Source: Schaalia sp. 19OD2882 (GTDB lineage: Bacteria > Actinomycetota > Actinomycetes > Actinomycetales > Actinomycetaceae). From it: a DNA stretch of 64,000 nucleotides. The stretch covers positions 1,240,001-1,304,000 of the forward strand of contig NZ_CP065521.1 in the NCBI RefSeq assembly GCF_018986735.1, written 5' to 3'. Both the position numbers and the translations under genes were made by a program. The notes under the pieces were generated by a model that worked only from the letters and a program-made list of their open reading frames with translations, was not told where the DNA came from and did no database searches. Shown piece by piece: positions 1 through 64,000 of the stretch (position 1 is its first letter; every line of letters begins with the position of its first letter).

Positions 1-261
1 TCCGCCATCGCCGTCCTCGCGGTGTTCACATTCATGGGATTCTGGAACTCTTACCTGTGGCCTCTCATCGTCACCGTCGACTACGAGAGCCTGGGCACCC
101 TGCCCATCGGACTGGCCTCCTTCTCCACCCAGGAGGGCACCCGCACCGACCTGCAGATCGCCGCATCCATGGTCTCGATGGTGCCCACCACCGTCCTCGT
201 CCTTGCCCTGCAAAAGCACCTCATCAAAGGCATCGCAATGTCCGGCATGGGCGGACGCTGA
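1..261 (+). CDS. Carbohydrate ABC transporter permease, C-terminal part (partial)
   Basis: The frame is open from base 1 and stops at 261, giving the last 86 residues of a MalG-type inner-membrane permease. The visible segment has the hallmark FMGFWNSYLWPLIV stretch, a substrate-facing region with LGTLPIGLASF, and a final membrane helix followed by a short cytoplasmic tail ending GIAMSGMGGR, which is the usual ending of the second permease in sugar ABC systems. In this family the subunit pairs with a MalF-like permease, a lipid-anchored binding protein and a shared MsmK/MsiK-type ATPase. None of those lie within the window. The next gene begins 26 nt downstream, so the permease probably heads a co-transcribed catabolic operon. 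The imported sugar cannot be told from this fragment. Confidence 0.9.
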   Translation, partial: SAIAVLAVFTFMGFWNSYLWPLIVTVDYESLGTLPIGLASFSTQEGTRTDLQIAASMVSMVPTTVLVLALQKHLIKGIAMSGMGGR

Positions 262-287
262 CCCACCACCCCAACGGAGGAAACCAC

Positions 288-1757
288 ATGACACGTCGGC
301 CCCGCATCGCCGTGTGCGGCATCCACATCGAGTCCTCGACCTTCACCCCGTACACCTCGGTGGAACAGGACTTCGTCGTCACCCGAGGAGATGCTCTCCT
401 GGCACGCTACGACTGGCTCGACACCGAATGGGCGCGGGCCGTCGACTGGGTGCCCGTCCTGCACGCCGGCGCCCTGCCCGGAGGCGTCGTCGAACGCGAC
501 ATCTACGAAAGATGGCGCGAAGAGATCCGCGCGGGCCTTGCCGCTGCCCACGCGGAGGCGCCCCTGGACGGAGTCTTCTTCGACATCCACGGGGCGATGA
601 GCGTCCACGGCTACGACGACGCCGAAGGCGACCTGGTCACCGCCGTACGTGACGCGGTCGGTCCCGAGCCGATGCTCTCAGCCTCCATGGACCTGCACGG
701 CAACGTCTCCGACGTGCTCTTCGACGCCTGCGACCTCATGACCTGCTACCGCATGGCCCCCCACGAGGACGCCCTGGAGTCACGCGAACGGGCAGCACGC
801 AACCTCGTCGATCGACTGCGACAGGGCCAGGGCAAACCCGCCAAGGCACTCGTCCACGTCCCTGTGCTGCTACCGGGGGAGAAGACCTCCACGCGGATCG
901 AACCCGGGAAGTGCCTCTACGCCCTGGTCCCCGTGGCCGAGAAAGTCGACGGAGTGACCGACGCCGCCATCTGGATCGGATTCGCTTGGGCCGACCAACC
1001 CCGCTGCAAGGGAGCCGTCGTCGTCTACGGGGACGACCCGAGGGCGGTCGAACTCGAAGCGCGCGCCCTCGGACAAGCCTTCTGGGACGTCCACGAGCAG
1101 TTCGAGTTCGTGGCCCCTGTGGCCTCCATGGCCGAATGCCTCCAATGGGCCGAGACCGCCAAACGTCCCACCTTCATCTCCGACTCCGGCGACAACCCCG
1201 GAGCCGGCGGAGCCGACGACGTCACCGTCGCCCTCGCACACCTGCTCGCCTGGCAACCCGTCATCGACGCAACCCTTGACGTCATCCACGCTTCCATCGT
1301 CGACCCCGTGGCGGCCGGCGTGTGCTGGGAGGCGGGAGTCGGCGCCGAGGTCACCGTGGAGATCGGCGGGCACATCGACACCCGAGCGCCCGGGCCCCAA
1401 CAGGTCACCGGAAGGGTCCGCGCCCTGACGGACGACCCCAGGGGCGGACACACCGCGGCCTTGACGATCGGTGGACTCACCGTCATCCTGACCACCTCAC
1501 GCAACCAGTACACGGAGCACGTCCAATTCGAACGCCTCGGGCTGGACGTACGCACCGCGGACGTCGTCGTGGTGAAAATCGGGTACCTGGAACCCGACCT
1601 CTTCGACGCGCAGGCGGACTGGAAGATGGCGCTCACGCCCGGTGGGGTCGACCAGGACCTCGTGCGCCTCGGCCACCACAGGATCGACCGCCCGATGTTC
1701 CCCTTCGACGCCGACATGCATCCCGGTCCGATGCAGGTGCGCGTCGTCGTGCCGTGA
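288..1757 (+). CDS. M81 family (MlrC-like) metallopeptidase
   Basis: The 489-residue protein matches the length and layout of microcystinase C (MlrC) and the wider M81 family. The start is ATG 288, with GGAGG about 8 nt upstream. Visible family marks are the N-terminal IAVCGIHIESSTF segment, DIHGAM near residue 95 and SMDLHGN near 134 (likely metal-ligand regions), and the C-terminal-domain motif DSGDNPGAGG, followed by QYTEHVQF. Family members are zinc-dependent hydrolases; MlrC cleaves a linear tetrapeptide, but most relatives have no known substrate. There is no signal peptide, so the enzyme is cytoplasmic. It lies between a sugar permease and a ROK kinase and overlaps the kinase start, so it more likely trims an imported glycoconjugate or amide-bearing sugar than a peptide toxin. 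That role is inference. Confidence 0.85.
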   Translation: MTRRPRIAVCGIHIESSTFTPYTSVEQDFVVTRGDALLARYDWLDTEWARAVDWVPVLHAGALPGGVVERDIYERWREEIRAGLAAAHAEAPLDGVFFDIHGAMSVHGYDDAEGDLVTAVRDAVGPEPMLSASMDLHGNVSDVLFDACDLMTCYRMAPHEDALESRERAARNLVDRLRQGQGKPAKALVHVPVLLPGEKTSTRIEPGKCLYALVPVAEKVDGVTDAAIWIGFAWADQPRCKGAVVVYGDDPRAVELEARALGQAFWDVHEQFEFVAPVASMAECLQWAETAKRPTFISDSGDNPGAGGADDVTVALAHLLAWQPVIDATLDVIHASIVDPVAAGVCWEAGVGAEVTVEIGGHIDTRAPGPQQVTGRVRALTDDPRGGHTAALTIGGLTVILTTSRNQYTEHVQFERLGLDVRTADVVVVKIGYLEPDLFDAQADWKMALTPGGVDQDLVRLGHHRIDRPMFPFDADMHPGPMQVRVVVP

Positions 1758-2692
1758 AGGCGCAGGAGGCGGCCTCGCGCACCTGCGCCCGCTGGGTCGG
1801 TGTCGACGTCGGAGGCACGAGCATCAAGTGGCGGGCTGCCAGCGCTGACGGCGCGACGGTGGACGAGGGGCGTGTCGCCTCACATCCGGCCAGTGTCGGC
1901 GAGCAGCTGCGGTGCCTGGGCGACTTCATCCGGTCCCGCCACGGTGAGGTCCGGGGAATCGGAGTGGTGTGCCCGGGGGTGATCGACGAGGTCCAGGGCC
2001 GTGTCGTCTATGCTGCGAACCTCGAATTGGCGGGGCTGCGTCCTGGTGAGCTGCTTGCCGGCGACAGTGGGATCCCCGTGCGCGTGGGACACGACGGGCG
2101 CGCTGCGGGACTGGCCGAAGGGCTGCTCGGGGCCGGCCGTGGCGCCCGCAGCTTCGTCATGATCCCCATCGGTACCGGCATTTCCGCCGCACTGCACCTG
2201 GCGGGCGGCATGTGGGGTGGCGCCACGTTCTGCGCGGGGGAGATCGGCCACACCCCCGTGTTCCCCGACGGTGAACCCTGCGCCTGCGGACAGCGCGGAT
2301 GCCTGGAGGTCTACGCCTCCGCCAAGGGGATCGCCCGGCGCTACGCGGCCGCCACCGGCCAGGACGTGGGGGCGCGGGGGGTCGAGCGGCTCCTGGGTGC
2401 CGACCCGCTGGCCGACGAGGTCTGGGCGACGGCGGCGAAGGCCCTCGCCCTGGAGTTGGCCCACCTGACCCTGTCCGTCGACCCGGAGCGTTTCGTCATC
2501 GGAGGCGGGCTTTCGCGGGCAGGGGACACGCTGCTGGCCCCCGTTCGGAGCGAACTCGACGCGCTGCTCGCATGGCGCGACGCGCCGAGTGTGACTGCCG
2601 CGCAACTCGGTGAGGAAGCAGGACGCTGGGGGGCACTGGCACTGGCCTCCATGGCCGCAGGATCCACTGACCACGAAAGGTGGAGCAGATGA
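1754..2692 (+). CDS. ROK family sugar kinase
   Basis: A 312-residue ROK protein starting at GTG 1754, which overlaps the upstream TGA as GTGA, implying coupled translation. It has the phosphate-binding motif DVGGT at residues 18-22, the catalytic Asp in GHD (Asp114), the sugar-contacting EIGH (163-166), and the ROK zinc site H166, C176, C178 and C183 in CACGQRGCLE. There is no N-terminal winged helix, so it is a kinase and not a NagC/XylR-type repressor. ROK kinases phosphorylate glucose, N-acetylmannosamine, N-acetylglucosamine or fructose; the sequence alone does not fix the substrate. Its place behind an ABC sugar permease and an M81 hydrolase suggests it phosphorylates the sugar released from the imported substrate. 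Confidence 0.9.
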   Translation: MKAQEAASRTCARWVGVDVGGTSIKWRAASADGATVDEGRVASHPASVGEQLRCLGDFIRSRHGEVRGIGVVCPGVIDEVQGRVVYAANLELAGLRPGELLAGDSGIPVRVGHDGRAAGLAEGLLGAGRGARSFVMIPIGTGISAALHLAGGMWGGATFCAGEIGHTPVFPDGEPCACGQRGCLEVYASAKGIARRYAAATGQDVGARGVERLLGADPLADEVWATAAKALALELAHLTLSVDPERFVIGGGLSRAGDTLLAPVRSELDALLAWRDAPSVTAAQLGEEAGRWGALALASMAAGSTDHERWSR

Positions 2693-4122
2693 CCCTCCTC
2701 GAGATCTGTGTGGACGACGTCAAGGGCGTGCGCGCGGCCCGGGACGCGGGCGCTGATCGTGCAGAGCTGTGCGCCGACCTCGAGGTCGGCGGCACCACGC
2801 CGCCCCTCGAACAGGTCCGGCGCGCATTGGAAGTGGCGCCTGCGGGGGGGCTCCAGGTGATCGTGCGCCCCAGGGGAGGCGACTTCGTCCACTCGGAAGC
2901 GGAAGTACGTGAGATGCTCGCCTCCATCCATCGCCTGAAGGAAGTGGAGGGCGACGCGCTTCGCGAGGCTCGCGCCCGGGGTGCGCAGCTGCCGCCCCTG
3001 GGGTTCGTCATCGGTGTGCTCACCCCCGACGGGCGAATCGACTCCGCCCAGGCTGCGCGTCTTCGCGAGGCAGCGGGGGCGGCTCCGTTGACCTTCCATC
3101 GCGCCTTCGACGTGGTCTGTGACCCCGCTGAAGCATTGGAGACCCTGGTCGGCCTGGGCTTCGACCGCGTGCTGACCACGGGCGGGCATCCGAGCGCGGC
3201 AGACACGGCGACCCTCGCCGAACTCACGCGCCGGGCCGCCGGGCGACTCGGCGTCATCGCTTCGGGCGGTGTGCGCGAGGCAAATGTGGTGGAGGTCCTG
3301 CGCGCCAGTGGCGCCCCGGAGGTCCACATGCGGTGCCCGCGTGAGCAGGGCGGCACTGACGCCGAACTGGCCCGACGCATTGTCGCTCTCGTCAGGGCCC
3401 ACGACGCTGCCGCCTCCCAGTGCGATGAGGATGAGGATGCGGGCAGGGATGCGACGCCCAGGACAGGTGATGTGCTGGTGGCTGGCGGTGCCCGCGCCGA
3501 AGTGCTCCGGCCCTTGACCCGGCCGGGCGGAAGAGCCCTGCGCATCGGAGTCTCCGGAGGCATTGGCTCCGGGAAGTCCTCGGTGTCGTGTGCCCTTGCC
3601 GCCCATGGAGCAGTGGTCGCCGACGCCGACGCGCTGGCGCGCGAGGTCGTTGCCCCCGGCTCGCTCGGCCTCCGCAAGGTCGTCGAGCGTTTCGGGCCGG
3701 CCGTCCTCGGCGAGGACGGCTCCCTGGACCGCGGTGCGCTGGGCGCAATCGTCTTTGCGGATCCTGCGGCCCGCCGGGACCTGGAAGCCATCACCCATCC
3801 GCTCATCGGGATGGCCGCCGAAGAGATCCTCGGGGCGGCCCCCGCAGGGGGCCTGGCGGTTCACGACGTGCCGCTGCTGGTGGAGACCGGCATGGAAGGC
3901 GAAGTGGATCTCGTGCTCATGGTCGACGCTGCGGTGGAGGCGCGCCTGGAGCGCCTGCGCAGGCGGGGAGTCCCGGCCGAGGACGCCCGGGCGCGCATGG
4001 CGGCCCAGGCCGACGCGGAGCGGAGGCGGGCGGTCGCCGATGTGTGGGTGGACAACAGCGGTACCGAGGAGGACCTGGCCGCCCTCGTCGATGCGATCGC
4101 CAAGCAGTGGCTGCGCCTGTGA
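2689..4122 (+). CDS. coaE: CutC-domain / dephospho-CoA kinase (CoaE) fusion protein
   Basis: One uninterrupted 477-codon frame carries two complete domains. Residues 1 to about 243 are a CutC TIM barrel: the LEICVDD start, ELCADLEVGGTTPP, VIVRPRGGDFVHSEAE, TFHRAFD and the VIASGGV strand. Residues about 283-477 are dephospho-CoA kinase, with P-loop GGIGSGKSS (Lys296), DADALAREV, HDVPLLVE and the LERLRRRG lid; CoaE performs the last step of coenzyme A synthesis. The domains are joined by about 40 acidic, low-complexity residues. ATG 2689 overlaps the kinase stop as ATGA and has GAAAGG upstream. An in-frame GTG at 3472 behind AGGACAGG could also start a free 216-residue CoaE. CutC was named for copper tolerance, but its biochemical function is unsettled. 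Actinobacterial coaE usually stands alone or carries a C-terminal UPF0157 (GrpB-like) domain, close to uvrB, which here lies 3.6 kb away. Confidence 0.88.
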   Translation: MTLLEICVDDVKGVRAARDAGADRAELCADLEVGGTTPPLEQVRRALEVAPAGGLQVIVRPRGGDFVHSEAEVREMLASIHRLKEVEGDALREARARGAQLPPLGFVIGVLTPDGRIDSAQAARLREAAGAAPLTFHRAFDVVCDPAEALETLVGLGFDRVLTTGGHPSAADTATLAELTRRAAGRLGVIASGGVREANVVEVLRASGAPEVHMRCPREQGGTDAELARRIVALVRAHDAAASQCDEDEDAGRDATPRTGDVLVAGGARAEVLRPLTRPGGRALRIGVSGGIGSGKSSVSCALAAHGAVVADADALAREVVAPGSLGLRKVVERFGPAVLGEDGSLDRGALGAIVFADPAARRDLEAITHPLIGMAAEEILGAAPAGGLAVHDVPLLVETGMEGEVDLVLMVDAAVEARLERLRRRGVPAEDARARMAAQADAERRRAVADVWVDNSGTEEDLAALVDAIAKQWLRL

Positions 4123-4131
4123 CCCGACCGG

Positions 4132-4701
4132 TCACCCGCCGGCCAGCAGGGCGATCACGACGACCAAGACCACCAGCGCCATGGCGATCCCCCAGATGGC
4201 GCTCATACCCGCCCAGATCTTCACCTGTCGCCACAGGTGGGAGTGGAACAGGGGTTGGAAGGCCTTCCACGCTTGCCGGTCCTCCTCCAAGGTCTGGGGA
4301 GTCTCGACCGCGTTGCGCCTGCGCAGGACCTTCCACGAGAGGTGGGCGAAGAACAAGCAGAGGGAGCCCCACAGGACACCCCCGAGGAAGAGCGTGAGCA
4401 CGTCGGCGGCTCGACTGGCCCCCACTTCGCCGGTGAGGACCATGGGCAGGCAGGTGGCCGCCAACAGTCCTGATCCGACGAAGAGGAACCCGGGGACGGC
4501 CAGCACCACCCACCCGCGCAGGGGCTGTGGAGCCTCCTGCGACTGGTCGCGCAGGCGCTTGAGGCCCCTCCACCGCCACCACCACAGGGCCACCATGAGG
4601 ACGAACCCTGCGCACACCATCCATGCGGCCATGTGCATGAGGAGCAACTGCGGAGGCGGGCCGGTCGTCGACGGTGCGTTCGGCGCGGCCAGAAGAGTCA
4701 C
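4132..4701 (-). CDS. Small integral membrane protein of unknown function
   Basis: A 189-residue protein translated from GTG 4701, which overlaps the stop of the upstream glycosidase as GTGA, so it is very likely made from the same transcript. After a short Pro/Thr-rich N-terminus there are about four hydrophobic segments: MHMAAWMVCAGFVLMVALWWW, VVLAVPGFLFVGSGLLAA, a segment around TLFLGGVLWGSLCLFFAHL, and the C-terminal MALVVLVVVIALL. Basic loops (RWRGLKRL, WKVLRRR) separate them. No catalytic motif or named family was recognised. The gene ends 9 bp from the convergent CutC-CoaE stop. Being coupled to a cytosolic glucosidase hints at a sugar-related membrane role, but nothing in the sequence shows one. 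Confidence 0.75.
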   Translation of the reverse strand: MTLLAAPNAPSTTGPPPQLLLMHMAAWMVCAGFVLMVALWWWRWRGLKRLRDQSQEAPQPLRGWVVLAVPGFLFVGSGLLAATCLPMVLTGEVGASRAADVLTLFLGGVLWGSLCLFFAHLSWKVLRRRNAVETPQTLEEDRQAWKAFQPLFHSHLWRQVKIWAGMSAIWGIAMALVVLVVVIALLAGG

Positions 4702-6425
4702 GACAGGACCCACCGAATCTCCCACGGAGCCAACTGATCCATTCGGCAGGCAGGGGCTTTGCCTCCCTCCCCTGCTTCGCATGCATTGGACAGGACGACC
4801 TCGCCGGAGGGCAGGTCGCAGGTGAGGGGGGCATCCGACATGTTGCCCACGGCATCCAGGCGCACCCCGTCGAACTCGCGGCGCACCCACCACAGCTTCG
4901 GGTCGTCGGCGTGGAGCAGCTCGAAGGAGCCGTCGACGAGGACGGGCAGTTCCTTGCGCAGGGCGATCATGCGACGGTAGAACTCGAAGGTCGAACCGGC
5001 CACCCCCACCTGGGCGGCTGCGTTGAGCCATGTGTGGTCGGGGTTCACGGGAAGCCACGGGGTTCCCGTGGTGAATCCGGCATGTTCGCCGGCATCCCAG
5101 TGGACGGGTGTACGGGCGTTGTCGCGGCTGGCATGGACGATGCCCGGCCACACGATGGAGGGGTCCTGGCCGCCGAGCTCGACCCGCTCACGCCACACCC
5201 CCTTCGTCTCCACGTCGTCGAATTGGTCGATGGAGGTCCACGGGTAGTCCGCCATGCCGAGTTCCTCACCCTGGTAGACGAAGGGTGTGCCCTGGTGGGC
5301 GTGGAGCATCCCACCCCAAGCGGTCGCCGAGGCGTGGCGGTGGTGCTCGGGTGAGCCGAAACGGCTCACAGGGCGCGGGCGATCGTGGTTGGACAGGTAC
5401 AGGGAGTTCCAGCCCCGGCCGGCAAGGCCCTTTGTCCACGAGGCCAAGGATCGCTTCATCTCCTGCAGAGGCATGGGGCGGGGGCGGAACTTGTCCCCGT
5501 CGGTCGCGTCCAACTCGACGTGCTCGAATTGGAAGACCATGTCGAGCTCTCGCCGGACCGGGTCGGTGGTCAGGCGCGCCTGGTCGATGGTGGCGCCCGG
5601 GCACTCACCGACCGTGAGGAACACCGTGTCGGGGTAGCGGTCGAAGACCTCCCGGTGCATCTCCTGCATCCACTCGTGGAAGCGCGGGCCGAAGAAGGCC
5701 TTGTCCAGGCCGCCCGAGGAGTCCTGGTAGAGGTCTTCCGGCTTGGAAATGCAGTTGATGACATCCATGCGGAAGCCGTCGACTCCGCGGTCGATCCACC
5801 GGCGCATCATGGCGTGCACTGCGTGCCGGACCTCGGGGTTCTCCCAGTTGAGGTCCGGTTGGCCGGGAGCGAAGAAGTGCAGGTAGTACTCGCCCGAGGC
5901 TTCGTCCAGTGTCCACACCGGCCCTGAGAAGGCGCTCACCCACCCATTCGGTTCGTCCCCGCGCCACTGGCCCGGGGCGGCGTCGGTGTCGACCGGAGCA
6001 CCTTCGGGCAGTTCACGCGGGCGGCGCCACACGTACCAGTCACGCTTGGGGTCCGCCGGGTTGCGGGATGCCTGGAACCACGGGTGCTGGTCGGAGGTGT
6101 GGTTGACCACCAGATCCATGACGATGCGGATCCCCGCCTCGTGCGCCGTCTCGATGAGACGCTCCAGGTCCGCGAGTGAGCCGAAGACAGGGTCGACGTC
6201 TTCGTAGTCGGAAATGTCGTAACCGTTGTCCTCCATGGGGGAGCGGTACACGGGTGAGAGCCACAGGACGTCGACCCCCAGGGTCGCCAAGTAGGGGATC
6301 CGGCTGGTGATGCCGGGGATGTCGCCGATTCCGTCACCGTCGGAGTCCTGGAATGAGCGCGGGTAGACCTGGTAGGCGGTCGCGGTGCGCCACCACGGTC
6401 GCCCTGGTGCCGAAAGGGTGCTCAT
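4698..6425 (-). CDS. GH13 alpha-glucosidase, oligo-1,6-glucosidase type
   Basis: A 575-residue GH13 enzyme. ATG 6425 is preceded on the minus strand by AGGAG at good spacing. The (beta/alpha)8 barrel motifs are all present: LVVNHT, GFRMDVIN with nucleophile Asp221, the acid/base Glu274 in TVGECPG, and SNHD with the transition-state Asp348. The residue after the nucleophile is Val222. In bacterial oligo-1,6-glucosidases and isomaltases this Val favours alpha-1,6 bonds, whereas alpha-1,4 enzymes carry Ala or Thr, so isomalto-oligosaccharides, panose or dextran fragments are the likely substrates. It has no signal peptide and acts in the cytosol. Trehalose-6-phosphate hydrolase is a less likely alternative. 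The next gene downstream is translationally coupled. Confidence 0.92.
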   Translation of the reverse strand: MSTLSAPGRPWWRTATAYQVYPRSFQDSDGDGIGDIPGITSRIPYLATLGVDVLWLSPVYRSPMEDNGYDISDYEDVDPVFGSLADLERLIETAHEAGIRIVMDLVVNHTSDQHPWFQASRNPADPKRDWYVWRRPRELPEGAPVDTDAAPGQWRGDEPNGWVSAFSGPVWTLDEASGEYYLHFFAPGQPDLNWENPEVRHAVHAMMRRWIDRGVDGFRMDVINCISKPEDLYQDSSGGLDKAFFGPRFHEWMQEMHREVFDRYPDTVFLTVGECPGATIDQARLTTDPVRRELDMVFQFEHVELDATDGDKFRPRPMPLQEMKRSLASWTKGLAGRGWNSLYLSNHDRPRPVSRFGSPEHHRHASATAWGGMLHAHQGTPFVYQGEELGMADYPWTSIDQFDDVETKGVWRERVELGGQDPSIVWPGIVHASRDNARTPVHWDAGEHAGFTTGTPWLPVNPDHTWLNAAAQVGVAGSTFEFYRRMIALRKELPVLVDGSFELLHADDPKLWWVRREFDGVRLDAVGNMSDAPLTCDLPSGEVVLSNACEAGEGGKAPACRMDQLAPWEIRWVLS

Positions 6426-6527
6426 CGGGAACTCCTGTCGTGTCGCTGGCCGGAGGGATGGATGTCGAAGTCGATGGTACGTGGTCCACGGCACGAGGGC
6501 TCCCCGGGCCCGGACCGGTTCGTGGCA

Positions 6528-7418
6528 TCAGGTGGAAAGGACGCCCGCAGGGCGCTCGAGCCAACGACGGAACTGCGGTCGTTCAGGCGGCGGCAGCGGT
6601 CCGAGTCGCCCGAGGACCGCTCTGACGATCGGGGTCACCCGCTCGTGCCTGACCTGTTCCCATGTCACTCGCATGACGACGAATCCTCTGTCCCACAGGC
6701 GCAGGTCCCGCTCACGGTCGTGGAGCATCTGTGCCCGCGTGGAGTGCGTGTCCCCGTCGGCCTCCAGGACCAACCACCCGTCGACCAGGATGTCCACCTC
6801 GCCGACGCCGTCGACGAGGACAGCGGTTTCCACCGACATTCCCTCATCCACGAGTTGCAGCCTCAACATGGTCTCCAGGATCGATCGGACTCCGGGAGCG
6901 GCCAGGGCCGCCCAGTCGTGCATACGCGCGGCGCCCGGGCCATGAGTCGGCAGGCGAAGATCCGTCACCTCCAGGAGGCCTTTGCACAAGGCGGCATCCA
7001 ATGCCGCCACTGCGTCCACACGCGTACCCCAGCGCAGCAGGTGCCGGACCGTCGTGGCCACGGAGGCGAGCCAAGGACGACAAGGGTCGTGCCCCAGCGC
7101 TTGCCGGTCACGGTGGATGACGGCACCACCCGCATGAGGCGGTCGGTGGGAGCGCGAGTGGGGGACGGCAAGGTGGACGCGGGCGGGCCGCTCCAACTGC
7201 GGCAGACCATGTGCCAGTGCTGCGTGGGACAAGGTGAGCAGGCCTTGGGACATGACGGCGGCACGCACAGGTTCGGGAGTGAAGTCGGCGACCACCCACC
7301 CTGCCCGCAGGTGGACGTCGGGGCGCCGGAGGAATTGTCGGGCGTCGTCGCAGAACTGTCGCAATGTGAGCACGGGCACCGCACCGGCCGAGCGTTGCAA
7401 GAAGGTTTCAGCGTCCAT
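6528..7418 (-). CDS. DUF559 (Vsr-like nuclease fold) protein
   Basis: A 296-residue protein of a type common in actinobacterial genomes. The C-terminal third shows the DUF559 / very-short-patch-repair-like PD-(D/E)XK core: GVGEVDILVDGWLVLEADGD, then HDRERDLRLWDRGFVVMRVTWEQV. The Asp in EVDI, the Glu in LEADG and the downstream Arg/Trp helix occupy the expected active-site positions. The N-terminal half (LTLSHAALAHGLPQ, VHLAVP) resembles the AbiEi-like transcriptional-regulator domain often fused in front of DUF559. Family members are annotated as putative endonucleases, but their biological role is not established. It is a single-gene unit, divergent from uvrB across 289 bp. A small inverted repeat lies at 7451-7475. 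Confidence 0.7.
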   Translation of the reverse strand: MDAETFLQRSAGAVPVLTLRQFCDDARQFLRRPDVHLRAGWVVADFTPEPVRAAVMSQGLLTLSHAALAHGLPQLERPARVHLAVPHSRSHRPPHAGGAVIHRDRQALGHDPCRPWLASVATTVRHLLRWGTRVDAVAALDAALCKGLLEVTDLRLPTHGPGAARMHDWAALAAPGVRSILETMLRLQLVDEGMSVETAVLVDGVGEVDILVDGWLVLEADGDTHSTRAQMLHDRERDLRLWDRGFVVMRVTWEQVRHERVTPIVRAVLGRLGPLPPPERPQFRRWLERPAGVLST

Positions 7419-7450
7419 GAAGACACTTCAACGGTGCATTCACTGCGGCA

Positions 7451-7475
7451 CCACAGGCGCCCATGATGCCTGTGG
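7451..7475. repeat. 8-bp inverted repeat upstream of the DUF559 gene
   Basis: CCACAGGC at 7451-7458 is repeated inverted as GCCTGTGG at 7468-7475 with a 9-bp spacer, 33 bp upstream of the DUF559 start codon. There is no T-run, so it is not an intrinsic terminator. It could be an operator for the N-terminal DNA-binding-like domain of that gene, or chance. Confidence 0.4.
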
Positions 7476-7640
7476 AGGAGGGAGCATGGCCTCGCGTGGC
7501 CTGTGGACACACAGTGGGAGACGTCAAGCTTGGGGACCGAGCCGTGGCCGGGTGACATTGCGGCAGGTCGGTCGGCATCGTGCTGCTTGTGGCACTGGGG
7601 GAGGGGAGGGCCACTGTGTGTCGGGAAAACGCCCTTCGTC

Positions 7641-7652
7641 GAACACGTGTGC
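7641..7652. promoter_or_regulatory. Putative LexA/SOS box before uvrB
   Basis: GAACACGTGTGC, inside the wider imperfect palindrome TCGAACACGTGTGCGA, matches the actinobacterial SOS core GAAC-N4-GTTC at 7 of 8 positions. It lies 55 bp before the uvrB start. An almost identical element precedes uvrA at 17055. Confidence 0.6.
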
Positions 7653-7695
7653 GAATCGACAGGGGGTGGCGGCGCGGAGCGCACCTGCTGACAGC

Positions 7696-7701
7696 TAGCG
7701 T
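7696..7701 (+). promoter_or_regulatory. -10 box of uvrB, near-leaderless
   Basis: TAGCGT ends 6 nt before GTG 7708, so transcription should begin at or next to the start codon. A GGAGG lies in the 6-nt gap but would not be within the transcript. No clear -35 was seen. Confidence 0.55.
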
Positions 7702-7707
7702 GGAGGG

Positions 7708-9807
7708 GTGAGCAGCCAACGCATCCTCCGGGCAGAACACCCCTTCCAGGTCATCTCCGAGTACTCGCCTTCCGGCGATCAGCCGAAGGCCATCAAGGAA
7801 CTTGCGGCACGCATTCGCGACGGCGAACAGGATGTGGTCCTTCTGGGAGCCACCGGAACCGGCAAGTCGGCCACCACCGCGTGGCTCATCGAGGAGCTGC
7901 AGCGCCCCGCGCTGGTGATGGAACCGAACAAGACGCTGACCGCCCAGTTGGCCGCCGAATTCCGTGAACTGCTGCCCCACAATGCGGTGGAGTACTTCGT
8001 GTCCTACTACGACTACTACCAACCCGAGGCCTACGTGCCCCAGACGGACACGTACATCGAGAAGGACTCCTCCATCAACGACGAGGTCGAACGCCTGCGG
8101 CACAGCGCCACGAACTCCCTGCTCACCCGACGTGACACCGTGGTGGTCTCCTCGGTGTCGTGCATCTACGGCTTGGGCACACCGGAGGAGTACGTCGCAC
8201 GCATGGTCGAGCTGGAACGGGGCATGACCATCGACCGCGATGACCTGCTCCGAGGATTCGTCGCCATGCAGTACACACGCAATGACCTGTCCTTCACCCG
8301 CGGCACCTTCAGGGTGCGCGGGGACACGGTGGAGATCATCCCCGTGTACGAGGAACTGGCGATCCGCATCGAGTTCTTCGGTGACGAGGTCGAAGCGCTT
8401 GCCCTGCTTCACCCGTTGACCGGCGACGTCATCTCCGAGGTCGACCACGTCTTCCTCTTCCCGGCCTCCCACTACGTGGCCGGGGAGGAACGCATGGCCC
8501 GAGCACTGGCCGGGATCGAGGAGGAACTGGCCGAGCGCCTGGAGTGGTTCGAGTCCCAGGGCAAACTCCTGGAGGCCCAGCGTCTCCGCATGCGCACGAC
8601 CTTCGACCTGGAGATGCTCCGAGAGATCGGGTCCTGCGCCGGGGTCGAGAACTACTCGCGTCACATCGACGGCCGAGATGCGGGTACGGCGCCGCACACA
8701 CTGCTCGACTACTTCCCGGAGGACTTCCTGCTGGTCATTGACGAATCCCATGTGACGGTTCCCCAGATCGGCGCCATGTTCGAAGGCGACGCCTCGCGCA
8801 AACGCACTCTGGTCGACCACGGATTCCGCCTGCCCTCGGCCTTGGACAACCGGCCGCTCACGTGGGACGAGTTCACCCAACGCATCGGCCAGACCGTGTA
8901 CCTGTCGGCGACCCCGGGCCCCTATGAGCTGGACCGCTCCGACGGAGTGGTCGAGCAGATCATCCGTCCCACCGGGCTGGTCGACCCGAAGGTCGTCGTC
9001 AAACCCACCCGGGGGCAGATCGACGACCTGCTGGAGCAGGTCCGCCTGCGTGTCGAGAAGGATGAACGCGTCCTGGTGACCACCTTGACGAAGAAGATGG
9101 CGGAGGACCTCACGACCTACTTGGCACAGCGCGGCATCCGCGTGGAGTACCTGCACTCGGACGTGGACACCCTGCGGCGCGTCGAGCTGCTGCGGGAGTT
9201 GCGTCAAGGTGCATTCGACGTCCTGGTCGGCATCAACTTGCTGCGTGAGGGTCTGGACCTTCCGGAGGTTTCCCTGGTGTCGATCCTCGATGCGGACAAG
9301 GAAGGGTTCCTGCGGTCGACCAGGTCCCTCATCCAGACGATCGGACGAGCTGCCCGCAATGTCTCCGGTGAGGTCCACATGTACGCCGACACCCTCACCG
9401 ATTCCATGAAGGCCGCCATCGACGAAACCGAACGGCGGCGCGCGATCCAGCTGGCATTCAACAAGGACCACGGCATCGACCCGCAGCCGCTGCGCAAGAA
9501 GATCGCCGACGTCACCGACATGCTCGCCCGCGAACAGGTCGACACCGAGGAGCTGCTGGCAGGCGGGTACCGCCGGGAAAAGGGCGCCCAGTCGGCGCGG
9601 CCGGCGACGGGCCCGGGTGCGGGAGGCCCACGGACGAGGGCGTCCCTGGCGGGTTCGGCTCGCGCCGAGTTGGAGGAGCTCATCGAGGAACTCTCCGCGC
9701 AGATGATGACCGCCGCGCAGGACCTCCAATTCGAGATCGCTGCTCGCCTGCGAGACGAGGTTGCGGACCTGAAGAAGGAACTGAGGCAGATGAAGGCCGC
9801 GCAATGA
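7708..9807 (+). CDS. uvrB: Excinuclease ABC subunit B
   Basis: A 699-residue UvrB of normal length. It binds UvrA, verifies the lesion and recruits UvrC during nucleotide excision repair. Visible features are the Q-motif region [11 protein letters not shown], Walker [11 protein letters not shown] (Lys53), the beta-hairpin sequence [16 protein letters not shown] that clamps [11 protein letters not shown] (Walker B/DExH), the helicase motifs RPTGLVDP and [10 protein letters not shown], and the C-terminal UVR domain (about 656-691) that contacts UvrC. The GTG start is chosen because the -10 box sits 6 nt upstream and conserved sequence begins soon after. The gene is monocistronic and probably SOS-controlled. 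In many actinobacteria it follows coaE directly, but here GH13 and DUF559 genes separate the two. Confidence 0.98.
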
Positions 9808-9868
9808 GGCGAGCTGCTCGAAGGACGTGCGGGCCGGCGCCGCTTCCTCCAGTGCTGTGGTGCCGGGT

Positions 9869-9874
9869 TAGCAT
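9869..9874 (+). promoter_or_regulatory. Possible -10 box for the phosphatidylcholine synthase gene
   Basis: TTAGCATG contains TAGCAT, which would place the transcript start near 9882 and give a leader of about 30 nt carrying a weak purine-rich GAGAAG. No convincing -35 was found. Confidence 0.35.
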
Positions 9875-9913
9875 GTCCTCAGTCCCATACCCGAGAAGAT
9901 CCGAGTAAGACCC

Positions 9914-10756
9914 GTGCCCTCTTCGTACCCGTTGACTCCGGCCGACCACGAAGCCTCGCAGACGTCAGGAAAACCCATTCGCCGCAAGGGCGCCGCGTGG
10001 GGAGTCCACCTCTTCACCATGACGGGGGTCATCTGGGCGGGGCTGGCAACCCTGGCACTCATCGACCAGGACCTGCAGATGATGTGGCTGTGGCTCGGAG
10101 TCGCATTGGTCGTCGACGGTGTCGACGGCACCTTGGCCCGCAAGGCCGACGTCGCACGCTGGGCGCCCTCCTTCGACGGAGCTGCTCTGGATCTCATCGT
10201 CGACTTCCTGACGTGGACCTTCCTTCCTGCGGTCTTCATGTACCTGCACATCCCCATGGGGTCGCAATGCCTCGCAATGCTCATGTTCGTCCTGGTGTGC
10301 ACCTCGTCCATGTTCTGCTACTGCAATGTCGGCATGAAGTCGGAGGACTACTACTTCGTCGGGTTCCCCGCCGCATGGAACCTCGTGGCCGTGGTCCTGT
10401 GGGTCCTCGGCACGGGCCCGGTCGTCAACGTGGTCGTCACGGTGGTCCTGGCAGCGCTCACCCTGTCGCCGCTGACCTTCGTCCACCCCTTCCGGGTGGG
10501 CACACTGCGGTGGGCGAACATCGTGGCCACCTTCGTGTGGGTCGTGGCCACCGGCTGGCTGGTGGCACTGCACAGGCAGGGCTGCTGCCAGTTGACCGGT
10601 CCACCGGTGCCGAGCACAGTCGATGCTCCCACGGCTCTGCTGGTCGTGTGGTGGACAGCCGCAGCCTGGCTGATCGGGATCAGCGTGTGGCGCTCAGTGA
10701 CCGGTCCGAACCGGCGCGGTATGCGGCGCCCAGACGGCGATCCTGCCAGTACCTGA
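9914..10756 (+). CDS. Phosphatidylcholine synthase-like CDP-alcohol phosphotransferase
   Basis: A 280-residue polytopic membrane protein with about seven or eight hydrophobic helices. The catalytic motif reads DGVDGTLARK then, after a long spacer, FDGAALDLIVD. That is the CDP-alcohol phosphotransferase motif with 12 residues instead of 8 between AR and G, the spacing found in bacterial phosphatidylcholine synthase (Pcs). Flanking sequences (HLFTMTGVIWAGLATLAL, FLTWTFLPAVFMY, the long YYFVGFPAAWN segment) also fit Pcs. Pcs condenses CDP-diacylglycerol with choline in the membrane. No choline importer is visible nearby. The start is GTG 9914. The 3' end overlaps the convergent unknown gene by 77 bp. 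Another alcohol acceptor cannot be excluded. Confidence 0.8.
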   Translation: MPSSYPLTPADHEASQTSGKPIRRKGAAWGVHLFTMTGVIWAGLATLALIDQDLQMMWLWLGVALVVDGVDGTLARKADVARWAPSFDGAALDLIVDFLTWTFLPAVFMYLHIPMGSQCLAMLMFVLVCTSSMFCYCNVGMKSEDYYFVGFPAAWNLVAVVLWVLGTGPVVNVVVTVVLAALTLSPLTFVHPFRVGTLRWANIVATFVWVVATGWLVALHRQGCCQLTGPPVPSTVDAPTALLVVWWTAAAWLIGISVWRSVTGPNRRGMRRPDGDPAST

Positions 10757-11606
10757 GGACTTCCACGGCCACTGAACCGAGGATCATCAGCGCCACCACT
10801 GCCACCACCAGGGGAGGGTATCCCGACCCGTGGATCCAGAAGTACACGTAGGGAGCGATGAAGGTGACCAGGGCCGTGGCGGTGCCCACGGCCCGGACAG
10901 CCGGGCGGGCCTCCGTGATCATCGCGAGGACTCCCCATGTGTAGGGGGCGGCGGTGATGATGTCGATCGCCCACAGGATCCACACGCTCCCGTGGAACTG
11001 CGGGACGTACACGGCCGGCAGGGCGCGCAGCGACGAGTAGGCGAACACTGCGAGGTACACCCACGTGCGGGGGTCCCTCCACCGTCGCACGAACCATCCG
11101 GCCTTCCATGAGGGAACCCCCCACTGCTGGAACTGGTTGCGCAGGCGGCGGGGAAGTGACGAGACGTCCATGCTGGCAAGCTTGCGGCGCATGACCTCGT
11201 CGGAGGACAGTGAGTGGGTGACCATCGCGTGCACGCCGAGCCCCCACACGCGCGGGGTCTCGGTGGCATCGATTCGGTGGAGCATGCCCGGCAGGGCCGA
11301 CTCGATCAGTCCAAGTGCCGCCGGGTCGTCCTCCTCGACGATCCACAGGAGGCAGCGGTTCTCCACGCTCAAGCGAAGCAGGTGCGCGCGCCGGTCACGG
11401 TCCAGCAGGACCTCGGGTTTGACGGCGAAGACTTCGCTGCGCCCCAGTTCTGCCAGGCGCGAAACCCCGGCGGCGGCGCAGACCGCTTCCGGGTCCAAGG
11501 GGAAACGTGCGGCGGCAAGGTCCAGTGGCGCGTAGGGAGAACCGAAGAACAGTTCCACCACTGCGGTGAACCCACTGGAAGTGGGGGCCTGTTCGACGTC
11601 TTCCAT
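10680..11606 (-). CDS. Unknown protein with soluble N-terminus and C-terminal membrane domain
   Basis: A 308-residue protein of unrecognised family. Residues 1 to about 165 look soluble: DEP-rich, with VEELFF-like and LLWIVEEDDPAALGLIESALPGML stretches and a basic patch at RRKLASMDVSSLPRRLRNQFQQW. The C-terminal part holds about four membrane segments (TWVYLAVFAYSSL, WILWAIDIITAAPYTWGVLA, AVGTATALVTFIAPYVYFW, LVVAVVALMILGSVAVEVL) and a basic tail. ATG 11606 follows a TACGAT -10-like box by 8 nt on the minus strand. The last 77 bp are antisense to the end of the Pcs-like gene, an unusually long convergent overlap. The coding call rests on consistent codon bias and clean membrane segmentation. 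Confidence 0.65.
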   Translation of the reverse strand: MEDVEQAPTSSGFTAVVELFFGSPYAPLDLAAARFPLDPEAVCAAAGVSRLAELGRSEVFAVKPEVLLDRDRRAHLLRLSVENRCLLWIVEEDDPAALGLIESALPGMLHRIDATETPRVWGLGVHAMVTHSLSSDEVMRRKLASMDVSSLPRRLRNQFQQWGVPSWKAGWFVRRWRDPRTWVYLAVFAYSSLRALPAVYVPQFHGSVWILWAIDIITAAPYTWGVLAMITEARPAVRAVGTATALVTFIAPYVYFWIHGSGYPPLVVAVVALMILGSVAVEVLRYWQDRRLGAAYRAGSDRSLSATR

Positions 11607-11724
11607 GAGTTCCGATCGTACCCGTGATCCACGCGCAAGCCCCGATCAGCGGGCCTTCCAGCCCCCTTCGGCGTGTGCGGTTGCACGCGGACGCGCTGGC
11701 AGAGCCGACGCCCTCGCGGATAGG

Positions 11725-11848
11725 ATCGAGGGCGAGGGGAGTAATCCCGCAAAGTGTGACGCCGTCAGTACGGAGCCTTCTGCGAGCAGCGGGCCGGGTT
11801 CCCGGTGTCACCACCTCGGATCCAGGGGTGGGAAGAGACCTCATCGGT
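11725..11848 (+). ncRNA. yybP-ykoY manganese riboswitch
   Basis: The leader before the TerC gene carries the conserved parts of this riboswitch class. P1 is GAGG (11734-11737) pairing with CCTC (11839-11842). GGAGTA (11738-11743) is the first Mn-binding loop. GCCGTCAGTACG (11761-11772) matches the conserved CCGUCA/ACG segment, and AGAGA precedes CCTC as the equivalent of the GCAAGACCU loop. The two loops dock and bind Mn2+, usually raising expression of Mn exporters and TerC-family proteins. The start codon is about 24 nt past the aptamer, so control could act on the ribosome site; no terminator T-run is visible. The exact ends are approximate. Confidence 0.8.
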
Positions 11849-11872
11849 TTCCCCTACCCGAGAGGCTTCCCT

Positions 11873-12904
11873 GTGGACGTCCATCTTTTCGGTTGGCTCG
11901 GCCTTGCCGCCGTCGTCCTTGCCCTGGTGACGATCGACGTCATCGGTCACGTGCGAACCCCCCATGCCCCCGGGCTCAAGGAGGCGGCGTGGTGGTCGGC
12001 CGGGTACGTGTTGTTGGGCTTGGGTTTTTCCCTCCTCATCTGGTTCTTCTACGGCGGGGTGTACGCCGGGGAGTACTTGGCCGGCTTCCTCACTGAGAAG
12101 GCCCTGTCCCTGGACAACCTCTTCGTCTTCATCATCATCATGAACTCGTTCAGGGTGCCCAGGCAGTTCCAGCAGAAGGCGCTGCTGTTCGGAATCCTCA
12201 TCGCCTTGGTGCTGCGCCTGGTCTTCATCCTTCTGGGCGCGGCCCTGATCAGCAGCTTCTCCTGGGTGTTCTACATCTTCGGTGCGTGGCTCCTGTGGAC
12301 CGCGTGGACCCAGGCCAAGGAGGGGGTCGAGGACGACGGCATCGACGACGAGTACCACGAGAACGGCTTCGTGCGCACGATGCGTCGGGTGCTTCCGATG
12401 ACCGACGGGTTCATCGGACAGAAGTTCCTCCACCGCCACGGTGGGCGCACCTTCGTCACGCCCATGGTCCTCGTGGTCTTCGCCCTGGGTTCGGCCGACC
12501 TCATGTTCGCCTTCGACTCGATCCCCGCGATCTTCGGACTGACGAAGGAGCCGTACCTGGTCTTCGCGGCGAACACATTCGCGCTTCTGGGTCTGCGTCA
12601 GCTGTACTTCCTCGTGGACGGCCTGCTGGAGAAGCTCGTCTACCTGCACTACGGACTGGCCGCGATCCTGGCTTTCATCGGTGCCAAACTCATCCTCCAC
12701 GCCATGCACGAGAACAACCTCGCCTTCATCAACGGCGGGCAGGGTCTGGAGTGGGCGCCTGAGATCGGCATCGTGCCTTCCCTGGTGTTCATTCTCGTGA
12801 CCATCGTCATCACGGTCGGCGCCTCGCTGTGGAAGACGTGGCGTGACACAAGCGCCGACACGGAGGCGGGGGAGTCCCAAGCGCAGGTCACCAAGGCCCG
12901 CTGA
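11873..12904 (+). CDS. TerC family integral membrane protein
   Basis: A 343-residue TerC/Alx-type protein with about nine membrane segments. Signature stretches are the acidic-residue helix EKALSLDNLFVFIIIMN, the matching second repeat GSADLMFAFDSIPAIF, and ANTFALLGLRQLYFLVDGLL. Acidic residues in these paired helices are thought to bind and move metal ions; TerC relatives such as Alx and MeeF/MeeY have been linked to Mn2+ export or to metalating exported proteins. GTG 11873 is chosen because it lies just beyond the riboswitch and immediately before the first hydrophobic segment. The Mn riboswitch upstream strongly supports a manganese role. The gene is followed 100 nt later by a P-type ATPase, possibly co-transcribed. 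Confidence 0.9.
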   Translation: MDVHLFGWLGLAAVVLALVTIDVIGHVRTPHAPGLKEAAWWSAGYVLLGLGFSLLIWFFYGGVYAGEYLAGFLTEKALSLDNLFVFIIIMNSFRVPRQFQQKALLFGILIALVLRLVFILLGAALISSFSWVFYIFGAWLLWTAWTQAKEGVEDDGIDDEYHENGFVRTMRRVLPMTDGFIGQKFLHRHGGRTFVTPMVLVVFALGSADLMFAFDSIPAIFGLTKEPYLVFAANTFALLGLRQLYFLVDGLLEKLVYLHYGLAAILAFIGAKLILHAMHENNLAFINGGQGLEWAPEIGIVPSLVFILVTIVITVGASLWKTWRDTSADTEAGESQAQVTKAR

Positions 12905-13004
12905 GGGCGAGGTCGAAGCGGACGTCAAGTCCTTCAGGCGCCCGCAAGTCCTTCTCTGACGGTAAGGTCCGGTGTGGATGCCATGGCCGGAGAGAGGAAT
13001 TCGC

Positions 13005-15389
13005 GTGGCCAAGATCGAAACTGCCCGCCCACTGGGTTCGGACGAGGTCGCCCAGCGAGTTCGCGATGGCCGGACGAACAGCGTCGAGTTACCGAGCTCA
13101 CGCTCCCTCGCGTCGATCGCCCGCGCCAACCTGCTCACGCTCTTCAATGCGATCCTGCTGGTGGCCATGGTTGTCGTCCTGCTCTTCGGACATTGGCAGG
13201 ATGTCGTCTTCGGTGGGGTGATGATCCTCAACTCCGCCATCGGCATCGTCTCGGAGTGGCGTGCCAAGCGCACCCTTGACGCCCTGGCGATCGTCGATGC
13301 GCCGCGAGCCCATGTGCGTCGCGCGGAGGGCACGCTCGAAATGCTCGTCGGCGAGGTCGTCCAGGACGACCTGGTGGAGCTGGCGCTCGGCGACCAGGTC
13401 TGCGTGGACGGCGCCCTCGTCGAAGCCGACGGACTCGAGGTCGACGAATCCATGCTCACCGGCGAGTCCCGCCCCGTACGCAAGGACGTCGGCGACGAGG
13501 TCCTTGCGGGTACGTCGGTGGTCGCCGGCTCAGGACTGGTCCGTGCCGACCGCGTGGGCGCAGACCTGTGGGCGCAGGGCATTGCCCGCCAGGCGCGAAC
13601 CTTCTCGCTGGCCACCTCGGAGATCCAGCAGGGAGTCGACAAGGTTCTGCGGGTGATCTCCTTCGCCCTCCTGCCCGTCGTGGCCTTGACCGTGTGGTCC
13701 CAGTACCGCATCAGCGCCGACCTGGGGCCCGACGCATGGAAGCACGCACTGGTCCTGGCCGTGGCAGCCGTGGTCGGCATGATCCCCCAAGGCCTGGTGC
13801 TGCTCACCTCCATGAACTTCGCCATCGGTTCGGCGGCCCTGGCACGCAGGAACGTCCTGGTCCAGGAGCTCCCGGCGGTCGAGGTCCTGGCCCGCGTGGA
13901 CGCCCTGTGCCTGGACAAGACGGGGACACTGACCACCGGAGGGATCTCCGTCGGGCAGATCCTCCCGAGCGTGGGCGTCCCGCGCGCCGATGTCGAATCC
14001 GCCTTGGCCACGATGAACTCCTCGGCAACGAACCCGACTGCGGAGGCGGTGTGCACCGCCTTGGAGGGTGTGCCGGTGTGGAGTGACACGGCAGCCACCG
14101 AGGTGCCCTTCTCGTCGGCCCGGAAATGGGCGGCATGGGTCAGCCCGGAGCACGGGACGTGGCTCTTCGGTGCTCCCGAGATCCTCCTGGAAGCAGTCGA
14201 GGGCGCAGACGAGGTACTCGAACAAGTCAGTGCCATCGCCGACCAGGGGCGACGAGTGGTCGCTCTCGTACGCGCCCACGTGGAGGGGGCGGCCGCCCTT
14301 GACGTCCTCGTCGAGGACGGGCACCTGCCTGCCGGGCGCACCCCCGCCGCCCTTGTCGTCCTGGACGAGGAACTGCGCCCGGACGCCTCGCAGACCCTCG
14401 ACTGGTTCTGTGAACAGGGTGTGGCCGTCAGGGTGATCTCCGGCGACAACTCGAGGACCGTCGGCGCCCTGGCCACCCGGCTGGGATTGCGGAACCCGGA
14501 CGGGGGAGCGGCCCGCTCCGTCGACGCCCGCACGCTGCCGCAGGACCTTGCCTCCCCGGAATTCGCCGACGCGATCTGCTCGGCCGAGGTCTTCGGGCGC
14601 GTGAGCCCCGAACAGAAGCGGGCCATGGTGCGTGCCCTGCAGTCACGCGGGCACTGCGTGGCCATGACCGGGGACGGCGTGAACGACGCCTTGGCGCTCA
14701 AGGACGCGGACCTGGGCATCGCCATGGGCAATGCGGCCAGAGCCACCAAGGCCGTCGCCCAGGTCGTGCTGCTGGACGGACGCTTCTCGCAGCTGCCGGA
14801 GGTGGTCGCCCGCGGACGCCGCATCATTGCCAACATGGAGAGGGTCTCCTCCCTCTTCCTGTCCAAGACCACCTACGCGAGCGTCTTCGTGCTGGCCACG
14901 GCGCTGCTTGCCTGGCCCTTCCCCTTCCTGCCGCGCCACTACACGTACATCGGGTCCCTGACCATCGGCATCCCCGCCTTCTTCATCGCCCTGGGGCCGA
15001 ACACCCGGCGCTACCTGCCCGGCTTCCTCGGGCGCACGTTGTCGCTGGCCGTCCCGGCGGGCATCGTCATGTCAGTGACGGCACTGGTCGTCTACTGGCT
15101 GGTGGGGGTGGGCACTGTCGAAGGACAGAGTGCGGCCACACTGACGATGGCGGCCGGCGGAGTGTGGCTGCTCGGGGTCACGGCACGGCCACTGGTTCCC
15201 TGGCGGGTGGCCCTGCTGGTGTGCGTCACCGGCGCAGCCGTACTCGGAGTCCTCATCCCCTTGACGAGGACGTTCTTCGCCTTGACCTGGCCCAGTGTTC
15301 ACTCGTGGGTCGTCATCGCCGTGGCGGCCGTCGTCGTGTGCACCCTCATCGAGGCCGTTCACTGGTGGCGGCTGATCCGCAAGCACTGA
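13005..15389 (+). CDS. P-type cation-transporting ATPase (CtpE-like)
   Basis: A 794-residue P-type ATPase most like the mycobacterial CtpE / short P2 group. GTG 13005 has AGAGAGGA upstream; earlier GTG codons lack a ribosome site. It shows the actuator motif TGES (152-155), the phosphorylation site DKTGTLT (Asp304), the nucleotide-binding region, and the hinge TGDGVNDALALKDADLGIAMG. There is no heavy-metal-binding N-terminus. The M4 motif is IPQGL with Gln262 where Ca2+ pumps have Glu (PEGL), so ion preference may differ. CtpE proteins are associated with Ca2+ uptake or extrusion. Lying behind the Mn-riboswitch-controlled TerC gene, a Mn2+ or Ca2+ role is plausible but unproven. Confidence 0.88.
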   Translation: MAKIETARPLGSDEVAQRVRDGRTNSVELPSSRSLASIARANLLTLFNAILLVAMVVVLLFGHWQDVVFGGVMILNSAIGIVSEWRAKRTLDALAIVDAPRAHVRRAEGTLEMLVGEVVQDDLVELALGDQVCVDGALVEADGLEVDESMLTGESRPVRKDVGDEVLAGTSVVAGSGLVRADRVGADLWAQGIARQARTFSLATSEIQQGVDKVLRVISFALLPVVALTVWSQYRISADLGPDAWKHALVLAVAAVVGMIPQGLVLLTSMNFAIGSAALARRNVLVQELPAVEVLARVDALCLDKTGTLTTGGISVGQILPSVGVPRADVESALATMNSSATNPTAEAVCTALEGVPVWSDTAATEVPFSSARKWAAWVSPEHGTWLFGAPEILLEAVEGADEVLEQVSAIADQGRRVVALVRAHVEGAAALDVLVEDGHLPAGRTPAALVVLDEELRPDASQTLDWFCEQGVAVRVISGDNSRTVGALATRLGLRNPDGGAARSVDARTLPQDLASPEFADAICSAEVFGRVSPEQKRAMVRALQSRGHCVAMTGDGVNDALALKDADLGIAMGNAARATKAVAQVVLLDGRFSQLPEVVARGRRIIANMERVSSLFLSKTTYASVFVLATALLAWPFPFLPRHYTYIGSLTIGIPAFFIALGPNTRRYLPGFLGRTLSLAVPAGIVMSVTALVVYWLVGVGTVEGQSAATLTMAAGGVWLLGVTARPLVPWRVALLVCVTGAAVLGVLIPLTRTFFALTWPSVHSWVVIAVAAVVVCTLIEAVHWWRLIRKH

Positions 15390-15411
15390 GCGCCACGGGC
15401 GGGGCCCCGAC

Positions 15412-15693
15412 TCAGATGGAGCCGATGACCGGGTTCCATTCGCGCACGATGCGCCCGGTGATGACCCCGGCGACCTTGAAGGGGTCCTTGTCCAAGAGGG
15501 CTTCCACCTGCTCGGCGCTGTCGGCCCTCATGATGACGAGGGCACCCGGCCCTGAGCCCACCCACGGGCCCGAAGCGACGTTCACACCCCGTTCGGCAAG
15601 GCTGCCGAGGTAGGCGCGGTGGTCGGGGCGGATCCGCTCCATCGTCTCGGAGGCGGAAGGATCGTACACGTATTCGACTGCGAAGACTGCCAT
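15412..15693 (-). CDS. YciI-like protein (copy 1)
   Basis: A 93-residue alpha/beta (ferredoxin-like) protein of the YciI family. It has the usual VEYVYDPS start, the conserved DHRAYL His, a GVNVASGPW strand, the LVIMRADSAEQVEALLDKDPF helix and an REWNPVIG ending. YCII domains appear as small standalone proteins or fused to enzymes; most have no known activity and the His/Asp pair is thought to form an active site. ATG 15693 sits 6 nt after a TAGGGT box on the minus strand, suggesting a leaderless transcript. A paralogue lies 1 kb away at 16699-17016. Confidence 0.85.
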   Translation of the reverse strand: MAVFAVEYVYDPSASETMERIRPDHRAYLGSLAERGVNVASGPWVGSGPGALVIMRADSAEQVEALLDKDPFKVAGVITGRIVREWNPVIGSI

Positions 15694-15699
15694 GGCCCC

Positions 15700-15705
15700 A
15701 CCCTA
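15700..15705 (-). promoter_or_regulatory. -10 box of YciI copy 1, leaderless
   Basis: On the minus strand TAGGGT is followed by a 6-nt gap and ATG 15693, which places the transcript start at or beside the start codon. Confidence 0.5.
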
Positions 15706-15833
15706 ATGCGCGGGCGTGCGCCACGGCGGTGCCACGCAAACACCGGTTCCGCATGGGCACGCGGTTTGGCACAATCGACTCCGGGCACCACCACCGACTG
15801 GACGCCCTATCCACGAGGAGGGAAGGAAGGGCC

Positions 15834-16649
15834 ATGACACAGGACTGGACGCTGCAACTCACCATCGACCCCTGTACGGAGCAGGCGGATGCGCCGACTT
15901 TGGTTCTGGGACACTCGCTGGGATCGAGCCACATCATGTGGGACCAGCTGGTCCCACTGCTCACCCCGTGGGTCACGCTCGTCCGCTTCGACCTGCCCGG
16001 ACACGGAGGCGCCCCTGTGGCTCCCATCGACTCCGAGATGGACACCGAACAGCTCTTCGCGGCCTTGGGGCGCAGTCTGGATCGGTCGGGCATCGGAAAG
16101 GTGCATGTCGGGGGCCTGTCCATCGGCGGCCTGCTGGCCCTGGCGGCTCCACTGCACCTGGGGGACAGGGTCCGCTCTCTGGCGTGCATGAGTTCCGGCC
16201 CGCGCGCGGGGACGCCCCACGCCTGGCGTGAACGCATCGACGACGTGCGCGCCCACGGGGTGGAGCACTTGGTCGCACCGGTGATGCAGCGCTGGTTCAC
16301 CCCCGAGTACACCAAAGGCCCCGGACAGCAAGCGGTTGCAGGGATCGCCTCCGCCTACGCGCACTGCGATCCGCACGGCTACGCGCAGGCCTGCGAGATC
16401 CTGGCCAAGACGGACCTGACGCAACGGCTGGGAGAAATCTCGTGCCCCGCCCTTGTCGTGGCCGCAGAGTTCGACGCAGGATGCGCCTTCGAGGACGGGG
16501 CGCGCACCGTGGAGGCCCTGCGAGGCGGCGCGAGCCCACTCGTGCAATTCCTCCCCGTGTCCAGCGCCCGCCACATGAGCGCCATGGAGGCTCCCCACTT
16601 GGTCGCGGGAGCCCTGGTCGACCTCGTGCGCAGGACCGAGGCCATGTGA
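15834..16649 (+). CDS. Alpha/beta hydrolase (PcaD-like fold)
   Basis: A 271-residue alpha/beta hydrolase. ATG 15834 has a strong purine-rich site (GAGGAGGGAAGGAAGG) just upstream. It shows the oxyanion strand LVLGHSLGSS, the DLPGHGGAP loop, and the nucleophile elbow GLSIGG with its Ser. The acid region is AAEFDAGC and the C-terminal His is probably in SARHMSAMEAP. The layout is that of the 3-oxoadipate enol-lactonase / short-chain esterase group, but no aromatic degradation genes are nearby, so the substrate is unknown. Two YciI paralogues flank it on the opposite strand; that proximity may reflect a shared pathway or only gene packing. Confidence 0.85.
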   Translation: MTQDWTLQLTIDPCTEQADAPTLVLGHSLGSSHIMWDQLVPLLTPWVTLVRFDLPGHGGAPVAPIDSEMDTEQLFAALGRSLDRSGIGKVHVGGLSIGGLLALAAPLHLGDRVRSLACMSSGPRAGTPHAWRERIDDVRAHGVEHLVAPVMQRWFTPEYTKGPGQQAVAGIASAYAHCDPHGYAQACEILAKTDLTQRLGEISCPALVVAAEFDAGCAFEDGARTVEALRGGASPLVQFLPVSSARHMSAMEAPHLVAGALVDLVRRTEAM

Positions 16650-16698
16650 GGGGACCGGCCCGGCCGGGTGCGCCATTGCACGCCGGACGGGACGGGGC

Positions 16699-17016
16699 TC
16701 AGGAAATCGGGAAGTCGGTGTCGAAACCCTCGGCGCCCTCGCCGATGGTGGGGATCCACTCACGGACACGACGCTGGACGATGAAGCCCTGGACGTTGAA
16801 CGGGTCCTCCTCCAGGTGTGCCGCGGCAGCGGCGGCCGAGTCGGCGTGAAGGATGATGAGCGCCCCTTCCTCGCTGCCCTCGCGGAGCCACCCGGAGGCC
16901 ACCAGGACGCCCTTCGCATTGAGGTCGCGAAGGAATTGACGGTGTGCGGGGCGGAAGGTCTGCAGCAGGGAGGCGAGGGAATGGTCGTAGGTGTACTCGA
17001 TCACGTAGAGGGCCAT
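16699..17016 (-). CDS. YciI-like protein (copy 2)
   Basis: A 105-residue paralogue of the YciI protein at 15412. Both share VIEYTYD/VEYVYD, RPxHR, GVxVASG, the ADSA helix, EDPF/KDPF and VREWxPxIG. This copy has an extra acidic tail (EGAEGFDTDFPIS) and carries Ala-His (PAHRQF) where the other has Asp-His (PDHRAY), so one member of a possible active-site pair differs. ATG 17016 lies 6 nt after a CATAAT box on the minus strand. The gene is divergent from uvrA, sharing an 85-bp promoter region that holds an SOS-like palindrome. Confidence 0.85.
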   Translation of the reverse strand: MALYVIEYTYDHSLASLLQTFRPAHRQFLRDLNAKGVLVASGWLREGSEEGALIILHADSAAAAAAHLEEDPFNVQGFIVQRRVREWIPTIGEGAEGFDTDFPIS

Positions 17017-17022
17017 GGGCAC

Positions 17023-17028
17023 ATTATG
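17023..17028 (-). promoter_or_regulatory. -10 box of YciI copy 2, leaderless
   Basis: CATAAT on the minus strand ends 6 nt before ATG 17016, so the transcript probably starts at the start codon. Confidence 0.5.
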
Positions 17029-17054
17029 ACCTGAGCGACTTCTCCCCGGCGATG

Positions 17055-17066
17055 GAACAGGTGTGC
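17055..17066. promoter_or_regulatory. Putative LexA/SOS box before uvrA
   Basis: GAACAGGTGTGC, continuing as GCGA, differs from the uvrB element only in the spacer and outer base, and matches GAAC-N4-GTTC at 7 of 8 core positions. It is 36 bp before the uvrA start and also near the divergent YciI promoter. Confidence 0.6.
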
Positions 17067-17089
17067 GATTGGGGAGGCGCCGGCAGAGG

Positions 17090-17095
17090 TAGGAT
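17090..17095 (+). promoter_or_regulatory. -10 box of uvrA, leaderless
   Basis: TAGGAT is followed by a 6-nt gap and GTG 17102. No Shine-Dalgarno sequence precedes this GTG. Confidence 0.6.
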
Positions 17096-17101
17096 CGCTG
17101 G

Positions 17102-19963
<2,862 letters not shown>

Positions 19964-20001
19964 GACGTGAGGACGAGTCCTGCCCGGGTGTCACGCGTGG
20001 G

Positions 20002-20730
20002 TCAGGACTTGGCTTCCGTGGTCCTCATGTGGATCTCGTCGATGCTCGCACCCGCAGGCATGTCGACGGCAGCACGCACCGCGCGTGCCACGTCCAGCGG
20101 CGACATGTGGTCCGCAGGGTCGTAGCCTCGACCTGCTTGGGTCTGCAGGGCGACTTGCATGTCGGTGTCGATGCGGCCCGGGTGGACGGCGGTGACGCGG
20201 ATGCGGCCTCGTTCCTGTTCCCTGACGCATTCGGTGAGGGCGCGCAGTGCCCACTTCGACGCCGTGTAGGCGACCTGGCCCGGGTAGATCCGCACTCCGG
20301 CCCCCGAGTTGACCAGGATCAACGTGCCCGCGGACGCCCGCAGCACGGGCAGGGCCAGTCGCGTGAGGTCGGCGACCGCAACGACATTGACCTCGAAGGT
20401 GGAACGCCACAGGGACCGGTCGGAGGCCTCGATGTCGGCATGCGTGGCCACCCCTGCGTTGTGGACGAGGACGTCCATCCTGCCGACCCGGGCCGCCGCT
20501 TCGGCAAAAGCTCTGGCGAGGGCCTCCTCGTCGGCGAGGTCCGCAACGAAAGGGGATGCACTGGGCAACTCCGCAACGACCCGCGCCACTGCCGACAGCT
20601 CACGCCCGCCGACGAGGACGTGATGGTCCCGGCCGAGTTCCCGGGCGATCGCCAGCCTCAGCCCTCGAGTGGCGCCGGTGACGAGAGCCACGGGCGGCGC
20701 CCCGCGAGCAGATGTGGTCACCTCAGCCAC
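20002..20730 (-). CDS. Short-chain dehydrogenase/reductase
   Basis: A 242-residue classical SDR. It has the cofactor loop TGATRGLRLA near residue 18, GGREL after the second strand (favouring NADPH), NAG (HNAGVA), the catalytic Ser in NSGAG, and the YTASK catalytic pair, followed by HPGRIDTDM. GTG 20730 begins one base after the stop of the upstream acyl-CoA synthetase, so the gene is translationally linked to the two synthetases and probably acts on a fatty-acid-derived carbonyl or alcohol. Its exact substrate is not readable. It ends 38 bp from the convergent uvrA stop. Confidence 0.9.
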   Translation of the reverse strand: MAEVTTSARGAPPVALVTGATRGLRLAIARELGRDHHVLVGGRELSAVARVVAELPSASPFVADLADEEALARAFAEAAARVGRMDVLVHNAGVATHADIEASDRSLWRSTFEVNVVAVADLTRLALPVLRASAGTLILVNSGAGVRIYPGQVAYTASKWALRALTECVREQERGRIRVTAVHPGRIDTDMQVALQTQAGRGYDPADHMSPLDVARAVRAAVDMPAGASIDEIHMRTTEAKS

Positions 20731-20731
20731 C

Positions 20732-22666
20732 TCACCGCCCCTGTTCGGCGGCGCCGTCGGCGTAGAGGGCGTCGACCTCGTCTTCGAAGTCCCACAGGAC
20801 CAGACTACGCTTGAGCTTGAGCGAGGGAGTCAGATAGCCGTTCTCGACCGTGAACGCCGCATTGATGATCCGGTAGCGACGGATCGACTCGGCCCGTGAC
20901 ACCTTCCGATTCGCCTTGGCGATGGCCTTTTCCAGGGACTCGCGTACGATCGGCAGGTCGGCGGCGCGCTCCGGATCCAGGCCCTCCGCGCCCTCGATCC
21001 CCTTCGCCTTGAGCCACAAGGGCAACATCTCCGGGTCCAAGGTGATGAGGGCTCCGATGTAGGGCCGTTGGTCACCGACCGCGATGACGTGGGAGATCAG
21101 CGGATGGGTCTGCAGGGAGTCCTCCAGCACCTCAGGTGAGACGTTCTTTCCGCCGGCGGTGACGATGAGTTCCTTCTTGCGACCGGTGATGCGCAGGTGG
21201 CCCGAGTCGTCGAAGGCCCCCAGGTCGCCGGAGCGGAACCAGCCGTCGACGAAGGCCGCTTCGGTCTCTTCGGGCAGGTTGTGGTAGCCGCGGGTCACGC
21301 ACACGCCCTTCATGAGGATCTCCCCGTCCTCGGCGATGCGGATCTGGTTGCCGGGCCATGGGAAACCGACGGAGTCCGGAGGGAAGTCGTCGGGCCACTC
21401 GACGGTGATGGGGCCGGTGGTCTCCGACAGGCCGTAGCCCTGAAGCAGGGTGAGGCCAAGGCCCCTGTAGAAGTGGGCGAGGTCGGCCGCCAGGGGCGCA
21501 CCGCCGCAGATGATCGTGTGCAGATTCGGCCCCAGTGCGGCCTTCACCTTGCCCAAGGCGACGGCGTCGGCGGCACGCATGCGCACGCGAAGAGCGAAAT
21601 TCGGGCCGGGGGAGGCCTGCAGCGCGGGGTCCTGGACACGGGTGGTGTCCGACGAGGTCGACCCGGTGGTGCCGACCCTTTCGATCTCCTTCGCACCCGC
21701 GTAGGCGGTGGCGTGGGACATCTGCCGGGCCTGGCGCGCCGCCCACGAGAAGACCCGGCCCTTGAAGCCCCCTCCCGCCTTGGCGGTGGCGGAGTTGAAG
21801 ACCTTTTCCAGGACACGCGGGACCACCAGGAGCATGGTCGGCTTGAAGGTCGCGATGTCGGAGAGCAGGTTAGAGGTGTCCGGCACGAAGGCCACACGGC
21901 CCTTGCCAGCGAGCATCGCGTACATGACGAAGCGCGCCAGGGAGTGCGCCACGGGCAGGAACAACAGGGTCCGGGCCTTCGTGGAGTCGACGAGCTCCGG
22001 AAGGAAGTCGAAGGCCTGGATGAAGGACTCGATGAAGTTCCCATGGGTCAGGACGATGCCCTTCGGCTGACCCGTCGTGCCCGAGGTGTAGATGATGGTG
22101 GCCGGGTCGGCAAGGCACTGGGCCTCCACCCGCCTGTCGATCTCCTCAGGGGAGACCTCACGGGCCGCGGTTGCCAAGGTCCTCTCGGCGCCTGTGTCGA
22201 AGGACAGGATCATGCGCACGCGTTCGGTGGCCACGGAGCGGACAAGGTCGGCCTGCTGCGAGGTGGCGGTGACGACGATGCTGACGTCCGCGTCGACGAG
22301 GATGTGTTCGATCTGCGCCGCCGAGTCCGTCTCGTAGATGGGGACGGTCACGGCGCCGCAGGACAGGGCCGCCAGATCGATCAGTGCCCATTCGTACGAG
22401 GTCGGGGCGAGGATCGCCAAGTGGTCGCCGGGGCGCAGACCGGAGCCGGCGAGACCCCTGGCGATGTCTTCGACGTGGCGGACGAATTCGTCGATGGTGA
22501 CCTCACGCCATCCTCCGACGCCGCTGCGCTTTTCGATCGCCACCCGCCCGGGGTGTTCCTTGGCCCGCTTGCGCATCATGGTGGGCAGGTTCCACGAGGG
22601 GTCGGCCTTGCGGAAAGGAGGGATCTCCCAGGTGGTCTCGTCGAGCTGGCGGAGCAGGGGCATCAT
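20732..22666 (-). CDS. Long-chain acyl-CoA synthetase (FadD15-like), second of tandem pair
   Basis: A 644-residue AMP-binding enzyme that activates fatty acids to acyl-CoA through an acyl-adenylate. It shows the P-loop IIYTSGTTGQPKGIVLTH, the GYGLSETTGP adenine-site motif, the DGWFRSGDLG hinge, RKKELIVTAGGKNVSPE, and the C-terminal lysine region AKANRKVSRAESI. ATG 22666 has GGAG 6 nt upstream and forms ATGATG with the stop of the preceding synthetase. Compared with its neighbour it has an insertion around residues 325-350 (GSTSSDTTRVQDPALQASPG), a likely flexible loop. Such enzymes feed exogenous fatty acids into phospholipids or oxidation; no beta-oxidation genes are visible here. Confidence 0.93.
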   Translation of the reverse strand: MMPLLRQLDETTWEIPPFRKADPSWNLPTMMRKRAKEHPGRVAIEKRSGVGGWREVTIDEFVRHVEDIARGLAGSGLRPGDHLAILAPTSYEWALIDLAALSCGAVTVPIYETDSAAQIEHILVDADVSIVVTATSQQADLVRSVATERVRMILSFDTGAERTLATAAREVSPEEIDRRVEAQCLADPATIIYTSGTTGQPKGIVLTHGNFIESFIQAFDFLPELVDSTKARTLLFLPVAHSLARFVMYAMLAGKGRVAFVPDTSNLLSDIATFKPTMLLVVPRVLEKVFNSATAKAGGGFKGRVFSWAARQARQMSHATAYAGAKEIERVGTTGSTSSDTTRVQDPALQASPGPNFALRVRMRAADAVALGKVKAALGPNLHTIICGGAPLAADLAHFYRGLGLTLLQGYGLSETTGPITVEWPDDFPPDSVGFPWPGNQIRIAEDGEILMKGVCVTRGYHNLPEETEAAFVDGWFRSGDLGAFDDSGHLRITGRKKELIVTAGGKNVSPEVLEDSLQTHPLISHVIAVGDQRPYIGALITLDPEMLPLWLKAKGIEGAEGLDPERAADLPIVRESLEKAIAKANRKVSRAESIRRYRIINAAFTVENGYLTPSLKLKRSLVLWDFEDEVDALYADGAAEQGR

Positions 22667-24489
22667 CGATCTCCTTCGCGGGCGCCTTCGGCGTAGAGGG
22701 CGTCGACTTCGTGGGCGTAGTCCTTGAGCACCGCGGATCTGCGGAGTTTCAAGGACGGGGTCATGTACCCGTTCTCGACGGTGAAGACCGCGTCGACGAT
22801 GCGGAAGCGGCGGATCGACTCTGCTCGTGAGACCGCGCTGTTGGCGCGCGCGATCGCCTTGTCCAGTGATTCGCGCACGGCCGGCAGGTCGGCCGCGTGG
22901 GCTGCGTCGACCGGGGCGAGCCCGTGGTTGCGCAGCCAGGTCGGCAACATCTCCTGGTCCAGGGTGATGAGGGCTCCGATGTAGGGGCGTGCTTCACCGA
23001 CGACGATGACATTGGCGATGAGCGGATGTGTGGCAAGGGAGTCTTCGAGGATTTCCGGTGAGACGTTCTTGCCTCCGGCGGTGACGATGAGTTCCTTCTT
23101 GCGGCCGGTGATCGTCAACTGGCCCTTGCGGGAGATGGAGCCGAGGTCGCCGGTGTGGAACCACCCGTCCTCGATGGCCTGGGCGGTCTCCGAGGGAAGG
23201 TTCCAGTAGCCCTGCATGACGGAGACGCCTTTGACGAGGATTTCTCCGTCGCGCGAGATGCGCAGCCTGTTGCCGGGCAGGACCAGGCCGACCGTTCCCG
23301 CGGGGTTCGCGCCGGGCCGTTGGACGGAGATGGGGCCGGTGGTCTCCGACAATCCGTATCCCTGGAGGACGGTGAGTCCCGTGCCGACGAAGAACCGGAA
23401 CAGATCGGTGGCCAGGGGCGCTCCGCCGCAGACGATGAACTTCATGTTCGGGCCCAGGACGTCGCGGATCTTGCCGAGCACGAGTCTGTCGGCGATCCGG
23501 TGACGCAGGCGAAGTGCCGGCGAGGGGCCCAAGGCGTGCTCGGAACCGGCCGACCAGTCGCGGGCCTGTTTGGCGGACCAGGAGAACATGCGCCCCTTGA
23601 GGCCGCCTCCGGCTTTGGCCGCGGCCGCGTTGTAGACCTTCTCCAGAACCCTTGGTACGGCCAGGAGGACGCTGGGTTTGAATGCGGCGATGTCGCGGAG
23701 AAGGTTCTTCACGTCGGGCGAGAAGGCCATGACCCCACGCCCGGAGAGGATGAGATGCATGATGTAACGCGCAAGGACGTGGGCCAGCGGCAGGAAGAGC
23801 AACAGGCGGGTCTCGGGGTTCTCGACGATCTCCGGCAGGATCTGTCGGGCCGACTCGACGGTCCCCACGAAGTTGCGGTGGGTCAGGGTCACGCCCTTGG
23901 GGCGGCCCGTGGTCCCCGAGGTGTAGATGATGGTGGCCACGTCATCCAGGTCCAGGCGCGACAGACGCTGCTCGACGGCGCTGGGCGGAATGGTCTTCGC
24001 TGCGCCCTGGAGTTCACGCATGAAGCCCTTGTCCAGTGCCGCCACGCTGCGCACCGACGGGGTGCGGACGGTCTGGACCAGTTCGGCCTGCTGGGTGGTG
24101 GCGGTGACGACCTCGACCACGGAGGCGTCGGAGAGGATGTGGGCGATCTGTTCGGCGGAGTCCGACTCGTAGATCGGGACGGTGATCGCTCCGACGGAGA
24201 GGATCGCGAGGTCCAGGAGCATCCATTCGTACGAGGTGGAAGACAAGATGGCGACCGCTTCGCCCGGGCGGATCCCACGTCCCACGAGGCCGCGTGCCAA
24301 GGTCTGGACCTCGACCTGCAATTCGTCGGCGGTGATCTTCCGGCTGGCGCCGACCTCGTCGGTGCGGATGACGGCGACGTCTTTCGGGTGCCTGCGGGCG
24401 CGCCGTGCGAGCAGAGCGGGAACCGTGTCGCGTCGGTCAAGGGTGAACCTGATCTTTTCGGACCAGGAACCGTCGCGGTGTCGTCTCAT
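22663..24489 (-). CDS. Long-chain acyl-CoA synthetase (FadD15-like), first of tandem pair
   Basis: A 608-residue paralogue of the following gene, with the same order of motifs: IIYTSGTTGRPKGVTLTH, GYGLSETTGPIS, DGWFHTGDLG, RKKELIVTAGGKNVSPE and the C-terminal ARANSAVSRAESI. The two proteins are alike end to end, so they probably arose by tandem duplication and then diverged, mostly in the central loop. The genes overlap by 4 bp. ATG 24489 is the first in-frame start before conserved sequence. The operon runs synthetase, synthetase, SDR. The 187-bp gap upstream holds the glnA terminator, so the operon has its own promoter there. Confidence 0.93.
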   Translation of the reverse strand: MRRHRDGSWSEKIRFTLDRRDTVPALLARRARRHPKDVAVIRTDEVGASRKITADELQVEVQTLARGLVGRGIRPGEAVAILSSTSYEWMLLDLAILSVGAITVPIYESDSAEQIAHILSDASVVEVVTATTQQAELVQTVRTPSVRSVAALDKGFMRELQGAAKTIPPSAVEQRLSRLDLDDVATIIYTSGTTGRPKGVTLTHRNFVGTVESARQILPEIVENPETRLLLFLPLAHVLARYIMHLILSGRGVMAFSPDVKNLLRDIAAFKPSVLLAVPRVLEKVYNAAAAKAGGGLKGRMFSWSAKQARDWSAGSEHALGPSPALRLRHRIADRLVLGKIRDVLGPNMKFIVCGGAPLATDLFRFFVGTGLTVLQGYGLSETTGPISVQRPGANPAGTVGLVLPGNRLRISRDGEILVKGVSVMQGYWNLPSETAQAIEDGWFHTGDLGSISRKGQLTITGRKKELIVTAGGKNVSPEILEDSLATHPLIANVIVVGEARPYIGALITLDQEMLPTWLRNHGLAPVDAAHAADLPAVRESLDKAIARANSAVSRAESIRRFRIVDAVFTVENGYMTPSLKLRRSAVLKDYAHEVDALYAEGAREGDR

Positions 24490-24612
24490 GTCTACCCCTC
24501 CCGCGGGTGGCGTCGGTCAGTGCCCGAGGCCGAGGATCGGCCCCGTAGAAGTCTAGTGCGAGCAGAAGCGCCGGGTGGATGCACCCGTGCATCGAGGTGG
24601 GCAAGCGGGTGG

Positions 24613-24645
24613 AAAAGGACCCCGCAGGTACGCCCTGCGGGGTCC
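24613..24645 (-). terminator. Intrinsic terminator of glnA
   Basis: A perfect 12-bp stem, GGACCCCGCAGG at 24617-24628 and CCTGCGGGGTCC at 24634-24645, with a 5-nt loop. On the minus strand it is followed by TTTT, and it sits 32 bp past the glnA stop. Confidence 0.85.
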
Positions 24646-24676
24646 GGGTGAGGAAGGGCCGTGCTCGGCCGGCCGC

Positions 24677-26101
24677 TCACAGGTCGTAGTAGAGCTCGTA
24701 CTCGAAGGGGTGGGGGTAGGCCCGCATGGGTGCCACCTCATTGACCTCCTTGTACTCCAGCCACGTGTCGATCAGGTCCTGGGTGAAGACTTCGCCTTCG
24801 GTGAGGAACTCGTGGTCCTGGCGAAGGGCCTCCAACGCCGCCTCCAAGGAGTGGGGGAGCTTGGCGATGTCGTGGTACTCGGCCGGCGGAAGCTCGTAGA
24901 GGTCCTTGTCGATGGGGGCTGTCGGCTCGATTCGACGGCGGATGCCGTCGATGCCGGCCATGAGACATGCGGAGAAGGCCAGGTACGGGTTGGCCGAGGG
25001 GTCGGGTACGCGGTACTCGACACGCTTGGCCTTCGGCGAGGTGCCGGTGACGGGAATGCGAATGCAGGCCGAGCGATTTCGGGCCGAGTACACGAGGTTG
25101 ATGGGCGCTTCGAAACCGGGCACGAGACGACGGAAGGAATTCACGGAGGGGTTCGTGAAGGCCAGGAGGGCCGGTGCATGGTCCAACAGGCCGCCGATGA
25201 ACCAACGCGCCGTGTCGGACAGGGACCCGTAGCCGCTCTCGTCGTAGAAGAGGGGTTCGCCTTCCTTCCACAGGGACAGGTGGGTGTGCATGCCCGAACC
25301 GTTGTCGCCGTGGACGGGCTTGGGCATGAAGGTCGCCGTGTGCCCGAACTCGATGGCCGTGTTCTTGATGACGTACTTGAACTTCATCATGTCGTCGGCC
25401 GCACGCTGCAGGGTGGCGAAACGGTAGTTGATCTCCTGTTGGCCGGCCGAGCCGACCTCGTGGTGGGCGCGTTCGACGACCAGACCGACCTCGGCCAGAC
25501 GACGCGACATGACGTCGCGCACGTCAGCGAACTTGTCGGAGGGGGTCACGGGGAAGTAGCCGCCTTTGATGCGGGTCTTGTAGCCGAGGTTCCCGCCTTC
25601 CTCCGCGCGGCCCGTGTTCCAGTGGGCGGCGCAGGAGTCCACGGAGAAGAAGCTGTGCTGCGGGGTGACCTCGTAGCGCACGTCGTCGAAGAGGAAGAAC
25701 TCCGCTTCGGCCCCGATGAAGCACTGGTCGGCGATGCCCGTGGAACGCAGGTGCGCCTCCGCCTTGGCGGCGACCTGACGGGGGTCGCGTGAGAAGGGGT
25801 CGTCGGTGAAGGGGTCGACGATGGAGAAGATGATGACCAAGGTCTTGGCCGCGCGGAAAGGATCGACGAAGCACGAGGTGATGTCCGGGATGAGCTTCAT
25901 GTCGGACTCGTGGATGGCCGTGAAGCCGCGGATCGACGACCCGTCGAACATGAGGCCGTCCTCGAGGGCGCTGCCTGTGAACTCACTGGCCGGGACCGTG
26001 AAGTGCTGCTGGACGCCGGGCAGGTCGCAGAAGCGCACATCGATGTATTCGACTGCCTCCTTTTCGATGTACTCGATGACCTCGCTGGGGCTGGTGAACA
26101 T
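24677..26101 (-). CDS. glnA: Glutamine synthetase type I
   Basis: A 474-residue GSI subunit that makes glutamine from glutamate, ammonia and ATP as a dodecamer. Signature sequences include [20 protein letters not shown], the ATP site around [10 protein letters not shown], and NRSACIRIP. Tyr402 in DLYELPP is at the adenylylation site, so activity is probably controlled by GlnE and PII; the length and this Tyr mark the GSI-beta class. ATG 26101 is preceded by AGGAAGGAC. A TACACT -10-like box lies at 26187-26192 on the minus strand, about 90 bp upstream. It is a single-gene unit with a strong terminator, divergent from uvrC. Confidence 0.97.
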
Positions 26102-26186
26102 GTCCTGTCCTTCCTGGCGGGAACCCGGGCGCCATCTGTCGGCGAATGACGTGGGGTCAAAGATTCGTCAATGTGCGCCAAAGGGA

Positions 26187-26192
26187 AGTGTA
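26187..26192 (-). promoter_or_regulatory. Possible -10 box of glnA
   Basis: TACACT on the minus strand would give a leader of about 80 nt before the AGGAAGG ribosome site of glnA. The -35 is not obvious. Confidence 0.4.
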
Positions 26193-26246
26193 GTGGACCA
26201 TGGAGGGCGCCTCTCGGGGCCCGTCCGTATCGTGACGTGGCCCGAG

Positions 26247-26252
26247 TATCCT
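26247..26252 (+). promoter_or_regulatory. -10 box of uvrC, leaderless
   Basis: TATCCT ends 6 nt before GTG 26259, and no ribosome site is present. Confidence 0.55.
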
Positions 26253-26258
26253 TGACGG

Positions 26259-28295
26259 GTGCCAGACCCCTCGACGTATCGACCTCGCACGGGTGACATC
26301 CCCACGAGCCCGGGTGTCTACCGATTCAGGGACGAGCAGGGCAGGGTGATCTACGTCGGCAAGGCGAAGAACCTGCGTTCGCGGCTGACCAACTACTTCC
26401 AGGACCTCGCCAACCTTCACCCGCGCACCCAGCAGATGGTCACCACCGCCTCCGGCGTCCAGTGGACGGTGGTCAACTCCGAGATCGAGGCCCTCACCCT
26501 GGAGTTCCAGTGGATCAAGGAGTTCGACCCGCGTTTCAACGTCATGTACAAGGACGACAAGTCCTACCCGTACCTGTCGGTGACCATGGGGGAGCGTTTC
26601 CCGCGCGTCCAGGTGACACGCCGGGCCAGGAGGCGTGGTGAACGATTCTTCGGCCCCTACGCGCAGGTGTGGGCGATCCGCGAGACCATCGACCTTCTCC
26701 TGCGTGTCTTCCCCGTGCGCACGTGCAGCGCCGGAGTGTTCCAGCGAGCCGGCGCCCAAGGGCGGCCCTGCCTCTTGGGGTACATCGACAAGTGCTCGGC
26801 CCCGTGCGTGGGACGCATCGACGAGGACACCCACCGGGAGCTTGCCGAACAACTGTGCGAGTTCCTGGACGGGCGCACCGGCCCCTTCATCCGCGATCTC
26901 GAAGCACGTATGCGTGAGGCCTCCGCAGCCCTGGATTTCGAGGCCGCAGCACGTCTTCGCGACGACCTCGCCGCCCTGCGCAAGGTCCTCGAACGCAACA
27001 CGGTGGTCCTGGACGACGGCACCGACGCCGACGTCTTCGCCCTGGTGACCGACGAGTTGGACGCCGCAGTCCACGTCTTCCACGTGCGGGGCGGCCGCGT
27101 GCGCGGCACCCGAGGATGGGTGGTCGACCGCAGTGACGGCGCCGACGAGGCCGCCCTCATGGCGCGTCTTCTCGAACAGGTCTACGGTGACCTGCCCCCT
27201 GCCGCCGCGCCCCTGCGGGGACGCCCCACCGGCCGGGCGGCGCCCTCGTCGGTGGACGATGTCGTGCACACTCCCACCCAGGCCCTGCCCCGCGAAGTCC
27301 TCGTCTCGGTGCAACCGGAGGACGCCGACACGCTGGAGCAGTGGCTGACCACATTGCGCGGGGCGAAGGTGCGCCTGCACGTGCCCGCACGCGGGGCCAA
27401 GGCCGGGCTCATGGACCTCGTGAGGAAGAACGCCGTCGAGGCGCTCACCCTGCACCGCACCCGGCGGGCCGGGGACCTCACCCAACGGTCTCGCGCACTC
27501 GAAGAACTGGCCGGGGCCCTCGACCTTCCCGCCGCCCCACTGCGCATCGAGTGCTACGACGTCTCCCACACGGGCGGCACGTTCCAGGTGGCCTCCATGG
27601 TCGTTTTCGAGGACGGTGCCCCGAAGAAGTCCGCCTACCGCACCTTCAACGTGCGCGGGGAGGACGGCAGCGGGGCCAGCGACGACACCGCCGCCATGCG
27701 CGAGGTGCTCCTGCGGCGATTCCGCCGTCTGCTGGCCGAGGAGTCCGGCGTCCAGGGCGAGGACGAGGAAGGGGTCGCGTTCGACTCCGGTCCGGTCGAC
27801 CCCGCCACCGGACGCGCCCGACGCTTCTCCTACCGGCCGGACCTGGTCGTCGTCGACGGCGGCCCACCCCAAGTGGCTTGCGCGCGCGCCGCACTGGATG
27901 AGGCCGGAGTGGACGTGCCGGTGGTGGGACTGGCCAAACGCCTGGAGGAGGTCTGGGTGCCGGGCGACGATTTCCCCGTCGTCCTGCCGCGCACCTCGGC
28001 GGGCCTGTACCTGCTTCAGCACCTGAGGGACGAGTCCCACCGCTTCGCCATCACCAAACACCGCAAACGTCGGACGAAGGGGCAGACCCGCTCCGTGTTG
28101 GATGCGGTGCCGGGGCTGGGCCCCACCCGACAGGCGGCGCTGCTCAGAGCCTTCGGTTCCGTCAAACGCTTGAGGCGGGCCACCGTGGAGGACGTGGCGG
28201 GCGTCAAGGGAATCGGGCCGACCCTGGCGGCGACGGTCCTCGACAGTCTTCGAGAAGGCACAATGGACGACGGCCCGACCACGGAGGAGCGATGA
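26259..28295 (+). CDS. uvrC: Excinuclease ABC subunit C
   Basis: A 678-residue UvrC, the nuclease that makes both incisions in nucleotide excision repair. The N-terminal GIY-YIG domain reads GVYRFRDEQGRVIYVGKAKNLRSR, the UVR motif lies around residues 205-240 (ALDFEAAARLRDDLAAL), and the RNase H-like C-terminal nuclease shows ECYDVSHTGG and VVDGGPPQ. The tandem helix-hairpin-helix DNA-binding end is present (VPGLGPTRQAALL...VKGIGPTLAATV). GTG 26259 starts the conserved protein and lies 6 nt after a -10 box. The stop overlaps purT by 4 bp, so uvrC leads the uvrC-purT-rapZ-yvcK operon. Confidence 0.98.
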   Translation: MPDPSTYRPRTGDIPTSPGVYRFRDEQGRVIYVGKAKNLRSRLTNYFQDLANLHPRTQQMVTTASGVQWTVVNSEIEALTLEFQWIKEFDPRFNVMYKDDKSYPYLSVTMGERFPRVQVTRRARRRGERFFGPYAQVWAIRETIDLLLRVFPVRTCSAGVFQRAGAQGRPCLLGYIDKCSAPCVGRIDEDTHRELAEQLCEFLDGRTGPFIRDLEARMREASAALDFEAAARLRDDLAALRKVLERNTVVLDDGTDADVFALVTDELDAAVHVFHVRGGRVRGTRGWVVDRSDGADEAALMARLLEQVYGDLPPAAAPLRGRPTGRAAPSSVDDVVHTPTQALPREVLVSVQPEDADTLEQWLTTLRGAKVRLHVPARGAKAGLMDLVRKNAVEALTLHRTRRAGDLTQRSRALEELAGALDLPAAPLRIECYDVSHTGGTFQVASMVVFEDGAPKKSAYRTFNVRGEDGSGASDDTAAMREVLLRRFRRLLAEESGVQGEDEEGVAFDSGPVDPATGRARRFSYRPDLVVVDGGPPQVACARAALDEAGVDVPVVGLAKRLEEVWVPGDDFPVVLPRTSAGLYLLQHLRDESHRFAITKHRKRRTKGQTRSVLDAVPGLGPTRQAALLRAFGSVKRLRRATVEDVAGVKGIGPTLAATVLDSLREGTMDDGPTTEER

Positions 28296-29527
28296 GAACG
28301 ACCCCCACACTGCCGATGGCCCTGCCCGCCCGCATCCTCCTGCTCGGATCCGGCGAACTGGGCAAGGAACTCACCATCGCCTTCCAGCGCCTCGGATGCC
28401 ACGTCATTGCCGCCGACTCCTACCCGGGGGCTCCGGCCATGCAGGTGGCACACGAAAGCGTCGTCCTGGACATGACTGACGGCCAGGCACTCTCCTCGCT
28501 GTTGGGCCGGGTCCACGTGGACCTGGTGGTCCCCGAGGTCGAAGCCATCGCCACTGACGAACTCGCCGCCGTCGAACGATCCGGCCGAGCCCGAGTGGTA
28601 CCCAATGCCTTCGCGGTGCAGGCCACCATGGACCGCCAACGCATCCGTGCCCTGGCGGACAGCCTTTCGGCAGTGCGCACCTCCGCCTTCCGCTTCGCCT
28701 CCAACGTGCAGGAGCTGCGTGAGGCCCTTCGTCACACGGGTCTGCCGGCCTTCGTCAAACCGACGATGTCCTCGTCGGGCCACGGCCAGTCACGCATCAC
28801 CAGTGCCGACCAGGCCGAAGAGGCATGGGAGCGTGCTTGCACCCAGGCGCGCTGCCACACCGGACGCGTCATCGTCGAAGAAGAGATCAACTTCGACTGT
28901 GAGATCACCCTGCTCACAGTCAGGTCCTGGGATCCCCACCAGGGGCGTGTCGTCACCGGCTTCTGCGCGCCCATCGGCCACCGCCAGGAAGGCGGCGACT
29001 ACGTCGAGTCCTGGCAACCGGCCGCCGTGTCAGACGCGGCCCTCGCCAGCGCCCGGCGGATGGCCCGTGAGGTCACCGATGCGCTGGCCGTGCGCGGTCA
29101 GGGGCCCTGCCTGGGGCTGTTCGGGGTCGAGTTCTTCGTGGCCGGGGACGAGGTGTGGTTCTCCGAGCTCTCGCCGCGCCCCCACGACACCGGCATGGTC
29201 ACCATGGCCTCCCAGGACCAGTCCGAGTTCGACCTGCACGTGCGCGCGGTCCTCGGCATGCCGGTGGACACTGCACTGAAGCGCCCGGGCGCCTCTGCCG
29301 TCATCATGTCCACCGGCGCCGTCGAGGACGCCCGGTACTTTGGCGTGGCCCAAGCCTTGGCGAGCGGTGCCGGTGTGCGGATCTTCGGAAAGCCCGTGAC
29401 CCGGGCCGACCGGCGTCTCGGCGTCGCCCTTGCCCACGGCGAGGACGTCGAGAGTGCTCGGAGTTGCGCCTTTCGGGCCGCGGACCTCGTCACTGTCGCC
29501 CCGGCAGTGGCATCCTTGGACGCATGA
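28292..29527 (+). CDS. purT: Formate-dependent phosphoribosylglycinamide formyltransferase (GAR transformylase 2)
   Basis: A 411-residue ATP-grasp enzyme that formylates glycinamide ribonucleotide with formate and ATP in purine synthesis, without a folate cofactor. Diagnostic stretches are LLLGSGELGKELTIAFQRLG at the N-terminus, VPEVEAIATDEL, KPTMSSSGHGQS, VEEEINFDCEITLL, GLFGVEFFV and SPRPHDTGMVTM. The last carries the residues that close the active site. ATG 28292 overlaps the uvrC stop and the gene's own TGA overlaps rapZ, so it is wired into the uvrC-rapZ operon by 4-bp overlaps at both ends. That is not a standard position for purT and no other purine genes are near. Formate from mixed-acid fermentation would be a suitable donor. 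Confidence 0.95.
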   Translation: MRTTPTLPMALPARILLLGSGELGKELTIAFQRLGCHVIAADSYPGAPAMQVAHESVVLDMTDGQALSSLLGRVHVDLVVPEVEAIATDELAAVERSGRARVVPNAFAVQATMDRQRIRALADSLSAVRTSAFRFASNVQELREALRHTGLPAFVKPTMSSSGHGQSRITSADQAEEAWERACTQARCHTGRVIVEEEINFDCEITLLTVRSWDPHQGRVVTGFCAPIGHRQEGGDYVESWQPAAVSDAALASARRMAREVTDALAVRGQGPCLGLFGVEFFVAGDEVWFSELSPRPHDTGMVTMASQDQSEFDLHVRAVLGMPVDTALKRPGASAVIMSTGAVEDARYFGVAQALASGAGVRIFGKPVTRADRRLGVALAHGEDVESARSCAFRAADLVTVAPAVASLDA

Positions 29528-30477
29528 GCCCACGCGATCCCGGAACAGAGGTCGACCCGCCGACCGTTCCCCACGGAATTCCCCTTCTCGACGAGAAGGC
29601 CGCGCCTGTCGTCGGTGAGACCAACGAAGTCCTCATCATCACCGGCTGCTCCGGGGCCGGACGCACCGGTGCCGCACGCGCACTGGAGGACCTCGACTGG
29701 TACGTGGTCGACAACCTGCCTCCGCGCATGCTGCCCGCCCTCGTCGGCATGATGGCACCCGGAGGAGAGGGGGTGCACCGTCTCGCCGCCGTTGTCGACG
29801 TGCGCTCGCGTGCGTTCTTCACGGATCTGCTGGAGACCCTGGACCAGCTCAAACTCATGGGTGCCGCCTACAGGGTCGTTTTCCTCGAAGCCTCTCCGGA
29901 GACCCTGGTCCGCCGCTACGAGTCGAACCGGCGCCCCCATCCCCTGCAAGGGGAGGGCACCATCCTGGACGGCATCGCCGCCGAGGCGCGCCTGCTCGAA
30001 CCTCTCAGGCGCGTCGCCGACGAGATCGTCGACACCTCCGGAATGAGTGTCCACGACCTCACACGACACATTCGTGACGTGGTCGCCGGCGCGGAGGAGC
30101 GGCCCCTGAGGGTCACCGTCGAGTCCTTCGGATTCAAGTACGGGCTGCCGCTGGATGCCGATCATGTCCTGGACGTCCGCTTCCTGAAGAACCCGTACTG
30201 GGTCGACGAGTTGCGTCACCTCACCGGCCGTGACCAGGCAGTGGCCCAGTACGTCCTGTCGCAGCCCGGCGCCCGAGACCTGGCGATCGGCTACGCGGAC
30301 CTGCTGGCGACGATGCTGCCCGGCTACCTGGCCGAACTCAAGCCCTTCGCGACCATCGCCATCGGCTGCACCGGCGGGAAGCACCGTTCTGTGGCCACCA
30401 CCGAGGTCGTCGCTTCGCGTCTGCGTGAGAAGGGCTTCGCCGTCAGGGTCGTCCACCGCGACCTGGGAAGGGAATGA
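29524..30477 (+). CDS. rapZ: RapZ/YvcJ-family nucleotide-binding protein
   Basis: A 317-residue RapZ-type protein. ATG 29524 overlaps the purT stop. The N-terminal P-loop is GCSGAGRTGAARALED with Arg in place of the usual Lys, followed by WYVVDNLPP. The C-terminal domain has ESFGFKYGLP, DVRFLKNPYW, and IGCTGGKHRSV, the amino-sugar/RNA-binding region of the E. coli protein. In E. coli RapZ senses glucosamine-6-phosphate and guides decay of the GlmZ RNA; in Gram-positive bacteria the role is less clear, but the gene is almost always next to yvcK and whiA, as here. The first 30 residues are a variable extension rich in Pro and acidic residues. Confidence 0.95.
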   Translation: MSPRDPGTEVDPPTVPHGIPLLDEKAAPVVGETNEVLIITGCSGAGRTGAARALEDLDWYVVDNLPPRMLPALVGMMAPGGEGVHRLAAVVDVRSRAFFTDLLETLDQLKLMGAAYRVVFLEASPETLVRRYESNRRPHPLQGEGTILDGIAAEARLLEPLRRVADEIVDTSGMSVHDLTRHIRDVVAGAEERPLRVTVESFGFKYGLPLDADHVLDVRFLKNPYWVDELRHLTGRDQAVAQYVLSQPGARDLAIGYADLLATMLPGYLAELKPFATIAIGCTGGKHRSVATTEVVASRLREKGFAVRVVHRDLGRE

Positions 30478-31481
30478 TGGTCTACCTCGATGCTGCGGGC
30501 TGGGTCCAACGCGGCGAATCCGGGCCCTCGGTCGTCGCCCTGGGCGGTGGTCACGGGCTGTCCGCCACCTTGCGGGCCCTGCGTCACATCACCCGCCGCC
30601 TGACCGCAGTGGTCACTGTGGCCGACGACGGCGGTTCCTCGGGGCGTCTGCGCAACGAGATGGAGGTCTTGCCCCCGGGTGATCTGCGCATGGCGTTGGC
30701 CTCCCTGTGTGAAGAAAGCGAATGGGGACTGACATGGCGTGACGTCATGCAGACGCGGCTGTCCACCACGGGGCACCTGGACGGGCACGCCTTGGGCAAC
30801 CTTCTCATCGCGGGACTGTGGCAGTTGCTCGACGACCCGATCGAAGGCCTGGACCTTGTGGGGCGCCTTCTCGGGGCCTCCGGCCGGGTCCTGCCCATGT
30901 CGTCGGTGCCCCTGCACATCGAGGCGGACATGGACGATGCAGGACACACCTACTCCGTGTCCGGCCAGTCCCGCGTCGCGGTGGCGCCCGGCAGGGTGAC
31001 CCACGTGCGTCTGCAACCCACCGAACCACCCGTTCCCGCTCAGGTGCGCACGGCGATCTCCGAGGCCGACTGGGTGGTCCTCGGGCCGGGCTCCTGGTAC
31101 ACCAGCGTCATACCGCACCTGCTGGTGCCGGAACTGCACCGGGACCTCGTGACGACGGACGCCCACCGCGCCCTCGTCCTCAACTTGGCACGCCAGCGCG
31201 GAGAGACGGACACGATGACCACCGCCGACCATGTGCGGGTGCTTCGTGAATACGCCCCTGACTTCAAATTGGACGTCGTCATCGCCGACCCCACGGCCAC
31301 CGACGACATCGACGAGCTCTTCGCCGCCAGCGAGGAGATGGGTGCTCGAATCCTCCTGCGCCAGGTGCGCACCGGTGACGGAGCCCCGCACCACGACCCG
31401 CTGCGTCTGGCGGCCGCCCTGAGGGACGCCTTCGACGGGTTCCTCGGTGAGGTCGGCCGCAGTGAGCCGTGGTTGAGCTGA
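30474..31481 (+). CDS. yvcK: YvcK/CofD-like gluconeogenesis factor
   Basis: A 335-residue member of the CofD-like family. ATG 30474 overlaps the rapZ stop within ATGATG. Conserved motifs are VVALGGGHGLSATLRALR near the start, TVADDGGSSGRLR, LPPGDLRMAL, GHALGNLLIAGL and VLGPGSWYTSVIPHLLV. YvcK (CuvA in mycobacteria) binds UDP-sugars such as UDP-GlcNAc and is needed for growth on gluconeogenic carbon sources and for proper peptidoglycan synthesis and cell shape. It is the partner of rapZ and whiA in nearly all Gram-positive genomes. Confidence 0.95.
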   Translation: MMVYLDAAGWVQRGESGPSVVALGGGHGLSATLRALRHITRRLTAVVTVADDGGSSGRLRNEMEVLPPGDLRMALASLCEESEWGLTWRDVMQTRLSTTGHLDGHALGNLLIAGLWQLLDDPIEGLDLVGRLLGASGRVLPMSSVPLHIEADMDDAGHTYSVSGQSRVAVAPGRVTHVRLQPTEPPVPAQVRTAISEADWVVLGPGSWYTSVIPHLLVPELHRDLVTTDAHRALVLNLARQRGETDTMTTADHVRVLREYAPDFKLDVVIADPTATDDIDELFAASEEMGARILLRQVRTGDGAPHHDPLRLAAALRDAFDGFLGEVGRSEPWLS

Positions 31482-31520
31482 CCGGACCCCATCAACGATC
31501 CGACCCCGAAAGGACCCCAG

Positions 31521-32504
31521 GTGTCCCTCACCAGTGACATGAAGGACGAGCTGGCCCGCATGGCCGTCACCCAACAGGCCGTGATGGCTGCCGAGGTCTC
31601 CGCGACCCTGCGCTTCGCCGGTGGCCTGCACCTTGTGGGCGGACGGATCCTCATCGAGGCCGAACTCGATTCGCCCGTGGCCGCCAGGCGGCTGTGTGCA
31701 TTCCTCGGGGCCCTGTACAACGCCGAGTCGACGGTCGTCGTCGTCTCGGGCGGGTCGCTGCGGCGGGGCAAACGATACGTCGTCCGAGTCGTCAAGAGGG
31801 CCGACGAGATCGCCCGGCTCACGGGCCTGGTCGACTCCTCACGACTTCCTGTGCGCGGACTGCCGCCGCTGCTGGTGGCCGGTGGCACCGCAATCGCCGC
31901 CGCCACGTGGAGGGGCGCGTTCCTGGCGCGCGGTTCCCTCATGGAGCCTGGACGATCCTCGTCACTGGAGATCACCTGCCCTGGCCCGGAGGTGGCGTTG
32001 GCCATGGTGGGCGCCGCCCGCAAACTCGGCGCACAGGCCCGATCGAAGGAAGTGCGTGGCACTGACCGGGTGTCGGTGCGCGATGCGGAAGGCATCGCCC
32101 TGGTCATCGAAGCCATGGGAGCCGCCGCCACCCACGAGACCTGGCAGCAGCGCCGCGAACGCCGAGAGGCCCGGGGCAGTGCGAATCGCCTGGCGAACTT
32201 CGACGACGCGAACCTGCGGCGTTCTGCGCGTGCGGCGGTGGCAGCGGGGGCCCGGGTCGAGCGGGCCTTCGAGATCCTCGGGGAGGAGGTCCCCGCTCAC
32301 CTGCTGGAGGCCGGCCGTCTGCGCCTGGAGTTCAAGCAGGCGTCCTTGGAGGAACTCGGCAAGAAGACCGACCCGCCGCTCACGAAGGACGCGGTGGCCG
32401 GGCGCATTCGACGTCTTCTGGCCATGGCCGACAAAGCCGCACATGAGCGGGGAATCCCGGACACCGAGGCGGCCCTGACCCTGGACATGTTCGAGGACGA
32501 CTGA
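31521..32504 (+). CDS. whiA: DNA-binding protein WhiA
   Basis: A 327-residue WhiA with the LAGLIDADG-homing-endonuclease-like N-terminal fold lacking catalytic acids ([22 protein letters not shown]) and a C-terminal helix-turn-helix ([31 protein letters not shown]). GTG 31521 is preceded by GAAAGGA at good spacing. In Streptomyces WhiA acts with WhiB on sporulation-septation genes; in non-sporulating Gram-positives it influences division and chromosome segregation. It is the last gene of the uvrC-purT-rapZ-yvcK-whiA run, separated from yvcK by 39 nt. Confidence 0.95.
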
Positions 32505-32557
32505 GCTCCGAGGTGCCTTCGACAGACGGGCCTTGCAATGAGTGGGGACGTAGGACA

Positions 32558-33698
<1,141 letters not shown>

Positions 33699-33730
33699 GA
33701 CCGGACGCACCGACTCCGGTGATCGACGTC

Positions 33731-33766
33731 GAGCGCCCGCACCCCACTTCGGGTGTGCGGGCGCTC
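33731..33766 (+). other. Strong hairpin between gap and pgk
   Basis: GAGCGCCCGCAC (33731-33742) pairs with GTGCGGGCGCTC (33755-33766), and inner CCC/GGG pairing is possible. It is not followed by a T-run. It may stabilise the gap mRNA 3' end or lower readthrough into pgk. Confidence 0.45.
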
Positions 33767-33825
33767 GCGTCCGTCAAGACCGTGCGGGCACCGATGGCCC
33801 GCCCGCCCTACGAAAGGCTTGTCAA

Positions 33826-35016
33826 ATGAAGACCATCGAGTCCTTGGGCGACCTGCGCGGAAAGCGCGTCCTGGTCCGCTCCGACTTCAACGTCCCCCTC
33901 AAGGACGGCGTGATCACCGACGACGGTCGCATCCGCGCCGCACTTCCCACCCTCAAGACCCTGCTCGCCGCGGGCGCCAAGGTGGTCGTCATGGCCCACT
34001 TGGGTCGCCCCAAGGGTGAGGTCAACCCCGACTTCTCACTTGCCCCGGTCGCCAAGCGCCTCGGAGAACTGGTCGAGGCCCCCGTCACCCTGGCCGAGGA
34101 CGTGACCGGCCCCTCGGCCAAGGCCGTCGTGGAGGCCCTTGGCGAGGGCGAGATCGCCCTGCTGGAGAACGTCCGCTTCGACGCACGCGAAACCTCCAAG
34201 GTCGACGAGGAGCGCGCCGCCTTGGCCGCCGAATTCGCCGCCCTGGGTGACGCCTTCGTCTCTGACGGCTTCGGAGTCGTCCACCGCAAGCAGGCTTCCG
34301 TCTACGACATCGCCAAGCTGGTGCCGGCCGCCGCAGGTCTTCTGGTCCTCAAGGAGATCGAGTCGCTGCGCAAGGCCACCGAGAACCCGGAGCGCCCCTA
34401 CGGCGTGGTCCTGGGCGGCTCGAAGGTCTCCGACAAGCTGGGTGTCATCGCGAACCTGCTGACCAAGGCCGACATGCTGTTCATCGGCGGCGGCATGGTC
34501 TACACCTTCCTGGCCGCCAAGGGCTACTCCGTGGGCACCTCCCTGCTGGAGCAGGACCAGATCGAGACCGTCAAGGGCTACATCGCCGAGGCCGCCGAAC
34601 GCGGCGTCGACCTGGTGCTGCCCACCGACATCGTCGTGGCCCCCACCTTCGCGGCCGATGCGCCTGCGACCGTCGTGTCCGCGGACGCGATTCCGGACGA
34701 CCAGATGGGTCTGGACATCGGCCCGGCCTCCCGGGAACTCTTCGCATCGAAGATCGCCGCCTGCAAGACGGTGGCCTGGAACGGCCCCATGGGCGTCTTC
34801 GAGTTCCCGACCTTCGCAGAGGGTACGAAGGCTGTGGCCAAGGCCCTGTCCGAGGGGGGCATGTTCTCGGTCATCGGCGGCGGCGACTCGGCGGCCGCAG
34901 TGCGCCTCCTCGGCTTCGACGAGGCCACCTTCTCCCACATCTCCACTGGCGGCGGTGCCTCCCTCGAGCTCCTCGAGGGCAAGGTCCTGCCCGGTATCGC
35001 AGTTCTGGAGGACTGA
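33826..35016 (+). CDS. pgk: Phosphoglycerate kinase
   Basis: A 396-residue PGK that transfers the phosphate of 1,3-bisphosphoglycerate to ADP. It begins with [17 protein letters not shown], the substrate-binding signature, and shows [26 protein letters not shown], the nucleotide-site WNGPMGVFE and the closing GGGDSAAAV...[13 protein letters not shown]. The usual NAHR motif at the domain hinge reads [12 protein letters not shown], a mild variant. ATG 33826 has GAAAGG upstream. It is followed 3 nt later by tpiA. Confidence 0.98.
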
Positions 35017-35019
35017 ACA

Positions 35020-35796
35020 ATGACACGCACCCCCCTGATGGCCGGCAACTGGAAGATGAACCTCGACCACCTCGAGGCCAACCACCTCGTCCAGGGCCTG
35101 GCAATGGAACTGCGGGACAACGACCACGACTTCGCCAAGTGCGAGGTCCTGGTGATCCCGCCTTTCACCGACATCCGCACCGTGCAGACCATCGTCGACG
35201 CGGACGAACTGGCCATCGAGTATGGCGCCCAGGACGTGTCGATCCACGACAACGGTGCCTACACCGGTGAGATCTCCGCTGCGATGCTGTCCAAGTTGGG
35301 CTGCAGCTACGTGGTCATGGGCCACTCGGAGCGCCGCGAGTACCACAACGAGTCCGACGAATTGGTGGGAGCCAAGGCCCGCAAGGTTCTGGACGCGGGA
35401 ATGACGCCGATCCTGTGCTGCGGTGAGGCTCTGGAGATCCGCAAGGCCGGCACCCACGTCGACTTCGTCCTGGGTCAGATCCGCGCCGCCCTGGCGGGTT
35501 GGTCCGGCCAGGACGTCGCGAAGATCGTCATCGCCTACGAACCCATCTGGGCGATCGGAACCGGCGAGACGGCGACGGCGGCTGACGCACAGGAAGTCTG
35601 CGGCGCCATTCGCGCGGCTTTGGCGGAAGACTTCGGCGCTGACACCGCCGAGGCGACCCGCGTGCTCTACGGCGGCTCCGCCAAGCCGGACAACATCAAG
35701 GAGCTCATGGCTCAGGCCGACATCGACGGCGCCCTGATCGGTGGGGCCTCGCTGAAGGCCGAGTCCTTCGCCGCCATGTGCCGCTTCTACGCCTGA
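35020..35796 (+). CDS. tpiA: Triose-phosphate isomerase
   Basis: A 258-residue TIM-barrel enzyme interconverting dihydroxyacetone phosphate and glyceraldehyde-3-phosphate. The catalytic Lys is in GNWKMN at the start, the catalytic His in GHSERR, the general base Glu in [11 protein letters not shown], and the phosphate loop is YGGSAKPDN and [10 protein letters not shown]. The start is 3 nt past the pgk stop, so translation is coupled. A perfect hairpin terminator lies about 40 bp after the stop, ending the glycolytic cluster. Confidence 0.98.
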
Positions 35797-35834
35797 TCGG
35801 GGTGCGCCCGTCGGGGCGCCCAAGATTCACGCTG

Positions 35835-35865
35835 GGGGCCCGCTGCTTCGGCAGCGGGCCCCTTT
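35835..35865 (+). terminator. Intrinsic terminator of gap-pgk-tpiA
   Basis: A 12-bp perfect stem GGGGCCCGCTGC / GCAGCGGGCCCC with a stable TTCG tetraloop, followed by TTT. It lies 38 bp after the tpiA stop. Confidence 0.85.
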
Positions 35866-35969
35866 GTGCACGTGGCGCAGGTCACGACAGAGATTGAAGG
35901 GGCGACATCGCAGGAGCGGCGCCGCTCACCTTCGGGCACGGCATTTGGTCGCTCACCCCGAGGGGCACC

Positions 35970-35975
35970 TATACT
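35970..35975 (+). promoter_or_regulatory. -10 box of secG
   Basis: TATACT, the best -10 sequence in this stretch. An ATG at 35980 lies only 4 nt further, upstream of the expected transcript start, which argues that secG begins at GTG 36013. Confidence 0.55.
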
Positions 35976-36012
35976 TGAGATGTTTCCGCCCTCCGTCGAA
36001 TGGACCTGCCCA

Positions 36013-36261
36013 GTGGCCATCTTGAAGATCGTGCTGATGGTGCTCATCGCCCTTTCCAGCCTGCTCCTCGTTCTCACCATCCTCATGCACAAGGGGCGCG
36101 GCGGCGGCCTGTCCGACATGTTCGGCGGCGGCATTTCGTCGGCAGCCGGTTCCTCCGGCGTCGCCGAACGCAACCTCAACCGCATCACCATGGGTGTCAT
36201 GGTCGTGTGGGTCGTCTCGGTCATCGGCTTCGGACTGGTGGTCAAGTTCGTCGGATTCTGA
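36013..36261 (+). CDS. secG: Preprotein translocase subunit SecG
   Basis: An 82-residue SecG, the small accessory subunit of the SecYEG protein-export channel. It has two membrane helices (ILKIVLMVLIALSSLLLVLTILM and ITMGVMVVWVVSVIGFGLVVKF) joined by the conserved loop HKGRGGGLSDMFGGG. GTG 36013 is preferred to ATG 35980 because the -10 box TATACT would place the transcript start beyond that ATG. The gene follows the tpiA terminator, so it is transcribed on its own. rbpA, often next to secG in actinobacteria, is absent: the 165 bp before pgl hold no convincing gene. Confidence 0.93.
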   Translation: MAILKIVLMVLIALSSLLLVLTILMHKGRGGGLSDMFGGGISSAAGSSGVAERNLNRITMGVMVVWVVSVIGFGLVVKFVGF

Positions 36262-36426
36262 GCCGCACCTGAGCATTGCCGGTCCCGCCGATGGGGCCGC
36301 CTCCGACCCCGTCTTCGTCAATCGACCAGGGCGGGGTCCGGCGTCTGGCCCGGGTCGCCTTGTGGCAGGCGGCGTGGGCTGCGGCCACGACGATCCCGAA
36401 TTGGTCTGCCGGATTCGAAAAGGGTG

Positions 36427-37179
36427 TCAGGCGAGCGCTTCGGCATCCGTCCACACGGTGCACCGGGTGGTTCGCAGCGCATGCCAGGGTGCCTCGTCAC
36501 TCCACAATGCGGCCACAGGCAGGTCTTGCGGTGCGGCGCCCGAAAGGGCCCGGGCGAGCACCGGAGCCTTCGCAGCCCCGGCGGCCGCAAGCCAGAGGTG
36601 ACGTGAGCCCAGAAGAACGGGCATCGACAGGGTGAGGCGCTGCCGAGGCGGCTTGGGGGAGTCCTCGACCGCCAAGACCTCGGGGGCGGAGGCGCCCATG
36701 CGGGTCCATGGATGTCCGGGGAACAATGACGCGACATGACCGTCCGGCCCCATGCCGAGGACGGTGAGGTCCAGGCGGCGTCCCACCATCTCGCGTTGCC
36801 ACAGCGCCAGGAAGTCCTTGCGCGCGGCCTCGAGCTTCTGCCCGCGATCGGTGGGCATCGGTGCGGTCGCCAGTCCGGGCAAGGCGTCCAGGGCACAGCG
36901 CCCGGCCTCCTCGTCATTGCGCTCCGGGGACCCGGCGGGCACGAAACGTTCGTCCACCCACCAGATCCTCACGCGCGTCCAGTCCACCAGGTCGACGTGG
37001 GACAGCAGGTGGGGCAGGACGGTGGTGGCGACGAAGCCCCCTGCGACGGCCACCTCCACCGGATGGGGCGTGTCCCGTCGTTCATCGACGAGGGCGGCGA
37101 GGACCTGCACCGCTTCCTGCGCCAGAGCGCTGGCCAAGGCCCTCGGATCGGCGTGTACTCGCAGGTCGGGGCGTGTCAT
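36427..37179 (-). CDS. pgl: 6-phosphogluconolactonase
   Basis: A 250-residue DevB-type lactonase that hydrolyses 6-phosphogluconolactone in the oxidative pentose phosphate pathway. Visible motifs are VAVAGGFVATTVLPHLL, IWWVDERFVPAGSPERNDEEA, the DLTVLGMGPDGHVASLFPGH active-site region, and LWLAAAGAAKAP. The family's usual SGGSTP phosphate loop reads AGGFVAT here, a weaker version. The start overlaps the opcA stop by 4 bp; pgl is the last gene of the zwf-opcA-pgl operon. Confidence 0.93.
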   Translation of the reverse strand: MTRPDLRVHADPRALASALAQEAVQVLAALVDERRDTPHPVEVAVAGGFVATTVLPHLLSHVDLVDWTRVRIWWVDERFVPAGSPERNDEEAGRCALDALPGLATAPMPTDRGQKLEAARKDFLALWQREMVGRRLDLTVLGMGPDGHVASLFPGHPWTRMGASAPEVLAVEDSPKPPRQRLTLSMPVLLGSRHLWLAAAGAAKAPVLARALSGAAPQDLPVAALWSDEAPWHALRTTRCTVWTDAEALA

Positions 37180-38126
37180 GCGAGTTCGCGCAGTTGGTGG
37201 GTCACAGGTGCGAAGGCCGCAAGGTCTTCGGAGATGAGTCGCCCGTAGAAGACATCCGGGTCCAGGCGGCGCAGCTCCTCCATGAGACAGTCCTGGACGG
37301 AGCGGCGCGGCAGGTTGACGTCGGAGACGACCAGGCCGGTCCGGTCCAGATGGGCGACGGTGCTGGACGCACTGCGGGTGAGGGAGGTGGTGGAGGAATC
37401 CTCCAGGGTGAAGTGCACGCCGGTGATGGTCAGGGCCTCCGGGTCGACCTCATGGGTGACGGGAACTTGCAGCTGGCGCCGCAGCCACAGCGCCACCAGG
37501 TACGAGGACGGGTGCGTGGCGTTGCCGGTGACGTGCACGCCCACGGGATGCGAAGGCAGGCCCGAGACGATCGTGGCCAGCAGGGCCCGCCACAAGGTGA
37601 CTCCCGACCACGCCAGGTCGGTGTCACCCGGCGTGTGGACCAAGGACAGGTCGCGCAGGGTGGACACCGGGCAGTCGGTGGCCCGGGAGTCGGTGATGCG
37701 CCGAACGGCCAAGCGCCCCAGGGGGTGTTGGCCGGGATTGTCGGGTGCCTCATTGGGCCAATAGGTGACCACCGGAGTGTCCGACAGGAGCAGAGGCATG
37801 ACCAGTGTGTCGAGGTCGCGCCCGGCCTCCCCCCGGGGCTCCAGGACGACGACCTCGGAGGGCCCGGCTGAGCCGCCCACCCTGATCTGGGCGTTCAGGC
37901 GCGCGCTGCCCGCGTCCTCGCCCTCGACGACGACAATGACACGGCACGGGTGCTCGCGTGAGGCCGCCTCCGAGATCTCAATGGCGCGGTCGACGTCGAT
38001 CGCCTCGCGCACGACGACCAGCAGGGTCAGGACTCGCCCGCGGGCGCCAGACCCGGCCTCGTCACGCAGGCGGTCCAGGCGGGAGGCCACCTCGATGGTG
38101 GTCGTGTCCTTCAAGGTGATGATCAC
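37176..38126 (-). CDS. opcA: Glucose-6-phosphate dehydrogenase assembly protein OpcA
   Basis: A 316-residue OpcA, required for correct assembly or activation of glucose-6-phosphate dehydrogenase in cyanobacteria and actinobacteria. GTG 38126 overlaps the zwf stop as GTGA. Recognisable stretches are LTLLVVV near the N-terminus, HPCRVIVVVEG, GEAGRDLDTLVMPLLLSDTPVVTYWPNEAP, and RITDSR near the middle. It sits between zwf and pgl with 4-bp overlaps at both junctions, which ensures balanced production with its client enzyme. Confidence 0.93.
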   Translation of the reverse strand: MIITLKDTTTIEVASRLDRLRDEAGSGARGRVLTLLVVVREAIDVDRAIEISEAASREHPCRVIVVVEGEDAGSARLNAQIRVGGSAGPSEVVVLEPRGEAGRDLDTLVMPLLLSDTPVVTYWPNEAPDNPGQHPLGRLAVRRITDSRATDCPVSTLRDLSLVHTPGDTDLAWSGVTLWRALLATIVSGLPSHPVGVHVTGNATHPSSYLVALWLRRQLQVPVTHEVDPEALTITGVHFTLEDSSTTSLTRSASSTVAHLDRTGLVVSDVNLPRRSVQDCLMEELRRLDPDVFYGRLISEDLAAFAPVTHQLRELA

Positions 38127-39649
38127 GGGATCCTCCAGGTGCGTCCCTCGGCGGCAAGCATTCGGTGGGCGCTCTCGGGCCCCCACGAACCCGGGCGATA
38201 GGGCTCGGGAGGGCTCGAACGTTCCCAGTGGCGCAGCACAGGGTCGAGGATCGCCCAGGACAACTCCACTTCACGCTGGTGGGGGAACAGGGGAGCGGAA
38301 CCGGTCAGCGCGTCGAGGATCAGACGTTCGTAGGCCTCCGGGGAGTCCTCGGTGAAGGCATGACCGTAGGAGAAGTCCATGGTCACGTCACGCACCTGCA
38401 TCTCGGTGCCCGGAACCTTGGCCCCCACCTTCAAGGTCATGCCTTCATCGGGCTGGACACGCACGACCAGCACGTTTTGACCTGTCTCACCCAACTCCGT
38501 GTTCTCGAAGGGGACGTGGGCGGCGCGTTTGAAGACCACGGCTATCTCCGTCACCCGCTTTCCCAGGCGCTTGCCGGTGCGCAGGTGGAAGGGCACTCCC
38601 GCCCAGCGGCGGGTGTCCACGTGCACGGTGATGGCCGCGAAGGTCTCGGTGTGGGAATCTGCGGGGATGCCGTCCTCGTCATGGAAGGCACGTACCCGTT
38701 CTCCACCCTGCCAGCCGCCCTCGTACTGTCCGCGGGCGGTGGTGGCATCCAGGTCATCGGGCAGGCGCAGCGCCTTGAGGACCTTCTCCTTCTCGGCCCG
38801 TAGGGAAGCGGGGCTCAGGTCCAGGGGTTCTTCCATGGCGGTCAGAGCCAGCAGTTGCAGCAGGTGGTTCTGGATGACGTCCCTGGCGGCGCCGATGCCG
38901 TCGTAGTAGCCGGCGCGTGTACCGATACCGATGGACTCCGACATGGTGATCTGGACGTGGTCGACGTAGTTCGCATTCCACAGGGGTTCGAACATCGTGT
39001 TCGCAAAGCGCATTGCCAGGACGTTCTGGACGGTTTCCTTGCCCAGGTAGTGGTCGATGCGGAAGACGTTCTCCTCGTCGAAGACGCGGCCCACCACCTC
39101 GGAGAGTTCGCGGGCCGACTCCAGGTCCGAACCGAAGGGCTTTTCGATGATGATGCGTCGCCAGGCCCCGCCCTGACGGCGATTGAGGCCCGTCTCAGCC
39201 AAACGTTCGCACACGACGGGGAACCACGAGGGAGGGATCGACAGATAGAAGGCGTGATTGCCGCCGGTTCCACGCGAGTGGTCCAGCTCCTCGACGGTGG
39301 CGGCCAGAGCCTTGTAGGCCCCGGGGTCGTCGAAGGTGCCCGAAACGAAGCGCAGACCTGCGGAGAGCTGCTTCCACGTGCGTTCGTTGAATCCTGTGCG
39401 AGCGTACTTCTCCACGCTGGAGCGCACGAAGTCGTCGAAGTCCTGTGCCGACCAGTCGCGGCGTGCGAAGCCCACCAGCGAGAAGGCAGGGTTGAGCAGT
39501 CCACGATTGGCGAGGTCGTAGATCGCGGGCACCAGTTTCTTGCGTGCAAGGTCTCCCGTGATGCCGAAGAGCACCAAGGAACAGGCCGGAGCGATCCGCG
39601 GAAGTCGGCGGTCGTCCGGGTCGTGCAGTGTCACCCTTTGGTCTGTCAC
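38123..39649 (-). CDS. zwf: Glucose-6-phosphate 1-dehydrogenase
   Basis: A 508-residue G6PDH, first enzyme of the oxidative pentose phosphate pathway. GTG 39649 is preceded by GAAAGGA. The coenzyme loop is LFGITGDLARKKLVPAIYDL and the substrate site RIDHYLGKETVQN carries the catalytic His/Asp and Lys. The middle and end are the usual RTGKRLGKRVTEI and ERLILDALTGS segments. It is followed by opcA and pgl in one operon. tal, usually found between tkt and zwf in actinobacteria, is missing: only 211 bp lie between the two genes here. Confidence 0.97.
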   Translation of the reverse strand: MTDQRVTLHDPDDRRLPRIAPACSLVLFGITGDLARKKLVPAIYDLANRGLLNPAFSLVGFARRDWSAQDFDDFVRSSVEKYARTGFNERTWKQLSAGLRFVSGTFDDPGAYKALAATVEELDHSRGTGGNHAFYLSIPPSWFPVVCERLAETGLNRRQGGAWRRIIIEKPFGSDLESARELSEVVGRVFDEENVFRIDHYLGKETVQNVLAMRFANTMFEPLWNANYVDHVQITMSESIGIGTRAGYYDGIGAARDVIQNHLLQLLALTAMEEPLDLSPASLRAEKEKVLKALRLPDDLDATTARGQYEGGWQGGERVRAFHDEDGIPADSHTETFAAITVHVDTRRWAGVPFHLRTGKRLGKRVTEIAVVFKRAAHVPFENTELGETGQNVLVVRVQPDEGMTLKVGAKVPGTEMQVRDVTMDFSYGHAFTEDSPEAYERLILDALTGSAPLFPHQREVELSWAILDPVLRHWERSSPPEPYRPGSWGPESAHRMLAAEGRTWRIP

Positions 39650-39692
39650 GGGGGTCCTTTCGCGTCGATGGGGCTGCCACATCCCCCGAGGA

Positions 39693-39698
39693 ATGCTA
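39693..39698 (-). promoter_or_regulatory. Possible -10 box of zwf-opcA-pgl
   Basis: TAGCAT on the minus strand would start a transcript about 37 nt before the zwf GTG, leaving room for the GAAAGGA ribosome site. Confidence 0.4.
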
Positions 39699-39793
39699 TG
39701 ACGGGGTCGAGGGGTCCGCCGCGCGAGTCCACCTCGCGTCCGCTGCGTGCGCGCTTGCGTGGAGTTTGAGATCCGGTCGGGAGGCGGGTGGAC

Positions 39794-39839
39794 AAAAGGG
39801 CTGGGCCCCGGCCTCGCGGAGGGAGGACGGGGCCCAGCC
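39794..39839 (-). terminator. Intrinsic terminator of tkt
   Basis: A 12-bp stem, GGCTGGGCCCCG (39799-39810) with CGGGGCCCAGCC (39828-39839), has a 17-nt loop and is followed on the minus strand by TTTTG. It lies 22 bp after the tkt stop and separates tkt from zwf. Confidence 0.75.
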
Positions 39840-39860
39840 GATCGGGCACAGAGGCCAATG

Positions 39861-41960
39861 TCACTTCGCGGCGGCGATGGACTCCTTGGCGGCGGCCACC
39901 ACGTGTGCGGCGTCGAAACCGTAGTCGGCGAAGAGCTTGTCGCCCGAAGCCGACTCGCCGTAGTGCTCAAGGGAGATGCTGCGTCCGGCGTCGCCCACCA
40001 GGGAACGCCAGGACAGGGCAATGCCTGCTTCGACCGAGACGCGCGCCTTTACGGCAACCGGCAGGACGGACTCCTTGTAGTCGGCGTCCTGGGCGTCGAA
40101 CCACTCCATGCAGGGCACGGACACGACGCGCGCCTTCACGCCCTCGGCGGCCAGCAGGTCCTTGGCCTCCAGCGCGTACTGGACCTCGGAGCCGGAGCCC
40201 ATGAGGATGACATCGGGAGTTCCTTCGGCATCGGCCAGGACGTATGCGCCCTTGGCCAGGCCGTCAGCGCAGGCCAGGGCGCCCTCGCCGCGTGCGGGTA
40301 CCGGCAGGTTCTGGCGCGACAGGACCAGGGCCGCAGGGTGGGACTGCTCCAGGACGGCCTTCCACGCGGCCACCGTCTCGTTGGCGTCGGCCGGGCGCAC
40401 GACGGCCAAGTTCGGGATGGCGCGGTAGGCGGCCAAGTGCTCGATCGGCTGGTGGGTGGGGCCGTCCTCGCCCACGCCGATGGAGTCGTGGGTCCACACA
40501 TAGGTCACTGGCAGGTCCATGAGGGCCGCCAGGCGCACTGCGCCGCGCATGAAGTCGGAGAAGACGAAGAAGGTGCCTCCGTAGGGGCGGGCCAGTCCGT
40601 CGGCGGCGATGCCGTTGAGGATGCAACCCATGGCGAATTCGCGCACCCCGAAGTGCAGGTTTCGGCCGAAGGGCGTGCCCTGGAAGGCTTTCGTGCCGCG
40701 CTCTTCCGGGATGAAGGAGGGCTGGCCGGGCATCAGGGTGTTGTTCGAGCCGGCAAGGTCGGCCGAGCCACCCCACAGTTCCGGAAGGACCTCGGCCAAG
40801 GCGGCGATGACCTTGCCGGAGGCGGAACGGGTGGCCACGGAGGTGCCTGCCTCGAAGGTGGGCAGCGCAGCCTCCCACCCCTCGGGCAGGCGGCCGGCGG
40901 AGATGCGCTCGAGCATCGCGGCGTTTTGCGGGTGGGCGGCCTTCCACGCGTCGAATCGGGCGTCCCAGTCCTTGCGTGCCTGGGTGGCACGAGCCGCCAC
41001 ATTGGCGCGCGCGTGGGCGACGGCCTCTTCGTCGGCGTCGAACATCGCGTCCGGGTTCGCGCCCAGGGCTTCCTTGAGGCCGCGCAGGGCTTCGCTTCCC
41101 AGCTTGGAGCCGTGGATGCCGCCGGTGTTCTGCTTGCCGGGGGTTGGCCAGCCGATGACGGTGCGCAGGGCGATCAGAGAGGGCTTGTCGGTGACGGCCT
41201 TGGCGGCCTCGATGGCGGCGTCCAGGGCCTCGACGTCCTCACGGTAGGAGCCGTCGGCGCTCAGCCAGTTCACGCGCTGGACGTGCCATCCGTAGGCCTC
41301 GTAGCGGGCGGTGACGTCCTCGGTGAAGGCGATGTCGGTGTCGTCCTCGATGGAGATGTGGTTGTCGTCCCACAGGAGGATGAGGTTGCCGAGTTTCTGG
41401 GTGCCCGCGAGCGAGGAGGCCTCGCCCGAGACGCCTTCTTGCAGGCACCCGTCGCCGGCGATCACGTACACGTGGTGGTCGAAGACGGACTCACCCATCG
41501 GGGTCTCGGGGTCGAAGAGGCCGTGCGCGCGGCGCGCCGACATGGCGAAACCCACCGCCGAGGCGATGCCCGTGCCCAGGGGGCCGGTGGTGATCTCGAC
41601 ACCCGCGGTGTGGCCGAACTCCGGGTGGGCGGGGGTCTTCGCGTACTGGGTGCGCAGTGCCTGCAGGTCGGACTTCTCGATGCCCTGGCCGGCAAGGTAC
41701 ATCTGGCAGTACTGGGTCAGGGAGGAGTGGCCGGCGGAGAGGATGAAGCGGTCGCGGCCCAGCCAGCGAGGGTCCTTCGGATCGATGCGCAGGTGGCGCT
41801 GGAAGAGGACGTAGGCCGCCGGAGCCAGGGAGATGGCGGTGCCGGGGTGTCCGCTGCCGACCTTCTCCACCGCGTCGGCGGCGAGGATCTTTGCAGTGGC
41901 GACAGCGCGGTCGTCCAATTCGGTCCAGGTGAATGTCACGTCGGCCTCCATGCCGGTCAT
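39861..41960 (-). CDS. tkt: Transketolase
   Basis: A 699-residue transketolase that moves two-carbon units between sugar phosphates using thiamine diphosphate. Motifs are SGHPGTAISLAPAAYVLFQ, SAGHSSLTQYCQMYL, the thiamine-binding GDGCLQEGVSGEASSLAG...DDNHISIEDD, and THDSIGVGEDGPTHQPIEHLA with SRQNLPV in the pyrimidine-binding half. ATG 41960 is the start chosen; ATG 41951 is a possible alternative two codons in. A TAGACT -10-like box (41997-42002, minus) gives a short leader. It is transcribed alone, with a terminator behind it. Confidence 0.97.
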   Translation of the reverse strand: MTGMEADVTFTWTELDDRAVATAKILAADAVEKVGSGHPGTAISLAPAAYVLFQRHLRIDPKDPRWLGRDRFILSAGHSSLTQYCQMYLAGQGIEKSDLQALRTQYAKTPAHPEFGHTAGVEITTGPLGTGIASAVGFAMSARRAHGLFDPETPMGESVFDHHVYVIAGDGCLQEGVSGEASSLAGTQKLGNLILLWDDNHISIEDDTDIAFTEDVTARYEAYGWHVQRVNWLSADGSYREDVEALDAAIEAAKAVTDKPSLIALRTVIGWPTPGKQNTGGIHGSKLGSEALRGLKEALGANPDAMFDADEEAVAHARANVAARATQARKDWDARFDAWKAAHPQNAAMLERISAGRLPEGWEAALPTFEAGTSVATRSASGKVIAALAEVLPELWGGSADLAGSNNTLMPGQPSFIPEERGTKAFQGTPFGRNLHFGVREFAMGCILNGIAADGLARPYGGTFFVFSDFMRGAVRLAALMDLPVTYVWTHDSIGVGEDGPTHQPIEHLAAYRAIPNLAVVRPADANETVAAWKAVLEQSHPAALVLSRQNLPVPARGEGALACADGLAKGAYVLADAEGTPDVILMGSGSEVQYALEAKDLLAAEGVKARVVSVPCMEWFDAQDADYKESVLPVAVKARVSVEAGIALSWRSLVGDAGRSISLEHYGESASGDKLFADYGFDAAHVVAAAKESIAAAK

Positions 41961-41996
41961 GCCCCGTCGGTGGGGCGGGATGAGTTCCGGGGCACA

Positions 41997-42002
41997 GTCT
42001 AT
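41997..42002 (-). promoter_or_regulatory. -10 box of tkt
   Basis: TAGACT on the minus strand, about 37 bp before ATG 41960, in the 94-bp region shared with divergent xerD. Confidence 0.45.
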
Positions 42003-42054
42003 CCGTGTGCGGTGCCGGGCCTGATGGGACGTGCGTCCGTGCGAGAATCGCCGC

Positions 42055-42984
42055 GTGCACACCATTGACCAGGTCGCCTCCGACTGGCTGGTCCACCTGC
42101 GCGTGGAGAAGGGTTCGTCGGCGCACACCGTGTCGAACTACCGTCGTGACATCACCCGCTATGCGCAGGACTTGGCGCGCCAAGGGCGCGCCGACATCGC
42201 CCTCGTCACCCGCCACGACGTGGAGGGCCATCTGAGGCGCTTGGCCACAGGGGAGCTCACCGGCCGCACGGCCGCACCGGCGTCGGTGGCCCGTGCGTCC
42301 TCCGCCATCCGTTCCATGCACCGATTCGCCGTGCGCGAGGGGGTCTGCGTCAACGACCCCACCTCCGGGGTGCGCACTCCGAAGACGGGGGAGCACCTGC
42401 CCAAGGCGCTCAGCGTGGACGAGGTCGCCGCCCTGCTCGCCGCCGCACACGCCACGGACTCGCCGGTGGGCCTTCGCGACGCGGCCCTGCTCGAGGTGCT
42501 CTACGCCACCGGTGCGCGGGTCTCCGAGGCGGTGGGCATGTCGGTCGATGACGTGGACCTGGATGCGGAGCTTCCCGTCGTGCGTTTCTTCGGCAAGGGC
42601 CGCAAGGAGCGTCTGGTACCCGTCGGTTCCTTCGCGCGCGAGGCGATCGGCGCCTACCTGGTGCGGGCCAGGCCCGCTCTTTCCGCACGAGGGCGCGGCG
42701 CCCACGCGCTCTTCCTCAACACCCGGGGCGCCCCGCTGTCGCGCCAATCCGCGTGGGCGTCGGTCGCCGCCGTCGCCCAGGCCGCGGGCCTGGAAGGGCG
42801 GGTCAGTCCGCACACCCTGCGTCACTCCTTCGCCACACACCTGCTGGAGGGAGGGGCCAGTGTTCGCGACGTCCAGGAGCTTCTCGGACACGCCTCGGTG
42901 CAGACCACACAGATCTACACGCGGGTCACGGCCCTGACACTGCGGGAGGTGCACAGGACCTCGCACCCGCGCGCCACGGGCTGA
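42055..42984 (+). CDS. xerD: Site-specific tyrosine recombinase XerD
   Basis: A 309-residue tyrosine recombinase that resolves chromosome dimers at dif with XerC. The N-terminal SAM-like domain is followed by the catalytic set Arg155 (TGARVSE), Lys181 (FFGKGRKER), His253 and Arg256 (HTLRHSFATHLL), His279 (LLGHASVQTT) and the nucleophile Tyr288 (QIYTRV). GTG 42055 lies 6 nt after GAGAAT, a possible -10 box; GTG 42031 would add eight residues. It precedes parA, scpA and scpB, the customary actinobacterial chromosome-segregation cluster. It is not next to any mobile element, so a phage integrase is unlikely. Confidence 0.93.
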   Translation: MHTIDQVASDWLVHLRVEKGSSAHTVSNYRRDITRYAQDLARQGRADIALVTRHDVEGHLRRLATGELTGRTAAPASVARASSAIRSMHRFAVREGVCVNDPTSGVRTPKTGEHLPKALSVDEVAALLAAAHATDSPVGLRDAALLEVLYATGARVSEAVGMSVDDVDLDAELPVVRFFGKGRKERLVPVGSFAREAIGAYLVRARPALSARGRGAHALFLNTRGAPLSRQSAWASVAAVAQAAGLEGRVSPHTLRHSFATHLLEGGASVRDVQELLGHASVQTTQIYTRVTALTLREVHRTSHPRATG

Positions 42985-43054
42985 TCGGCCGCACAACGGT
43001 GGTTCATACGCGCCCCACGGCGTCGCCGACCCCTGCCGAAGTGCCCCCATGGCA

Positions 43055-43060
43055 TAGGAT
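43055..43060 (+). promoter_or_regulatory. -10 box of parA-scpAB operon, leaderless
   Basis: TAGGAT ends 6 nt before GTG 43067, with no ribosome site in between. Confidence 0.6.
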
Positions 43061-43066
43061 CGGCAC

Positions 43067-43927
43067 GTGACCAGACTGGACCAGCCCACACTGACCGGGG
43101 ACGACGAAGTCGTCGAGGACTTCCCCGTCCCAGCACCCCTTGCGGGCCACGGCCCTGCCCGAGTCATTGCCATGTGCAACCAGAAGGGCGGTGTCGGCAA
43201 GACCACCTCCACCATCAATCTGGGAGCCTCACTGGCCGAGTACGGCCGCAAGGTCCTGGTCGTCGACTTCGATCCGCAGGGTGCCGCCTCCGTGGGTCTG
43301 GGCATCAACACCTTGGACATGGACACGACGATCTACAACCTGCTGATGAAGCCGCGCCTGGACGTGCGCGAGGCGATCTGCCCCACCGCGCTCGAGGGCC
43401 TGGACGTCCTTCCGGCCAACATCGACCTGTCGGCCGCCGAGGTGCAACTGGTCAACGAGGTGGCTCGCGAGTCGGCACTGTCGCGGGTGCTGCGTCCACT
43501 GCTGGACGACTACGACGCGATCCTCGTCGACTGCCAGCCCTCCCTCGGTCTGCTCACCGTCAATGCGCTGACCGCCGCACACGGCGTCATCGTCCCGGTG
43601 GCCGCCGAGTTCTTCGCCCTGCGAGGCGTGGCCCTGCTGGTGGAGACCATCGAGACGGTGCGCGACCGCATCAACCCGCGCCTGAAGATGGACGGGATCG
43701 TGGCGACCATGGTCGACACCCGTACCCTTCACTCGCGTGAGGTCCTGGACCGCCTGAACGAAGCCTTCGGCGACCTCGTGTACTCCACGCGAATCTCCCG
43801 CACGGTGAAGTTCCCGGACGCCACTGTGGCCACCGAACCGATCACCACCTACGCGCCCACGCACCCGGGGGCCGAGGCCTACCGTCGCCTCGCGCGGGAG
43901 GTCATCGCCCGTGGGGACGTCGCCTGA
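43067..43927 (+). CDS. ParA-family ATPase
   Basis: A 286-residue ParA/Soj-type ATPase with deviant Walker A KGGVGKTTSTINL (residues 40-52), switch I DFDPQGAASVGLG and Walker B DAILVDCQPSLGLLTVNAL. It has no N-terminal DNA-binding domain. GTG 43067 follows a -10 box by 6 nt. The C-terminus overlaps scpA by 17 bp. This ParA copy is the one linked to scpAB in actinobacteria and lacks a ParB partner; it is distinct from the origin-linked parAB pair and probably supports chromosome organisation along with the condensin accessory proteins. Confidence 0.93.
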   Translation: MTRLDQPTLTGDDEVVEDFPVPAPLAGHGPARVIAMCNQKGGVGKTTSTINLGASLAEYGRKVLVVDFDPQGAASVGLGINTLDMDTTIYNLLMKPRLDVREAICPTALEGLDVLPANIDLSAAEVQLVNEVARESALSRVLRPLLDDYDAILVDCQPSLGLLTVNALTAAHGVIVPVAAEFFALRGVALLVETIETVRDRINPRLKMDGIVATMVDTRTLHSREVLDRLNEAFGDLVYSTRISRTVKFPDATVATEPITTYAPTHPGAEAYRRLAREVIARGDVA

Positions 43928-44741
43928 GCACGCAGCGGAGTTCGACCCGCCGGGGGTCCAGACCCGCATCGACCAGTTCCAGGTGAACCTGGAGGTCTTC
44001 GAAGGCCCCTTCGACCTGCTCCTCCAGCTGATCGCCCGCCGCAAGCTCGACATCACCCAAGTGGCGTTGGCCGAGGTCACGGATGAGTTCATCGCCCACA
44101 TGCGTGAGTTCCCCGACCTGTCGGCCACCACGGAGTTCCTGGTCGTGGCGGCCACCCTGCTCGACATGAAGGCCGCGCGCCTGCTCCCACGTGACGAGGG
44201 CTCCGTCGACGCCTCTGCCGAGGACCTGGAGGCCCGCGACCTGCTCTTCTCACGCCTCCTGCAGTACCGGGCGTTCAAGTTGGCGGGACAGTGGATCGGC
44301 GAGCGCCTGGACCACGCCCGCCGATGGATCCCCCGCGATGCTCCGATGGAGGAACACCTGGCTCGGCTGCTGCCCGAACTGGTGTGGGTGTGCTCGGCGC
44401 ACGACCTGGCGCGCGCCTGCGCCGACGCCCTTTCTCAGCGGCCGCCCACCGTCGAGGTCACCCACCTGCACGACCCGGTGGTGCCGGTGGCGCCGCAGGT
44501 GCGGATCCTCGTGGAGATGCTGCGACGCCTTGGCCGGGCGAGCTTCGCGGACCTGGTCGAGGACGCTCCCACCCGCGCCGTCATCGTCTCTCGTTTCCTG
44601 GGGCTGTTGGAGCTCTACCGTGGCGGCACCATCGAGTTCACGCAGGAGCAGGCCCTTGGGCGGCTCACGGTCACCTGGATCGGGGGCGACGAGGACGTCC
44701 GGGTCCACATCGACGAGGAAGAGGAGGAAGCCAATGGATGA
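43911..44741 (+). CDS. scpA: Segregation and condensation protein A
   Basis: A 276-residue kleisin that bridges the SMC heads. The N-terminal helix motif VNLEVFEGPFDLLLQLIARRKLDI and ATLLDMKAARLLP are characteristic, and the C-terminal winged helix (ASFADLVEDAPTRAVIVSRFLGLLELYRGG) binds the SMC ATPase head. GTG 43911 overlaps the parA 3' end by 17 bp and the stop overlaps the scpB start. An acidic tail (DEDVRVHIDEEEEE) is present. It works with ScpB and SMC, which is not in this window. Confidence 0.95.
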   Translation: MGTSPEHAAEFDPPGVQTRIDQFQVNLEVFEGPFDLLLQLIARRKLDITQVALAEVTDEFIAHMREFPDLSATTEFLVVAATLLDMKAARLLPRDEGSVDASAEDLEARDLLFSRLLQYRAFKLAGQWIGERLDHARRWIPRDAPMEEHLARLLPELVWVCSAHDLARACADALSQRPPTVEVTHLHDPVVPVAPQVRILVEMLRRLGRASFADLVEDAPTRAVIVSRFLGLLELYRGGTIEFTQEQALGRLTVTWIGGDEDVRVHIDEEEEEANG

Positions 44742-45342
44742 GTCAGCACTCGAAGGGGAGTCAAGTGAGGTCCTCGCCTCGGAACTGCTGGCGCCACTGG
44801 AGGCGATCCTCATGGTCGTCGACCACCCGGTGCCCGCAGGAGAACTGGCCGAAGCCCTGGGAGTCGGCGACCGGGTGGCGGAGGAGGCCCTGCGTCTGCT
44901 GGCCCAGGAGTACCGCGTGCCGGCCTCCTTCCAGGGGCACACGAGGCCACGCGGTTTCGAACTGCGGGAAGTGGCCGGAGGCTGGCGCATCTACTCCTCA
45001 CCACGTTTTGCCGAGGTCGTCGGGCGCTTCGTCGTGGGTTCGGCCCAGGCGCGCCTGAGCCAAGCCGCGCTGGAGACCCTTGCCGTCATCGCCTACAGGC
45101 AGCCGGTGTCGAGGTCACGAATCTCGCACATTCGTGGGGTGAACGTGGACGCCGTGGTGCGTACCCTTGTCACACGAGGACTGGTCGAAGAGGTTGGCGA
45201 AGGCCCCTCCGGTGCGCGCCTGTACGGGACCACCGCCCTGTTCCTGGAACGTATGGGTTTCGACTCCCTCGACGACCTGGCGCCCTTGGCGCCCTACCTT
45301 CCGGCTGCTGACGAGCTGGACGAATTGGAGGAGACACTGTGA
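44734..45342 (+). CDS. scpB: Segregation and condensation protein B
   Basis: A 202-residue ScpB made of two winged-helix domains (around 18-95 and 102-175) that dimerises and binds ScpA. Diagnostic text is LEAILMVVDHPVPAGELAEALG and LSQAALETLAVIAYRQPVSRSRISHIRGVNVDAVVRTLVTRGLVEEVG. ATG 44734 lies inside the end of scpA with GGAGGAAG just before it. The GTG of the next gene overlaps the stop. Confidence 0.95.
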   Translation: MDESALEGESSEVLASELLAPLEAILMVVDHPVPAGELAEALGVGDRVAEEALRLLAQEYRVPASFQGHTRPRGFELREVAGGWRIYSSPRFAEVVGRFVVGSAQARLSQAALETLAVIAYRQPVSRSRISHIRGVNVDAVVRTLVTRGLVEEVGEGPSGARLYGTTALFLERMGFDSLDDLAPLAPYLPAADELDELEETL

Positions 45343-46088
45343 GGAACGACCCCTACGTCGAGGGCGGCGTGCGCCTGCAGAAGGTCCTCTCCCAGGCGGG
45401 AATCGCCTCGCGGCGGGCCGCGGAGGAAATGATCGAAGACGGACGTGTCCAGGTCGACGGCCAAGTCGTGCGCTCCCAAGGACTGCGCGTGGACCCCGAC
45501 CGGCAGGTCATCCACGTCGACGGCGAGAGGGTCTTCCTGGACGAGACGAAGCACGTGGTCCTGGCCATCAACAAGCCTGTCGGCGTGGTCTCGACCATGT
45601 CGGACCCGGAGGGCCGCCCGTGTCTGGCGGACCTGCTCATGGACCATCCGGAGCGCCTGTACCACGTGGGGCGCCTGGACGTGGACACCTCGGGTCTGCT
45701 GCTGGTGACCAATGACGGGGAACTGGCCAACCGACTGACCCACCCCTCCTACGAAGTGCCGAAGACCTACGTGGCGCGCGTCCACGGAGAGGTCAAACCC
45801 GGAGTCCGGCGCCGGCTGCTCCAAGGAATCGAGTTGGAGGACGGACCCGTCAAGGTCGACTCCTTCCGCACGATGGAGACCTACGGCGAGATCACCACGG
45901 TGGAGATTGTCGTCCACGAGGGCCGCAACCGACTGGTACGCCGCCTCATGGACCACGTCGGCTACCCGGTCCGGGAACTGGTGCGCACCCACTTCGGGCC
46001 GATCAGCCTGGACCGACTGCAACCGGGCACCACCCGCCGCGTCAAGGGCAACGCCCTCAAGGCCCTGTATTCCAGCGTGGGGCTGTGA
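45339..46088 (+). CDS. rluB: rRNA pseudouridine synthase, RluB type
   Basis: A 249-residue RsuA/RluB-family enzyme that isomerises a uridine in large-subunit rRNA. An N-terminal S4 RNA-binding domain (VRLQKVLSQAGIASRRAAEEMI) is followed by the catalytic domain with Asp114 in GRLDVDTSGLLL, plus KPVGVVSTM and EGRNRLVRRLMDHVG. GTG 45339 overlaps the scpB stop. The gene between scpB and the tyrA/cmk block is regularly rluB in actinobacteria. The exact rRNA site cannot be told from sequence. Confidence 0.93.
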   Translation: MRNDPYVEGGVRLQKVLSQAGIASRRAAEEMIEDGRVQVDGQVVRSQGLRVDPDRQVIHVDGERVFLDETKHVVLAINKPVGVVSTMSDPEGRPCLADLLMDHPERLYHVGRLDVDTSGLLLVTNDGELANRLTHPSYEVPKTYVARVHGEVKPGVRRRLLQGIELEDGPVKVDSFRTMETYGEITTVEIVVHEGRNRLVRRLMDHVGYPVRELVRTHFGPISLDRLQPGTTRRVKGNALKALYSSVGL

Positions 46089-46089
46089 C

Positions 46090-47247
46090 GTGGTGACACC
46101 GGCGCCCCGAGCCGTTGCCACCGCCGGCCCCGTCCTCGTCATCGGGTCCGGACTGCTGGGGGCATCGCTGGGACTAAGTCTGAGGGCCGCCGGGGTGGAG
46201 GTCCTGCTGGAGGACTCCTCTCCGACCTCGCTGCGTCTGGCGCAGGACATCGGTGCCGGTGTCCCCTTGGCCGATCGCCCGGGTGCGGCCCCGCGTCTGG
46301 TCGTGGTCGCCACTCCGCCCGATGTCGCCGGACAATGCGTGGTGGAGGCCCTGCGCACCTGGCCCGAGGCGGTCGTCACGGATGTGGCCTCCGTCAAGGA
46401 AGCCGTGGCGGGTGACGTTCTGTCCGCCGCCAGGCACGAGAGGGCCCCCGACTTCGCCTCACGCTACGTCGGCTCGCACCCGATGGCCGGCCGAGAACGC
46501 TCCGGCGCAGGTGCCGCCGACGCCGACCTGTTCTACGGGCGCCCGTGGGTGATCGTCGCACACCCGGGATCGTCGGCCTCCGCGGTGCTGGCCGTGCGCA
46601 ACCTTGCCGGGGACGTCGGGGCATTCCCGGTAGAACTCGACGCCTCCAGCCACGACCGCTCCGTCGCCCTCGTCTCCCACGTGCCGCAGCTCGTGGCCTC
46701 CCTGCTGGCGGCCCGTCTGGCCGAGGCGCCGAGCGAAGCCCTGGGCCTTGCCGGGCAAGGGTTGCGGGACACGACCCGCATCGCGGCCTCCGATCCGCGT
46801 CTGTGGACCTCAATCCTGGCCGGGAACGCAGGACCCGTGGCGCAGCTGCTCCGGGAGCTGTCCGCGGACCTGGCCGAGCTGCTGGACCACCTGGAGCGTG
46901 CGGCGGAACTCGGACCCCTGCGCGGGGGGTCGGTGGGGGCAGTGAACCGTGTGATGGAGGCCGGCAACAGGGGAGTGGCACGCATCCCCGGCAAACACGG
47001 AGGCGCCCCCAGGCGATACGCGGAGCTTGAGGTTCTGATCCCCGACACTCCCGGTTCCCTCGGGCGACTCTTCACGGATCTTGGAGAGATCTGCGTGAAC
47101 ATCGAAGACCTTGTGCTGGAGCACTCGGCCGGACAGCATGTGGGTCTGGCGCGGATCATGGTCGACCCCGGCCGCCACGCGGAGGCGGAAGACGCTTTGG
47201 AGAAGCGAGGGTGGCGACTCATCACCCACGCGGGCCAGACCAGGTGA
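46090..47247 (+). CDS. tyrA: Prephenate dehydrogenase
   Basis: A 385-residue TyrA that oxidatively decarboxylates prephenate to 4-hydroxyphenylpyruvate in tyrosine synthesis. The Rossmann motif is VIGSGLLGASLGLSLRAAG, the substrate-site His is in GSHPMAGRERSG, and SHVPQLVASLLAARLA and GLRDTTRIAASDPRLW are typical. Residues about 315-385 form an ACT-like regulatory domain (AELEVLIPDTPGSLGRLFTDLGEICVNIEDL), suggesting feedback by tyrosine. Start GTG 46090 (or 46093) is just after the rluB stop. Confidence 0.93.
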   Translation: MVTPAPRAVATAGPVLVIGSGLLGASLGLSLRAAGVEVLLEDSSPTSLRLAQDIGAGVPLADRPGAAPRLVVVATPPDVAGQCVVEALRTWPEAVVTDVASVKEAVAGDVLSAARHERAPDFASRYVGSHPMAGRERSGAGAADADLFYGRPWVIVAHPGSSASAVLAVRNLAGDVGAFPVELDASSHDRSVALVSHVPQLVASLLAARLAEAPSEALGLAGQGLRDTTRIAASDPRLWTSILAGNAGPVAQLLRELSADLAELLDHLERAAELGPLRGGSVGAVNRVMEAGNRGVARIPGKHGGAPRRYAELEVLIPDTPGSLGRLFTDLGEICVNIEDLVLEHSAGQHVGLARIMVDPGRHAEAEDALEKRGWRLITHAGQTR

Positions 47248-47301
47248 CTCCCCCGAAGTGAATCGGCAGCGGAAGCATCGACAAGGGAAGACAGGTGTGA
47301 G

Positions 47302-48057
47302 GTGGACGTGACTGGGCGACTGGACCCCGCGCGGCGGGCGGAGCTCATTTCCCGCTTGGGCACGACGGTGGCGATCGATGGTCCGGCGGGCTCGGGCAAG
47401 TCGACGGTCTCGCGGCGCGTGGCCGAGCAGCTGGGCATCGGATACCTGGACACGGGCGCCATGTACCGCAGTCTCACGTGGTTCGCCCTGGACCGGGGAG
47501 TGGATCTGGAGGACCGCAGGGCGGTGGCCGCCCTGGCCGACGAACTTCCCCTGCGCATGGACTCCCACCCGCGCGACGCGCACGTGTGGGTGGGCCAGCG
47601 CGAGGTGACCGGCGAGATCCGCCAGCCGCGCATCGCCTTGGGGATCCCGCACGTGTCAACGAATCTTGACGTGCGTCACTGGATGGCGCGCGACCAGCGT
47701 CGACGCATGATGGAGGCCAGGGCGACCGGCTCGGGCATGGTCGCTGAAGGCCGTGACATCACCACCGTGGTCTGCCCCGACGCGGATGTGCGGGTGCTGC
47801 TGGTGGCGGACGCCGAAGCGCGCCTGCGCAGACGCACCCTGGAGCTTTTCGGAGACGACACCCCCGAACACGTCGAGCAGGTGCGTGCCCAGGTCGAGGA
47901 ACGCGACCGGGCGGACTCCACGGTCTCCGAATTCCTCGAACCAGCCCCCGGCGTGCACGTGATCGACAGTTCCACACTGGGCATTGACGAGGTCGTCCAG
48001 GCCGTCATCGACCTGGTCGACGCGGACCTGCTGCGGCGGGCCGAAACGGACGCCTGA
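47302..48057 (+). CDS. cmk: Cytidylate kinase
   Basis: A 251-residue CMP/dCMP kinase. It has P-loop AIDGPAGSGKSTVSRRVAE, the CMP-binding LDTGAMYRSLTWFAL, RQPRIALGIPHVSTN, and the lid motif GMVAEGRDITTVVCPDADVRVLLVADAEARLRRR. GTG 47302 is used; GTG 47308 is possible. In most actinobacteria cmk is followed at once by der, often overlapping; here der is 5.5 kb away on the other strand and cmk is the last gene of its operon. Confidence 0.95.
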   Translation: MDVTGRLDPARRAELISRLGTTVAIDGPAGSGKSTVSRRVAEQLGIGYLDTGAMYRSLTWFALDRGVDLEDRRAVAALADELPLRMDSHPRDAHVWVGQREVTGEIRQPRIALGIPHVSTNLDVRHWMARDQRRRMMEARATGSGMVAEGRDITTVVCPDADVRVLLVADAEARLRRRTLELFGDDTPEHVEQVRAQVEERDRADSTVSEFLEPAPGVHVIDSSTLGIDEVVQAVIDLVDADLLRRAETDA

Positions 48058-48144
48058 GGCACCCCGCCCTCGTCACCCACCACGCTGCCCACCGCCCCAG
48101 CAAGCCGGGCCGTGGCAATTCGACACGGTCGGCGGCGGCCGGGC

Positions 48145-49341
48145 TCAGGGACGGGAGAGCATCTCTCCCACGCGCGCCACACCCCGCATGATGTCCTGCG
48201 TGCTGGCCGCACACGAGAGCCGCACATGGGTGCGGGCGGTCAGCGGCCCGAAGTCCCTGCCCGGGGTCAAAGCCACATGGTGCTCCTCCAGGGCGCGCCG
48301 GCAGAACTCGTCGGCATCCATGCCCGTTCCCGACACGTCCATGTAGACGTAGAAGGCTCCGTCGGGCCTGACGGGCACCGGTACGCCGATGCGTTCAAGC
48401 TCCTCAGCGGCCACCCGGCGCCGCTGCGCGAACAGGGCCCGGCGCTGCTCGCACCACTGCAGGGACTCCGGGTGGAAGCACTCCAGGGCTGCCATCTGCG
48501 CGGGGGTGGGGGCGCAGATGAACAGGTTCTGTGCCAAGCGTTCGATGACGTCGACCAGCTCCTCGGGCACCACGGTCCACCCCAGGCGCCATCCGGTCAT
48601 CCCGAAGTACTTCGAGAAGGAGGACAGGACCACGGCCCCCGGGTCCAGGGCGAGGGCAGTGCGGGGAAGGCGCCGGTCGACGTCGTCGGAGAGCGCCAAG
48701 TAGATCTCGTCGATGACCCGCCACGCGCCGTTGCCGGCCGCATGGCCACAGATCTGCCGCAATTCCTCCTCCGGGACGCGGGTGCCCGTCGGGTTGGAGG
48801 GCGTGGCGATGAGGATGCCGCGGGTGTCGGGGCGCCAATGGTCTTGCACCAGGTTCAGGTCCAGCTGGTAGCGGGTCTCGGCGGAGGTTGCCACCAGGTC
48901 CACCTGAGCGCCGAAGGCGGCCAGGAACTGTCGGTTGCACGGGTAGGACGGGTCGCCGAGCATCACGTGGTCGCCCGGGTCGACCAGTGCAGCGCTGAGC
49001 AGCAGCAGGGCGGCGCTTGCCCCCGATGTCACGCAGATGCGTCGAGGGTCGACATGGACCCCGTGGACGTCGGCGTAACGCTGGGCGATGGCGGCGCGAA
49101 GGGCCGGCAACCCCATGGCATCGGTGTAGGGCAGGGGGCGGCCGTCGGCGACCTGGCGCAGGGCGTCCAGGACTCGTGGAGGCGCTCCCGAGTCCGGCTC
49201 GCCCAGGCTCAGGCGGATGACATCGGCGCCCTCGGCCTGCAGTTGGCCGGCCCGTGTGGCCACGGCCATGGCATGGAAGGTGTCGACGGCGGCGCCTCTG
49301 GCTGAGGGGCGGATCGGAGGATGGGGGGACACCGGTGTCAT
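48145..49341 (-). CDS. PLP-dependent class I/II aminotransferase
   Basis: A 398-residue fold-type-I aminotransferase. Features are LGEPDSGAP (substrate loop), TSGASAALLLLSAALV, PSNPTGTRVP, DEIYLAL, and the Schiff-base Lys244 in SSFSKYFGMTGWRLGW. The C-terminus has the carboxylate-binding Arg in THVRLSCA. This is the AspC/AlaT-like group; the amino acid pair is unclear. ATG 49341 overlaps the stop of the upstream GH2 gene by 4 bp, so the enzyme is made together with a glycosidase, an odd pairing for aspartate-type aminotransferases. It ends 87 bp from the convergent cmk stop. Confidence 0.9.
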   Translation of the reverse strand: MTPVSPHPPIRPSARGAAVDTFHAMAVATRAGQLQAEGADVIRLSLGEPDSGAPPRVLDALRQVADGRPLPYTDAMGLPALRAAIAQRYADVHGVHVDPRRICVTSGASAALLLLSAALVDPGDHVMLGDPSYPCNRQFLAAFGAQVDLVATSAETRYQLDLNLVQDHWRPDTRGILIATPSNPTGTRVPEEELRQICGHAAGNGAWRVIDEIYLALSDDVDRRLPRTALALDPGAVVLSSFSKYFGMTGWRLGWTVVPEELVDVIERLAQNLFICAPTPAQMAALECFHPESLQWCEQRRALFAQRRRVAAEELERIGVPVPVRPDGAFYVYMDVSGTGMDADEFCRRALEEHHVALTPGRDFGPLTARTHVRLSCAASTQDIMRGVARVGEMLSRP

Positions 49342-51221
49342 CGTCCTTTCGTGGGGCGGCGTTTGGCGATCGCCCGGGCGAAGGCGTCGGTCAGTTCCTT
49401 GTTGAGGGTGGACATGAGCTGCGGGTCGATCTTGGTGACCTTGCGGTCGTAGGTCATCAGGCCGTTGTTCTCACGTTCGACGTCCGAGACCTGGGTGTAG
49501 GTGCAGGCGGCCAACCCGTGTGCGGTCAGGGGAATCAGCTGCTCCCGGTACAGCTCGGTCATGGCTTGGGCGAGGTCCTCGCGCTCGGCCAGGAAACGGT
49601 ATCCGAAGGGGATCGGTTCCTTCCACGTGTGGCCTTCGACCGCCAGGTTCAGTCCGCCGAACTCGGACAGGTAGAAGGCGCGGGTGTCCACCGACGGCGG
49701 TTCGGTCAGGCGCAGCACGTAGCGGTGTCGGCTGCGGAAGTCTCCGCCGCCTTGGTCGAACCACCCTGAGGCCGCATCGACCAGCCGCGTGGGGTCCAGG
49801 CGCCGCACGGCCTTCTCGGCGCGTCGGGCATCGAATTGGCCCCAGCCTTCGTTGAAGGGCACCCACATGATGATGCTCGGGTGGCAGCGCAGGTGCCGGA
49901 TCATTCCGGCCAGTTCGCAGGCGAATTGGGACCGGTTGTCGTGGCTGGTGCGTCCGGTCCAGTCGTGGAAGAGCCTGCTGCGGTCGGGCAGCGTGTAGTC
50001 CAGGGCCTGGACGACTCCGGAGGCCTGGATGCCCAGGGCGGGCCTGCCGCCGGAGACCATGTCCTGGACCACCATGAGGCCAAGGCGGTCGCAGTGGTGG
50101 TAGAAACGCCGGGATTCGACCTTGATGTGGACGCGCACCGCATTGAACCCCATCTCCTTGATGGTGCGCAGGTCGTGCACGATGGCTTCGTCGTCGGGCG
50201 GAGTCATGCCGGATTCGGGCCAGTAGCCCTGACTCAGTGGCGCGTTGACGAAGACGGGTTCGTCGTTGAGCAGCACGTAAGGGGTCCGCTTGTCGTGCTG
50301 ACGCCGGGTTTGCAGGCGCAGGGGCAGTCTTCGGCGCCGACGGTCGGACATGGACACGGTGCGCAGTGCCGACCACGTGCTCACCCGGTCGTCTCCGGCC
50401 CGCACGGTGAAGCGGTAGAGGTTCGGATGTTCCGGGGACCATGTGAGCGCATCCGAGACGGGAACACGGGTCCATTGCCCGGTGTGGCCGCGCACGGTGG
50501 AGCGGGATCCGTCCGGCGCTTCGATGTCGAGTTCGTACTCCTCGGCGTCAAGGCCGTCCTCGCCACGGACATGGACGTGGAAGGCGTCCAGCGTGTCAGC
50601 CGGGCGGATGTCGACGGATTCGATGGCGGCGTCGGGGATCGGTTCCATCCACACGCTTCCCCAGATGCCGGAGGTGGCCGTGTACCAGATGGTCTGCGGC
50701 AGCAGGGCTTGCTTTCCGCGCTGGATCCCTTCGGAGTCGGTGGGGTCGGTGACACGGACGTGCAAGTCGAAGGACTCCTGCTCCGTGTCGACCACGGTGG
50801 CGGTGAAGGGCAGGTATCCGCCGGTGTGGCGGGCCCGCACCTGGCCGTCGACGCGCACCTCGCAGCGGTGGTCGACCGCCAGGAACACGATGCGGATCCG
50901 TTGGCCGCGCCAGTCCTTGGGAATCTCGACCCGTCGCTGGTAGTGCAGGACGTCGGTGGGCGTGAGCTCGCGTTGCACGCCTGAGGCCGCCGACTCGATG
51001 GCAAAGGGGACCCGGATGGTGCCTTCCCATTCGTCCTCGGAGGGTCTGGGGTCCTCGGCGCGTCGGATCGCGTGGTTCCACACGCCGTTGAGGCTCTGCC
51101 ACCTGGGCCGTTCGAACATGGGATCCGGGTGCTCCGGCAGCGGCACCTCGTCGAAGAGGGCTCCCCAAGGCGTGCACAGATCATCGGAATGGGGCAAGGG
51201 TGCGGGGGGAGTTGTCGTCAT
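49338..51221 (-). CDS. Glycoside hydrolase family 2 enzyme
   Basis: A 627-residue GH2 enzyme with an N-terminal sugar-binding jelly roll (RPRWQSLNGVWNHAI, VPFAIESAASGV), an immunoglobulin-like middle domain and a TIM-barrel catalytic domain. The acid/base is Glu458 in MWVPFNEGWGQ and the nucleophile is most likely Glu520 in YLSEFGGLN. ATG 51221 is preceded by GGAGGCTCGAGG. There is no signal peptide, so it acts on imported substrates. GH2 includes beta-galactosidases, beta-glucuronidases and beta-mannosidases; these motifs do not decide among them. It leads a two-gene operon with the aminotransferase. Confidence 0.9.
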   Translation of the reverse strand: MTTTPPAPLPHSDDLCTPWGALFDEVPLPEHPDPMFERPRWQSLNGVWNHAIRRAEDPRPSEDEWEGTIRVPFAIESAASGVQRELTPTDVLHYQRRVEIPKDWRGQRIRIVFLAVDHRCEVRVDGQVRARHTGGYLPFTATVVDTEQESFDLHVRVTDPTDSEGIQRGKQALLPQTIWYTATSGIWGSVWMEPIPDAAIESVDIRPADTLDAFHVHVRGEDGLDAEEYELDIEAPDGSRSTVRGHTGQWTRVPVSDALTWSPEHPNLYRFTVRAGDDRVSTWSALRTVSMSDRRRRRLPLRLQTRRQHDKRTPYVLLNDEPVFVNAPLSQGYWPESGMTPPDDEAIVHDLRTIKEMGFNAVRVHIKVESRRFYHHCDRLGLMVVQDMVSGGRPALGIQASGVVQALDYTLPDRSRLFHDWTGRTSHDNRSQFACELAGMIRHLRCHPSIIMWVPFNEGWGQFDARRAEKAVRRLDPTRLVDAASGWFDQGGGDFRSRHRYVLRLTEPPSVDTRAFYLSEFGGLNLAVEGHTWKEPIPFGYRFLAEREDLAQAMTELYREQLIPLTAHGLAACTYTQVSDVERENNGLMTYDRKVTKIDPQLMSTLNKELTDAFARAIAKRRPTKGR

Positions 51222-51377
51222 CCTCGAGCCTCCGGGTCCAGGGGTCTGCGGTGCGTGCTCCATTGAATCATCGCCGCGTGGTGCCGGGTGGGGAGGGAAG
51301 TCCTTGGAGACGAGGGCGAAGCGCCGACTGTGACAGCGCTCGCAGGTGGCGATTGGCGCACCACCTCGGGCGTGGGC

Positions 51378-51383
51378 TAACAT
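51378..51383 (+). promoter_or_regulatory. -10 box of tRNA-Pro
   Basis: TAACAT, with TTGGCG at 51353-51358 as a possible -35 (19-bp spacer). It would start a transcript about 30 nt before the mature tRNA. Confidence 0.5.
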
Positions 51384-51419
51384 TGCCGAGTCGCCCGCGA
51401 GGGCGCGACAAGTGAAGAA

Positions 51420-51493
<74 letters not shown>

Positions 51494-51497
51494 CGAA

Positions 51498-51543
51498 AGG
51501 CCTGGAATCTCAACGATTGATGTTCCGGGCCTCCTCCTTTTTT
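51498..51543 (+). terminator. Intrinsic terminator of tRNA-Pro
   Basis: AGGCCTGGAA and TTCCGGGCCT form a 10-bp stem (one G-U pair) around a 15-nt loop. A TTTTTT run follows at 51538-51543. The hairpin begins 5 nt after the tRNA. Confidence 0.8.
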
Positions 51544-51547
51544 CGCG

Positions 51548-51571
51548 ATCTCATGTTGAATCTCATGTTGA
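51548..51571. repeat. Perfect 12-bp tandem duplication after tRNA-Pro
   Basis: ATCTCATGTTGA occurs twice head to tail at 51548-51559 and 51560-51571. In addition GTTGAGATTC at 51567-51576 is the inverse of GAATCTCAAC at 51505-51514 inside the terminator hairpin. No integrase gene is nearby. Confidence 0.7.
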
Positions 51572-51692
51572 GATTCTGAGCCGCGAGCGGCTCCGAGCAA
51601 CGGCTTGCGGGTCGGTCGCTTGCTTCCCGGGAGTCGGGCTCGATCGCCGCCACAGCGGCGGGGCGTTGGAACCGTGAGTCGGAACAGGCGCC

Positions 51693-52415
51693 TCAGGGCA
51701 GCAGAGCACGCAGTGGCGCCGTGAGCAGAGGCAGCGCCACGGCGAAGGCGCCCCATGTGGCCCCGCCGATGGCGAGGGCGAAGAACGCCAGCCACAGGAA
51801 TGCGGGGGTGTGGGTCAGACGCCCCAGGGTAGCGGGGTCGTCCTCGGGGCCGCCGGAGACGAGGACGGCTCCGAACTGCCTCCACGCACCCACCAACAGG
51901 ACCAGGGCGACGGTCATGACGATTCCGGCACACACCGTGGCCGGAGCGAGCCACCACGCGGCGCTCGCGCCGACGGCCAGTGCCCCGAAGGCGATCACCG
52001 AGTAGAAGGAGCGGGCGTTGACGAGGAGGGCCGTGAGGAGCGCCGAGGAGATCAACAGCACAGCCGGAGCCCATCCGAGCGACGACGCCCAGACGAGCAG
52101 GGCCCCGACCAGGGCCGGTGCCGGGTAGCCGGCGGCGGTGGTCAGCACGATGCCCAGGCCCCGGGGCCGCCCCTGCGTCACCGCATGGCCACCCATGTCC
52201 ATGCGCACGACGATGCCCGTCAAACGCCGCCCACAGGCCAGCCCCACCAGTGCATGAGCGACCTCGTGGGTGACGACCACGACGACTCTGACGATCTTCC
52301 ACATGGGGGTCAGGACACACAACAGGGCGGCGCCCGTTGCCACGACCGCCCACCAGCCGCCCTCGGGGGGAGCGGCTCCCGCGAAGGTCTGGATGATTCG
52401 TTCCAGGAACTCCAT
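51693..52415 (-). CDS. M50-like integral membrane metalloprotease
   Basis: A 240-residue protein with about six or seven membrane helices. The zinc-protease motif HEVAH (His50, Glu51, His54) lies inside a helix, VVVVVTHEVAHALVGL, as in the M50B-like family. GGHAVTQGR and a GYPAPALVGALLV segment follow; the usual third ligand could be the Asp in RMDMGG or in a later helix, which is not certain. Such actinobacterial proteins are often annotated 'M50 family metallopeptidase', with no known substrate. It is a single gene, divergent from the ApbE unit. Confidence 0.82.
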   Translation of the reverse strand: MEFLERIIQTFAGAAPPEGGWWAVVATGAALLCVLTPMWKIVRVVVVVTHEVAHALVGLACGRRLTGIVVRMDMGGHAVTQGRPRGLGIVLTTAAGYPAPALVGALLVWASSLGWAPAVLLISSALLTALLVNARSFYSVIAFGALAVGASAAWWLAPATVCAGIVMTVALVLLVGAWRQFGAVLVSGGPEDDPATLGRLTHTPAFLWLAFFALAIGGATWGAFAVALPLLTAPLRALLP

Positions 52416-52521
52416 GGGGCAAGAATGTCAGAGGTCGGCCCATGCGGCGCACCCGCATGGGATCTCCGATTCTCACAGGCTCTCCACAGCCGGCCCGTGG
52501 CACCGACCCAGAAGAGCCACA

Positions 52522-52527
52522 TAGCGT
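52522..52527 (+). promoter_or_regulatory. Possible -10 box before the small coupled reading frame
   Basis: TAGCGT ends 8 nt before ATG 52536, consistent with the near-leaderless arrangement seen at other genes in this window. Confidence 0.35.
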
Positions 52528-52535
52528 CATGCTCC

Positions 52536-52709
52536 ATGACGACGCAGACACTGACACAACCCCTCGTTCATCTGTCCCAACCCGCGCGACCGGGAGGCGC
52601 AGCCCGACGGGCGGCGGCACCGGGCCGCCACGATCAGCACATCAACAACCAGGTGCTGATCCACCGGGCCGGTGTCGCGGTACTTGCCACGACGAGCGGC
52701 GCCCAGTGA
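52536..52709 (+). CDS. Possible 57-residue peptide coupled to apbE
   Basis: An open frame from ATG 52536 to a TGA that shares its last base with the ATG of the ApbE gene (TGATG), the classic layout for translational reinitiation. The peptide is basic and Gln/Thr-rich at the start (MTTQTLTQPLVHLSQP), then Arg/Ala-rich, with a more ordered end (HINNQVLIHRAGVAVLATTSG). No family was recognised and there is no ribosome site, but a TAGCGT box lies at the right distance for leaderless expression. The overlap supports it; its short length and low complexity count against it. It may be a leader peptide and not a functional protein. Confidence 0.35.
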   Translation: MTTQTLTQPLVHLSQPARPGGAARRAAAPGRHDQHINNQVLIHRAGVAVLATTSGAQ

Positions 52710-53572
52710 TGGGACGGCTACCGGTCCTGCGTCGGACCTTTGACGCCTGGGGCACGACCATCACCGTCGATGTGGTCGACCACCGTTCCGCGCCGGAGGA
52801 CCAGAAGAACGTCGAGGTCCTGGACGCCACGATGCCCACTGTGCGTGAGGTGGCGGCCCACATCGATGCGGTCTTTTCCCCTTGGCGCGACGATTCCCTG
52901 ACAAGCGCCATGCGTAGGGGAGAGGTCTGCGAGTCGGATCTGTACACCCTGGGGGTGGACGGTGCATGGATGCTTCGAGTCCTCCTGGAGTGCCGCCGCG
53001 CCGAAAGCATCACTTGTGGAGCCTTCAACCCGTGGAAGGCGCCCGGCGGCTTCGACCCCTCCGGCTACGTCAAGGGCTGGGGCGCGGCCCTCATGGCGGA
53101 CACACTGGTGGCCGCAGGTCTTCCGGATGTGTGCGTGGACGCGGCAGGCGACCTGGCCACACGCGGCGCGGGGCCCGACGGTGGCGCCTGGCACGTGGGC
53201 ATCACCCATCCGGGCCGGACGCGGGTCGTGTGCGCCGTCGTCGACTCCGGACCGAGCGCGGACATCGAAGGGGTTGCCGGCGCCGTCGCCACATCGGGTT
53301 CGAGTCAACGGGAGGGCCACGTGAGTGGGCGCGACTCCCGGCGGACGAGAGCCTCCCAGGCCACCGTGGTCGGGCCCGATGCGGCACTGGCCGACGCCCT
53401 GGCCACAGGGCTTCTCATCGACGGCGTCGACAGTGTCGAATGGTTCGACGAGTTCGCCCGTGAGGACCTGCGCATCGGCCGTTCGCACTCGCGCTGGGGC
53501 GCGCTGGTGGTCCAGGACGGCCGCCTGTTCCGCTTGGGGCGCCTGGCCACCACGGTCCCGGCGGCCACCTGA
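52709..53572 (+). CDS. ApbE-like FAD:protein FMN transferase
   Basis: A 287-residue ApbE-family protein. ApbE enzymes attach FMN covalently to threonine residues of flavoproteins such as NqrC/RnfG-type subunits and FMN-binding domains. Recognisable segments are the RTFDAWGTTITVDV start, VFSPWRDDSLTSAMRRG, FNPWKAPGGFDPSGYVKGWGA, the DAAGDLATRG loop and ATSGSSQREGHV. There is no signal peptide or lipobox, so unlike the Gram-negative lipoprotein this copy looks cytoplasmic. The start ATG 52709 overlaps a short upstream frame by one base. No target flavoprotein gene lies in the window. The stop is 17 bp from the convergent der stop. Confidence 0.88.
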   Translation: MGRLPVLRRTFDAWGTTITVDVVDHRSAPEDQKNVEVLDATMPTVREVAAHIDAVFSPWRDDSLTSAMRRGEVCESDLYTLGVDGAWMLRVLLECRRAESITCGAFNPWKAPGGFDPSGYVKGWGAALMADTLVAAGLPDVCVDAAGDLATRGAGPDGGAWHVGITHPGRTRVVCAVVDSGPSADIEGVAGAVATSGSSQREGHVSGRDSRRTRASQATVVGPDAALADALATGLLIDGVDSVEWFDEFAREDLRIGRSHSRWGALVVQDGRLFRLGRLATTVPAAT

Positions 53573-53589
53573 CGGGACCGGGAAACAGG

Positions 53590-55131
53590 TCAGCGACGCT
53601 TGCGTTCGCGTACGCGCACGCCGATCTGGATCGGCGATCCGACGAAGCCGAAGTCCTCACGCAGGCGCCGCTCGATGAAGCGGCGATACCCCGGATCCAG
53701 GAAGCCGGTGGTGAAAAGGACGATACGTGGAGGCTTGGAGGAGACCTGGGTGCCGAAAAGGATGCGCGGCTGCTTGCCGCCACGCAGCGGGTGCGGGTGG
53801 GCGGCCACCAGCTGCCCGAGGAAGGCGTTGAGTCTGCCCGTGGGGATCCGCGTCTGCCACCCCTCCAGAGCGGCGTCCAGAGCACGGGTGATGCGATTCG
53901 TGTGCCAGCGGGTCTTCGCCGACAAGTTGATGCGCGGCGCCCACTGGACCTGGACCAACTCGCGTTCCAGTTCGGTGCGCAGCTGCGCCTGCCGGTCCTC
54001 GTCGACCAGGTCCCACTTGTTGTTGACGATGACCAGGGCGCGTCCGGCGTCCACCACCTGCTGGACGACCCGGACATCCTGCTCGGTGAGCGGCTCGGAC
54101 CCGTCGAAGAGCACCAGGGCGACCTCGGCCTTCTCCAGGGCCGCCTGGGTGCGGATCGACGCGTAGTAGTCCGCGCCGGTCGTACGGTGCATCTTGCGTC
54201 GGATGCCCGCGGTGTCGACGAACCACCAGTCGCGCCCGTCGAGGCTGACCAACTCGTCCACCGGATCTCGGGTGGTGCCCGCCAGTTCATTGACGACGGC
54301 CCGCTCGGCCCCCGCAAGCGCATTGAGCAGCGAGGACTTGCCGACATTGGGGCGGCCGACCAGGGCCACGCGGCGCGGACCACCTGCGGGCAGGGCCGTG
54401 GCGACGGCCGACTCGGCGGGCAACACTTCCATGACGGCGTCCAAGAGGTCGCCCGTGCCGCGTCCGTGCAGTGCGGAGACGGGCCAGGGTTCTCCCATGC
54501 CGAGCGACCACAGGTAGGCGGCGTCGGCCTCCTGCAGGGGGGAGTCCACCTTGTTGGCGGCAAGGACGACGGGCTTGCCCTTGGCGCGCAACATGCGCAC
54601 GACCCGCTCGTCGGTGTCGGTCACGCCGACAGTGGCGTCGAGGACGAGGACGACGGCGTCTGCCAGGTCCACGGCGACCTCGGCCTGCTCTGCCACCGAT
54701 CTGTCCAGTCCCGCGACATCGACCTCCCAGCCGCCGGTGTCGACCACTGTGAAGTCCCGACCGCTCCACTCCGCCGGGTAGGACACACGGTCGCGAGTGA
54801 CCCCCGGAGTGTCCTGGACGACGGCCTCGCGCCTTCCGATGATCCGGTTGACCAGAGTCGACTTGCCGACATTCGGGCGCCCGACGATCGCCAGGACGGG
54901 AAGACCTGCTGCAGGACCGGCTTCGTCCTGGTCCTCGACATCGCCCGAGAGCAGAGCCAGGTCGTCCTCGTCAAGGTCGAACTGGTCCAAGGAGGCCCGC
55001 ATGGCGCGTGCCTGCAGCTGGGCCTCCTCGTCGCCGGGCGCGGGGTCGAGGTCGGGGCGCTCACCCGGGTCTGCGAAGTCCTCGCCCGGGGCAAGGGTCA
55101 GGTCCTGGGCAGTCTCGTCGAAGTCGTTCAC
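53590..55131 (-). CDS. der: Ribosome biogenesis GTPase Der (EngA)
   Basis: A 513-residue Der with an acidic N-terminal extension of about 75 residues, as in other actinobacteria, then two GTPase domains: G1 [13 protein letters not shown] with DTGGWE and NKVD, and [13 protein letters not shown] with DTAGIRRK and NKWD. The C-terminal KH-like domain ends in basic RERKRR. Der acts in assembly of the 50S subunit. GTG 55131 sits 6 nt after TACAAT, giving the gene its own leaderless promoter. In related genomes der follows cmk; here it is 5.5 kb away and in the opposite orientation. Confidence 0.97.
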
Positions 55132-55137
55132 CCGACG

Positions 55138-55143
55138 ATTGTA
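55138..55143 (-). promoter_or_regulatory. -10 box of der, leaderless
   Basis: TACAAT on the minus strand, one mismatch from TATAAT, ends 6 nt before GTG 55131. Confidence 0.65.
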
Positions 55144-55240
55144 CGGGGCGTGCGTCTGCGCTCAGCTGAGGGCTCCCGTGAGTCCGGTGCGTGCGGCTCG
55201 GCGTTTGTCCTCGCCCTCGCCGCCGGGGAGCGGGTGCCGA

Positions 55241-55246
55241 TACGCT
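55241..55246 (+). promoter_or_regulatory. -10 box of the PaiB-like gene, leaderless
   Basis: TACGCT ends 7 nt before ATG 55254, with no ribosome site. Confidence 0.55.
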
Positions 55247-55253
55247 GTGCGGC

Positions 55254-55949
55254 ATGCACGTCCCCGACCATTTCGTCCTGCCTCAGGACCACATCGACGC
55301 CTTGTTGTCCGCCCCCTTCTTCGCCACCCTGGTCACCCCTCACGAGGACGGTCTCCAGGCGACCCCCGTCCCCTTCCACCACGAGGCGGAACGCAAGGTC
55401 CTGGTCACCCACCTGCAGCGCATCAACCCGCAGGCCAGCACACCCGTGGTCGGAGAGGGCCTTGTGCTGGTGGATCGGGGCGACGCCTACGTGTCGCCCC
55501 GCTGGTACGCAACCAATGACGCGGTGCCCAACGTCCCCACTTGGGACTACGTCACCTTGCAGGTGCGTGGTCGGGTGCACGTGGACGCGAGTCCGCAGGC
55601 GGCTCTTCGGGCGGCCCGCGCACTGACCGACCGTTTCGAGGACCCGGAGGTTCTGGAGGCCGTGGGTGAGGACAAGCTGGCGAAGATGGCGCGTGCGATC
55701 GTGGCGGTGGAGGTGCATGTCGACCAGGTGGTCGGCAAGGCGAAGATGAGCCAGAATCGGCACCCCGACGACGTGCGCAGCGTCATCGCGCACTTCGAGC
55801 AGGTCGGCCTGTCGGAGCTCGCGGCCTTCATGCGTGAGGTCTCCTTGCCCTATGCCGAGGCGCGTTTTGCGAAGATCGAGTCCCTGCGCCGGGTCACGGC
55901 CCTCAAGGCGCGGGTGACCAGTGCGAGGGACGACGGGGGACAGGGCTGA
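55254..55949 (+). CDS. PaiB-like FMN-binding protein
   Basis: A 231-residue split-barrel flavoprotein of the PaiB group ('FMN-binding negative transcriptional regulator'). Matching segments are MHVPDHFVLPQD at the N-terminus, FATLVTPHEDGLQATPVPF, DAYVSPRWYATNDAVPNVPTWDYVTLQVRGRV and KAKMSQNRHPDDV. In Bacillus PaiB was reported to repress sporulation and protease genes, but the fold is that of flavin reductases or oxidases, and most homologues lack regulatory evidence. ATG 55254 is 7 nt after a -10 box. The gene is divergent from der. Confidence 0.88.
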   Translation: MHVPDHFVLPQDHIDALLSAPFFATLVTPHEDGLQATPVPFHHEAERKVLVTHLQRINPQASTPVVGEGLVLVDRGDAYVSPRWYATNDAVPNVPTWDYVTLQVRGRVHVDASPQAALRAARALTDRFEDPEVLEAVGEDKLAKMARAIVAVEVHVDQVVGKAKMSQNRHPDDVRSVIAHFEQVGLSELAAFMREVSLPYAEARFAKIESLRRVTALKARVTSARDDGGQG

Positions 55950-55984
55950 GAGTGCCTTCTGGTGCACAACGATGACACAAGGCT

Positions 55985-56014
55985 CTGTCAATCGAGTGTC
56001 ACACCTGTTACCCT
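55985..56014 (+). promoter_or_regulatory. Promoter and sucrose operator (site A) of the GH32 gene
   Basis: CTGTCA (-35, 55985-55990) and TACCCT (-10, 56009-56014) are 18 bp apart, and the -10 ends 6 nt before ATG 56021. TGTCAATCGAGTGTCA at 55986-56001 lies over the -35 and spacer. It matches the palindrome TGTCAATC-GATTGACA at 14 of 16 positions and recurs before the PTS and lacI-type genes, so it is the likely binding site of the regulator at 59845. Confidence 0.75.
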
Positions 56015-56020
56015 CGACAC

Positions 56021-57535
56021 ATGAACGAGGATCTCCTGTCCCGGGCGCGCGAGGCTGCCGCCCGATCGACCGCCCCGACGGACCCGGACTGGCCCGTCTT
56101 CCACGTCGCCCCTCCCGTGGGACGCCTCAACGACCCGAACGGGCTCCTGGTCGATGGCGACACCTTCCACGTCTTCTACCAGTACACGCCCGAACATCCC
56201 CGTAAACTCGTCTACTGGGGGCACGCCACCTCCACCGACCTGGTCCACTGGAACCATCACGACCCGGCGATCCTGCCGGACTGCCACCAGGACCGAAATG
56301 GCGCGTACTCGGGCACCGCATTGGCCACCGAGGACGGCGTCGAGCTGTGGTACACGGGCAACTACAAGGATCCCGACACCGGTCAGCGGGAAGCGACCCA
56401 GTGTGTCGTCACCACCCGCGACCTCGTCCACTTCGACAAACTGAGGACGCCCGTCGTCACCGCACAACCCGAGGGCTACACGGCCCACTTCCGTGACCCC
56501 CAGGTGTGGCTCGATCCCGACTCGCCGGTGGACGCACCGTCGTGGAGGATGCTGCTGGGCGCACAGCGCGAGGACCTCACCGGGGCCGCACTGCTCTACC
56601 GATCCGAAGACCGCCGGAGCTGGCGCCTGGAGGGGGAACTCACCTTCCCTGACGCCGGGGGAGCATTCGACTCCTTCGGATACATGTGGGAGTGCCCGAA
56701 CCTGGTTCGCATGCGCGACGAGGCCACCGGGCGGACGGTGGACGTCCTCATCTTCTGTCCCCAGGGCATTGCGCCGCAGCGGGAAGGCTTCGAGAACGTC
56801 TTCCCCTGCGTGTACGTCGTCGGGCACTTGGAGGGCACTCGGTTCCTCGGCGCCGACGGGACCTACGAGGAGCTGGACCGCGGCTTCGAGTTCTATGCGC
56901 CGCAGGTCTTCGCCCACCGCGCTCACTCTTGGGGGGACGTGGACGGTGCCCCGGCGCCGCTGCTCATCGGATGGGCGGGCAATGCCGGCGAAGACGACCA
57001 GCCGTCGATGGCATCGGGAGGTTGGGTCCATGCACTGACCACCCCCCGGGAACTGCACGTGGTCGGGGGCGTCCTTCATCAGCGCCCGCATCTGCCCGGT
57101 CTTCCGCTTCAGGGTGCGGCCGTCGAAGGGCCCGAAGCCCTCGGTGGCGAGGGGGCCTCGATGCCGGTGCGCGCCCTGGAGGGGGCGAGGGCGTGGCGCG
57201 TGCGTCTGCATTGTCGCTTCGAGGGGGCCGCCGAGCTGGTCATGGGTGTGGGAGGCGACAGCGGCCTTGAGATCCGCCTGAGCGCCGATCGGCTGCAGGT
57301 GGACCGTTCGGGCACCCGCTATCCGCATGGGGGCGTCCGTACGGTCAGCCTGGATCCGGGTGAGGCCGAGTGGGTCGAGATCGTCCACGACCGCTCCATC
57401 ACCGAGGTCTTCCTGGGCAACGGTCGCCGCGTGTTCACCCTACGCTCCTTCCTGGAAGGGACTGGAAGTGGGATTGACCTGCGCTCCTTCGGCGCGGTGG
57501 GTGTCGACCGGGTGGAGGTGGCCCGACTCGACTGA
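56021..57535 (+). CDS. scrB: Sucrose-6-phosphate hydrolase, GH32
   Basis: A 504-residue GH32 enzyme that splits sucrose-6-phosphate into glucose-6-phosphate and fructose. The five-bladed propeller carries the nucleophile Asp38 in LNDPNG, the transition-state stabiliser Asp159 in HFRDPQVW and the acid/base Glu224 in YMWECPNL. A C-terminal beta-sandwich follows. There is no signal peptide, so it acts inside the cell, fitting the PTS transporter next door. ATG 56021 probably starts a leaderless transcript. An extracellular levanase or invertase is unlikely because of the missing export signal. Confidence 0.93.
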   Translation: MNEDLLSRAREAAARSTAPTDPDWPVFHVAPPVGRLNDPNGLLVDGDTFHVFYQYTPEHPRKLVYWGHATSTDLVHWNHHDPAILPDCHQDRNGAYSGTALATEDGVELWYTGNYKDPDTGQREATQCVVTTRDLVHFDKLRTPVVTAQPEGYTAHFRDPQVWLDPDSPVDAPSWRMLLGAQREDLTGAALLYRSEDRRSWRLEGELTFPDAGGAFDSFGYMWECPNLVRMRDEATGRTVDVLIFCPQGIAPQREGFENVFPCVYVVGHLEGTRFLGADGTYEELDRGFEFYAPQVFAHRAHSWGDVDGAPAPLLIGWAGNAGEDDQPSMASGGWVHALTTPRELHVVGGVLHQRPHLPGLPLQGAAVEGPEALGGEGASMPVRALEGARAWRVRLHCRFEGAAELVMGVGGDSGLEIRLSADRLQVDRSGTRYPHGGVRTVSLDPGEAEWVEIVHDRSITEVFLGNGRRVFTLRSFLEGTGSGIDLRSFGAVGVDRVEVARLD

Positions 57536-57575
57536 GCCGGGCCGGCGAAAGACGGGAGAATTTCGCGGCAAACCC

Positions 57576-57605
57576 TTGCGGCGAACAGGCGGGGGCCCGT
57601 AGCAT
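57576..57605 (+). promoter_or_regulatory. Promoter of the sucrose PTS gene
   Basis: TTGCGG (57576-57581) and TAGCAT (57600-57605) form a -35/-10 pair with an 18-bp spacer. Operator site B begins at the last base of the -10 box and runs over the transcript start. Confidence 0.6.
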
Positions 57606-57620
57606 GTCAATCGATTGCTA
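57605..57620. promoter_or_regulatory. Sucrose operator (site B)
   Basis: TGTCAATCGATTGCTA matches TGTCAATC-GATTGACA at 14 of 16 positions and covers the expected transcription start of the PTS gene, an ideal place for LacI-type repression. Confidence 0.75.
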
Positions 57621-57683
57621 CATGGCCTGCGTGACAACTTCTCGAGGACGAGGAACCGGGCGGGCACCCAGGAAGGGGCGTGG

Positions 57684-59687
57684 ATGGCAATGGATCACGC
57701 GAAGGTCGCGGCGGACGTCGTCAGAGCCGTCGGAGGGGCATCGAACATCAGCGCAGCCGCCCACTGCGCGACCAGACTCCGATTGGTCATCGCCGACTCG
57801 ACGAAGATCGACCAGGCCGCCCTGGACGCTCAGGAGGACCTCAAGGGGACCTTCGCCGCAGGCGGCATGTTCCAGATCATCGTCGGCCCCGGAGACGTCG
57901 ACATCGTCTACCGGCACATGGTCTCCGATCACGGAGTGCGTGAGGTCTCCAAGGACGAAGCCAAGGAAGAGGCGGCCCAGGGCGGAAACATCTTCTCCCG
58001 CTTCATCAAGATGATCGCCGACATCTTCGTGCCGATCCTCCCGGCGCTGGTCGCCGGCGGTCTGATGATGGCCATCAACAACGTCCTCACCGCTGAGGGC
58101 CTCTTCGGCCCGAAGGCGCTGACGGACATGTGGCCGTGGATCTCCGACTACGCCAACCTCATCAACATGATCTCCTCGGCAGCCTTCGCCGCGCTGCCCG
58201 TGTTGGTCGGCTTCTCGGCGGCCAAGCGTTTCGGAGGCAATGTCTACCTCGGCGCCGCCCTGGGCGCGGCCATGATCTCCGGTGATCTGCTCAACGCGTG
58301 GAGCACCGGTGACGCCCTGGCGGGCAAGGTCGAGGTGGAGTACTGGCACCTCTTCGGCATGGATGTCGCGAAGATCGGCTACCAGGCGCAGGTCATCCCC
58401 ACATTGGCGGTCACCTGGGTCATGTGCCTCATCGAGAAGTGGCTGCACAAGCGCCTCTCGGGCACCGTCGACTTCCTGCTCACGCCGCTCGTCACCCTGC
58501 TGGTCACCGGCTTCCTCGCGTTCATCGCCATCGGCCCCGTCACCCGTATCGTCGCTGAGGGGCTGACCTTCGGCATCAACTGGGTGTACACCACACTCGG
58601 TGTCTTCGGCGGTCTGCTCTTCGGCTTCGTCTACAGTCCGATCGTCGTCACCGGCCTGCACCAGTCCTTCCCCGCGGTCGAGATCCCCCTGCTCCCGGTC
58701 AATGGCGGCATCGGCGACTTCATCTTCCCCATCGCCTCCATGGCCAATGTCGCCCAGGGCGCCGCTGCGCTGGCGGTCTTCGCCAAGACCCGAGACGCCA
58801 AGATGAAGGGTCTGGCAGGCGCGGGCGGTGCCTCCGCCGTCTTCGGCATCACCGAGCCCGCCATCTTCGGTGTGAACCTGCGTCTGCGCTGGCCCTTCTT
58901 CATCGCCATGGGCGCGGCGGCCATCGGTTCGGCGGGTGTGGCCCTGCTCAACGTGCGCGGACAGGCTCTGGGCGCCGCAGGATTCGTCGGATTCGTCTCG
59001 ATCATCCCGCAGTCCATCCCCGCCTACATCGCACTGGAACTGCTCGTCTTCGCCCTGGCCTTCGGCGTCACCTTCTTCTACGCAATGACCCGGGGCAAGG
59101 CCGACATGCTCGCCCCCGGCGCAGCAGCACCTGCGGCAGAGCTTGCTGAGCCCGCGGCGGACTCCACCACGGCAGGTGGCGCCGCGCCCGCCGCGGTTCT
59201 TCCGGATGAGGCCGCGCAGGACTTCACCGTGACCGCACCCCTGGCGGGAACCGTCCTCCCGCTGGACCAGGTGGCCGACGAATCCTTCTCCCGTGGACTG
59301 CTCGGCCCGGGCGTGGCCATCGATCCCGAGGGCGGCCCCGTGGTCGCTCCGGTCGACGGTGAAGTCATCGTCGCCTTCGACACGGGCCACGCCTACGCCC
59401 TCAAGTCCGCCTCCGGCGCACAGATCCTCATCCACGTCGGCATGGACACCGTCAAACTCGAGGGACGCTGCTTCACCCCGCGTGTGAAGAAGGGCGACGT
59501 CGTGCGCCGCGGAGACGTCCTGGCCGAGGTCGACTGGGACGGCATCAAAGCCGCCGGCTACTCCACAGTGACCCCGGTGGTGATCTCCAACAAGAAGAAG
59601 TTCTCCGACGTCACCCCTGTGGCTGACCACTTGGTCGAGCGGGGAGACGCGCTGCTCGAACTGACCCCCAAGGATGTCACTGTCTGA
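57684..59687 (+). CDS. scrA: Sucrose-specific PTS permease EIIBCA
   Basis: A 667-residue single-chain PTS transporter. Domain order is IIB (1 to about 90, phosphorylated Cys28 in AAHCATRLRL), IIC (about 105-475, with DIFVPILPALVAGGLM, AKRFGGN, TGLHQSFPAVE and FGITEPAIFGVNLR), an Ala/Pro-rich linker, and IIA (about 520-667, His584 in ILIHVGMDTVKLEG with His569 in FDTGHAY). The IIC matches streptococcal ScrA closely, which indicates sucrose and argues against trehalose or beta-glucosides. It imports and phosphorylates sucrose using HPr. ATG 57684 has AGGAAGGGG upstream. A bidirectional-looking terminator follows. Confidence 0.92.
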   Translation: MAMDHAKVAADVVRAVGGASNISAAAHCATRLRLVIADSTKIDQAALDAQEDLKGTFAAGGMFQIIVGPGDVDIVYRHMVSDHGVREVSKDEAKEEAAQGGNIFSRFIKMIADIFVPILPALVAGGLMMAINNVLTAEGLFGPKALTDMWPWISDYANLINMISSAAFAALPVLVGFSAAKRFGGNVYLGAALGAAMISGDLLNAWSTGDALAGKVEVEYWHLFGMDVAKIGYQAQVIPTLAVTWVMCLIEKWLHKRLSGTVDFLLTPLVTLLVTGFLAFIAIGPVTRIVAEGLTFGINWVYTTLGVFGGLLFGFVYSPIVVTGLHQSFPAVEIPLLPVNGGIGDFIFPIASMANVAQGAAALAVFAKTRDAKMKGLAGAGGASAVFGITEPAIFGVNLRLRWPFFIAMGAAAIGSAGVALLNVRGQALGAAGFVGFVSIIPQSIPAYIALELLVFALAFGVTFFYAMTRGKADMLAPGAAAPAAELAEPAADSTTAGGAAPAAVLPDEAAQDFTVTAPLAGTVLPLDQVADESFSRGLLGPGVAIDPEGGPVVAPVDGEVIVAFDTGHAYALKSASGAQILIHVGMDTVKLEGRCFTPRVKKGDVVRRGDVLAEVDWDGIKAAGYSTVTPVVISNKKKFSDVTPVADHLVERGDALLELTPKDVTV

Positions 59688-59706
59688 AGCACGTCATGAG
59701 GTGGAA

Positions 59707-59738
59707 GGGGGCGGGTCCGACACGGACCCGCCCCCTTT
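59707..59738. terminator. Intrinsic terminator between scrA and the LacI-type gene
   Basis: GGGGGCGGGTCCG and CGGACCCGCCCCC form a 13-bp perfect stem with a 3-nt loop, followed by TTT on the plus strand. The opposite strand has only TT, so it works mainly for scrA. Confidence 0.8.
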
Positions 59739-59844
59739 GCATGCCTCGACCGGTGTGCGAACCGTCGGCGGTGAAAGCGCTGCCCCGCCCTCGTCACCGG
59801 ACGGCCACTCGCAGTGCCCGACCCGGGCGGCTCCAAAGGGGCGC

Positions 59845-60891
59845 TCAGGCAGTCCATCCTTCGACGATGGTCGCCGGGAACTCCACGGGACCGTAGACGG
59901 GGCGCACCTCGTTGCCCAAGGCCCCGTCCTGGCCACCGCCGGCACTGCGGCGCCGCTGGCGCCGGGCGGTTTCGATCTGGCCGAGAAGGATCCGCACGGC
60001 CTCACGCGCAATCGCCTCGATGGGCTGGCGCACAGTGGTCAACCCGGGCAGGGCGCGACGAATCGCCGAGGTCCCGTCAAAGCCGATAACCCGAAGATGT
60101 TCGGGCACCGACAATCCGCGTGTGCGCGCCCACTCCAGGACCTCCGCCGCCGCCAGGTCATCGGTGGCGAAGACGGCGTCAATGAGCTCCGCCACCGAGT
60201 CGAGCCGCTCGTCGACCATCGCCTGGCGCTGCTCGACCGGGGTGTGGAAAGGGACGGTGAGCACCACCGGGGTGATCTTCTTGGCCGACAACGCTTCCCG
60301 GTAGCCCGTCTCGCGAAGATTCTGCGGACCCGAACTGGAAGTGAGCAGGGCCGGGCGCCTGGCGCCACCGGTCAACAGACGTTCGGTGGCCTCACGCCCC
60401 GCAGCATGGTTGTCGCAGCGCACATTGGGGACAGCAGGGGACAGGGCCCTGTCAATGGTCACCAAGGGCATGCGGATGTCGTGGTACTCCTCGAGGTCCT
60501 CGTTGTGGGCCCCTGAGATGATGCCGTCAACCCTGTTGCCGACCAGTAGGTTCAAGTACTCGCGTTCACGTTCCGCCTTGCCCAGGGAATTGCAGATGAG
60601 GATCCGGTAACCGTGTTCGGCCAATGCGTTTTCCACCTCGACCGCAAGTTCCCCGAAGAAGGGAAGGGCCACGGTCGGCACGATCAACCCGATCGTCTGC
60701 GTGCGCATTCCGTGCAGGGCGCGAGCGACCTGGTTGGGCCGATAACCCAGGCTCGCGATCGCGGAGGCCACCTTGTCCTTCGTCTCCTGGGACAGGTAGC
60801 CGCGACTGTTGAGGACACGCGAGACCGTGGTCAGGGACACTCCGGCAAGGGCGGCGACATCCGCCAACGTGGGCTCGGAACGAGGGTTCAC
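59845..60891 (-). CDS. scrR: LacI-family transcriptional regulator of the sucrose genes
   Basis: A 348-residue LacI-type repressor. The N-terminal helix-turn-helix TLADVAALAGVSLTTVSRVLN and hinge helix YRPNQVARALHGMRT are followed by a periplasmic-binding-protein-like effector domain (GLIVPTVALPFFGELAVEVENAL, VDGIISGAHN, VFATDDLAAAEVLEWAR, VIGFDGT). GTG 60891 is preceded by GGAGGT. Its position beside scrA/scrB and the same operator before all three genes make it the local sucrose regulator, probably released by sucrose-6-phosphate or fructose phosphate, and likely autoregulated. Confidence 0.9.
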   Translation of the reverse strand: MNPRSEPTLADVAALAGVSLTTVSRVLNSRGYLSQETKDKVASAIASLGYRPNQVARALHGMRTQTIGLIVPTVALPFFGELAVEVENALAEHGYRILICNSLGKAEREREYLNLLVGNRVDGIISGAHNEDLEEYHDIRMPLVTIDRALSPAVPNVRCDNHAAGREATERLLTGGARRPALLTSSSGPQNLRETGYREALSAKKITPVVLTVPFHTPVEQRQAMVDERLDSVAELIDAVFATDDLAAAEVLEWARTRGLSVPEHLRVIGFDGTSAIRRALPGLTTVRQPIEAIAREAVRILLGQIETARRQRRRSAGGGQDGALGNEVRPVYGPVEFPATIVEGWTA

Positions 60892-60981
60892 CGGTGACCT
60901 CCACTGGGTCGAGGCGCGCCCGTGCATCGGGCACGGCGCTGGCGGACGCACCCGCATGCAGCGTCGCCACGCAGCGCGGTC

Positions 60982-60997
60982 TCACCATCGATTGACA
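60982..60997. promoter_or_regulatory. Sucrose operator (site C), autoregulatory
   Basis: TCACCATCGATTGACA matches the operator at 13 of 16 positions with a perfect right half. It lies 91 bp before the regulator's GTG. A CACAAT box at 61013-61018 on the minus strand would place it just after the transcript start. Confidence 0.65.
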
Positions 60998-61100
60998 TCT
61001 GTCTGACGACCATTGTGCCTGAGGCCACCGGCAGGTGCGCAACCAAATCCGTGCGCGTCCTGAACACGGACGACCTCACGGAAGCCAGGGCGCCTGCCGG

Positions 61101-62666
61101 TCACATGCGCGCGCGAGGATCCTGCGTGAGCACCTCCCGAGCCACCGGCACGTCGTTGTAGGGGTGCTTGATCCCGTCGATGTCCTGGTACCACTCTGCG
61201 CCCTTGCCGGGGATGAGGATGACGTCCCCGGCCTGGGCGGCAAGAATCGCCTTGCGCACCGCGTCGCGACGACAGGTGGTGATTTCAGTGACGTCGTGCA
61301 TGTCCGGGCGCACCCGTGCAATGCCGCGCAACAGGTAGTCGCGCACTGCCTGCGGGTCCTCGGTGCGGGGGTTCTCATCTGTCACCCACAGGATGTCGGC
61401 CTCGCGGGCCGCCATCTCACCCAGCTCCTCACGCTTGGAGGCGTCACGGTCCCCATCGGTGCCGAAAACCATGACGAACTTGCGTTGGACCAGCTCCTTG
61501 CATGCCTCGATGGTCCACCGGAAGCCCTCAGGGGTGTGGGCCATGTCGACGATCACAAGGGGCAGGTTCCCGGGCTCAGGATTCACCTTCTCCATCCGCC
61601 CGGGGATCTGCTCGGCCGCCTCGATCCCGGTGATCGCGTCCTCGACGGAGATTCCGGCACTGACCGCAGCGGCCAAGGCCACCGCCGTGTTCTGGACGTT
61701 GACCCGGCCCAGGATCGGCATTCTCACGCGGTGGGTCCGCCCCTGCGGGTCGACCAGCGTGAAGACCGTGGAGAAGGTCTGTCTGTCGGCGGTGATGTCT
61801 CGCACCTGCCAGTGGGCTGGAGTGTCCGTGAATGCGGCGACGGTGACGACGGGAACGGTGGCCTCACGGGCCAGGCGCCGGCCCCATTCATCGTCCACGC
61901 ACACCACGCCGCGCGAGCAGTGCTCGGGGGTGAAGAGCATCGCCTTGGCCCTGAAGTAGGACTCCATGTCACCGTAGTAGTCGAGGTGGTCGTGCTGCAG
62001 ATTCGTGAAGACGGCGACGTCGTAGACAATGCCGTCGACGCGGTTCAGGCTCAGTGCGTGCGAGGAGGTCTCCACGACAGCAGCGCCCTGACCGGACTGT
62101 CCCGCCAGGTCCAAGAGGCGCTGAATGACCGGCGCCTCTGCGGTGGTCTGGTCGGAGTCGAAGCGCACGGCCCCCACCCGCGACTCCACGGTTCCGCAGA
62201 TGGCCGGATCCGGATGTGCGACGCTGAGCGCAGCCCGCGTGAGGTATGAGGTCGTGGTCTTGCCGTTCGTGCCCGTGATGCCGATGGTCAGCAGGCGGGT
62301 GGCGGGGTCCCGGTGAACGGCGACCGCGACGAGGGCGGCGGCCGAACGCGGATTGTCGACGAGGACGACGGGAACACAGACCCCGGCCTCGCGAACCTGG
62401 GAGGCGCCCTCGGCGTCGGTGACGACTGCCACCGCGCCGGCGCGCACGGCGGCGGCCGCGAAACGAGCCCCGTGCTTGACCAGCCCCGGAACGGCCACGA
62501 AGATCCACCCCTGGTCGATGTCGACGGAGGAGACGCTCACCCCACTCACAGGGGTCTCCCACTGGGCCTCGTCGCCGTCGGCGAGGGCGGCTCCCGGCAC
62601 GCGGGAGAGGGCTTCACGAAGGGACATGGGCCGGACGCGGGGACGGATGTCGAGGACGGAACTCAT
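61101..62666 (-). CDS. murE: UDP-MurNAc-tripeptide synthetase MurE
   Basis: A 521-residue Mur ligase that adds the third amino acid to UDP-MurNAc-L-Ala-D-Glu. The ATP loop is GITGTNGKTTTSYLT, and ETSSHALSLNRVDG, NLQHDHLDYYGDMESYFRAK, LGRVNVQN and VDMAHTPEGF follow. The amino-acid selectivity motif is DENPRTEDP (430-438), close to the DNPR of diaminopimelate-adding enzymes and unlike the DNPA/DDP types of Lys enzymes; the first Asp of DNPR is Glu here. ATG 62666 is taken as the start. The gene is not in a dcw cluster, so it may be an orphan or second copy. Confidence 0.93.
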   Translation of the reverse strand: MSSVLDIRPRVRPMSLREALSRVPGAALADGDEAQWETPVSGVSVSSVDIDQGWIFVAVPGLVKHGARFAAAAVRAGAVAVVTDAEGASQVREAGVCVPVVLVDNPRSAAALVAVAVHRDPATRLLTIGITGTNGKTTTSYLTRAALSVAHPDPAICGTVESRVGAVRFDSDQTTAEAPVIQRLLDLAGQSGQGAAVVETSSHALSLNRVDGIVYDVAVFTNLQHDHLDYYGDMESYFRAKAMLFTPEHCSRGVVCVDDEWGRRLAREATVPVVTVAAFTDTPAHWQVRDITADRQTFSTVFTLVDPQGRTHRVRMPILGRVNVQNTAVALAAAVSAGISVEDAITGIEAAEQIPGRMEKVNPEPGNLPLVIVDMAHTPEGFRWTIEACKELVQRKFVMVFGTDGDRDASKREELGEMAAREADILWVTDENPRTEDPQAVRDYLLRGIARVRPDMHDVTEITTCRRDAVRKAILAAQAGDVILIPGKGAEWYQDIDGIKHPYNDVPVAREVLTQDPRARM

Positions 62667-62732
62667 GGGGGCAACTCTAGACCGGTCTGCCATGGTGCCG
62701 GGTGTCCCCATGGTCGGGGTGCGCTCCCGAAC

Positions 62733-62738
62733 TACCAT
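62733..62738 (+). promoter_or_regulatory. -10 box of the M1 aminopeptidase gene, leaderless
   Basis: TACCAT ends 7 nt before ATG 62746, in the 79-bp region divergent from murE. Confidence 0.5.
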
Positions 62739-62745
62739 TGCGCCC

Positions 62746-64000
62746 ATGACCTCACTCTCGCGCGAAAGCGCCCGTGACCGCAGGGCGCATGTGGACCTGC
62801 GCCATGTGGACGTCGACCTGGACCTGTCCGAGGGCGCCGACGTCGAGATCGCCACCTTCCCGGTGACCTCGAGCCTGACCCTGGTCACCGATCGGCCCGG
62901 GCTCACGGTCGACGTCGACGGGGAGGTTCTCGAGGTCCTGGTGGATGGACGGGCGGCCGAGTGGGTCCATGAGGGGCAGACCCTCCACGTGCGGGCGGTG
63001 CCCACCTCGGTCGAGACCGAGGTGGTCGTGCGAGCCCGGTGTCGCTACTCGCGAACGGGGGAGGGGTTGCATCGCTACGTCGACCCGGAGGACTCACGCG
63101 TGTACCTGTACACGCAATTCGAACCTGCGGACGCCCACCGCGCGTGGCCGTGCCTGGACCAGCCCGACGTCAAACCGACATGGACTTTCCACGTCCTGGC
63201 CCCCGCTGGGTGGGAGGTCCTGTCCAACGGGGCGACGACCCACTGCGAGCAGGTCGCACCCGACCTGCGTCGCCACCATTTCGGGACGACCCCGCCTCTG
63301 TCGAGCTACATCACCGCCGTCGTGGCCGGACACTACGCGGTGGTCGATGCGGGATCGTGGAGTGGGGGAGCCACCGGGGACGAGGCCGACGGCGGCCACC
63401 TCGAGATCCCGCTGCGTCTGGCGTGCCGACAGGCTCTGGCCCCGTACATGGATGTCGAGGACATCATCGAGGTGACCAGGGCGGGCCTGGACTTCTTCCA
63501 CACCCGCTACGGCATCACCTACCCGTGGGGCGGCTACGACCAGGTCTTCGTGCCCGAGTACAACCTCGGCGCCATGGAGAACCCCGGGTGCGTGACCTTC
63601 ACCGAACACCACCTCGGCCGCGACCCCCTGTCCCACGCCCAACGCCAGGCGCGCGCCAACACGATCCTCCACGAGATGAGCCACATGTGGTTCGGCGACC
63701 TGGCCGCCCCCGCCTGGTGGGACGACCTGTGGCTCAAGGAATCCTTCGCCGACCACCAAGGGACCCTTGCGGCGGCCACAGGCACCCGCTACACGGGGGA
63801 GTGGGCGGCTTTTGCCCTGGCACGAAAGGGATGGGCCTACGAGCAGGACCTGCGCTCGACCACCCATCCGATCGTCGCGGACATCCCCGACGTGGAGGCC
63901 GCCACGACGAACTTCGACGGCATCACCTACGCCAAGGGGGCCTCCGTTCTCAAACAGCTGGTCGCCTGGGTGGGCGAGGACGTGTTCTTCTCGGCCGTGC
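62746..64000 (+). CDS. pepN: M1 family aminopeptidase (PepN-like), truncated by the window end
   Basis: The first 418 codons of an M1 zinc aminopeptidase, roughly half of the usual 850 residues; the frame is open to the last base. The N-terminal saddle domain is followed by the exopeptidase motif LGAMENPGC, zinc ligands His309 and His313 in HEMSH, and Glu332, 19 residues after the second His as expected. The usual NEGFA reads KESFA, with Lys in place of Asn. Enzymes of this family remove N-terminal residues from peptides in the cytosol. ATG 62746 is 7 nt after a -10 box. Confidence 0.93.
   Translation, partial: MTSLSRESARDRRAHVDLRHVDVDLDLSEGADVEIATFPVTSSLTLVTDRPGLTVDVDGEVLEVLVDGRAAEWVHEGQTLHVRAVPTSVETEVVVRARCRYSRTGEGLHRYVDPEDSRVYLYTQFEPADAHRAWPCLDQPDVKPTWTFHVLAPAGWEVLSNGATTHCEQVAPDLRRHHFGTTPPLSSYITAVVAGHYAVVDAGSWSGGATGDEADGGHLEIPLRLACRQALAPYMDVEDIIEVTRAGLDFFHTRYGITYPWGGYDQVFVPEYNLGAMENPGCVTFTEHHLGRDPLSHAQRQARANTILHEMSHMWFGDLAAPAWWDDLWLKESFADHQGTLAAATGTRYTGEWAAFALARKGWAYEQDLRSTTHPIVADIPDVEAATTNFDGITYAKGASVLKQLVAWVGEDVFFSAV

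Follow-up and report, generated by a model that had tools for sequence, protein, structure and literature searches.

The frame at positions 2689-4122 (+) of the window, by which we mean the whole stretch of 64,000 nucleotides analysed here, joins a CutC domain and a dephospho-CoA kinase (CoaE) domain in one chain. We consider it probable that this is a real, lineage-specific gene fusion that came about through loss of a stop codon. The frame is uninterrupted and encodes 477 amino acids without an internal stop; its stop codon is located at 4120-4122 and the computed mass of the fused product is 49.5 kDa. Pfam places CutC (PF03932) at residues 3-214 (E 1.5e-48, profile positions 2-198 of 202) and CoaE (PF01121) at residues 286-460 (E 3.8e-52, profile positions 3-178 of 180). 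Both domains are nearly full-length in a single frame, which far exceeds chance, and the fused frame is real in the sequence, just as the original prediction of two complete domains in one frame had stated. Pfam detected CutC and CoaE only: an N-terminal PF01470 domain is absent, and so is a C-terminal PF04229 domain, the chain ending shortly past CoaE. The CoaE half passes the NCBIfam model TIGR00152 with 137.2 bits (cut-off 65.55). It passes the cut-off of NF002879 as well, yet covers only positions 2-191 of this 395-position model. Against the NCBIfam equivalog PRK11572 (E. coli type copper homeostasis protein CutC) the CutC half reached 126.2 bits at a cut-off of 311, and judged by this score it is a member of the family but other than that equivalog. 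The solved CutC chains 3iwp, 1twd, 2bdq and 4r9x match the CutC half, and CoaE structures match the other half separately. The start codon ATG 2689 shares bases with the stop codon of the preceding ROK gene (ATGA) and has a Shine-Dalgarno pairing of -10.3 kcal/mol, a strength equalled by 3.0% of 2000 random sites.

The gene coaE is essential. The genome, here termed G000, is a single contig of 2,563,835 bases and 99.94% complete, and it contains one PF01121 match and one CutC match, both inside the fused frame. A second intact coaE elsewhere in the genome, which had been named beforehand as a finding that would speak against the fusion, is ruled out by the lone PF01121 match. Because it is the only copy found in the genome, the CoaE half must work. 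The kinase part (residues 284-477, positions 3538-4122, +), delimited by Pfam and structure alignment, retains Lys296, Asp314, Leu396 and Arg422. Counting along the alignment to 6n39_A equates these residues to the P-loop Lys14, the DxD Asp32, the substrate-site Leu114 and the lid Arg140 of mycobacterial CoaE, all of which are described as critical in the accessible part of PMC3019153. A ColabFold model, built on 21 aligned sequences, displays two confident folds, with a pLDDT below 50 at residues 249-254 and a pTM of 0.56. This pTM, together with the weak link at 249-254, suggests that the predicted halves have no fixed arrangement. Most likely, as far as the sequence tells, each half does its ordinary job with a flexible acidic tether in between.

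The junction can be compared base by base with relatives in which the two genes are separate. The CutC part comprises residues 1-243 (positions 2689-3417, +). Past a conserved Val-Arg near its end, the cutC genes of G002 and G032 continue for seven codons and then stop at TAG, and that of G028 continues for six codons and stops at TAA. In G000 the Val-Arg is followed by seven codons and then by CAG (Gln244, positions 3418-3420, +), which differs from TAG by one transition. In G002, coaE lies in the same frame as cutC behind the TAG stop. The linker of G000 extends from Gln244 to Asp261 (positions 3418-3471, +) and contains 7 acidic and 2 basic amino acids among about 18 residues. A GATGAG repeat of 2.7 copies (3424-3439, +) encodes its acidic DEDED run. 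An acidic linker had been predicted and is indeed present, but at about 18 residues it is shorter than the approximately 40 that had been assumed; what follows is an N-terminal extension of CoaE (residues 262-283, positions 3472-3537, +) that is also present in the relatives' free CoaE proteins. Codon usage is poorest in the linker. Its codon index is 0.308, whereas CutC scores 0.568 and the CoaE domain 0.611; of the 460 windows along the frame, the ten with the lowest index all start at residues 243-252. Among 3384 windows taken from six other genes of G000, 8 have an index of 0.308 or less. The simplest reading is that the linker is probably a former spacer that has become translated only recently. 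In G002, G032 and G028 the spacers to the nearest in-frame ATG measure 9, 10 and 17 bases. In G000 the spacer measures 51 bases up to GTG 3472, or about 36-39 up to the site aligned with the ATGs of the relatives. Either value exceeds the relatives' 9-17 bases, and hence more than the stop codon must have changed.

The fusion is rare. Six-frame searches with the fused protein covered 213 genomes of the family, 396 of the order and 394 of the class; the order search added 361 further genomes and the class search 354, giving 928 distinct genomes. Among the matches listed for these genomes, G000 alone has a stop-free match to residues 1-477, and no other stop-free CutC-CoaE match is among them. 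First-pass scoring retained the best candidates of each genome, up to seven in the family and up to four in the order and class, and a fused match is expected near the top. The proposed search for the architecture across the family has therewith returned one genome among the matches listed for 213, so that the fusion does not look common in the family. G002 and G154, the latter from another genus, match across both halves, each through one stop (TAG and TGA, respectively). Two further candidates were not counted as fusions. The match in G149 covers residues 1-302 with one TAA, and in the 8.6 kb surrounding its CutC no CoaE was detected by tblastn; the long match in G137 (residues 85-470) is interrupted by one TGA. 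In the protein collection, where candidates were restricted to the proteins with most shared words, PF03932 and PF01121 were combined neither in the best 120 of 991 relatives of the whole protein nor in the best 120 of 134 relatives of the CutC half. A contig scan of named genomes with P0001 yielded 50 pattern matches, none of which was confirmed as a relative. CoaE is matched in 34 and CutC in 25 of the 35 genomes of the genus; the species itself is represented by one genome. Judged by title and abstract, the fusion is described in none of the papers listed by the literature searches, which is weak evidence, as most subscription papers fall outside this scope. The lone paper of the literature searched that mentions both CutC and "dephospho-CoA kinase", as far as its accessible part goes, is a typing study of streptococci.

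The gene neighbourhood offers a plausible route to the fused frame. In G033, G009, G011 and G031 the distance from rpsA to the coaE behind it is about 0.6 kb at most. The rpsA of G000 ends at 1,228,184 and the fused gene starts at 1,242,689; the interval is occupied by genes that look like a ROK regulator, an alpha-L-fucosidase, a binding protein without a Pfam match, permeases, MlrC and a ROK protein, and also by genes that, judged by eye, resemble a peptide transporter. The M81/MlrC family gene (288-1757, +; PF07364 and PF07171 on L057:18288-19754) and the ROK family gene (1754-2692, +; PF00480) belong to the same operon as the fused gene. Five of the 35 genus genomes carry this operon (ABC transporter, M81/MlrC, ROK kinase, cutC) behind rpsA. 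Its core of binding protein, two permeases, MlrC, ROK and cutC is common to G000, G002, G032, G028 and G017, and these five are also the only ones of the 25 CutC-bearing genus genomes with cutC at most 15 kb from rpsA. A close relative of the fucosidase is found in G028 only among the other four. In G000, G002, G032 and G028, thus in four of the five, coaE follows directly behind cutC. In G017 the operon is placed between rpsA and uvrB (L114), and coaE is found elsewhere (G017:C1:2315960-2316619). G154 harbors a divergent cutC between rpsA and coaE (L115:6643-8025, +), in the same frame as coaE with one TGA in between, and there is no sign of the remaining operon genes at this locus. As a second case of cutC next to coaE, the G154 locus may point to a link between the two genes, or it may be a remnant of the operon.

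Downstream of the fused gene, a convergent alpha-glucosidase-like gene of the alpha-amylase family (4698-6494, -) is also found behind coaE in G033, G002, G032 and G026. Between coaE and this gene lies a small gene at 4132-4650 (-) that possibly encodes a membrane protein and has no Pfam match. The old downstream neighbour uvrB (7708-9807, +; named by eye from its sequence) was used for a tree. The uvrB tree groups G000 with G028 and G033 (95/83) and then with G031 (100/97). With this grouping the operon has a patchy distribution in the slot between rpsA and coaE, so that it was either gained more than once or repeatedly lost; the CutC tree is compatible with either course. The CoaE tree conflicts with the uvrB tree and places G000 beside species that carry a fusion of pyroglutamyl peptidase (Pcp) to CoaE (90/94). 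In the AU test on CoaE, the group of G000, G028 and G033 received a p of 0.033, and a p of 0.105 with G031 added. Exchange of coaE or a similar base composition may account for the conflict. Predicted transcription signals did not stand out. In the window region 1600-4700 there were no promoter-like sites, with a consensus that fits high-GC actinobacteria poorly, and two terminator-like sites (0.5 expected by chance), one of them within the CoaE part. L057:13300-20000 contained one promoter-like site, in front of the fucosidase gene (0.3 expected), and six terminator-like sites (3.2 expected). None of these counts is distinguishable from chance.

Taken as a whole, a tolerated fusion through stop loss is the most likely reading, and by sequence comparison the stop was most likely lost in a pre-existing cutC-coaE pair, with the spacer becoming the acidic linker. 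An operon ending in cutC would have been placed between rpsA and coaE in some species of the genus, and this would have brought the essential coaE directly behind cutC. In the lineage of G000 the stop codon of cutC, which two relatives have as TAG, would then have changed to CAG. With the spacer to coaE in frame and free of stops, ribosomes would run from CutC into CoaE and produce the 49.5-kDa protein. We infer this order of events, the synthesis of the full-length protein, and a fusion that is tolerated without having been selected for. Against this reading stand the longer spacer, the conflicting CoaE tree and the single genome available for the species. An accidental fusion, once the operon had come to precede coaE, was one of two origins put forward in the original prediction. 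It has been strengthened by the rpsA-coaE neighbours in several relatives with the operon in between in G000 and three others, and by the alignment of the cutC stop of two relatives with a sense codon in G000.

The sequence alone is compatible with one product as well as with two. That the long frame exists while a free CoaE of about 22 kDa, initiated at GTG 3472 or GTG 3478, supplies the enzyme and the long protein is a by-product appears unlikely to us. Both GTG codons are in frame and lie within about seven codons of the aligned coaE starts of the relatives. The coaE ATGs of G002, G032 and G028 align with residues 257-258 of G000, where there is no start codon, and GTG 3472 (Val262), 4-5 codons downstream, is the next in-frame start. 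An internal CoaE start at GTG 3472 had been suggested before. It is in frame and thus possible, but its Shine-Dalgarno pairing of -5.8 kcal/mol is ordinary, as 32.8% of 2000 random window sites are equally strong. GTG 3478 does better at -9.2 kcal/mol (7.1% of random sites). Several other in-frame start codons pair as well or better, namely ATG 3328, GTG 2857, GTG 2863, GTG 4042 and TTG 3088. A fused frame would also result if the two genes were in fact separate and an error of sequencing or assembly had masked the stop or frame change between them. A single base decides between TAG and CAG, TGA codons are present in another frame at 3426, 3432 and 3468, and the protein collection record P0002 describes the gene as a shorter, 264-aa CoaE starting at ATG 3328 inside CutC (window 3328-4122, +). 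We nevertheless regard such an error as quite improbable, given an assembly of one contig at the completeness stated above and a junction without a long single-base run. The shorter call can be explained without an error: ATG 3328 has a pairing of -10.7 kcal/mol, the strongest of the 36 in-frame starts (2.5% of random sites are equal), and codes for part of the conserved CutC sequence EVHM. The start in P0002, and with it the collected gene call, is probably wrong and was drawn there by a chance Shine-Dalgarno match.

The other origin put forward in the original prediction, in which sugar uptake would be linked to the supply of CoA, has fared less well. Here the fusion would have been selected for a coupling of CoaE with CutC or the sugar pathway, by way of fixed dosage, channelling or regulation, and we hold this to be very unlikely. 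In its favour, coaE is last behind the operon in 4 of 35 genus genomes, and G154 has cutC in front of coaE without the rest of the operon. Furthermore, C-terminal partners affect the folding of CoaE in the mycobacterial CoaE-UPF0157 protein, according to the accessible part of PMC2765170. However, the model gives no fixed packing of the halves, other members of the genus have the unrelated Pcp fused at this end of CoaE, and the N-terminal half in G026 no longer matches the Pcp family although the frame is still open. The linker, moreover, resembles untranslated DNA that became translated only recently. Beyond the position of coaE behind the operon we found no positive evidence for metabolic coupling, and a shared pathway is not supported by anything tested in the sequence. 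A more specific version is equally unlikely: capture of coaE behind the sugar operon and fusion to CutC would tie CoA supply to sugar use, with CutC binding or making a metabolite of the operon's pathway and, as a tethered domain, modulating the only dephospho-CoA kinase of the cell. If true, coupling would give a direct handle on the function of CutC. In E. coli, deletions of cutC are hard to interpret, as the small RNA MicL loses its promoter together with the deleted region (accessible part of PMC8216713).

Read as a tolerated fusion, the locus presents an essential single-copy enzyme that was caught after its fusion to an unrelated neighbour. The likely intermediates survive in relatives: rpsA next to coaE, then the operon with cutC and coaE separated by a stop, and finally the fused frame. 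The case also cautions that gene fusions alone are a poor ground for inferring pathway links. It is a neat and rare example of an essential gene that has newly undergone fusion, and so far nothing points to a novel function.

Fusions of either domain to other partners are known. The animal bifunctional CoA synthase (PPAT-DPCK) likewise contains a CoaE-type kinase within a longer chain, and the CoaE half of G000 is matched by entry 2f6r. In the animal protein the kinase is joined to the enzyme that acts just before it in CoA synthesis; CutC is not known as a member of this pathway. The actinobacterial CoaE-UPF0157 proteins (GrpB, PF04229), such as CoaE of M. tuberculosis, also combine CoaE and an extra domain in one chain, and many CoaE relatives among the best 120 of 991 carry PF04229. 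In contrast to the fusion in G000, the extra domain is of another family and is attached to the opposite end of CoaE. Closest in arrangement are the Pcp-CoaE proteins, in which an extra enzyme domain is N-terminal to CoaE, behind rpsA and in the same genus. PF01470 and PF01121 are both above the Pfam cut-off in a gene right after rpsA in G012 (L119:2229-3674, -), G014 (L120:909-2177, +) and G015 (L118:2449-3873, -), and P0004-P0007 of the protein collection carry the same pair. A long frame in G026 (L117:1762-3051, +) ends in CoaE, and its N-terminal half, without a Pfam match, looks like a decayed pyroglutamyl peptidase. These proteins differ from the fusion in G000 in their partner, their separate origin and their presence in several species. 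By analogy, they suggest that CoaE tolerates N-terminal partners and, together with the CutC fusion at the same end, that the CoaE N-terminus is permissive in the genus. CutC is fused to ROK (PF03932 and PF00480) in 20 of the best 120 of 134 CutC relatives. ROK lies behind CutC in both proteins checked for order (P0125 and P0132), so that the partner is attached to the C-terminus of CutC as in G000. In contrast to G000, this partner is ROK, without CoaE, and in the G000 operon the ROK gene precedes cutC. The CutC-ROK fusions and the adjacency in the operon suggest that CutC and a ROK sugar kinase act together. Thus, the Pcp-CoaE and CutC-ROK proteins demonstrate that both ends joined in G000 tolerate fusion elsewhere.
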